Shown in pieces: positions 1 to 30,524 of a stretch of 30,524 nucleotides of DNA (position 1 is the first letter of the stretch; each line of letters starts with the position of its first letter). Source of the stretch: a virus. The stretch is taken from the IMG/VR virus record IMGVR_UViG_3300037069_000385, positions 1 through 30,524 of that record; one strand, given 5' to 3'. A program made the translations under genes and the position numbers. The notes under the pieces are model-generated. The model worked only from the letters and a program-made list of their open reading frames with translations, did not search any database and was not told the origin of the DNA.

Positions 1-300
1 CGGGCGGATCTGGATCACCGTCTGGTCAACGCCGTCACCGACGAGGCCCTGACAGTATGGGGCGTACACGCCGTAAGCGGTGCCGCCCTGCAGGAAGTCC
101 ACGATCTCGTACAACCCGGCAGGCAGATGCACGCGGGCCGGTGTTGACGGCATCCGGGCCATGCCCTGGCTGAACGTGTCCCCAACGCGGGCGAACGACG
201 CGTACTCGATGGTTGGGAAGCTAGACGGCGGGACCGGGGACGAGATGGTGTAATCGGCTGATGCCGTCTCCCCCGCCACGGAGACGGTTACGGTAGCCAT
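1..300 (-). CDS. Tail fibre/spike protein, beta-helix type (partial, C-terminus outside window)
   Basis: The first 100 codons of a gene are visible, starting at ATG 298-300 and running off the left edge. The start overlaps the previous stop by one base (TGATG), as at other junctions here. The N-terminus (MATVTVSVAGETASADYTI) is a short beta-rich segment. Around residues 56-100 comes VHLPAGLYEI, then QGLVGDG, then TVIQI. This 'LPAG-Y...-GLVGDG-..TVI' pattern is typical of the first turns of pectate-lyase-like right-handed beta-helices in phage tail spikes. The role in host surface binding or polysaccharide degradation is inferred from the motif and from the position at the end of the tail module. 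Confidence 0.6.
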   Translation of the reverse strand, partial: MATVTVSVAGETASADYTISSPVPPSSFPTIEYASFARVGDTFSQGMARMPSTPARVHLPAGLYEIVDFLQGGTAYGVYAPYCQGLVGDGVDQTVIQIRP

Positions 301-536
301 CAGTAGTTGTAGACAGCCGTCGCGGTCTGCCCGGTCGCCGTGGAAGCATCATCCGACAGGAGCGTCCAAACGTGGGACGTGGAGTCGCTGATACTGATCG
401 GGAATATCGCCTTCGCGGTCGCGGTTTCCCCCGCAGCGGAGACGGTAACCGTATCGATGCGACGGTCCGACTTGACGGTCAGGGTCGCCGGGGTGACGGT
501 GGTGTTGACGGTGACAGAAAGCGGGTTGAGCGTCAT
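300..536 (-). CDS. Small beta-rich hypothetical protein of the tail-fibre region
   Basis: A 78-residue protein starting at ATG 536 with AAAGGA about 10 nt upstream as ribosome binding site. Its stop overlaps the start of the beta-helix protein by one base. It is rich in Thr, Val, Ser and Ala with alternating beta pattern and no charged catalytic motif. A segment (VSAAGETATA) resembles the N-terminus of the next protein (VSVAGETASA), so both may carry the same small Ig-like or attachment module. No family is recognised; a virion accessory or tail-tip role is inferred only from location. Confidence 0.6.
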   Translation of the reverse strand: MTLNPLSVTVNTTVTPATLTVKSDRRIDTVTVSAAGETATAKAIFPISISDSTSHVWTLLSDDASTATGQTATAVYNY

Positions 537-554
537 GGTGGGGGTGTCCTTTAC

Positions 555-842
555 CTAGTTGATGCCCATGAGTTTTGACGTGTTCGTACGAAAGTCGTAC
601 GCGGTGGGCTGCGTGGCGAGCCCGAGAGCGACCTGCTGGATCTGGTCGAGGTCGACCATGCACGAACGGATCAGTGCGACCTCCGCGGTGGTGTAACCGA
701 GAGAGGTCAGGTCCGTGTCGGCCATGGCGTCGAGGCGTGCTTTCAGCTGCGGGACGCTCATGATGAGGTCCCGCAGCTGCAAGGCGAGCACGCCTAGTTT
801 CTGGTCGATGTCGGCCTTACCGACCGGGAGCCCTACACTCAT
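555..842 (-). CDS. Hypothetical protein of the tail region, helical
   Basis: Ninety-five residues starting MSVGLPVGKADIDQK. The ATG overlaps the previous stop (ATGA), which is why this start is preferred over an upstream in-frame start that gives an implausible Arg-rich leader. The sequence is mostly helical, with regularly spaced leucines in residues 10-60 (QLRDLIMSVPQLKARLDAM) and a short DLTSLGYTTAEVALIRS segment like those of small phage head/tail accessory proteins that count residues or subunits. No catalytic motif or membrane segment is visible. The function is unknown; it is coupled to the fibre-region genes on both sides. Confidence 0.65.
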   Translation of the reverse strand: MSVGLPVGKADIDQKLGVLALQLRDLIMSVPQLKARLDAMADTDLTSLGYTTAEVALIRSCMVDLDQIQQVALGLATQPTAYDFRTNTSKLMGIN

Positions 843-1201
843 GTTTGACTGTAGGTCGCGGTGAGGGTGTACGTGCCGGCGCTGGCGAATGCCTGCGACG
901 TGACGGCGGCGGCGTCGCGGATGTCGGCGGTGCCGGCGGTGGATGAGGCGGCCACGCCCGCGTGGTCGACCGTCGCACCCGACGCGACGGAGAACGCCGC
1001 CGCCGTGGACGTAATCACGGACGGTGTGGCTGCGGTCGCCGCACCCCACGACATCGCCAGTCGGGCGTAACCGCCGCCGGACAGCTCATTGGTTGCCGCG
1101 CCCGTGGTCGCCGGCACGCCGTTGAACAGGACACCATACGGGGCGGCGGTCCCATAGGCGTTCGCCACAGCCTGACGCTGGGCGGTGATTGTGATGGCCA
1201 C
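839..1201 (-). CDS. Ala/Thr-rich beta-sandwich-like tail protein
   Basis: A 120-residue protein with a GTG start at 1199-1201, one base after the stop of the upstream gene. It is made of small residues (Ala, Ser, Thr, Gly) and ends in TYTLTATYSQT, the kind of terminal beta-strand seen in Ig-like or virion surface modules. A GVLFNGVPAT segment and ELSGGGYARLA at residues 22-50 resemble a short protein commonly placed beside tail fibre genes in actinophages (recalled, not searched). It is probably a virion-associated tail protein. It lacks signal peptide, membrane segment or enzymatic motif. Confidence 0.6.
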   Translation of the reverse strand: MAITITAQRQAVANAYGTAAPYGVLFNGVPATTGAATNELSGGGYARLAMSWGAATAATPSVITSTAAAFSVASGATVDHAGVAASSTAGTADIRDAAAVTSQAFASAGTYTLTATYSQT

Positions 1202-1202
1202 G

Positions 1203-1424
1203 TCATTCTCCGATCATGTGCGGGTGGATGGTGTACTCGCCGTCGTCGCCGCCGGGGCCGGGGTCGTGTTCGTCGCCGTGGGTGACTGCCTGCCAGCGGG
1301 TGCGGGCGTCCGCCTCGTAGGCTTCGAGGTGGTCCAGTCCGACGTAGTCGGTGGCCTCATGGGTTGCGATGCCGCCGCCGGGGATGGCGACGACGGATGT
1401 CATGGTGACTTTGCGTTTCTCCAC
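1203..1424 (-). CDS. Small hypothetical protein downstream of the holin
   Basis: A 73-residue acidic protein. The GTG start at 1422-1424 has AAAGGA about 9 nt upstream; an internal ATG at residue 8 is an alternative. Visible segments are IPGGGIATHEATDYVG, a central YEADARTRW and a Gly/Asp-rich tail. I do not recognise a named family. It lies between the holin and the tail-fibre-like genes with only one base before the next gene, so it is co-transcribed with both. Confidence 0.55.
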   Translation of the reverse strand: MEKRKVTMTSVVAIPGGGIATHEATDYVGLDHLEAYEADARTRWQAVTHGDEHDPGPGGDDGEYTIHPHMIGE

Positions 1425-1437
1425 GGTCGTGGTTCCT

Positions 1438-1824
1438 TTACTGTCCTGCGGCGGGTGTGACCGTCGCGTCGGCGGGTGCTGCTACGGGCGGGATGGGCTG
1501 CGGCTCAGACACGGGTGCGGCAGGATTCGGGACCGGTGCGGGCACCGGGGCCGGGGCAGGGTCAACCGCGTCAACCACAGACTGGACCAGCGGGGCGATC
1601 TTCGCCACCACGTCGGCCGGGAGTACCTTGCCCAGCAGGCCCAGCACATCCTCAGCCAGCACCTTATTCGGGATCGCGTAGATTCCGTAGATGCCCAGAA
1701 CGGCGACGACGCCGGTGAGGATGTTGAACCACGGGTCGGTGTGGGGCAGGAACCCGAGCGCGGTGGACCCGGCAAGGGCCACCGCCCCGGCAATAGCCTT
1801 AGCGAACTTCGGAAGTTTGAACAT
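1438..1824 (-). CDS. Holin-like small membrane protein
   Basis: A 128-residue protein starting at ATG 1824, with GAAAGGAACC upstream. Two hydrophobic stretches are visible: about residues 8-26 (AIAGAVALAGSTALGFL) and 31-51 (WFNILTGVVAVLGIYGIYAI), the second ending in IPN. The rest is a soluble tail with a Pro/Ala/Val-rich linker (PAPAPVPAPVPNPAAP). The two-segment layout with the second helix ending in YAIPN matches a holin type widespread in actinophages, and the gene directly follows the endolysin. A holin would form the membrane lesions that release endolysin and time lysis. The long Pro-rich tail is larger than strictly needed. The alternative is another small phage membrane protein. Confidence 0.75.
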   Translation of the reverse strand: MFKLPKFAKAIAGAVALAGSTALGFLPHTDPWFNILTGVVAVLGIYGIYAIPNKVLAEDVLGLLGKVLPADVVAKIAPLVQSVVDAVDPAPAPVPAPVPNPAAPVSEPQPIPPVAAPADATVTPAAGQ

Positions 1825-1854
1825 GGGGATGGTTCCTTTCGGTGGGGGATACGG

Positions 1855-2871
1855 TTATTTGTCGTACTGGGCTTTGATGCGTGCCAGTACGGCGTCGGCG
1901 ATGGCGTTGACGTCCACCGCCGGCGGGTGCGCGGCGACGGCGTCGGCCACGAGTCTCGGGAGCGCGGCGGACACCGCGTCGGTGACTCTCGCGGCGACGT
2001 CGGCGACGTCGGTGCGGGTCGTGTTGTCCTGGAAGTCCCGGTATCCGGCGATGGTTGCCAGGTCGGTGGTCTGCCCGTCGGCTTTCCCGCTGGTCGGGTC
2101 GAAGTGGGTGACCGGGTGGGCCAGTACGGCGGCGGGCACTTCCCCGACACGGTCCTTCACCCATTCCCGGTCCACGTCGTGCATAGGCTGCACTACCGAG
2201 ATGACCGCGTTTTTGAAGTCGTCGATGTTATTGAAGATGGCCAAGGGGTCCTCCTGGATGGGTGTGACCGTGCCGGACTGGGGGTTGACCTGCCCGGGCG
2301 TGCCGTAAGAGATGAGGGCGTTACGGTCGCCGTAGAAGATGTCCGAGTCGCCGCCCGTGATATTGGTGTCCGCGTTCTGCCACATGGCCACGGTGGTCCA
2401 CGGTGCCGGGCTGGACGGGCCGATCGGGTTGTACTCCGGTGAGATGAGGCCGCCGCCGAGAGCTGCGAGCCCGGCCCAGTTCCACCGGGCACGGGACGCC
2501 GGACCCAGATAGTCGAGGCAGTACAGTTCGGAGAGCCGCAGCACTTCCCGTTCGAAAGCCACGCACCACGAAACCGGGTCGGCCGGCCACGGCGTGACCT
2601 TCGAGTTTTCAATGTCGAGGACAAGGAACTCGCCCGTGCGCCAGCCGAGCGAACCGAAGAACGTACGAGCCTCAGCGACCGGGTCACCCCATGCAGGGAA
2701 GTGGTAGTGCCCGACGACAAGGCCCAAAGACCGGGCTTCGGCGACCTGTGCGTCATGGTTCGCGTTGACCTTGTACATGCCCTGCGTGGACTTCACGTAG
2801 ACGAAGCCCATGCCGGTCAGGTCCACGTTGCCGGGTTGCCACCCGGAAATGTCGCAGCCGATGATACTCAT
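1855..2871 (-). CDS. Endolysin, GH25 (lysozyme-like muramidase) catalytic domain
   Basis: A 338-residue protein. The N-terminal ~190 residues show the glycoside hydrolase 25 pattern: GCDISGWQ with Asp7, GFVYVKSTQG, GHYHF at 54-58, VLDIE with Asp86 and Glu88 as the likely catalytic pair, and a late WQNADTN...DSD region (Asp177). GH25 enzymes cut the MurNAc-GlcNAc beta-1,4 bond of peptidoglycan. The usual TEG of the 'KATEG' strand is STQG here. Residues 200-338 have a Pro-containing linker and a helical Ala/Val/Asp-rich region with no cell-wall-binding repeat that I recognise; it probably mediates wall binding or oligomerisation. The start overlaps the preceding membrane protein stop (ATGA), and the holin follows. 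Confidence 0.88.
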   Translation of the reverse strand: MSIIGCDISGWQPGNVDLTGMGFVYVKSTQGMYKVNANHDAQVAEARSLGLVVGHYHFPAWGDPVAEARTFFGSLGWRTGEFLVLDIENSKVTPWPADPVSWCVAFEREVLRLSELYCLDYLGPASRARWNWAGLAALGGGLISPEYNPIGPSSPAPWTTVAMWQNADTNITGGDSDIFYGDRNALISYGTPGQVNPQSGTVTPIQEDPLAIFNNIDDFKNAVISVVQPMHDVDREWVKDRVGEVPAAVLAHPVTHFDPTSGKADGQTTDLATIAGYRDFQDNTTRTDVADVAARVTDAVSAALPRLVADAVAAHPPAVDVNAIADAVLARIKAQYDK

Positions 2872-3320
2872 TCGGTGCCGCCGCCCTCCGTGGTGTGGAT
2901 GTTCACCGTTGTGGATGAGGTGTGGGCCGCGTCGTCAAGGGCGTTCACCCGTTGTCTTAGCGATTCCACCGTGTCGGCGAGGGTGGTGATGCTGGCGTGG
3001 GTTTCCCTGACCTGGTCTTTGATGGTGCCGCCGTGGTTCGGTTCGAGTTCCCGGAGCCGTTCCGTGTGGGTGGTGAGGATTTCCAGCGCCTGCGAGAGTT
3101 GTGCTTCCGTGGTGGCTTGGCGTTCCATGAGGCCCGGCCGTGCGGGGACGCCGGGCCGCGCCTGCTGCCCGGACAGGTCGCCCAACAGCTGGAGTATCCA
3201 CCCGTACGGTTTCGCCAGTTTGAACAGGCCAAACCCGAGCAGGCCGAGGATGAGGATGACGCCGATAATGACCGCGAAACTCCCTGACTGGGACGTGATG
3301 AACGCCATGACGCTACCCAT
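2868..3320 (-). CDS. Single-pass membrane protein with coiled coil, DUF2746-like
   Basis: A 150-residue protein starting MGSVMAFITSQSGS, with its ATG overlapping the previous stop (TAATG). One strongly hydrophobic segment spans about residues 14-36 (FAVIIGVILILGLLGFGLFK). It is followed by a soluble part with heptad-like helices (LSQALEILTTHTERLRELE and ITTLADTVESLRQRVNAL). This layout resembles the DUF2746 proteins found beside actinophage lysis genes. It could be a second holin, a spanin-like or lysis-regulating partner; the sequence does not decide. It is translationally coupled to the endolysin through ATGA. Confidence 0.7.
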   Translation of the reverse strand: MGSVMAFITSQSGSFAVIIGVILILGLLGFGLFKLAKPYGWILQLLGDLSGQQARPGVPARPGLMERQATTEAQLSQALEILTTHTERLRELEPNHGGTIKDQVRETHASITTLADTVESLRQRVNALDDAAHTSSTTVNIHTTEGGGTE

Positions 3321-4219
3321 TAGGCGATCTTCCAGACGAAGGAGGCGCAAAACTTCGACGGAGATCCGGCCGAGACTGGGCCCGTCACCCCGGCGAGGGC
3401 GATGGAACCATCGGTGCCGACCCTGACCAACGCGGAGGACAGCCCGTTGAACTCGATGGTCCCCGTCGTGGTCACGTAATCCGTGGGCCGGTAACCCGCG
3501 GGAATGAGGCCAGTCAGGATCGTGGTCCACGACCCGGCAGGGCAGTTGAACGCGGACCCGCCGGTCCGGGCGACGATGAACTGAAAGCTCACGTACTTTT
3601 CACCCGTCACGGCGGCGGAGGCGAACAGCATGCAGTTGTACGCCCATGTCGCGTCCGCCGTGGATAGTGCCTGCAGTGTGGTGGCCGGCACGACGGACGG
3701 GACGGTGGCGAGTGTGGTGATGTTCGCGGTGATGATGCTGGCCGCGCCGGCGGGAACGTTGATCCACGCGAGGGCGAGCGCGTTGGTCGGCAGCGTTGGC
3801 GCGTTGGCCGGGTACGTTGCCCCGGCGGCCGGGACCCCAGTGGCCACGGCGATTACCGCCTGGTTGTTCGCCCCGGCGTAGGTGGCGTCCTGGATGGCCA
3901 CGTAGACGACGTCGATGCGCGGGTTGGTCGGGTCGGATGTTGAGATCGTCACCGGGTAGGCCGCGTCGTTGAGGACGAAATATTTGCCCTGCTTGCCATA
4001 GCCTTGCCCGGACAGGTGTCCGGCGTCGGTCCCTTCGATCCATGCGCGTCCGACGCCGACGTTGACGGCCATGGATGCGGTGGTTGTTTGGGTGACGGCG
4101 TAATCGCCGTGCTGGACGATGCCGCCCGCCCCGTTGGGCAGCAGTGAGGCGATGGCTTGCCGGACGGTGTCCGCGTTGATTGGGACGTTCTGGAGTGCGA
4201 ACGTTGCGCTGATGGTCAC
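3320..4219 (-). CDS. Minor tail protein / baseplate or fibre component
   Basis: A 299-residue protein with GTG start overlapping the previous stop (GTGA). Residues 1-170 resemble N-terminal domains of siphovirus baseplate/fibre proteins: NADTVRQAIASLLPNG, a VGVGRAWIEGTDAG segment, the strand-turn-strand NPRIDVVYVAIQDA and ALALAWINVPAGAASI. This family often begins receptor-binding tail proteins. The C-terminal 100 residues (GYRPTDYVTTTGTIEFNG and the final SFVWKIA) look like a trimeric beta-sandwich head. A role at the tail tip in host contact is inferred. It sits directly before the lysis genes. Confidence 0.75.
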   Translation of the reverse strand: MTISATFALQNVPINADTVRQAIASLLPNGAGGIVQHGDYAVTQTTTASMAVNVGVGRAWIEGTDAGHLSGQGYGKQGKYFVLNDAAYPVTISTSDPTNPRIDVVYVAIQDATYAGANNQAVIAVATGVPAAGATYPANAPTLPTNALALAWINVPAGAASIITANITTLATVPSVVPATTLQALSTADATWAYNCMLFASAAVTGEKYVSFQFIVARTGGSAFNCPAGSWTTILTGLIPAGYRPTDYVTTTGTIEFNGLSSALVRVGTDGSIALAGVTGPVSAGSPSKFCASFVWKIA

Positions 4220-5154
4220 GGCGTGCTCCTAATGGTGTACGGGTGCGGGGCGGGCGGTTCGGCGGGCGCGTTGTTCGCCTGTACGGCGGGCGGGTGGTAG
4301 GTCGGTGCCGGTGGTGGCGTGCCGCCTTCCAGCGCGAGTAGGCGCCGCTCCTGGTCCTTGACGACGGCGAGCAGGGCCACGGCGAGCAGGTCGTAGCGGA
4401 CGTTGTCGACTTTGCCGTGGAACCACTGGGCGAGTTCGGGGACGAGTTCGGCGACCTGTTCGGCGATTAGCCCGTATTCGGTGACGTCGCCGTTATGCGT
4501 CCTCTCGTAGAGGACCGGGTCGAGTGCGAGGACGCGGGCCGGGTCGATCCGGTGCTCCCTGATGTTGTGCTTATACCGGGCCGATGACGTGTTCTTGCCC
4601 ATCAGGTAGTCGGAACCCACCCACACCGCGTAGTAGCTGGTGCCGCCCACGTTGTAGTTGAACGCGTGGGATGAGCCGCTGGAGTCACTGACGGCGGAAC
4701 TGACCTGCGTCCCGGCGATACTGACGGGGTCGGAGCCCGCGGACCCGTGGGAGGATGCATGCGCGGACGGCGCGAACGTGGCCGGTTTGTTCGCCACGTT
4801 GGTCCAGTCAACCGTGCCGCCGCCGACCTGCACCCAACCGCCGCCGACCAGGACCTCGACGCCATAGTTGCCCGGGTTGGAGTTCGTGAGCGGACCGAAC
4901 CGGGCCACCGGGGCGCCGGTCGTGTCGTACGCGGTGACGGACCCGTCATCGGTCCGCATGCCCGTGATTTGCTGGTCGGATGAGTTGAAAACGTGCACGC
5001 CGTCGGCGTCGATCTTGATGCCCGGCTGGCCGATACCGGAACCGGTGGACGCGTTGACGAGCCACGGCGTGGTCATCAGGTTGTCCATCCGGGACTCGAT
5101 CTTCGACAGTCGGACGGCGATGTTGTAATCCGGGCCAAGGTTGGAATTGACCAC
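4216..5154 (-). CDS. Tail fibre protein with C-terminal S74 intramolecular chaperone
   Basis: A 312-residue protein with GTG start at 5152-5154 and a GGAG upstream. The N-terminal half is beta-rich and Gly/Ser-rich (ADGVHVFNSSDQQITGM, then VQVGGGTVDWTNVANKPATF), typical of fibre shafts. At about residues 190-277 there is the Peptidase S74 signature: SSARYKHNI, a DPVLYE segment, YGLIAEQVAELVPEL and Y-DLLAVALLAVVKDQERRL. In known S74 proteins this domain trimerises the fibre and then cuts itself off before a conserved Ser; here Ser190 or Ser191 is the candidate. A Pro-rich tail follows (277-312). Confidence 0.82.
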   Translation of the reverse strand: MVNSNLGPDYNIAVRLSKIESRMDNLMTTPWLVNASTGSGIGQPGIKIDADGVHVFNSSDQQITGMRTDDGSVTAYDTTGAPVARFGPLTNSNPGNYGVEVLVGGGWVQVGGGTVDWTNVANKPATFAPSAHASSHGSAGSDPVSIAGTQVSSAVSDSSGSSHAFNYNVGGTSYYAVWVGSDYLMGKNTSSARYKHNIREHRIDPARVLALDPVLYERTHNGDVTEYGLIAEQVAELVPELAQWFHGKVDNVRYDLLAVALLAVVKDQERRLLALEGGTPPPAPTYHPPAVQANNAPAEPPAPHPYTIRSTP

Positions 5155-5164
5155 GGGGCTCCAA

Positions 5165-6283
5165 TCAGAAAACGGGCGGCCGGTTGAGCGTGAACTTCAC
5201 CGTCGGCACGCCCTGCGGGGGGACGTTCACTTCGTAGGCGGCGATCCGCCACCACTGCCGCAAACCGGTCGGGAACCAGATCGACGGGCCTGACCACAGC
5301 AGGATGTCGTCGCCGATCTGAAACTCACCGAGCGCGCACGGGGCGTAGTCGATAGGGACCGTCACAGTCGGCGTCCTGATCGGCTTCCCGAACTGCTGAA
5401 TCGACCCGTTCGCGATGGTCTGCAGCTGCGCCTGGTTCGTGATGTGCGAGTACTGGAGGACTTCCTGCAGTAGCGGCATCTGCCCGAGCCCGCCGCGCGG
5501 TGCCGGGTCGTCGCCGAACGCAACAGGCTGGGCGCCGCCCGTGCCGCCGCCGACGACGATGATGTGGTTCCCGGAACCGGTCGCCTCAGTCGGCCACGTC
5601 CAGTCGGTGGCTTGCATCAGGTTCACGGACAGGCCCGACGATGTATGGTCCCGGCCGCAGCGCGGCGACACGATCATCATTTTGTGCTGCGGGACACCGT
5701 TCAGGAACGTGTCCGTGATGTAGTAGTCCACGCCGCCCGTGCCGGGGGTGACGGCCGCCGTCATGTCTGCGATGACCTGCGCCACGGTGGTGTACTGGGA
5801 TTTGTTGTAGGACGGTTTCACGGCGGGCGGCTGGTTGTTGCCGACGATGACGGGCACGAGCCCGCGGTTAGCACCAGCCCCGGCGGCCTGCGCGTCGTTG
5901 ACGACGGTTTGGATGAGGGTGGCCGGGCCGATCAGTGTGGTGTACGAACTCGCGATGACGGAGGACGCGAAGTAGGACGGGAGCGCCTTACCCGAGACCG
6001 TCAGGACACTCTTGGACGGCTGCTTAGCCGTCTGCCATGCGATCCCGGAATACAGGATCGACGTGTCCGCGTTCGCCGTGACCAGCGTCTTGAACGGTGT
6101 GCCGCCCAACGCCATGATGACCTGCCCGGTCCCGCGGGCCACCGGGTCGGACAGGTCGAGGTCGTAGCTGAACTCGCCGGCGTCGTTCATGCGGACCGCG
6201 TATTTCAGGTTCCCGGCGGTGGGCAGGTCCGTGAGCTTGGTGTTGGTGTTGATGTCCCACGCGGAAACCCCAAGGACGCCCAT
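5165..6283 (-). CDS. Minor tail protein, tail hub (Tal/gp27-like)
   Basis: A 372-residue protein in the position of the tail hub, immediately after the distal tail protein. It opens with SAWDINTNTKLTDLP and a segment with DAGEFSYDLDLSDP, followed by the strand WQTAKQPSKSVLTVSGKALPSYF. This 'GEFS..L..sDP...-V-V-G-....-L' layout is characteristic of actinophage minor tail proteins that form the tail-tip hub. The C-terminal part has QIGDDILLWSG and WRIAAYEVN, consistent with a hub domain. No peptidase motif is evident. Start ATG 6283 is 9 bases after the previous stop. Confidence 0.78.
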   Translation of the reverse strand: MGVLGVSAWDINTNTKLTDLPTAGNLKYAVRMNDAGEFSYDLDLSDPVARGTGQVIMALGGTPFKTLVTANADTSILYSGIAWQTAKQPSKSVLTVSGKALPSYFASSVIASSYTTLIGPATLIQTVVNDAQAAGAGANRGLVPVIVGNNQPPAVKPSYNKSQYTTVAQVIADMTAAVTPGTGGVDYYITDTFLNGVPQHKMMIVSPRCGRDHTSSGLSVNLMQATDWTWPTEATGSGNHIIVVGGGTGGAQPVAFGDDPAPRGGLGQMPLLQEVLQYSHITNQAQLQTIANGSIQQFGKPIRTPTVTVPIDYAPCALGEFQIGDDILLWSGPSIWFPTGLRQWWRIAAYEVNVPPQGVPTVKFTLNRPPVF

Positions 6284-6292
6284 ACGGTCCCC

Positions 6293-7219
6293 CTAAGCTG
6301 CGGAGTAGGTCGGGAAGATGGAAGCGGTCAGGGTGCCGGCGACGGCGACCGCGTCACCGGACGCGAACCCGACCGTCGTCACACCCGGCGCGCAGGAGAA
6401 GAATGACGAGCCGACGAGGACCGTGTTGTTCCGGTTGGCCGTTCCGTTCAGGGTGACGACCCCGGCCTGGTGGTCGATGACCACAGTGTCGGACGCGCCC
6501 AGCACGATGTTGAGTTTGATGAACTGCCCGGTCGACTGGTTGCTTATCGCCGGGTAGGACAGCGGCCCCTGCAGGACGAACACAGGCTTGGCCGCGTAGG
6601 CGCCCGTGTTGTTCAGGCTGACGGACCCGCCCGTGGACGCGCCGAACGTCCACGGGAACGACGCCGGCCATGACATGCCCGCCGTGGGTGACGGCAGCCC
6701 GACGGTGCCGGTAACCACGTTCCCGTCGTAGATGGCACCGTCGGAGGACGTCCACTCGCTGACGGGTTGCACCCGCCCGTACTGGTAGTCCGTGTTGATC
6801 GGGACACTGTATTTTGTGGGGCGGCCGAACAGGTAGAACGGGTAGGTGCGGCCGGGGAGTTTGACCTGCATCATGGATACCGGTTTGGTGGTGCCCGCCC
6901 CGGCTTGCTGGCGGAGGTAGTCGCCGGCGGTCATGCACACGGTGGACGGGTCGCCGACGTTCTGGAACCCGGCGGCGAGGGTTTGCAAAGCTGCTTCCAC
7001 GCCGCCGGGCGCCAGTGTGAGTTCCCATTTGAACGTGACGGGCCGTTCCCCGAGGAGGTTCAGCCCCGGGTAGGTGCCGTCCGACTGTGCGCGTGGGGTG
7101 TCCCCAGACCGGACGCCCGCGAGGTCGCGGAGCCCGTCGATGCCGAGGAGGTTGATCCCCGTCCCGGCGCCGACTGTGACACCGGTAGGCAGGATGATCT
7201 GCCAGTTCTGTATGGTCAC
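6293..7219 (-). CDS. Distal tail protein (Dit-like) / minor tail protein
   Basis: A 308-residue protein with a GTG start at 7217-7219, directly after the tape measure gene; this is the usual place for the distal tail protein. Residues 1-150 include the N-terminal ring-domain features (GINLLGIDGLRDLAGVRSGD, GTYPGLNLLGERPVTFKWEL) and RTYPFYLFGRPTKYSVPINT. The remainder is a beta-sandwich region (GGSVSLNNTGAYAAKPVFVL) typical of the galectin-like part. It would form the ring joining the tail tube to the tip. The assignment rests on position and these segments. Confidence 0.78.
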   Translation of the reverse strand: MTIQNWQIILPTGVTVGAGTGINLLGIDGLRDLAGVRSGDTPRAQSDGTYPGLNLLGERPVTFKWELTLAPGGVEAALQTLAAGFQNVGDPSTVCMTAGDYLRQQAGAGTTKPVSMMQVKLPGRTYPFYLFGRPTKYSVPINTDYQYGRVQPVSEWTSSDGAIYDGNVVTGTVGLPSPTAGMSWPASFPWTFGASTGGSVSLNNTGAYAAKPVFVLQGPLSYPAISNQSTGQFIKLNIVLGASDTVVIDHQAGVVTLNGTANRNNTVLVGSSFFSCAPGVTTVGFASGDAVAVAGTLTASIFPTYSAA

Positions 7220-7233
7220 GCCCGGGCCGCCTT

Positions 7234-10200
7234 TCAGCCTTGGAGGAGCATTTTGTATCCGAGGGCTGCGGCGATCTGGTTGGGGTCGGCGTTGGTTTGG
7301 GCTTGGACGTTGATGTAGTTGACCGTCCCCCCATTACCGGCCCCCGACTGGCCGCCTGACGCGGTCGCACCCGCGGCGGTGCGGGCACCGGCCGTCATGG
7401 TCCCGTACCCGCTGCCCGAGGCTGCACCGGCAACGGTGTCCGCGGCGTCGGTGACGGACCCGATGCCGGCGTGCATGCCCACGGCCAGGTCCTCCACGAG
7501 TTTCTGACCCGAGTAGAGGGTGTACCCTTTCCCGGACAGTGGGCCTTTCTTCGCTGGTGAGTGGGGCATCATGTCGGTAATGGATTTGATGACGCCGCCG
7601 ATAGCCCCGGTTACGGCACCCACGGCGTTCGTGATGCCTTTGGCGAGGGATTGGACGATGTTCGCGCCCGCCTGCAACGCCTGCCCCGCGATCCCGCCGA
7701 TAGCACCCATGATCTGGGAACCCATGTTCGACACGGCACCGACGACGCTCCCCACACCACCGGACACCGCACCGATGATGCTGGACCACACGCCGGAGAT
7801 GAACCCGACGACGCTGTTCCAGATGGAGGTGAAGAACGACCAGATGTTATTCAGCCCGGAAGAGACGAACGACCATATGGTGTTCACGCCCGAAGAAACG
7901 ACCCCGGATATGGCAGCCCACGCGCCAGAGAGGAACCCGTGGACAGCGTTCCAAATGGTCGACCAGACACCGAACACCATGTTCAGATAATTGGTGATGA
8001 CCGTGTGGATCATGTTCATCGCCGGAGTGAGGAAGTTGACGATGCCGTTCCACACGCCCGTGAAGAACGCGGAGACCGCGGACCATACCGTGTTCCAGAT
8101 GGCAGCGATTTCCTGCAGTGCGGAGCGGACCGTGACATAAATGGTCATGAGTGCGTATTGGATGCTCACGGCGATCAGCCTGAAAATGGCGATCACTAGT
8201 TGGCCGAACGGTCCGTTCCAGAAACCGTTCCAGATTCCGCCGATGAAGTTCAGGACGGACCCGATAACTTCCCGGACCGCGTTCAGCCCCGAGTTCACCC
8301 CTGCGGACAAGGTGGACCAGATACCGCCCCACCATCCAAGGAATCCTCCGATGATTCCCTGGATGGAGTTGACGATGCCGTTCCAGATCCCGGTGATCCA
8401 TGACGCGAACCCGGACCACACACCGTTCCACCAGCCGACGAAACCGTTGATCACGGACGTGCACCATTTGATGAACCCGCCCCACACATTCGCGATCCAC
8501 GCGGATACGGTCCCCCAGTTCGCCGCCAGAAGGACGACGGCGGCAATCAGTGCGACGATACCGACGATCACCCATGTGATCGGGTTGGCGAGCAGCGCGG
8601 AGTTCATCACCCATACGGCTGCCGCCGCGACCAGCAGGCCGATAGCGAGGACGCCGAGGCCGGCCGCGAGGACCATGGCGATGGTCTGGTGCTGGGAAAA
8701 GAAATTGAACAGGCCCTGGATGGCGCCCATGACGATCTTCGCCGCCGGCGCCAGTGTGGTGCCGAGTTTGATGGCGAGGGTCTGGAAGGACTCGGCCGTC
8801 TTGGCGGTTTGCACGGCGAGTTCCTGCTGGGTTTTCGCCCATGTGGAAACGTCGGAACCGTTCTTCTTCCCCGCCGCCCCGACTTCTTGGACGCGGGTTT
8901 TGAACCCGGCCATGTTTTCGCCGGTCAGCATGAGGGCCGTGTTCATGCCCGTGGCGCCGCCCATGATCGCCTTGAGTGCGGCGGTCGCGGTTTGCGCGGC
9001 GGGGCCTCCGGCTTTGATCTGGTCGTTGTAGCCCTTCACGGTCTGCGCGAGGGTCATGAACTGTTTGCCCTGCGCGTCCCCGGACGCTCCCATGCCCTTG
9101 AATGACTTCTGGAACGCGGACATGGACATGGTCCCGTCGAGGAACGATTGCGCGTTCTTCGCCAGGGCGGGCGGCATTTTGCCGAGCATGGTTTGCAGGT
9201 CGGCGGTCGCCGTCGCGGACTTCTTCATCGTGTCGATCACGACCAGCCCGGACGGGCCGAGCTTGGACGCGATCGCGTTGGTGACGATGTCGAGGGTGCC
9301 GGTGAGGCCGCGCTTGCCGAGGTTCGACGTCAGGTCGGTGACGTTGATACCGAGGGACTGCATCGCGTTGATGGCGACGTTGTTTGGGGCTTGGAGGCCG
9401 CGGATGGTGTTGGCGAGTTCCTGGGTGGATTCCTGTGCGGACGTGCCGTGCTGGGTGAGGGTGGCGATGGCGCCACCGATCTGGTCGAACCCGACGCCTG
9501 CGGCGGATGCGACGGGCAGGACGGCGGCCAGGGAACCCGCGTACTCTTGCATCGTCGTTTTCGCGGCACCAGCGCCGGCGACGAGCATGTTCGTCGCACT
9601 GGTGGCCTGCCCGGCGGTCATGTGGTAGGACGTCATCATGGACGTGACGGCGCCGGTCATGGTCGCGAGGTCCACGTTCTCAGCCTTCGCGCCCTCCGCG
9701 GACTGTTTCAGGACGTTGAGGCCGTCAGCGCCCCGGTAACCGGCCTTCTCGATGGTGTACATACCTTCGGCGAGCTGTTCCGTTGACGTTCCCGTGGCGG
9801 TGGCGACGTTGAGGATGCCGTTCTTGACGGTGTCCATGTTCGACGCGAGCTCCCCGCCAGCGGTCTGCAGCAACGTCATGGCCTGTTCGTATTTGGACGC
9901 CTGCTTGAGCGCTTCCGTGGCGGCGACGGCGAGTCCGCCGGCGAGGATGCCGCCAGCCATGCCAGCCGCACCCATGGCAACTTTCCCACCGCCACCCGAG
10001 GACTTAGCCTTCGATGACGCCTCAGCTGCGGCCGCGGTTTTCTCGTCCGATACGCGGATCGCGTCGTTCGCGGCGACCTGCTTGTCAGCGGCGATCTGTG
10101 CCGCTGTGGCGGCGTTGCCCGCGGCATGGGCCTCCCGTGCCGCGGCGAGTTCGGCGGCGGCCACAGCCCTGCCCTGCGCGTCCCCGGTAGCCGCCGCGGC

Positions 10201-10458
10201 CTTAGCCTGCGCGTCCACGGTGCGGGCCGCAGCGAGTTCCGCGGCTTTCGCTGCGACGTCCGCGGCGAGGACCTGCTGGTCGGCGGCGATCTTCGCGGCC
10301 GACGCAGCTGTCCGGGCGGCGGATGCTTCCTTCTCCGCCGCCGCCATCGCCTGACCCGCAGCAGTGTTCATCGCCGCCGCGATCTTGCCCTGCTCAGTGA
10401 AAAACTGGGAACCGTCAGCCATGAACTTCATGACGACCGGGGGCAGGAAACCGCTCAC
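7234..10458 (-). CDS. Tape measure protein
   Basis: The largest tail gene, 1074 residues, with GTG start at 10456-10458 and AGGAG upstream. Order of parts: an N-terminal segment (MSGFLPPVVMKFMADGSQFF); an Ala-rich coiled coil of about residues 35-150; a Gly-rich hinge; a TP901-type core around residues 170-560; two membrane-type hydrophobic segments about 590-646 (LAAGLGVLAIGLLVAAAAVW and ITWVIVGIVALIAAVVLLAA); then Trp/Gly repeats of the WNGIW or WNGFW type to about 900; then a Gly/Ala-rich tail. Tape measures set tail length and are ejected into the host envelope. No lytic domain (M23, lysozyme, NlpC) is seen. Confidence 0.95.
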   Translation of the reverse strand: MSGFLPPVVMKFMADGSQFFTEQGKIAAAMNTAAGQAMAAAEKEASAARTAASAAKIAADQQVLAADVAAKAAELAAARTVDAQAKAAAATGDAQGRAVAAAELAAAREAHAAGNAATAAQIAADKQVAANDAIRVSDEKTAAAAEASSKAKSSGGGGKVAMGAAGMAGGILAGGLAVAATEALKQASKYEQAMTLLQTAGGELASNMDTVKNGILNVATATGTSTEQLAEGMYTIEKAGYRGADGLNVLKQSAEGAKAENVDLATMTGAVTSMMTSYHMTAGQATSATNMLVAGAGAAKTTMQEYAGSLAAVLPVASAAGVGFDQIGGAIATLTQHGTSAQESTQELANTIRGLQAPNNVAINAMQSLGINVTDLTSNLGKRGLTGTLDIVTNAIASKLGPSGLVVIDTMKKSATATADLQTMLGKMPPALAKNAQSFLDGTMSMSAFQKSFKGMGASGDAQGKQFMTLAQTVKGYNDQIKAGGPAAQTATAALKAIMGGATGMNTALMLTGENMAGFKTRVQEVGAAGKKNGSDVSTWAKTQQELAVQTAKTAESFQTLAIKLGTTLAPAAKIVMGAIQGLFNFFSQHQTIAMVLAAGLGVLAIGLLVAAAAVWVMNSALLANPITWVIVGIVALIAAVVLLAANWGTVSAWIANVWGGFIKWCTSVINGFVGWWNGVWSGFASWITGIWNGIVNSIQGIIGGFLGWWGGIWSTLSAGVNSGLNAVREVIGSVLNFIGGIWNGFWNGPFGQLVIAIFRLIAVSIQYALMTIYVTVRSALQEIAAIWNTVWSAVSAFFTGVWNGIVNFLTPAMNMIHTVITNYLNMVFGVWSTIWNAVHGFLSGAWAAISGVVSSGVNTIWSFVSSGLNNIWSFFTSIWNSVVGFISGVWSSIIGAVSGGVGSVVGAVSNMGSQIMGAIGGIAGQALQAGANIVQSLAKGITNAVGAVTGAIGGVIKSITDMMPHSPAKKGPLSGKGYTLYSGQKLVEDLAVGMHAGIGSVTDAADTVAGAASGSGYGTMTAGARTAAGATASGGQSGAGNGGTVNYINVQAQTNADPNQIAAALGYKMLLQG

Positions 10459-10473
10459 AACCGCACGCTCCTG

Positions 10474-10902
10474 TCAGGTGATATACCGGGCCCAGTTCTC
10501 CATGGCGATGGCGGGCATGCGTTGACGGATGGTTTTCGCGGCCGGCCCGAAGTACGGGTACGCCCGGTTGTGGCCTTCCCGGCCCAACTCGATCGCCCGC
10601 GCGTAGACGGCGGTCGGGCCGACTTCGCGGGAGTACCTGCCCGGCCCGTCGTGGATGAGGGACTGGGCCTGGATGCTGCGGCGCAGGTTCCCGGTGACGA
10701 CGTTCGGTTTCGGGCCGCCGCGGTGCGGTTCCCCGCGGCGGTGTGCGCCCTCGAAGTTGGACATCGCCTCACGGATGAGGATGGCCGACGCCTGTTCCAC
10801 GTTCGCCCGCGCCGCCAAGTCCATGCCCGCGTTCATCCGGGCGAACGCGGCGTTCGCTTCGCCGAGTCCCTGCCATATGGCGCCCTGCAATCCGATGACC
10901 AC
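10474..10902 (-). CDS. HK97 gp10-like tail/neck protein
   Basis: A 142-residue protein with GTG start at 10900-10902 and a GGGGGG-rich Shine-Dalgarno stretch upstream. The C-terminal half has the HK97-gp10 family pattern: VTGNLRRSI, then VGPTAVYARAIELGREG, then AYPYFGPAAKTIRQRM. Members are neck/tail completion proteins at the head-tail or tail-terminator interface. In many phages this gene lies before the tail tube gene; here it lies between the chaperones and the tape measure. The N-terminus is helical. Confidence 0.75.
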   Translation of the reverse strand: MVIGLQGAIWQGLGEANAAFARMNAGMDLAARANVEQASAILIREAMSNFEGAHRRGEPHRGGPKPNVVTGNLRRSIQAQSLIHDGPGRYSREVGPTAVYARAIELGREGHNRAYPYFGPAAKTIRQRMPAIAMENWARYIT

Positions 10903-10914
10903 GGCACGGCCCCC

Positions 10915-11600
10915 CTATCCGCGGCTGGCCGCTTCGTTCGCCCGCCGTTCCCCGTCCGCATAGGCGTCGGAGATCCGCAGCATGGCCTCGATCGTTTCCT
11001 CGGGCGTGTCCAGGTAGTCGGCGTGGGTGCCGCCCATGGCTTTGCGGTACTTATATTCGCGGTGCCATGCGGCCATGCGGGGGGAGAGTGTCAGGCGCCC
11101 GTTTCCGGCGACGGCGTCGGCGATGTTCCGGACACCCCAAAAGGGCTGGACGGCTCCTCCAGCGTCTCCTCAGACGGTTCGAACTGGGCGGCCGGCGCTT
11201 CCATGGAATTGATCGCCGCGGACAGGGCGTCGTAGACGGGGGTGGGGATGTCCTGGACGGCGTCGATGCTGTCCGGGCGGGGCAAGGGTGCGCCGTCGGG
11301 GCCGGTGAGGTCCCACGATTTCAGGTGCGAGTAGATGGACGCGTCCGTGATCTTGAAGAACAGGCCCGCCTCAGACTCGGTGAGTTCCACGTCGGGCAGC
11401 GAATCGACGGCGTCCGTGGCGCCCGGGTTTTGTTTGACCGTGCCGTCGGGCAGTTTCAGGGACCCCGCACGGTTCAGTTTCTTCATCAGCGGGGACGCCT
11501 GCAAGGCGATGACCTGGGTGGCGCGTTGCCGGCGGGGCGTCATTTCGTCGAGGGTGAGGAGTTCGGCGGTGCCGCCGGGGATGGGGACTGTGACAGACAA
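10915..11600 (-). CDS. Tail assembly chaperone G-T fusion, made by programmed -1 frameshift
   Basis: The upstream chaperone frame (from 11600) contains CCCTTTT in the correct phase. A -1 slip there joins residue 154 to a second open frame, read as TGG at 11139-11137 and continuing 74 residues to a TAG at 10915-10917. The extension begins WGVRNIADAVAGNGRLTL and includes AAWHREYKYRKAMGG and TIEAMLRISDAYADGERR, which look like a genuine helical chaperone T domain. Product 228 residues. Such G/GT pairs directly before the tape measure are near universal in siphoviruses; they coat the tape measure during tube assembly. The T frame has no convincing start of its own. Confidence 0.85.
11091..11600 (-). 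CDS. Tail assembly chaperone G (unshifted product)
   Basis: A 169-residue protein read from a TTG start at 11598-11600, with AGGAG 8 nt upstream; no ATG or GTG offers a better start. It lies between the major tail protein and the tape measure. Residues 1-110 look like a folded chaperone domain (AELLTLDEMTPRRQRATQVI, VELTESEAGLFFKITDAS). The C-terminus after the slippery site is Ser/Pro/Thr-rich and probably disordered. It is the short form of the G/GT pair; the ratio would be set by the frameshift. Confidence 0.85.
   Translation of the reverse strand: MSVTVPIPGGTAELLTLDEMTPRRQRATQVIALQASPLMKKLNRAGSLKLPDGTVKQNPGATDAVDSLPDVELTESEAGLFFKITDASIYSHLKSWDLTGPDGAPLPRPDSIDAVQDIPTPVYDALSAAINSMEAPAAQFEPSEETLEEPSSPFGVSGTSPTPSPETGA
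11139..11145 (-). promoter_or_regulatory. -1 ribosomal frameshift slippery heptamer CCCTTTT
   Basis: In the chaperone reading frame the codons are AGC CCT TTT GGG, so the heptamer C CCT TTT has the X XXY YYZ phase required for tandem slippage to CCC TTT. After the slip the new frame is open for 74 codons. The overlap between the two frames is 49 bases (11091-11139). A GGGG run follows directly and may help stall the ribosome. Confidence 0.82.
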
Positions 11601-11641
11601 GGTGTGCTCCTGGGGATGGGTGCGGTGGGTGTGGGGTGGTG

Positions 11642-11676
11642 CGCCCGGCGCCGCGGGTGGTGGGCGGCGCCGGGCG
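11642..11676 (-). terminator. GC-rich hairpin after the major tail protein gene
   Basis: The 87-base gap between the major tail protein stop and the chaperone start holds a perfect 13-bp inverted repeat. The arms are 11642-11654 and 11664-11676 (core GCCCGGCGCCGC) and the loop is 9 bases. There is no U-tract on the minus strand, so full intrinsic termination is doubtful. It may act as a partial terminator or protect the 3' end of the abundant tail-tube message. Confidence 0.6.
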
Positions 11677-11687
11677 GGTCAAACGGG

Positions 11688-12683
11688 TTAGAACGGTGTG
11701 ATGACGGCGTTGATCTGCTGCGCCTGGATGGGTGAGAACTTCGTGTCCAGCGCGTCGGTCGCGTTCGCGATGGCCTCGAACGTGGACTGAATCGTCAGCC
11801 AGTCCGTCGCGGTCGGCTGCGGGTCCGCGGCGTCGTAGGCGACCTTCGACATCTGCAGTTTCAGCGGGTGCGTGGAGTCGCCCTGCGTGAACAGGGACAC
11901 CACCACGGACGGCTGAGTGTTCGCGATGAAGTTGGCGAGGTCGACGTCGGCGGTGCCCTGATACACGGAATCGAACGTGCCCGTCACAGTCACCGGGCCG
12001 CCGAAGATCCCGCCGGGGACCTGGGTGCCGTTGATGACCGGGACCGGTTTCACATCGCGTTTGATGTCGATCGTGATGTTCGTGTACTTGAGTGCGGCGG
12101 AACCGCCGAGGCTGATGGACGCCGTGAACGGGGGCATCAGTTGCGCGGTCGTGGGCGTGTTCGTCGGTGCGGCCAGGTTGATGCCCTGCAAACCCGTCCA
12201 CGCGACGTCGATGGTCGGTTTCTCGTTCGCTTTGATCGTCAGTTTCACGTCGGACGCGACCATGCCGGGGATCTGCATGACCTTACCGTCGCCCTGGTAC
12301 AGGAACCCGGTGTAACTGGTCGGCTGTGCCGTGTGGGTGGCGTCGGAAAGGTTATACAGGGAGCACGCGTGCATGATCGGGTCAGTTGACCCGGTGACGG
12401 TGTCTGTGCCGCCGAGGATGGACAGGAAGTGCGGGTAAGCGGTGTCCGCGTAGACCTGCGTCTGGTAGGACAGTTCCGCCCACGCCATGCCCTGCACCTG
12501 CCCGTACGTGGTCGCCATCGTCCCGCGCAATGCCTGGTCTTTCAGTGGCGTCGTTTTGCGGGAGTACTTGGGGGAGATGACGGGAATCCACATGGTCGGG
12601 GCCGCGATCGGCGTCCCCGGCGTGACTTCCTTGGCGAGTCCGAGCCACTGAGTGCTGCCCGGAAGGTAATTTACAGCAGTCAT
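11688..12683 (-). CDS. Major tail protein (tail tube subunit)
   Basis: A 331-residue protein, coupled by ATGA to the preceding 83-residue gene. It opens with NYLPGSTQWLGLAKEVTPGT and continues IWIPVISPKYSRKT-type segments; the 'G.....G.AKE...GT..APT.W.P..' start is typical of actinophage tail tube subunits. Later parts include VKLTIKANEKPTIDVAWTG, FTASISLGGSAALKYTNITI and VTGTFDSVYQ, all beta-rich. Position before the chaperones and tape measure, and the hairpin after it, fit a highly expressed tube protein. It probably consists of one tube domain plus an added surface domain. Confidence 0.85.
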   Translation of the reverse strand: MTAVNYLPGSTQWLGLAKEVTPGTPIAAPTMWIPVISPKYSRKTTPLKDQALRGTMATTYGQVQGMAWAELSYQTQVYADTAYPHFLSILGGTDTVTGSTDPIMHACSLYNLSDATHTAQPTSYTGFLYQGDGKVMQIPGMVASDVKLTIKANEKPTIDVAWTGLQGINLAAPTNTPTTAQLMPPFTASISLGGSAALKYTNITIDIKRDVKPVPVINGTQVPGGIFGGPVTVTGTFDSVYQGTADVDLANFIANTQPSVVVSLFTQGDSTHPLKLQMSKVAYDAADPQPTATDWLTIQSTFEAIANATDALDTKFSPIQAQQINAVITPF

Positions 12684-12931
12684 TTCTGTGACTCCTCTTT
12701 CGTCTTGGTGGCGGCCGCCTTGGTGGCGGGTTTGGTGGGCGGCGTTTCAGCGAGATCCGGGTGCGGGTACGGGTCGGTGGTGGTGAGCCCGTCGCCCGGT
12801 TCGACGACGATGGTCTGCCCGGCGGCCAGTTCGGACGGGTCACCGTCGGCGGGGTGGTGCCAGGCGTTGACGTCCTGGGCCAGGCCGAACAGTGCGCGCG
12901 GGTATGCGCCGGTGTAGGTGTAGTCGGCCAC
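12680..12931 (-). CDS. Small hypothetical protein before the major tail protein
   Basis: An 83-residue protein with GTG start at 12929-12931 and a clear TAAGGAG 7 nt upstream. The N-terminal half is folded-looking (YTYTGAYPRALFGLAQDVNA, then ELAAGQTIVVEPGDGL). The C-terminal third is Pro/Thr-rich, then Lys/Ala-rich (KPATKAAATKTKEESQK). The same layout, a short domain followed by a Lys/Ala tail, occurs in the 69-residue gene at 16286-16495. No family is recognised. It is translationally coupled to the major tail protein, so it is probably made in quantity. Confidence 0.6.
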   Translation of the reverse strand: MADYTYTGAYPRALFGLAQDVNAWHHPADGDPSELAAGQTIVVEPGDGLTTTDPYPHPDLAETPPTKPATKAAATKTKEESQK

Positions 12932-12942
12932 AGCCGGTCTCC

Positions 12943-13419
12943 TTAGAACATGGACGTGTACGCGGATGAGGTGATGGGCGCCACCCCGGTGGTGCGTAGC
13001 GCTTTGCTACGGCGGACCCGGTGGCGGGCGGTGTGCCGTTTGAGCGGGTGCCGGCGTTTGAGGAGGCGGCGGCGGACGGTGCGTTTGCGCCGTGCGATAC
13101 GGTGCCGGAGCGCGCGGCGGCGCGTTTTGTGGCGGACGGGGCGGCGGCGTGCGTTGCGGCGCTTCACGGACCGCCGCCGCAGCACCCGCTTCCGGGTGGT
13201 TTTGCGGAGGGTGGCGTGCCGTTTCGCGGTGCGCCGGTGCGCCCGTCTGGTTGCGGGGCGTTTCCGCATGGACGGTTTCCGGACCCGCGGTTTCCGCAAC
13301 GCGATCGCGGACCGGTTCGTCACGCCCCGGTAACGGCGGAACGAATGTTTCCGCACCTTCCGGCGGAGGATGACGGGCCGGCGGACGGCCCGTTTCCGGG
13401 ACGCGAACCGGGACCGCAT
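12943..13419 (-). CDS. Extremely Arg-rich basic protein, no acidic residues
   Basis: A 158-residue protein whose ATG overlaps the previous stop (TAATG at 13421-13417). By hand count it has 54 Arg, 15 Lys and 8 His and no Asp or Glu. The basic part covers residues 1-142 as irregular RR/RRR/KR clusters (for example RRRSVKRRNARRRPVRHK at 91-108); the last 16 residues are uncharged (GVAPITSSAYTSMF). It is between the tail terminator-like gene and the tail tube gene. The composition resembles protamines and suggests nucleic-acid or polyanion binding. I know no tail protein family of this kind. Start/stop coupling on the upstream side supports real translation; the plus-strand frames are less plausible. 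Confidence 0.7.
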   Translation of the reverse strand: MRSRFASRKRAVRRPVILRRKVRKHSFRRYRGVTNRSAIALRKPRVRKPSMRKRPATRRAHRRTAKRHATLRKTTRKRVLRRRSVKRRNARRRPVRHKTRRRALRHRIARRKRTVRRRLLKRRHPLKRHTARHRVRRSKALRTTGVAPITSSAYTSMF

Positions 13420-13919
13420 TAGGGCGCCCCGGCCGTGACTATCTCAGTTACCTTGAACTCCACGTAACTGATCGACCAGATCTTCCCGCCGTTGTCCCGG
13501 ACGGGCAGGTCCGTTTGCACGACGATGTCCATGTCATGGTCACCGGCCTGCCAGACCGGCCCGGCGCCGCCGCACCCGAGTGACGGGTCGCGGCGCAACA
13601 TTTTCACGACCGTGTCCAGGACCGTGTCCAGGTCATCCACCCACCCGTCCACGCCGCCGCCCGTGACGGGTATCCGGTACTGGTATTGGATGATGAGGGC
13701 GGCGTCGTAGACGACGGCTTTCTGCGCGGCCGGCCCACCAACGGTCAGCCACGTGTCGGTCTGGTGGTCGATGTGCACGAACGCGGCCGTGCCCGGCAGG
13801 CCGTTGTTCACCCACGCCTGCCCCGGCGTGAAGTACGGCTCATCCTTCGCGACCGACGCGAGCCCGGGCGCCCCGGTGAAGTAGTTGGTGATCGCGGCCC
13901 GGATCTCCTTGCGCGGCAT
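13419..13919 (-). CDS. Tail terminator-like / neck protein
   Basis: A 166-residue protein starting MPRKEIRAAITNYFTGAP; the ATG overlaps the adaptor stop by one base (TGATG). The pattern of an N-terminal helix (residues 1-25), then a beta domain with FVHIDHQTDTWLTVGGP, YDAALIIQYQYR, VDDLDTVLDTVVKMLRRDPS and a final ISYVEFKVTEIV matches siphovirus tail terminator/neck proteins of the gpU/gp9 type in size and order. It would cap the tail tube and join it to the connector. The family assignment is by fold-like pattern and position. Confidence 0.68.
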   Translation of the reverse strand: MPRKEIRAAITNYFTGAPGLASVAKDEPYFTPGQAWVNNGLPGTAAFVHIDHQTDTWLTVGGPAAQKAVVYDAALIIQYQYRIPVTGGGVDGWVDDLDTVLDTVVKMLRRDPSLGCGGAGPVWQAGDHDMDIVVQTDLPVRDNGGKIWSISYVEFKVTEIVTAGAP

Positions 13920-14821
13920 CAGGTGACCCGCTTGAACTCTTGGAGGAGGTCCACGGCGGCTTCCCAGTCGTCGGACGCCCCGGACTCCATCTTGTCCGTC
14001 TCCGCGGCCTGCCCGCGCATGGACGGCATCTGGATGGATTCGGCGCCCCTGGTCTTGACGAGCACGCAGGTGAGGGAGATGACGGCCTGTTTGATCTGCT
14101 GCGGCATGGCCGTCAACGTGTCCCCCAATTGGTACGCGTTGACGGTCGCCGCGGTGATCGGCACTGTCCCGGGGCCTGGGACGGCGGTGGGCACGAACGT
14201 GGGGTCGACGGTGACGGTTTCCCCGTCGGTGCCGCCGTACAGGTACACGGTCTGGCCCGGGTTGAGGCCCAGCATGGACGTCACCGGGACGGACGTCACC
14301 CCGGCGGCGATGGTCGAGGTGACCTGCGCGTCGAACCAGCCGTTGATGTACTGGACCGTGGCATAAATGTCGTCCGGCAGGGACCGGTAATAGTTCGGGT
14401 AGATCAGCGAGTTCCCGGACCCGGTCACCGGGATGGTGACGACGTTGTTGGAGTCGGGCCACACGTCCGCGAGGGACACGGTGGACAGTGCCGACATCGT
14501 GGAAGGCGTCCACCCGGCCGTGACCGCCGTGATCCCGAGGATGGGTGTGTACTGCAGCGGGACCCGGATCGTCCCGTCGTTGAGGACATGCCACCGGCCC
14601 GTCCTCGTGTCCACCGTCGCCGCGAGCTTCTGGTTACACAGCGAGTCCGCCCACGCCGACGCCCGCCGGATCAGGTTCGCCAAAGTCTGCGACTGTGACA
14701 GGGGCCCGGACGCGGGCAACAGTTGGGACACGTCCACGCCGGTGGGTGCGTTGAGGAACTCGGCCGCCGTGATGTACGGGCCCTGCGTGGCGTACGTGGA
14801 AACGTACGGGGGAGTGATCAT
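13919..14821 (-). CDS. Head-tail connector / adaptor protein
   Basis: A 300-residue protein from ATG 14821 with GAGAGGA upstream. Residues 20-75 hold a helical adaptor-like segment (ITAAEFLNAPTGVDVSQLLP, then LANLIRRASAWADSLCNQ). The middle is beta-rich (TRTGRWHVLNDGTIRVPLQY; VPVTSMLGLNPGQTVYLYGG), and the C-terminus returns to helix (QQIKQAVISLTCVLVKTRG, then AAVDLLQEFKRV). The split helical domain with an inserted beta domain is common in actinophage head-to-tail adaptors (gp6/gp15 class). Position between head and tail genes supports this. Confidence 0.75.
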   Translation of the reverse strand: MITPPYVSTYATQGPYITAAEFLNAPTGVDVSQLLPASGPLSQSQTLANLIRRASAWADSLCNQKLAATVDTRTGRWHVLNDGTIRVPLQYTPILGITAVTAGWTPSTMSALSTVSLADVWPDSNNVVTIPVTGSGNSLIYPNYYRSLPDDIYATVQYINGWFDAQVTSTIAAGVTSVPVTSMLGLNPGQTVYLYGGTDGETVTVDPTFVPTAVPGPGTVPITAATVNAYQLGDTLTAMPQQIKQAVISLTCVLVKTRGAESIQMPSMRGQAAETDKMESGASDDWEAAVDLLQEFKRVT

Positions 14822-14837
14822 CGGGCCGGTCCTCTCA

Positions 14838-15359
14838 TCAGTGCCAGCGGAGCGGGAAGGACTTGAAGAACTCGGCCGTGTACCAGCCGCGTTCAACGAA
14901 CACCAGTTCGTAGGAGCCCGGGAACACGTCGCCGATCATCCGGCCGTCGTGGAACACGTTCACCCCGGCCGCGGCCAGCGCACCGTCGCACAGCTGGGCG
15001 CATTGGAACTGCCCGTCGTCCTGGAACCGTTGCCTGATCCAGTGCGGGAACCGGAACCGGAAAACGCGTTCTACGGCGATCAGGGCGTCGTCGAGGTATG
15101 CGTAAGGCTTGCCGATCTGCGCGCGCGCGTATGCGGCCACGATGTCCTGCTGCGGGCCGGTCAGGACGAACTCCGACCAGACCGCGGCCGGCCAGTCGGT
15201 GACCGGGTGCTCGGCCACGCCGTCACCGTCAGCGGACACGCAGCGGCCGTCGCCGACGTCGACGATCATGTGGTAGCAGTGGGAGCCGGTGACTTTGCAG
15301 ATAGCCCATGAGATGAAGCTGTGCGACCCTGCGATGACGGCGACCTGGCCTTTGCTCAC
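14838..15359 (-). CDS. Permuted NlpC/P60-like (YiiX/DUF830-type) hydrolase
   Basis: A 173-residue protein with GTG start at 15357-15359 overlapping the DUF1003 stop (GTGA). The order His-first, Cys-later marks the circularly permuted papain fold: SHCYHMIVDVGDG around His30, the VSADGDGV strand, YARAQIGKPYAYLDDALI at 77-94, and FQCAQLCDGALAAAGV with Cys120 as the likely nucleophile. Members hydrolyse amide or lipid ester bonds; many act on peptidoglycan peptides. No signal peptide is seen. It could be a virion-associated wall hydrolase or act inside the cell with its coupled neighbours. The substrate is not predictable from sequence alone. Confidence 0.75.
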   Translation of the reverse strand: MSKGQVAVIAGSHSFISWAICKVTGSHCYHMIVDVGDGRCVSADGDGVAEHPVTDWPAAVWSEFVLTGPQQDIVAAYARAQIGKPYAYLDDALIAVERVFRFRFPHWIRQRFQDDGQFQCAQLCDGALAAAGVNVFHDGRMIGDVFPGSYELVFVERGWYTAEFFKSFPLRWH

Positions 15360-15733
15360 GGTTTCGCCTCCCGGTCCAGCAGTTCGCGGATCTCCATGAC
15401 GATGACGGTCAGCGCCTCGATCTCGGCTTTCGCCTGGACGTTCGTGTCGTAGTCGTGCTGCGCCATTGCGGAGGCGATAGCGTCCTGCCGTTTCGCCGCG
15501 ATGAGGAGGATGGCGCCCTGCAGCCCGGCCAGCATGGACAGGAACAGGTTCAGGAGGATGAACGGGTACGGGTCGAAGCCGTGCGAGTTGTTCCCGGCCG
15601 CCCACAGGGCCATGAAGCAGAGGAACCCGATGACGAACGGCCACGAGCCCATCGCGTTGCGGAGACGGTCCGCGGCACGCTCCCCAGGGGTGAGACCGTC
15701 CTTGTGTTTGTCGTGCCACGTCCGCTTGCTCAC
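15356..15733 (-). CDS. DUF1003 membrane protein
   Basis: A 125-residue protein with GTG start at 15731-15733, overlapping the upstream stop (GTGA). It matches the DUF1003 layout: DRLRNAMGSWPFVIGF leading into a first membrane segment (about 31-48), then FDPYPFILLNLFLSMLAGLQ and a second segment to about 79. The cytoplasmic helix that follows has KRQDAIASAMAQHDYDTN and ALTVIVMEIRELLDREAK. The family is common in bacterial genomes with no established enzymatic activity. Its occurrence here, between two putative hydrolases in a structural module, is unusual; the three genes are coupled by overlaps. Confidence 0.85.
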   Translation of the reverse strand: MSKRTWHDKHKDGLTPGERAADRLRNAMGSWPFVIGFLCFMALWAAGNNSHGFDPYPFILLNLFLSMLAGLQGAILLIAAKRQDAIASAMAQHDYDTNVQAKAEIEALTVIVMEIRELLDREAKP

Positions 15734-16281
15734 GACTTCGCCGCCTTCGCCGCCATGTCTTTGAGCACCTTGGTGTGCGCGAGGTCGAGGATGTGGCGGG
15801 CTTCCGCGCATGCGAGCGCGTTGTTCGTCACGGTCAGTTCGTTGTCCTGCTTCTGCTCGCCTGACATGGACCAGTTCGTGGAACCGGTGACCAGCCACAC
15901 GCCGTTGACGATGAGCATTTTCCGGTGGATGATGGCGCCCTTCTCGGACCGGCCGATGGCCACCGAGTTGCCTTCCATCTCGGCCCGGTACTTCGTCAGA
16001 ATCGCCTTCTCGTGGACGCCGCCGGCCTGCGATGAGTCGAGCGTGACCTGCGAGTAGATGTCCGGGTTGCGCATGAAACCGTCGATCACTTCGGCGGCCT
16101 CGTCGTCGTCGTACCCGAACATGGAAAGCACGAAACTGGTCCGCACTTCCGCGAGGACGGCCATGATGACGCCGTGCACGTCATCCCATGGGGAGTAGAA
16201 GCGGCGCGTGTCGGACTGGTAGTTCGGGTCCACCGGTCGGGTGGCCTTGTATTTGTCGAGGTCTGCGATGGTCAGGGCCAC
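15730..16281 (-). CDS. Phospholipase D-like protein with altered HKD motif
   Basis: A 183-residue protein with GTG start at 16279-16281; AAGGAG lies 7 nt upstream, inside the end of the previous gene. It has the size and single-motif layout of Nuc-type PLD nucleases, which work as dimers. Residues 118-137 read IHRKMLIVNGVWLVTGSTNW: His119, Lys121 and the GSTN element have exact spacing, but the Asp of HxKx4D is Asn126. Earlier segments (WDDVHGVIMAVLAEVRTSFV at 32-51; YDDDEAAEVI at 57-66) fit the PLD fold. It could be a weakened nuclease, a lipid-acting enzyme or a structural derivative. It is coupled to DUF1003. Confidence 0.8.
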   Translation of the reverse strand: MALTIADLDKYKATRPVDPNYQSDTRRFYSPWDDVHGVIMAVLAEVRTSFVLSMFGYDDDEAAEVIDGFMRNPDIYSQVTLDSSQAGGVHEKAILTKYRAEMEGNSVAIGRSEKGAIIHRKMLIVNGVWLVTGSTNWSMSGEQKQDNELTVTNNALACAEARHILDLAHTKVLKDMAAKAAKS

Positions 16282-16285
16282 GGGG

Positions 16286-16495
16286 CTACTCCTTAGTGGT
16301 GGCCTTCCGTGCCGCCGGTTTCCGCTTCGGGGTTTCGCTGGGCTCAGCGGGCGGTTCGGCCGGTTCCCATCCGTGGACGCGGATCAGCCATTCGCCGATG
16401 CCGGCGGGGACGTCGAACACGCCGGCATCGTCCGGTTCGTATCGGTTGCCGTCTCCGCCGGATACGGCGGTGACGTCGGGTTTGCTGATGAACAT
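16286..16495 (-). CDS. Small hypothetical protein after the capsid gene
   Basis: A 69-residue protein from ATG 16495 with GGAGGG 6 nt upstream. Residues 1-45 form a small domain (MFISKPDVTAVSGGDGNRYE, then GVFDVPAGIGEWLIRVHGW). The tail is Pro/Glu-rich then Lys/Ala-rich (PKRKPAARKATTKE). Proteins of this shape are common just after actinophage capsid genes; they may be decoration or connector accessories, but no function is established. It is the first gene after the tRNA. Confidence 0.6.
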   Translation of the reverse strand: MFISKPDVTAVSGGDGNRYEPDDAGVFDVPAGIGEWLIRVHGWEPAEPPAEPSETPKRKPAARKATTKE

Positions 16496-16530
16496 GGTTC
16501 CCTCCAGTGGGATTGCTGGGACGGTTTGCG

Positions 16531-16604
16531 CACGGCGGGCAGGAATCGAACCTGCGACCTACGGTTTTGGAGACCGTTGCTCTGGCCTACTGAGCTACCT
16601 CCGC
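16531..16604 (-). tRNA. tRNA-Trp, anticodon CCA
   Basis: Reading the minus strand, a full cloverleaf can be drawn in 74 bases. The D stem is GCTC/GAGC with a 9-base loop containing GG; the anticodon stem ACGGT/ACCGT carries loop CTCCAAA (anticodon CCA). There is a 5-base variable loop, and the T stem GCAGG/CCTGC has loop TTCGATT. The acceptor GCGGAGG against CCGCCGT has one A-G mismatch and a terminal G-U. The CCA end is not encoded. It sits between the capsid gene and the next structural gene, inside the same transcript. Confidence 0.9.
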
Positions 16605-16608
16605 TTGA

Positions 16609-16641
16609 GGGCGGCGTGCGTATCCCCGGCGCACGCCGCCC
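16609..16641 (-). terminator. Perfect 12-bp GC hairpin between capsid stop and tRNA
   Basis: The arms GGGCGGCGTGCG (16609-16620) and CGCACGCCGCCC (16630-16641) are exactly complementary, with a 9-base loop. The hairpin begins 22 bases after the capsid stop and ends 4 bases before the tRNA 5' end. It lacks a U-tract. It may terminate part of the transcripts, stabilise capsid mRNA, or mark where the tRNA is cut out. Confidence 0.65.
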
Positions 16642-16663
16642 CCGTCTTGCTCGCGGCTACGTC

Positions 16664-18127
16664 TTAGCCGGCCGCGATGTTATTGATGACCGCACATGTG
16701 ACAGGTGCTTTGTTGGTCAGGGTTTCGAGGGAGGACACGTCCCATTCCTCGCGGGGGCCGCCGTTGGCGCCGGGGGTCAGGGACACCCCGTAGTCGAACT
16801 CGGCGACGTCGCGCAGCGTGCGGACGCTGAACGTGTTGGCGATACCCGAGTTCGGGTACGGGACCCGCTCGGTCAGGGCCAGGATCGTTCCCGGAGGAAC
16901 GTGAGGGTCAACGACGATCATGATTTCCTCGCCGCCCGCGGAACCGTTGATGTACCGGGCCACGGAACCGCCGGCCGTCGCACCCACACGCCCGGTGCCC
17001 TGCGGCTCCAGGTACGTGATCGCGTTACCGCCGCCGAACACCTTGCCCTTGATGTCCTTCGCCTGCTGGGAGTTCATCAGGTAAACCGTGGGGGAGAGGT
17101 TGGTGGCCTCGAACACGAGTTCGTTGATGTTGTCCAGTTCGGTGATGCCCTGCGCGGAGCCCGTCAGGGTCGCGCCGTCGAGGGACAGGAACGTGGCGCC
17201 GGACGTGGCGCCGGAACCGGCCTGCACGAGACCGTTGGTGCCGTAGTCGCCCGACAGGGTCGCGAGGATGCCGTTGTAGGCGTTCGCGCTGTAGGACGCG
17301 TCCACGGCGGGGACGGTGGTGGGCTGCACGTTGGACAGGGACGGGAACCCGGCGACCGGGACCGGGGCGTTAGCCGCGGGCATGGACGTCAGGGTGAACT
17401 TGTTGGTGGTGGTCGTCCCCACGTAGTAGGACGTGCCGCCGCCGTTCGCCGCGAACCAGTCATAGGCGACAGCGCCACGCACAGCCGGGACGGAAGCCGC
17501 CACCGAGTTGGTGGTGCCCGCGGACACGGTGACGTTGTTGTCGGCCGAAGCCACGCCCGAGCCGCCGTAGTAGTAGTTGTACGCGGACCGGGCAGCTGCC
17601 CGGATGTGCACAACGATGGACGCGCCGATGGTGCCGCCCGTGGCGGACGCCGTCAGCGTGGTAGCGCCGATAGCCGGGAGCGGGAAGTTCTGCCCGCCGA
17701 TGATGGCCTTGTTGGCCGCGATCCGCCACTGCATGAGCGTGCCGGTGACCGCGATGGCCTTAGCGTCGGCGTAGTTCTTCGCCAGGGCGATAGCGTCCTG
17801 GGTGACCTTCCCGGACAGGCGGAGCGGCTGGTAGGTGGCCAGCACGTCCAGTTCGGAGAAGTTCACGAACGAACCGCCGCCGTCAATCCCGGTGAACGGG
17901 TTGGGCTGCGTGTTGTTGATGTTGAGCATCGCGCGCCAGTGGGCGGCCTGCGAACCGTCGCCCTGCTCGCGCTTGATACGCTCAAACGTGGGTGTGACGA
18001 CCGGGACCAGCGAAACGACGCCGGACAGGTCGTAGCCGTACAGGCCGGTGGTGCCAACGACACCAGCGGTCTGGGCTTTGCGGACGGCGTCCAGAGTTTC
18101 CTCTGTGATGCCATTGATGTCAGTCAT
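16664..18127 (-). CDS. Major capsid protein (HK97-like fold) with inserted domain
   Basis: A 487-residue protein from ATG 18127 with GAAAGGG 8 nt upstream. The N-terminal arm and spine region (residues 20-150) show VVSLVPVVTPTFERI, GGSFVNFSELDV and KAIAVTGTLMQWRIAANKAI. The P-domain/spine returns at about 285-487 with VYLMNSQQAKDIKGKVFGG and EEIMIVVDPHVPPGTILAL. Residues about 155-265 form an extra beta-rich module (YDWFAANGGGTSYY, TTTTNKFTLTSMP) like an Ig/FN3 domain. Protease and scaffold genes directly upstream fit the assignment. The inserted domain probably sits on the capsid surface. Confidence 0.85.
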   Translation of the reverse strand: MTDINGITEETLDAVRKAQTAGVVGTTGLYGYDLSGVVSLVPVVTPTFERIKREQGDGSQAAHWRAMLNINNTQPNPFTGIDGGGSFVNFSELDVLATYQPLRLSGKVTQDAIALAKNYADAKAIAVTGTLMQWRIAANKAIIGGQNFPLPAIGATTLTASATGGTIGASIVVHIRAAARSAYNYYYGGSGVASADNNVTVSAGTTNSVAASVPAVRGAVAYDWFAANGGGTSYYVGTTTTNKFTLTSMPAANAPVPVAGFPSLSNVQPTTVPAVDASYSANAYNGILATLSGDYGTNGLVQAGSGATSGATFLSLDGATLTGSAQGITELDNINELVFEATNLSPTVYLMNSQQAKDIKGKVFGGGNAITYLEPQGTGRVGATAGGSVARYINGSAGGEEIMIVVDPHVPPGTILALTERVPYPNSGIANTFSVRTLRDVAEFDYGVSLTPGANGGPREEWDVSSLETLTNKAPVTCAVINNIAAG

Positions 18128-18157
18128 TGGACTGCCCTTTCAAGAGTTGGGTGGCAC

Positions 18158-18186
18158 AAAAAAACCGGCACCATGCGGTGTCGGTT
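18158..18186 (-). terminator. Intrinsic terminator between scaffold and capsid genes
   Basis: On the minus strand the 10-bp stem AACCGACACC / GGTGCCGGTT (one A-C mismatch) encloses a 4-base GCAT loop and is followed by T7 (18164-18158). It begins 25 bases after the scaffold stop and ends about 30 bases before the capsid ATG, leaving no obvious room for a complete capsid promoter. It may therefore be leaky or controlled by antitermination. Confidence 0.8.
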
Positions 18187-18211
18187 TCTGGAACGGGTGG
18201 AACGGTTCGGG

Positions 18212-19360
18212 CTACTGCCCCCAGATTTTGCGGACCTCGGCGGCGATGCCAAGGACCCGCTTGCCCGGGTCGGTTTCGGACTCCAGCGACTTGCGCACTT
18301 CGTCGGAGTCGGCAGTGTGCCCACGGAGCGCCGGGCCAGGCTGGTTCGGCCGGTGGCCGGACAGCATGGGTCCGCTATCGCGCGGGGTCTGCTCCATTTT
18401 CTGGAGCCGTTCCGTCAGTTCGGCGTTGCTCTTGACCAGCGGCTCTACAGCGGTGGTGACTGCGGCCTCAAGGGCCTTCGCTACCGCCTCAGCGACACGG
18501 TCGTCCAACGACTTGGTGACGGTCTCATCGTCCGCGGCGGGTGCCGGGGCGACGGGTGCGGGGGCCGGCGCCACGGGGGCGGGGTCGGCTGCGGCTGCCA
18601 CGGGGGCGGCTGCGGGGTCGGCCGGGACGTCGGGGGTAGCGTCGGCGGCGTCGGCTGCGGGCGCGTCTCCCTCGGTGGCGGCATCGGAATCGGCGGCGGG
18701 TCCGGTCGCCAGCGGGGTCAGGTCGTCGGAATCGACGGAGCCCAGCAGGTTCCCGTTCTGGTCATAGACGGCGACCTGCGTGCCGTCGTCGGCTTTGGCC
18801 ACCTCGGTGGCGGGGGTCTGGTCGGTCACGGTCGTATCCTCCGTAGTGGTGTGGCGGCTCAGGGCTTTGATGAGACCGAGCGCGCGGGCGTCGGCTTCGG
18901 CGTCACGCTGGCCGGTGTCGGCTTCGTTCTGCTCGTCGACGGCGAACTTCGCGAGGGTCGCCAGCGCGAAGTCGAGGGCGCATGCGGCGTCGTCGAGGTT
19001 CCACTGGTTGTCCCATGACGCTTCGTCATCTTCGGCGCCCTCACGGGACGCGAGCTCGCGCAGCTGGTCACGGACCTGCACGAGCGCGTCCGTGGCGGTG
19101 CGTGCCTTGGCAGCGTCGACGGCTTCCCATGCGGGGGCGCCGGGGTTTGCGTCGACGGCGGCGGCGTCATCGACGGTTTCCCCGTCAATGTTCGCGCCGT
19201 CCTGCACGTCGGTGCCCTCAATGTCCTCGACCTGCTCCTCCACGCCGTCATCCTTGACGACGGGCGTCTGGGACTTGAGCAGCAGGAACGGCATCCCGGT
19301 CGCGGGTCCGTCAACCGCGTCAACACGGCCGATCACGGGGTTAACAATTTCGGTGGTCAC
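18212..19360 (-). CDS. Scaffold-like acidic protein
   Basis: A 382-residue protein with GTG start overlapping the protease stop (GTGA). It is strongly acidic and low in complexity: residues 35-75 are Asp/Glu-rich, and about 235-285 is a Pro/Ala-rich stretch (PAPVAPAPAPVAPAPA). A helical segment follows near 287-325 (LDDRVAEAVAKALEAAVTTA, then NAELTERLQKMEQ) and the C-terminus is basic/hydrophobic (GIAAEVRKIWGQ). This is the layout of scaffolding proteins: a disordered acidic body and a short capsid-binding C-terminus. Position between protease and capsid agrees. It could also be the C-terminal part of an XkdF-type protein separated as its own gene. Confidence 0.68.
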   Translation of the reverse strand: MTTEIVNPVIGRVDAVDGPATGMPFLLLKSQTPVVKDDGVEEQVEDIEGTDVQDGANIDGETVDDAAAVDANPGAPAWEAVDAAKARTATDALVQVRDQLRELASREGAEDDEASWDNQWNLDDAACALDFALATLAKFAVDEQNEADTGQRDAEADARALGLIKALSRHTTTEDTTVTDQTPATEVAKADDGTQVAVYDQNGNLLGSVDSDDLTPLATGPAADSDAATEGDAPAADAADATPDVPADPAAAPVAAAADPAPVAPAPAPVAPAPAADDETVTKSLDDRVAEAVAKALEAAVTTAVEPLVKSNAELTERLQKMEQTPRDSGPMLSGHRPNQPGPALRGHTADSDEVRKSLESETDPGKRVLGIAAEVRKIWGQ

Positions 19361-19755
19361 GATGGTGCCTCACTTTCTCGTCGGGCACCCATACCTTGGA
19401 TGGACCACCCGTTGACTTTGCCCGTCTTGATGAGGGGCCAGGTTTCGGCGTCGAAGAGGACGCCTATGAGCCAGTCACCGGATTTGATGACTTGCGGTTG
19501 CCCGTCGGCGCCAGCGGTTTCCCAGTCGGGTGCCCCGTCGGGCCACACGTAGGAGTGGATTACTTTGGCGTGGCCGACGGTGCCGTCGGCGTGGTGGAAC
19601 CCGACCTGTTGGGCGCCGTCCGCCATATACGTTTCGGCGGATTTCCAGACCGAGTCGGCGGTCATGAACTCGCCGTGCCCGTCCACCCGGTTAGCCGGAT
19701 ATGCAACGCCGAGCACGTAGTGCTGGTCCCCCGGGTAGCCGCAGGAATCACACAT
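19357..19755 (-). CDS. XkdF-like prohead protease
   Basis: A 132-residue protein read from ATG 19755 (MCDSCGYPGDQHY), with AAAGGCGG upstream. An ATG at 19776-19774 lies directly against the terminator T-run and lacks a ribosome site. Residues 14-122 match the phage XkdF domain: GVAYPANRVDGHGEFMTADS, FHHADGTVGHAKVIHSYV, SGDWLIGVLFDAETWPLI and GKVNGWSIQGMG. His54/His55 and Ser118 in WSIQG are candidate active-site residues by comparison with XkdF/S78 families. A CxxC pair (Cys2, Cys5) is at the very start. Its role is to clear scaffold and process the capsid. The scaffold gene is coupled by GTGA. Confidence 0.8.
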   Translation of the reverse strand: MCDSCGYPGDQHYVLGVAYPANRVDGHGEFMTADSVWKSAETYMADGAQQVGFHHADGTVGHAKVIHSYVWPDGAPDWETAGADGQPQVIKSGDWLIGVLFDAETWPLIKTGKVNGWSIQGMGARRESEAPS

Positions 19756-19776
19756 GGGCTGCCGCCTTTCGGGCAT

Positions 19777-19804
19777 AAAAAAACCCGCCACGTTGGGGCG
19801 GGTT
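19777..19804 (-). terminator. Intrinsic terminator before the protease gene
   Basis: On the minus strand AACCCGCC (19804-19797) pairs perfectly with GGCGGGTT (19789-19782) across a 7-base loop and is followed by T7 (19783-19777). It lies 19 bases after the stop of the RMF-like gene and 21 bases before the protease ATG. It is the cleanest intrinsic terminator in the window. Confidence 0.88.
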
Positions 19805-19823
19805 CAGATGGGTGGAGATCCGG

Positions 19824-20003
19824 TTATGGTGTGACCGCCCGGTTGGCGATTACGCGGTCCGTGCGTGCGGCCGCATACCCGGCGTTCCACGCCTTGCATA
19901 AGCCTTGGGCCGTCGACCACGGGTAAGGGTTGCCGGTCGGGGGGATGCCGGACATGTTCGCCGTATAGCCGGCGTCCTGCGCCTGCGCGACGGTGTCCGT
20001 CAT
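19824..20003 (-). CDS. RMF/CrpP-like small protein
   Basis: A 59-residue protein whose ATG overlaps the portal stop (ATGA). The residue pattern QAQDAGYTANMSGIPPTGNP, then CKAWNAGYAAAR resembles ribosome modulation factor and CrpP-like proteins, in which a first 'A..GY.A...G....NP' helix is followed by 'W..GW..A'. RMF dimerises ribosomes; CrpP has a disputed drug-modifying role. Phages often carry proteins of this shape with no known function. The motif match is by eye. It ends just before a strong terminator. Confidence 0.7.
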   Translation of the reverse strand: MTDTVAQAQDAGYTANMSGIPPTGNPYPWSTAQGLCKAWNAGYAAARTDRVIANRAVTP

Positions 20004-23000
20004 CCCTTACCCTTCCCGAACCCTAGTTTCTGGACCACGTCGGCGTATTTCTTATCCGACGACCGGCCCAACATTTTGTACCGGAAACTGCCCTGAGTTT
20101 CCCGTCCGTTATACAGCCACCATTCCTTCAACTCATCCGACGCGTACTTCTCCACCGAACGGTACTGACCCATAAACATGGTCATCTCGTCGTACCCGGC
20201 GGCCCGGGCGGCGGCGTGCATCTTCTGGTTGTAGAATACGCCGTTCAAGTCGTCCAACGCCTTGTTGTACTGGTTGTACACGTAGGAGTCGTATTCCTCG
20301 TTGGCTTGCTGCGCGGGCGTCAGCTTACGGGCTGGCCGGATCGCCGGATTCAGGAACGGGTCCGGTGACGGTTCCACCCATGCGGGGATGGGTGACACCT
20401 CGGCGGCGGTTGCCACCGTGCCGGCGGCTTCTCGCTGGTCGATGAGGGCCAGGATCTTGTCGACGGCTTCCGGATCTTCCGCGTATGTGGCGATCGCGGC
20501 GGTCAGTTCGTCGTCCGTCCACGCCGCCGTGCTGGCGGCGGTGAGCGTGTCCGCTACCGTCGCCGCGGCGGGTGCCATGTCGGCGGGTGCGAGCCCGCCA
20601 CCGAGCGCGGACGGTGCGATTGTTGCGGCGACGGGGGCCGCAGCGCACCTGCACCTCGGGTGGACGGGCGGGGTGTCCGTCGTATCCTTCACCGGGTGCG
20701 GGTTGTTCGCGGCGATGTCCAAACAGATCGGGCACGCACCCGCCGACGTCATCAACTCCCACTCCGTCACACCCATGGACTGGTACTGACCCATGGACGC
20801 GGCAGACAGCATCCTCGCGGACTCTGTGTGGGCGATAAGTTCGGCGCGGGCCGGGTCGGAAAGCACCCTGTTCACGTCGCGGGCGATGCTATCCACGCTC
20901 CCGCCGGCTGCGACACCCGACTCGATAGCGTTACCCACCCGGGTCACCGTCGTGTCCGTGATGCCCTTGATCGTGACGCCCTGGGACTGCGTCACCGCAG
21001 CCCAACCGTTCGCCCCGGTCACCATGGACGAATCCATGCCAGGCTTCCACGTATCCCAACCATCGGGGGTCATCCCCAACTGGACTTGCGCGGCTTGGAC
21101 GCCGATGTTGAACGCGTCCGCGTGCATGTCCGGGAGGAGGACTTCCAGCCCGGTCGTGTCGGCCGTGCCCGCCAAAACCCCGGCGATCGGGGGCGGCGGG
21201 GTCTGGTCTTTGACGACACGGTCCCGGTTATACATGGCCGCGGTGATCGCCGCGGACAGGTCAGCCCGCGACCAGAGGGACTGTAGTGCGCCCGCTACAC
21301 GGGGCGCCCAGTAGTCGGTGAGTTCGAGGTCGACGTCGTGCTGCGGTGTCCTAACCGGGGGGTCGTCCCGCCAGCTAGGAGTACCAGCTTTTGGGTCGGC
21401 ATCAGCCCCGGCCGTGTCACGGAAAGCGCCTTCGACGCTGCCCGAGTCGGTGGCTGCGTTGAGGGCGTGCCACACTTTTTCGATGACGGATGGGGGGATG
21501 ATGTCGGACTCGAACCGGCGCGGCCGTTGCCCGCGCCCGATCCGGGTGAGGGTGTTAGCCTTCCACTTCCCCAGTTCTTTCACGACGGCGGGGTCGTTTC
21601 CGATGGGTGCGGCCGGTGCGGCCGGGGCCGGGGGGGCGACGGTCCCCGAACCGGGCACCGCGACCTCCAACCCCGGACGCAACGGGTCATCCGGGTCAAT
21701 CGGGGCACGCTCAAACGTCGGCGCGCCCGGCTGCTTATCCGGTGTGATCCCCGGCGTCCCCGCAAACGGGGTCGTATCCAACGGCACATCCTCCGACGGG
21801 GCACCGGTCTGCGGGTCAATCGGACCGGCCACAGCGAACAGGGACCGCAACGGGATACGGCCCTGACGGCTGTTATCAAACGACCGTGGCACGGGCCGGC
21901 CGGCGTTCGTCGGCAAACCATAACGGCGTTCCCGGATCTCATCCGGGGACACCACAGCGGCGTCCATGTAGATTTTGTCCGCCTGAGCGGTCGCCACACG
22001 GTCCTCGGACTCCTGGCCCGTGTCGAACTCGAACACGACGGGCAGGCCGAGGTCGTCCTGCAGGTACGCGGTCAGGATGTCCTGGATGTGCTGAACCAAG
22101 GGGAGGGTGCCGATACGGAACTGCACATCGACCTGTGTGTCGCCGGTGGCCCGGTTGACGTCCTCAGTGAAGCCGAGGTCGTTGGGTGTCACATGGTAGG
22201 CGGCGCACACGACGCGCATCAGGTACAGGGGGAACGTCGGGTCGAAGTTCTTCTCCTGCGGAAACGACATGACCGTGCCGTGGGGCACCATCTTGAGCTT
22301 GTGCTTCACACGGGTGTCCGTGTTCATCGCAGCCCAGTACGCCTCCCACTGCTCCAACTGCTCCGGGGTGGTGATCGTCTCCGGCGCGGTCGCGAAACCC
22401 TCGGGGATGTTCCCCTCAGTGAACCAGTCCATCCAGTGCTTCTGGAACCGCATGTGCGTGTTTGCGGTCAGCAGGACGTGCTCCAGCGGGGCGATGCCGT
22501 AGGGGCTGTCGGGTTGCGGGCGGAACGGCTGATAGATCAGGTCGTCCTCGGTCAACCATTCCCACGGCTGCCCGTCCACGTACTGCACGTAGGCGGGGGC
22601 AGGGGACATCGGGCGGCGGCCGTAGTAGTCGAGGACGGGGGCGATCGTCGTCCCGGACACGACCTCCAACGCACAAACCTGGCCGATCATGTTGCGGCGC
22701 CGGTACAGGCATCCCGCGTCGTAGCGGAGGACGTCCTGCAGGTACATGGCCAGCCACGACCGGAACCCGTTACGCCCGTCAGGGCGGCGCAGGGCGGCTT
22801 TCGCACGGTCCACGGCGTCACTGTCACCGTCGCCGCGTTCCACCCAGTCAGCCGGGCGGATAGACCAGTCGAGGGACCGGACGTCGTCGATGCGGTGATT
22901 GATGCACGCCGCCGCCACGTCATACGTGTCCGTCAGTGCCTTGAGGAGCTGGAAGTCGAGGCGCCCGTCACGGTCGGCACGGGATTTGATGTTGTACCCG

Positions 23001-23233
23001 GTCGGGAAGTTCCAAGCACGCGGCATCCCCGAAACACCGTCGAACGGGGTCAGGGGGATGCCGGGCGCGAACGGGCCGGCCAGTGTCTCGCCCTGCACCT
23101 TAGCGGACGCGGTGGCGACGTCGAGCATGGCCTGATCCACGGCCTTGACCACCTCAGTGGAGGTTGTGATACCCGATGGGGCGTTCTGATCGGACAGGCC
23201 GGTTACCGGGGCCGACGCGCGACGTGATGGCAT
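20000..23233 (-). CDS. Portal protein fused to MuF head-morphogenesis domain and C-terminal extension
   Basis: A 1077-residue protein with ATG 23233 and a strong GGGAGGA site 7-8 nt upstream, giving an 80-base overlap with the terminase gene. Residues about 60-480 are portal: LLKALTDTYDVAAACINHRI, DVLRYDAGCLYRRRN, DLIYQPFRPQPDSPYGIAPL, RVVCAAYHVTPNDLGF. A Pro/Ala linker (about 490-570) follows. Residues about 690-870 are MuF/SPP1 gp7-like: AELIAHTESARMLSAASMGQ, ACPICLDIAANNPHPV and HPRCRCAAAPV. The last ~190 residues add an Ala-rich helical part and a Tyr/Trp-rich domain (YDSYVYNQYNKALDDLNGVF; ELKEWWLYNGRETQGSFRYK) that I do not recognise. The portal is the DNA gate; MuF proteins are inside the head and may be ejected. 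Confidence 0.88.
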   Translation of the reverse strand: MPSRRASAPVTGLSDQNAPSGITTSTEVVKAVDQAMLDVATASAKVQGETLAGPFAPGIPLTPFDGVSGMPRAWNFPTGYNIKSRADRDGRLDFQLLKALTDTYDVAAACINHRIDDVRSLDWSIRPADWVERGDGDSDAVDRAKAALRRPDGRNGFRSWLAMYLQDVLRYDAGCLYRRRNMIGQVCALEVVSGTTIAPVLDYYGRRPMSPAPAYVQYVDGQPWEWLTEDDLIYQPFRPQPDSPYGIAPLEHVLLTANTHMRFQKHWMDWFTEGNIPEGFATAPETITTPEQLEQWEAYWAAMNTDTRVKHKLKMVPHGTVMSFPQEKNFDPTFPLYLMRVVCAAYHVTPNDLGFTEDVNRATGDTQVDVQFRIGTLPLVQHIQDILTAYLQDDLGLPVVFEFDTGQESEDRVATAQADKIYMDAAVVSPDEIRERRYGLPTNAGRPVPRSFDNSRQGRIPLRSLFAVAGPIDPQTGAPSEDVPLDTTPFAGTPGITPDKQPGAPTFERAPIDPDDPLRPGLEVAVPGSGTVAPPAPAAPAAPIGNDPAVVKELGKWKANTLTRIGRGQRPRRFESDIIPPSVIEKVWHALNAATDSGSVEGAFRDTAGADADPKAGTPSWRDDPPVRTPQHDVDLELTDYWAPRVAGALQSLWSRADLSAAITAAMYNRDRVVKDQTPPPPIAGVLAGTADTTGLEVLLPDMHADAFNIGVQAAQVQLGMTPDGWDTWKPGMDSSMVTGANGWAAVTQSQGVTIKGITDTTVTRVGNAIESGVAAGGSVDSIARDVNRVLSDPARAELIAHTESARMLSAASMGQYQSMGVTEWELMTSAGACPICLDIAANNPHPVKDTTDTPPVHPRCRCAAAPVAATIAPSALGGGLAPADMAPAAATVADTLTAASTAAWTDDELTAAIATYAEDPEAVDKILALIDQREAAGTVATAAEVSPIPAWVEPSPDPFLNPAIRPARKLTPAQQANEEYDSYVYNQYNKALDDLNGVFYNQKMHAAARAAGYDEMTMFMGQYRSVEKYASDELKEWWLYNGRETQGSFRYKMLGRSSDKKYADVVQKLGFGKGKG

Positions 23234-24728
23234 TCTGCGGTCCTCCCGTTTCGGTGGGTTGTGGTTCGGCCCTGCGTTTGAGGTACTCCAGCCATGCGGC
23301 CCCGTCCCCGGTGTTGACCATGAGCCGGTTCAACGCTTGGGTGAGCGCGTCGACCTGGTCGTCGTGGGCGCCGTTCGGGAACGATGCCGCCTCCTCCACC
23401 AAGTCATCCACCCATGGGGCGATGGCCACGGCGGGCAGGTAGACGTTGTGCGCCTCAATGGCCCACGCGACCGCGGACGCCCGCGCTTCCTTCGACTCTT
23501 TCGGGTTGATCGGTGTCAGGCCGGGCATACGGGCCCGGAGGACGTCGAGGACGGCGGTGCCGTTGGCTTTGTCCTCGATCAGTTTCGTGTTGGTCTGCGG
23601 CCACTTCGCGCTCACAGCCTCCACCGCTTTCACGGATTCGGTGAACGTCATCCGGCGGCGCACCTGATCGAGCAGGTACGCGTTCGGTCCGCGTTTCAAC
23701 CAGACCTGACCGACCACGTAGTCGGACGCTTGGGTGGATTTGAACGTCATGTCCCACGACTGGATGAGCGTGTCACCGTCGCCGGTGCACACGTTCCGGC
23801 CGTGGTCGTCACCGGTCCACAGCGGGGCGTCGTAGAACTGCCAGTGCTCGCGGTGCAGGATGTTCCCCGACGCGGCCGACGGGCGGCCCTGGAACATGGC
23901 GTTCCAGTTGCGGGCCGTCTGGCGGACTTTCGTCGCCTCCCACTCGGCCGTGGTGCGGCCCTGCGCGGACGCCATGAACTCGCCCGGGACCCGGCCCAGA
24001 ATATCCACCGCCCCGGCGTCCGGGTTGTGGTCGGCCTGCGCGGGAATGTTCAGGTACTTCCAGACGTGCCCGTCCTCAGCGCCAAGGAACCGCCCGGCCA
24101 GGTCATCCTCGTGCCAGCGGGTCAGGATCAGCACGACGGACGCGCCGGCGCCCAGACGGGCGGACGCCGTCGACAGCCACCATTCCCAAACATCTTCGCG
24201 CTGGTTCGCGGAGTCGGCTTCCTTGGCGCCCTTGTGCGGGTCGTCGATGATGAGGAGATCCGCCGGTTCACCGGTCAGGGACCCGCCGATGGATACGGCG
24301 TACATGCCGCCGCGTTCCTTCGCGAGTTTCCACTGTGTGGCCGACCGGGAATCCCGGGCCAGGGACAGTCCCATGCGGTGACCGTCGGTCGTGATGTAGT
24401 TGCGGACGTTCTTCGAGTTCTTGCGGACCAGCCGGTCGGAGTAGGACGTCATCACGATGGCTTTGGACTTATCCTGCCCGAGCACCCACAGCGGGAACAT
24501 GACACCGACGCGGGTGGACTTCCCTTCCTGCGGGGGCATGGAGATGATGAGCCGCGAGTTCGGCGTGTTGTACGCTTCGACGAGGGCTTCGTCGATGAGG
24601 TCCAGTGCGGGGGTGCGGACGTTGCGCCGGTCGAGGACGTCGGCGAGGTCGCCGGGGGTCGCCCATTTGGGTCCGACGGGGGACGTGACGATCTGCACAG
24701 CACCGGACAGGAACCCGTATTCGGACAT
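23154..24728 (-). CDS. terL: Terminase large subunit
   Basis: A 524-residue protein starting MSEYGFLSGA at ATG 24728; AGGCAGGG is upstream, and an extra 14-codon upstream extension has no ribosome site. Walker A-like MPPQEGKST is at 64-72, Walker B LLIIDDPH at 158-165, the coupling LTRWHEDD around 202-209. The RNase H-like nuclease has Asp326 in SWDMTF, Glu385/Asp386 in LIEDKANG and GAHDDQVDAL at 453-462. It is the motor and nuclease that cuts and pumps DNA. The last 26 codons overlap the portal start. It is separated from the small subunit by about 2 kb. Confidence 0.95.
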   Translation of the reverse strand: MSEYGFLSGAVQIVTSPVGPKWATPGDLADVLDRRNVRTPALDLIDEALVEAYNTPNSRLIISMPPQEGKSTRVGVMFPLWVLGQDKSKAIVMTSYSDRLVRKNSKNVRNYITTDGHRMGLSLARDSRSATQWKLAKERGGMYAVSIGGSLTGEPADLLIIDDPHKGAKEADSANQREDVWEWWLSTASARLGAGASVVLILTRWHEDDLAGRFLGAEDGHVWKYLNIPAQADHNPDAGAVDILGRVPGEFMASAQGRTTAEWEATKVRQTARNWNAMFQGRPSAASGNILHREHWQFYDAPLWTGDDHGRNVCTGDGDTLIQSWDMTFKSTQASDYVVGQVWLKRGPNAYLLDQVRRRMTFTESVKAVEAVSAKWPQTNTKLIEDKANGTAVLDVLRARMPGLTPINPKESKEARASAVAWAIEAHNVYLPAVAIAPWVDDLVEEAASFPNGAHDDQVDALTQALNRLMVNTGDGAAWLEYLKRRAEPQPTETGGPQNAITSRVGPGNRPVRSERPIGYHNLH

Positions 24729-24766
24729 AAAAAACGCCCTGCCTCTCGGAACCTTCCGGTGACAGG
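24729..24766 (-). terminator. Possible terminator directly before terL
   Basis: On the minus strand CCTGTC (24766-24761) pairs with GGCAGG (24743-24738), with one G-U pair, around an inner CGGAA/TTCCG stem. After GCG comes T6 (24734-24729) immediately followed by the terL ATG. The hairpin is imperfect, but the placement (T-run touching a start codon) resembles the one near 19777. Confidence 0.45.
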
Positions 24767-24774
24767 ACAAGCAA

Positions 24775-24786
24775 CTCTAGCTAGAG
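24775..24786. promoter_or_regulatory. Palindrome CTCTAGCTAGAG, candidate operator
   Basis: A perfect 12-base palindrome in the intergenic stretch upstream of terL, 12 bases from the larger inverted repeat. It is AT-richer than its surroundings. A repressor or terminase recognition site is possible. No copy was noticed elsewhere in the window, but I did not search exhaustively. Confidence 0.4.
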
Positions 24787-24798
24787 ACTACCTGACAA

Positions 24799-24842
24799 GC
24801 ACCGTTTCACGCAACACCAAGCAGCACTGCGTGAAACGGTGC
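24799..24842. repeat. Perfect 15-bp inverted repeat between hypothetical gene and terL
   Basis: GCACCGTTTCACGCA (24799-24813) and TGCGTGAAACGGTGC (24828-24842) are exactly complementary around a 14-base loop. It starts 8 bases after the stop of the 137-residue gene. There is no T-run on either side of the minus-strand transcript. It could be a terminator without U-tract, a protein-binding site or part of the packaging region; the sequence does not decide. Confidence 0.7.
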
Positions 24843-24850
24843 CCAAAACG

Positions 24851-25264
24851 TCAGTCGGCCACGAACGCCCACTCCCCGGCGAACTCCCGCTGCCGTCCGA
24901 CATGGTAGGTGCCCGGGGTGATGGAGAGCATGCCGTGTTCCTGGTGGGCGAGGATCGCCGTAGACCCCGGCGGGACCGTCAACGTCCCGAGGATCAGGTC
25001 CGTCACGGACGCCGCCTTGTTGTAGTCGAAGAAGCACGGCCCGTCCGGGTGGAGGACGTGCGTGTTCGCGGACGCCTCCGACCGGACGACAGTCACGGAT
25101 TTCGACATCGGCGTGGTAGCCACCGCCTGATCGGTGCGGACAACGGACACGTCGCCCTGGCACGCCGCCGTGGTGACGGTGGGGATAGCGGCTTCGCGGT
25201 CGAGGTGTTCGAGTACTTCGGTGCCGGTCGCCTGGATGGCTTCGGCGAGGGTCATGCTGGTCAT
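24851..25264 (-). CDS. Hypothetical protein paired with DUF6745-like gene
   Basis: A 137-residue protein from ATG 25264 with AAGGAACC upstream. Residues 80-137 have a pattern seen in small actinobacterial proteins near DUF6745 genes (recalled, not searched): LTVPPGSTAILAHQEHGMLS, then ITPGTYHVGRQREFAGEW. The N-terminal half is unrelated-looking (VEAIQATGTE-like helix, then a Thr/Val-rich region with CFFDYNKAAS). Function is unknown; it follows the DUF6745-like gene by 33 bases and may act with it. Confidence 0.65.
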   Translation of the reverse strand: MTSMTLAEAIQATGTEVLEHLDREAAIPTVTTAACQGDVSVVRTDQAVATTPMSKSVTVVRSEASANTHVLHPDGPCFFDYNKAASVTDLILGTLTVPPGSTAILAHQEHGMLSITPGTYHVGRQREFAGEWAFVAD

Positions 25265-25297
25265 AATCGGTTCCTTACTGGTTGGGGTTGCGGTGGT

Positions 25298-26377
25298 TTA
25301 GCGCCGGACTTCGAGGCCGGCGTACTGGTCCCTGGTCATGCCGTACAGGTCGGCGGCAGCGGCCAGGGGGTCTTTGTGATGTGCGGGCACGATCAGCCCG
25401 TACCGGTGGCGGGTGCCGTCTCGTTCGACGGTCCCGTTGGTGCACAGCAGCACCCGGGCACGCTCCCGGTAGAGGCCGTCCAAGGCTTTCGGGAGGTCGT
25501 ACAGGGTGAGAGTGTGCGGTGCGTTGCCCGGGTCCGGGACCGGACGGCCGACTGGCTGCATGTTGGATTCGGCTATGAACCGGTCCCATCCGGTGGCTTC
25601 GATCGCGCACCGCCGCACTTCGGTGTTGGTTTCGGTCATGACGGCTTCCAAATTCCAGTCCCGGGTGTGGAAATCGTCCGGGAGGCGTGTGCCGTGCCAT
25701 GCGTTGAACCCGTACCCGTCCGCATACTCCAACGCGGCACCGTGCGCGTTATGCAGCCGGCCTTGGGCATCCCGGCTGATGACCGTAGGCCTCTCGGTCA
25801 TGAACGCGACCTCGGGCGTGGCGTACCACCAGCCTGTATGGTCCAGCACGGTGGTGAACGCTTTCAGTTGCGCCGATTCCGGCAGCCCGGCTATCGCCAG
25901 CCCGTCGCTATAGAAGGCAGTCCAGTAGGTTTCGTACCAGGTGTTGAACCCGGTGGATATGAACTGCCATCCCTGGTCCCCGAGCTGGTCCCCGAGCTGG
26001 CCCCCGAGCTGGTCCCGGAGCTGGCCCCGGAGCTGGCCCCAGAGCTGGCTCCAGAGCTGGCCCCCGAGCTGGCTCCAGAGCTGGTCCCGGAGCTGGTCCC
26101 CGAGCTGGCCCCGGAGCTGGCCCCCGAGCTGGGATTTGTCATCTTTGGCGGTGATGAGTTTGAGGACCGTCAGCGCGTACACCCCGCCAAGGGGTGAGTC
26201 CATCCAGATGAACGCAGATGGCGGGGTGCGCCCGGCGAGCCGGTACAGCTCATTGACCGCTGCTTCCGCCTTGGTCCGGTCGCAGCGCTGTGTGGAGAGT
26301 GCGTTGGTCATCCGGTCCGTGATGGTCTCTTCGATGAGGGCAAGGTGTGCGGGGGTGAGGGTTCCTGTGTAGGTCAC
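25298..26377 (-). CDS. DUF6745-like protein with QLxx tetrapeptide repeat
   Basis: A 359-residue protein with GTG start at 26375-26377 and AAGGA 7-8 nt upstream. Residues 1-80 are helical, with WMDSPLGGVYALTVL. Residues about 82-133 are thirteen copies of Gln-Leu-x-x (x mainly Gly, Arg, Asp, Trp or Ser). The remaining ~220 residues resemble DUF6745: TYWTAFYSDGLAIAG, EYADGYGFNAWHGTRLP, RVLLCTNGTVERDGT, and DLYGMTRDQYAGLEVRR at the end. Members occur in actinomycetes and their phages; the activity is unknown. The gene has its own predicted promoter just upstream. No catalytic site can be named. Confidence 0.78.
   Translation of the reverse strand: MTYTGTLTPAHLALIEETITDRMTNALSTQRCDRTKAEAAVNELYRLAGRTPPSAFIWMDSPLGGVYALTVLKLITAKDDKSQLGGQLRGQLGDQLRDQLWSQLGGQLWSQLWGQLRGQLRDQLGGQLGDQLGDQGWQFISTGFNTWYETYWTAFYSDGLAIAGLPESAQLKAFTTVLDHTGWWYATPEVAFMTERPTVISRDAQGRLHNAHGAALEYADGYGFNAWHGTRLPDDFHTRDWNLEAVMTETNTEVRRCAIEATGWDRFIAESNMQPVGRPVPDPGNAPHTLTLYDLPKALDGLYRERARVLLCTNGTVERDGTRHRYGLIVPAHHKDPLAAAADLYGMTRDQYAGLEVRR
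25982..26137. repeat. Thirteen tandem 12-bp units (GAGCTGG-based)
   Basis: GAGCTGG recurs every 12 bases at 25982, 25994, 26006 and so on to 26126 without one break in spacing; the last unit diverges in its final bases. The units encode Gln-Leu-x-x on the minus strand. Because the unit is a multiple of three, copy-number change would not shift the frame. All frames across the tract on both strands stay open, which creates spurious open frames. Confidence 0.95.
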
Positions 26378-26395
26378 GGGGTGTTCCTTCCGACA

Positions 26396-26418
26396 TTAGG
26401 TAACGTAATCATACCTTA
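26396..26418. promoter_or_regulatory. Inverted repeat over the -10 region, candidate operator
   Basis: TTAGGTA (26396-26402) and TACCTTA (26412-26418) form 7-base arms with one mismatch around a 9-base spacer, overlapping the predicted -10 box at 26408-26413. A repressor bound here would block the promoter of the DUF6745-like gene. No regulator gene is seen in the window. Confidence 0.4.
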
Positions 26419-26436
26419 GTTATGGTTCCAGTTCAA
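26408..26436 (-). promoter_or_regulatory. Sigma70-like promoter TTGAAC-17-TATGAT
   Basis: On the minus strand TTGAAC (26436-26431) and TATGAT (26413-26408) are separated by exactly 17 bases. The stretch is AT-rich within a GC-rich genome. It would start transcription about 23-25 bases before the GTG of the DUF6745-like gene. The -35 box is inside the end of the previous gene. Confidence 0.6.
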
Positions 26437-26626
26437 GGAAGATCCGGTGCCAGCCGTACGCTGCGGTGGAGACGAGCGGGTCGTGGCCGGTCTCCGCCCA
26501 GTGGTCCCAGCACGCCCGGACCGCTTCCGTCCTCGTGTGGTGGGTGGCCGTCACGTCGCAGCCCTCACAACCGGACAACAGCACCGGGCGCGCCGTGACG
26601 GCCGGTGCTGCGTGCCTACCGGTCAC
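26420..26626 (-). CDS. Small Cys-containing hypothetical protein
   Basis: A 68-residue protein read from GTG 26626, whose GTGA overlaps the stop of the frame-broken mini-gene; a GTG three codons upstream is a less likely start. It contains LSGCEGCDVTATHHTRTEAV and ACWDHWAETGHD. The CxxC and the nearby HH, Cys and His could bind zinc. No family is recognised. The -35 box of the following promoter is in its last codons. Confidence 0.6.
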   Translation of the reverse strand: MTGRHAAPAVTARPVLLSGCEGCDVTATHHTRTEAVRACWDHWAETGHDPLVSTAAYGWHRIFLELEP

Positions 26627-26723
26627 AACGCCCACTCCTCGTCATAGTCGGCATGGTCCGCGTACACGGCGGCGAGAGCCTGCAACGTGTCGCAGGGGAA
26701 GCCGTCAACTCGGTGATCGTCAT
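26623..26723 (-). pseudogene. Mini-gene broken by a single-base frameshift
   Basis: The ATG at 26723-26721 overlaps the terminase small subunit stop (ATGA), and a TGA at 26625-26623 overlaps the next GTG (GTGA), so both ends look like a coupled gene. The distance is 101 bases, one short of 102. The starting frame reads MTITEL and then becomes Pro/Arg/Thr-rich. The -1 frame reads DGFPCDTLQALAAVYADHAD and ends YDEEWAL, a far more protein-like sequence that meets the correct stop. A deletion, sequencing error or -1 slip at GAGTTGAC would explain it. The intact product would be 33 residues. Confidence 0.55.
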
Positions 26724-27289
26724 GCTTCTTCCTCCGGTTCGTCGAGTGCTTCCAGTTCGTCGGGCTCGTGCTCCAGCGTGATCTTCGCCAACTCCTCCGG
26801 CACCACCACGTCCACCAACGCCAGCTGCTCCGGGGTCAGATCCATGCGGGCGAACACCCGCCGCATGAAATCCGCGACAATAGCCGACTGTGACGCCTCC
26901 AACGCCTGCGACCGCTCAGCCAGTTCAATGGACCTGCGTTCGAAGTCGTCCAAACCCAGCAGCTTCGACCGGCGCTCCATGATCCGCAGCACGCCGGCCG
27001 AATAGCCCAGCTGCGACTTCCCCCGCTTAGTGGCCTTGGGTAGCATGACCTTCTCCATCATGCGCAGCTTCTCCAGTTCGACCTGCACCAGGTGCTCGGC
27101 CGGTTCCCGGATCATCCGGTCCCGCGCCCGTTTCACCGCGTTGTAGCATGCCGCGCCGGACCCGTACCCGGCCTCGTCGGCGGCTTCCTGCCATGTGTAG
27201 TCCCGATCCCGTAGTTCCATGGCGTGCGCGACTTTCCGTGCCGCTTCCAGACCCGGGCCGCGTGTCGACTTCCTGCCTCCCGCCGCCAT
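26720..27289 (-). CDS. Terminase small subunit (probable)
   Basis: A 189-residue protein from ATG 27289. Residues about 28-60 form a helix-turn-helix-like segment: YTWQEAADEAGYGSGAACYN followed by AVKRARDRMI. The middle is a long helical part with the DNA-packaging-type KLRMMEKVMLPKATKRG and RIMERRSKLLGLDDFERR ('..R..kLLGLd.' is common in terminase small subunits). The tail is acidic (EHEPDELEALDEPEEEA). It would recognise the packaging site. It is unusual that about 2 kb separates it from the large subunit. Confidence 0.75.
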   Translation of the reverse strand: MAAGGRKSTRGPGLEAARKVAHAMELRDRDYTWQEAADEAGYGSGAACYNAVKRARDRMIREPAEHLVQVELEKLRMMEKVMLPKATKRGKSQLGYSAGVLRIMERRSKLLGLDDFERRSIELAERSQALEASQSAIVADFMRRVFARMDLTPEQLALVDVVVPEELAKITLEHEPDELEALDEPEEEA

Positions 27290-27290
27290 A

Positions 27291-27752
27291 TCAGATCCTC
27301 TCCTCAGCCCAGCCGGGCACGGTTGTGGTGGGGATGCCGTGCGACCGCCACAGGTCGATGATGGCCGGGTTGTCGTCGTAGGCGTGCACGATGTTGTGCC
27401 GTTCCCTGAGCCGGGCCAGGATCTCGCCTTTGATGAGCACGTCGGACCGGTAGTCGCCGGTCGGCCTCATGTGCAGTTCGTCGTACTCTACGGCGTGGTC
27501 GGCCAGCCAGTTCTCGGTGAGTGTACCCCACCGGTATTCGCGGGCGGTGACCACGACGATGGTGCGCCCGTCCTGCCGGTGCCGGTCCAGTTCCTCCACG
27601 ACCCAGCCAATGGCCGGGCAGAATATCGACGCGTAGTGGAACGCGTCGAAGTTCTTGGGCCGGGCCAGGACGTGGTGGCGGATGCTGGTCACGTCCACGA
27701 GCGTCCCGTCACAGTCGAAGATCACCGCCTCACGAGTTAGCGGCTTAGTCAT
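27291..27752 (-). CDS. HAD-family polynucleotide 3'-phosphatase (T4 PNK-phosphatase-like)
   Basis: A 153-residue protein from ATG 27752, overlapping the previous stop (ATGA). All HAD motifs are visible: FDCDGTLVD with nucleophile Asp13 and Asp15, VVTAREYR with Thr69 at motif II, Lys108 in VLIKGEIL (motif III), and YDDNPAII with Asp126/Asp127 (motif IV). The MRPTGDYRSD segment before Lys108 is characteristic of the phosphatase domain of T4-type polynucleotide kinases. The kinase domain is absent. It may remove 3' phosphates at nicks, in RNA/DNA repair. It is coupled upstream and lies two bases from the terminase gene. Confidence 0.85.
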   Translation of the reverse strand: MTKPLTREAVIFDCDGTLVDVTSIRHHVLARPKNFDAFHYASIFCPAIGWVVEELDRHRQDGRTIVVVTAREYRWGTLTENWLADHAVEYDELHMRPTGDYRSDVLIKGEILARLRERHNIVHAYDDNPAIIDLWRSHGIPTTTVPGWAEERI

Positions 27753-27889
27753 GATTCATGCCGGATCGCAATGAGAAGCCCGGGGTACGGCGTGTACGTG
27801 AACGTTCCCGGAGATGCATAGACTTCACAGCGCCCCTCGGCGGTAACGGTGCAGTTCGCGGGGACGTTGATCGTGACCCGCTTACTCAC
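27749..27889 (-). CDS. Small hypothetical protein
   Basis: A 46-residue protein from GTG 27889; its start overlaps the end of the PP-loop gene by 8 bases and its stop overlaps the HAD gene start (ATGA). The sequence begins MSKRVTINVPANCTVTAEGR and ends in a hydrophobic beta segment (FTYTPYPGLLIAIRHES). It has two Cys (13 and 21). No family is recognised. Coupling on both sides supports expression. Confidence 0.55.
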   Translation of the reverse strand: MSKRVTINVPANCTVTAEGRCEVYASPGTFTYTPYPGLLIAIRHES

Positions 27890-28964
27890 CGGGCGCCTCG
27901 ATCCGGTCAGCACGGTCACGAAGCCGCCACGGTTCGTCCGCGTAGAGCCGCAGCGTGGCGACGTACTGAGCCCGCAGTTTGGGCAGCTGGAGGTCCAGCG
28001 CTTCGGCTCGCCGATCCGTCAACCAGGCCGCCCGCTCTACGATCTCCCACAAGGGATCAGTATCCAAATTACAGCTCGTGCACATGGGTCCAGACTTATA
28101 CGACGGATTACCCTGACCATGTCCCCAAGTGCAAAATGGTTCCACATGCCCAGCCGCCCGCACCTCAACCTGTAACGCCTCAATCTGGGCACGTACTTCC
28201 GGGTAATGCTCACCCACCATCTCCAACTCACCCGGCTTAGCGAACGCACCACACAAGCACTCACCCGACATACCGACATGACCGGAGACAACATTCACTG
28301 GCACGTCACCCATCATTAGCCTGTACGTGGTCATATCGAATTTTGTCCACATCGCAATAGGGGACGCCCAAATCACGGACCTGTCCCGCTCGTGCAGGGG
28401 GATGTCTTTGCGGCGCGCTGACTCAGAACGTCGCCGGCCTGCAATGAACACGACCCGCTGCTTCCGCCCGTTGACGATCAGGTCACGTCGCACTTGGTCA
28501 AGGCAACGTTCTTTCAGCCGCTGATACATCTTGTAATGCATCGCAGGGCCGGGGAATCCGCGCTCCAATACTAGATCCCGGTAACTTGTCGGTGGGTGCT
28601 TCTCCAACAATGGCAGCCCCCAATCAGCGCATGTGTCACGCACGAACTGCCGTGTAGCTTCAATCCCTATCCCCGTATTAGCGTGCGCAGCATGCGTAGC
28701 GACATCCTTGAACAGATGTCCTAGCACCGTCGAGTCGTTGCCGCCACTGAACAGCAGAACGTGACCGGTTATTTCCTTACCCTCAGCAAGTTCCAGCGCA
28801 TCGGCATGTATCTGATGGGCTTGTTTGATAAGGTGCCTGACTCGTTCCTCTCGCTGTGGTCGTGTCAGTCTGAGAACTATCTCCCAAGGTGTCGGGTCGT
28901 CGAGGCTTGGGTGTATGGGGTCATCGGACCACGCCTCAGCAGCTTCGAATAGTGTGCCGCTCAT
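27882..28964 (-). CDS. PP-loop (PAPS reductase family) enzyme with Cys cluster
   Basis: A 360-residue protein; ATG overlaps the previous stop. The PP-loop SGGNDS is at 73-78 and the downstream GRRRSESARR at 176-185 fits the 'GxR..ES..R' substrate region of PAPS-reductase-like enzymes. A C-terminal part has Cys236 and Cys238 in ECLCGAFAKPGE, Cys278, and Cys295/Cys298 (MCTSC), probably binding Zn or an Fe-S cluster. The family adenylates or moves sulfur/nucleotides. In phages such proteins are called PAPS reductase but the reaction is usually unknown. DndC-like DNA sulfur modification or tRNA thiolation are possible; no partners (DndD/E, cysteine desulfurase) are seen here. Confidence 0.82.
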   Translation of the reverse strand: MSGTLFEAAEAWSDDPIHPSLDDPTPWEIVLRLTRPQREERVRHLIKQAHQIHADALELAEGKEITGHVLLFSGGNDSTVLGHLFKDVATHAAHANTGIGIEATRQFVRDTCADWGLPLLEKHPPTSYRDLVLERGFPGPAMHYKMYQRLKERCLDQVRRDLIVNGRKQRVVFIAGRRRSESARRKDIPLHERDRSVIWASPIAMWTKFDMTTYRLMMGDVPVNVVSGHVGMSGECLCGAFAKPGELEMVGEHYPEVRAQIEALQVEVRAAGHVEPFCTWGHGQGNPSYKSGPMCTSCNLDTDPLWEIVERAAWLTDRRAEALDLQLPKLRAQYVATLRLYADEPWRLRDRADRIEAPGE

Positions 28965-29137
28965 GCTTCCTCCCAGTCCGTGACTGTCCGCTTGACGACG
29001 CCCACATAGATGCTTGACAGTTCCGCAACGAAGCTGCGGGCATCCGCTTCGCTCTCGACGGGGATGACGCGCTGGGAAAACCGCGCCTTCCCCTTATCCG
29101 GGCGTTCGAGGACCGCCCATTCCGTCCGGGCGCTCAT
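28961..29137 (-). CDS. Small hypothetical protein
   Basis: Fifty-eight residues starting MSARTEWAVLERPDKGKARF, with the ATG overlapping the previous stop. A longer in-frame reading upstream has an Arg/Pro/Cys-rich leader and is rejected. The part ADARSFVAEL and the end VVKRTVTDWEEA are of a type common in actinophage accessory regions. Function is unknown. The stop overlaps the PP-loop gene start. Confidence 0.6.
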   Translation of the reverse strand: MSARTEWAVLERPDKGKARFSQRVIPVESEADARSFVAELSSIYVGVVKRTVTDWEEA

Positions 29138-29502
29138 TTGCCCTCCAACGCTTCCGTAACAGCGGCCCGGAGTTCGGCTGCTGCACGGTTCAGGACATGG
29201 CCCTCGAAGTCGGGTCCTTCGCCTGCCTGCCAAGTTCCCCAGTCAAACTCGCCCTTGTATCGCCACTCCTCCGCTAGTGCGAGTGCGGCGTCCACGGCGG
29301 CCAGGAGACGCGGCACATCCGAACGGGCTGCGGCAATAAACTCCGCAGCCTTCCAGCAGTACCCGCTCAAGGGATCACCAAGGCTTGCCAGGACCTTATT
29401 TGATCCGTCAATGACCACTGTGTTGCATTCGAGCCCCCGGGCCTTCCACGGTCCTTCGGTGGCTGCGTCGGCGCGTGCCCGGATCTCGTCTAGCATGCTC
29501 AT
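29134..29502 (-). CDS. Ea22-like accessory protein (paralog A)
   Basis: A 122-residue protein from ATG 29502, overlapping the previous stop. It has ARADAATEGPWKARG near the start and WKAAEFIAAARSDVPRLLAA followed by VDAALAL in the middle; this 'AEFIAAAR..vP.LLAA.DA..AL' core is found in Ea22-like phage proteins. The end is helical (LNRAAAELRAAVTEALEGK). The next gene upstream, 29499-29867, has the same core and order, so they are tandem paralogs. Function is unknown. Confidence 0.65.
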   Translation of the reverse strand: MSMLDEIRARADAATEGPWKARGLECNTVVIDGSNKVLASLGDPLSGYCWKAAEFIAAARSDVPRLLAAVDAALALAEEWRYKGEFDWGTWQAGEGPDFEGHVLNRAAAELRAAVTEALEGK

Positions 29503-29867
29503 GGTTTGCCTTCCATCGTGTCAGTGATCGCGGCCACGGTCGGGCACGGCCAGCGGTTCCAGTTGCCGTCGTCTTGTCCGCAGCCGGTGCAGACCTGCAC
29601 CTTGTGGGCGTTCTTGGCGCCATACATAAGCGCATCCACGGGCTTGTGCAGCGCCAGTACGGCGTCGAGTGCTGCGAGGATGCCGGGTAGCCGGTTCCGC
29701 GCCGCTGCGATGAACTCCGCGTCAATCCCCGCGTGTTCGCAGATAACAAGCGCGCCATCTTCATGGGTTGCTAGTACATCTGAGCGGTGGTTGCCCATTG
29801 CCTCTGCGTACCACTGCCCCTCGGTTGCCCCGGTTTCGAGTCGGCGCAGTTCCTCCCACCCGCTCAT
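29499..29867 (-). CDS. Ea22-like accessory protein with Cys motif (paralog B)
   Basis: A 122-residue protein from ATG 29867, which overlaps the preceding TGA (29864-29866). A longer upstream reading is rejected. The core ETGATEGQWYAEAMGNHRSD and IDAEFIAAARNRLPGILAAL corresponds to paralog A. Unlike A, it ends with VCTGCGQDDGNWNRWPCPTV, a CxxC...C element that may bind zinc. Function is unknown. The pair shares its length but diverges in the C-terminal third. Confidence 0.65.
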   Translation of the reverse strand: MSGWEELRRLETGATEGQWYAEAMGNHRSDVLATHEDGALVICEHAGIDAEFIAAARNRLPGILAALDAVLALHKPVDALMYGAKNAHKVQVCTGCGQDDGNWNRWPCPTVAAITDTMEGKP

Positions 29868-29971
29868 GCCGCCATCACGTAATCTCCGAAGGGCTGGGCG
29901 AGGACAAAGGGCGGGTCGATGATCGGCGGGACGTGATACCCGTGGCAGTGCTGGCATCGCGGGGCGCTCAC
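29864..29971 (-). CDS. Small CxxCH-containing protein
   Basis: A 35-residue protein from GTG 29971; both ends are 4-base overlaps with neighbours (GTGA and ATGA). It has CQHCHGYHVPPI near the start, a possible small zinc knuckle, and ends PFGDYVMAA. Short coupled proteins with CxxC are common in phage early regions. The CxxCH also matches a haem-c motif, but there is no signal peptide, so this is unlikely. Confidence 0.55.
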   Translation of the reverse strand: MSAPRCQHCHGYHVPPIIDPPFVLAQPFGDYVMAA

Positions 29972-30351
29972 AGGGTCGCCTCCGGGGTGAATAGGACCGT
30001 CGCGGGCATGTCGCCGGAATGGATGGAAATGCGGTCCCTTGCCTCCCAGTTATCAGACTCCTCGTAAAAGTCGTAGTGCTTGGTGTAAACCTCGTCTAGG
30101 TGCGTTCGGATGACGCTATACCGGGGTAGCGCGTCGAGTTCGGCCACGGTGGTGACGGTGCGGGGCTTCGACCAACCCGCAGCCAAGATCGCGTCAGCTA
30201 TCACATGCTGGCTCTTGTTATCCCACGCAATCAGGGCCGGGGCATCAAATATCACGCGGGCGAGTTCGTCTCGTTGGGTGGTCGCCTTGGTGGGCATGGC
30301 TGCCGCAACCTCCGCCGGTGTCATGGTCACGGGCGCGTCCCCGGTGCTCAT
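29968..30351 (-). CDS. Hypothetical accessory protein
   Basis: A 127-residue protein from ATG 30351, overlapping the previous stop (ATGA). The middle has RDELARVIFDAPALIAWDNK and HVIADAILAAGW, then TVAELDALPRYSVIRTHLDE. The 'ELDALP..SVIR' part is seen in several actinophage small proteins. The rest is soluble, with no catalytic motif. Function is unknown. Confidence 0.6.
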   Translation of the reverse strand: MSTGDAPVTMTPAEVAAAMPTKATTQRDELARVIFDAPALIAWDNKSQHVIADAILAAGWSKPRTVTTVAELDALPRYSVIRTHLDEVYTKHYDFYEESDNWEARDRISIHSGDMPATVLFTPEATL

Positions 30352-30449
30352 CGGAGGCCGTCTAACCGGTCGAGGCGGGACAGGTCCGCCGGCCCGTCAC
30401 CGATAAGGCCGGTAAACCACGCCCGGATGCGTTCTAGTAGTGTGCTCAT
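30348..30449 (-). CDS. Very small coupled protein
   Basis: A 33-residue protein from ATG 30449, with ATGA overlaps on both sides. It starts MSTLLERIRAWFTGLIGDGP and ends DLSRLDRLDGLR. The first half could form an amphipathic helix. It would be missed by a length cutoff of 50 residues. Coupling at both ends is the main support. Confidence 0.55.
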   Translation of the reverse strand: MSTLLERIRAWFTGLIGDGPADLSRLDRLDGLR

Positions 30450-30524
30450 GACTTCACTTCCAGGATCTTGTCGATGGAATACCGGTCGGTCCACGAGTAT
30501 TCGGTGGCGACGGTGACTGACTTT
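30446..30524 (-). CDS. C-terminus of a gene entering from the right edge (partial)
   Basis: The last 25 codons and the stop of a gene can be read; its 5' end is outside the window. The readable part, including SVTVATEYSWTDRYSIDKIL, is soluble and beta/alpha mixed. The TGA overlaps the next ATG. Too short for any family call. Confidence 0.55.
   Translation of the reverse strand, partial: KSVTVATEYSWTDRYSIDKILEVKS

Follow-up and report, generated by a model that had tools for sequence, protein, structure and literature searches.

The viral window analysed here, a complete IMG/VR record 30,524 bases in length, encodes within its tail module an acid-free, arginine-rich protein of 158 residues. 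Comparison with its relatives indicates that it belongs to a real and hitherto undescribed family of polycations, whose genes occupy the slot between the tail terminator gene and a small acidic gene preceding the tail tube gene. The window protein displays all the features by which we recognize this family: the slot position; a match to profiles built without its own clade; a conserved C-terminal peptide; and a near-zero content of acidic residues combined with a high content of Arg, Lys and His. What is conserved at the two ends of these proteins is sequence, whereas what is conserved in their middles is charge.

An acid-free protein encoded beside the tail terminator

The gene lies on the minus strand (12943..13419, read from 13419 to 12943). 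Its product comprises 54 Arg, 15 Lys and 8 His among its 158 residues, with neither Asp nor Glu, and has a net charge of +69 and a pI of 12; by comparison, the net charges of the 19 other structural-module proteins of the window for which they were computed range from -47 to +7. A first-pass annotation of this DNA had correctly placed the open frame, leaving its strand unstated, and its hand count of these residues proved exact.

In a control comprising 60 first-order Markov versions of the window, none of the 7515 ORFs of at least 100 residues (0/7515) combined zero acidic residues with at least 40% Arg, Lys and His. This control, along with a sense frame that remains open in every member of the family (including the slot ORF of contig L040, 6509-7081), rules out that the composition is an artefact arising from high GC content or from a gene on the opposite strand. 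The alternative frame that is most often open is so in only 11 of the 22 members. Composition alone is insufficient as evidence for a gene, because a 91-residue acid-free ORF with 43% Arg, Lys and His lies on the plus strand of the window at 18982-19257, antisense to an acidic putative scaffold gene, and is itself a possible antisense artefact. The proof that 12943-13419 is a real gene is instead comparative, being furnished at the sequence level by the conserved open frame, the dN/dS values and the leave-one-clade-out hidden Markov models (HMMs) described below.

The first-pass annotation had staked its claim on the homologs keeping this frame, with a Ka/Ks that is not near 1, and the claim survived: the frame is open in all members and dN/dS lies between 0.05 and 0.58 in 14 pairs of basic genes, which points to purifying selection. 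The ratio pN/pS for the sense frame is below 1 in every pair. One antisense frame that shares wobble positions with the sense frame also yields values below 1, as expected, and in a few pairs (e.g., L010/L032) they are equally low; hence, the dN/dS test alone does not exclude that frame, but stop codons break it up in almost every member. Even among the nine KKPVYTHPR repeats within a single protein, gp10 of the Arthrobacter phage Mufasa8, pS is 0.56 and pN 0.077, a ratio of 0.14.

The gene immediately upstream (13419..13919, minus) returned no match in profile searches. However, its predicted structure (mean pLDDT 83) matches the P74-26 neck, T5 p142 and lambda gpU with VIA Z values of 13.0, 12.8 and 11.1, respectively, and an rmsd of 2.7-3.6 Å over 127-139 residues, and Foldseek retrieves the tail terminators of these and other phages with E-values of about 1e-5 to 1e-4. 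The modelled fold thus confirms the gene as a tail terminator, in line with the first-pass description of it as terminator-like. The ATG of the basic gene overlaps the terminator stop codon (TAATG), and the stop/start coupling that had been noted in the window is retained in most relatives, whether as TAATG/TGATG, as TAGTG or with a start right after the stop. On the other side, the stop codon of the basic gene overlaps the Shine-Dalgarno sequence (TAAGGAG) of a gene for an 83-residue acidic protein with a net charge of -6 (12680..12931, minus); in relatives, too, this small gene separates the basic gene from the tail tube gene. The tail tube protein follows (11688..12683, minus; Phage_tube_2, E 1.4e-24) and 3' of its gene come the other genes of the siphovirus tail module, among them that of the tape measure (PhageMin_Tail). 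The basic gene had been described as lying just before the tail tube gene; its position in the tail module stands, whereas direct adjacency does not, as the small acidic gene intervenes.

Several other features of the window deserve mention in their own right. Between the major capsid protein and the head-tail adaptor it has three genes (14838-16281), encoding a PLD-like, a DUF1003 and a phrog_1128-like protein, as against one small gene in Mufasa8 and in Sonali, another Arthrobacter phage. The portal and a Mu-F-like domain are fused in one 1077-residue protein (20000-23233), as annotated in Sonali. A DUF6745 gene (25298-26377, minus) contains a 12-nt unit repeated 13 times (25973-26132), which encodes a run of QL.GQL.DQL-type repeats. 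Finally, a PAPS reductase-domain protein (27882-28964; PF01507, E 2.4e-11) adjoins a PNKP-type HAD phosphatase (27291-27752), and the pair could function in sulfur metabolism or DNA modification.

A family recovered through gene position

Direct searches of phage and viral collections with the basic protein returned no match. The filtering of low-complexity sequence probably accounts for this failure, because relatives did emerge from synteny: using the tail tube and the terminator as anchors, we located the locus in Mufasa8 and Sonali, in many metagenomic viral contigs and in bacterial genomes. The latter, which include carriers of Arthrobacter-type prophages, are those of Arthrobacter liuii, a Pseudarthrobacter sp. 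and Subtercola vilae, plus a further one taken from the family to which the A. liuii genome belongs. All members with a named host or in a named genome are associated with Arthrobacter-type actinobacteria or Subtercola. In nearly all loci the slot protein is basic, 94-184 residues long and free, or almost free, of acidic residues, and the 21 aligned slot proteins contain just 11 acidic residues among a total of 2924, together with 22% Arg, 11% Lys and 10% His. Coupled genes of the same composition at the same position, which the first-pass annotation had suggested looking for, are therefore indeed present in Mufasa8, metagenomic phages and prophages, with synteny as the means of finding them.

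Homology was assessed by building, for each clade, an HMM that leaves out that clade and running it against all contig ORFs of at least 40 residues. The slot ORF was the sole significant match in every core contig, with E-values from 1e-4 to 5e-23; the window ORF was recovered with an E-value of 1e-9 among 429 ORFs, the next best scoring 0.098. Mufasa8 gp10 (QGJ93460.1), annotated as a 'hypothetical protein', occupies the same slot with the same coupling, is likewise acid-free, ends in SSYITMFS and is detected by the corresponding leave-one-out HMM with an E-value of 1.3e-4. Its middle, however, consists of the nine KKPVYTHPR repeats in place of the Arg-rich helix of the window protein. Further, BLASTP aligns the window protein with its L007 relative in two separate matches, one covering residues 1-33 (64% identity, E 3e-8) and the other the last 31 residues (45% identity, E 4e-7).

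These comparisons and the family alignment resolve three parts of the protein. The conserved N-terminal block, residues 1-35, MRSRFASRKRAVRRPVILRRKVRKHSFRRYRGVTN (13315..13419, minus), follows the pattern RSR-x-x-RR...V-x-H-H-H-RRYAGVRG (in short, RSR…HRRYAGVRG). The middle polycationic segment, residues 58-123 (13051..13248, minus), is predicted to form one long basic helix in the window member, with a pLDDT of about 90-96 over most of its length in a model whose overall pTM is 0.35. Across the family, the middle is conserved in charge, variable in sequence and often repetitive: a segment of the window type is absent or replaced by other basic repeats, among them the KKPVYTHPR units of Mufasa8, GRHRRFLGRK-like and RKGYHVHRRK-like units and other His-rich repeats, with almost nothing remaining in L005-L007. 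The protein closes with the conserved peptide APITSSAYTSMF and the stop codon (12943..12981, minus). The consensus of this peptide is (A)PIS(S/A)xxYLSMF, i.e., (A)PI[ST]xxxYLSMF, and the window protein ends in PITSSAYTSMF. The mean pairwise identity of the C-terminal 12-mer is 0.57, whereas random internal 12-mers from these proteins average 0.115 ± 0.010. The codons inside the peptide vary synonymously and its distance to the next Shine-Dalgarno sequence is variable, which rules out the motif being a by-product of that ribosome-binding site. A DNA-pattern scan of the viral contigs for this tag, which allows a single codon choice per fixed residue and so undercounts, recovered three family contigs and two evident chance matches (L054 and L055).

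On the strength of these sequence comparisons, the slot proteins are best regarded as one real family. Its gene is accessory and dispensable in relatives, and thus not needed for tail assembly in general, because L009/L020 and L021/L022 have the same flanking genes with only 9-14 nt in the slot, and the distant phage THSA-485A likewise lacks the basic gene. The first-pass annotation had overlooked this dispensability, as well as the two conserved ends of the protein and its repeat-built middle. In the tree of the terminators, the core carriers fall in well-supported groups, and the non-carriers and untagged polycations lie on long, unresolved branches; this topology is compatible both with one gain followed by later loss and with several gains.

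A few further slots hold proteins whose position, charge or tag is their only link to the family, the profiles lending no support to their homology. That of Sonali (MK411746, about 10571-10726; L002:8567-8722) contains an unannotated 51-residue ORF that is proline-rich and near-neutral (net +4) and ends in DDSTSYASNF, which resembles the family tag in the absence of a polycation. Conversely, L040 (6509-7081) encodes a 190-residue slot protein, possibly of independent origin, with 72% Arg, Lys and His, no acidic residue and no C-terminal tag, and the slot of L042 holds a 57-residue polycation, again without the C-terminal motif. The latter two indicate that tag and polycation can come apart, and hint that the slot may have been filled convergently in other phages.

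Candidate roles of the polycation

Taken together, the location of the gene in the operon, its coupling to the terminator and the conservation of the tag suggest a virion component of the neck or tail, or a factor in its assembly, while the near-complete exclusion of acidic residues combined with free sequence drift suggests that the body serves as a counter-ion or binds nucleic acid. The reading that we tentatively prefer, and hold to be possible, is that of a virion-associated polycation of the neck/tail region that is docked by its tag and binds nucleic acid. Briefly, we envisage the following mechanism. The conserved C-terminal peptide would mediate docking to a component of the neck or tail, be it the terminator, the small acidic protein or the tube. 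The acid-free body of Arg, Lys and His, along with the N-terminal block, would then bind the end of the genomic DNA or the channel nearby, and the bound DNA end might be held or shielded until ejection. Each element of this proposal has its own source: DNA binding is suggested by the composition, docking by the conservation of the C-terminus, incorporation into the virion by the operon position and a low copy number by the coupling to the terminator. The tail terminator is a hexamer in known phages. Six to 12 copies of the basic protein would neutralize only a few hundred phosphates, and a local role therefore fits better than bulk condensation of the genome. A negative charge has been reported for the tail and connector channels of mycobacteriophage Douge (PMC13033339); with lumens of this kind, the DNA and the channel wall would both be possible binding partners of the polycation.

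Certain observations count against this neck/tail reading. A strong cation in the DNA channel could hamper ejection, the gene is absent from the relatives noted above (L009/L020, L021/L022 and THSA-485A), and the tag and the polycation are separable. The more specific suggestion of the first-pass annotation, that the protein coats the tape measure, finds no support, as its length and charge correlate with tape-measure length at rho 0.13 and -0.17, respectively, in what is a weak test over 11 complete loci.

Other roles have to be weighed against the same evidence. One is that of cargo comparable to the internal proteins of phage T4, packed in the head with the DNA upon recruitment by the C-terminal tag and/or an acidic scaffold, and ejected with the genome to protect it or to inhibit host enzymes. 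The layout of a short conserved tag joined to a divergent basic body is the same as in T4 (PMC9026906), and the putative scaffold of the window phage is very acidic (net -47). However, the tag is C-terminal with no sign of a protease site, and the gene sits with the terminator and tube, away from the capsid and scaffold genes; its coupling partner, moreover, encodes a product of which few copies are required. We accordingly consider such cargo unlikely. Gene position and coupling are also compatible with an assembly factor that is no part of the virion, i.e., a transient electrostatic chaperone for acidic neck and tail proteins, and the candidate clients are indeed acidic (net -7 for the terminator, -6 for both the small protein and the tube and -13 for a tail chaperone-like protein). 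Yet the small neighbor stays acidic in polycation-free relatives (17% Asp and Glu in L009), and L009, L021 and THSA-485A presumably build their tails without the polycation, which leaves this role quite improbable.

We give still less credence to a polycationic brush on the surface of the neck or tail, anchored on the outside by the tag and promoting adsorption to soil surfaces or to the anionic cell wall of actinobacteria. The repeat-built, low-complexity middle of variable length does resemble exposed repetitive appendages, and the restriction of members with a named host or genome to Arthrobacter-type actinobacteria or Subtercola would suit it; but so thorough an exclusion of acidic residues is seen more typically in proteins that bind nucleic acids, no clear role would remain for the conserved N-terminal block, and no wall-binding domain was found in Pfam and NCBIfam profile searches. 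Equally hard to credit is a late-expressed host-takeover protein outside the virion, which would bind DNA or RNA and target either phage RNA or the host nucleoid. A sub-threshold, composition-driven resemblance to histone H1-like proteins (HC2, E 0.001; hist_H1_lk_Burk, E 0.0034) speaks for it. Against it, the gene lies amid the virion structural operon and is coupled to the terminator, no promoter-like site was found near it, and host-takeover genes are usually early and situated outside the virion structural module.

Carried further, the neck/tail reading would make these proteins a new class of siphophage component, protamine-like and tag-docked, acting as a clamp or shield for the genome end within the tail channel and governing its release, with selection acting on charge rather than sequence and the middle evolving freely by repeat turnover. 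In this full form we regard the proposal as doubtful. If located in the neck or tail, the protein would offer a direct handle on how the pressurized genome end is held at the head-tail junction and released. Further, the family clearly exemplifies selection on charge in place of sequence, in combination with a short tag that is conserved and that might serve for loading cargo into actinophage virions. With Arthrobacter prophage carriers and the isolated phage Mufasa8 at hand, the family is open to experiment.

Comparison with known polycations

Among described families the slot proteins have few points of contact. None of 20 members matches any PHROG at an E-value of 0.01, a PDB sequence search with the family profile gave no match, and in the open-access literature that was searched we found no siphophage tail protein of this sort described. 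The best Pfam match of the window protein is HC2 (PF07382), with an E-value of 0.001 and 19.7 bits against a gathering score of 40 bits, and only 2 of 20 members show an HC2 match of any kind at 0.01; likewise, the NCBIfam model NF038053 (hist_H1_lk_Burk) gives an E-value of 0.0034 and 17.7 bits against a cut-off of 80 bits. HC2 and the bacterial histone H1-like proteins are, like the phage family, Lys/Arg-rich, repetitive and of low complexity, whereas the N-terminal block and the C-terminal tag are features of the phage family. Scores so far below the cut-offs rule out membership in either, and the weak resemblance is driven by composition. The first-pass statement that no siphovirus tail protein of this composition had been described therefore agrees with what we found in Pfam, PHROGs, NCBIfam and the open-access literature, where, further, no polycation family is tied to the siphophage tail terminator.

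Polycations as such are a known kind of viral protein, being present in eukaryotic DNA viruses and in T4 heads, and it is the slot family, its position and its tag that appear to be undescribed. The baculovirus P6.9 and the adenovirus VII and mu proteins are protamine-like virion proteins of eukaryotic DNA viruses, which share with the slot family an extreme Arg content and very few acidic residues. They differ in their eukaryotic hosts, high copy number and role in condensing the whole genome, and we claim no homology between them and the slot family.

In the T4 internal proteins, which leave the virion together with the ejected DNA, a conserved targeting sequence of about 10 residues is attached to a body that is divergent and often basic (PMC9026906). 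IPI-IPIII thus resemble the slot proteins in joining a basic divergent body to a short conserved peptide (PMC9026906), and they are, like the slot family, dispensable or poorly conserved among relatives. In T4 the tag lies at the N-terminus and is removed by the prohead protease, in contrast to the C-terminal peptide of the slot family, and the T4 proteins are present in about 360 copies in the head and differ in gene position. By this analogy of layout, the T4 internal proteins would be the closest functional analogue of the slot family.
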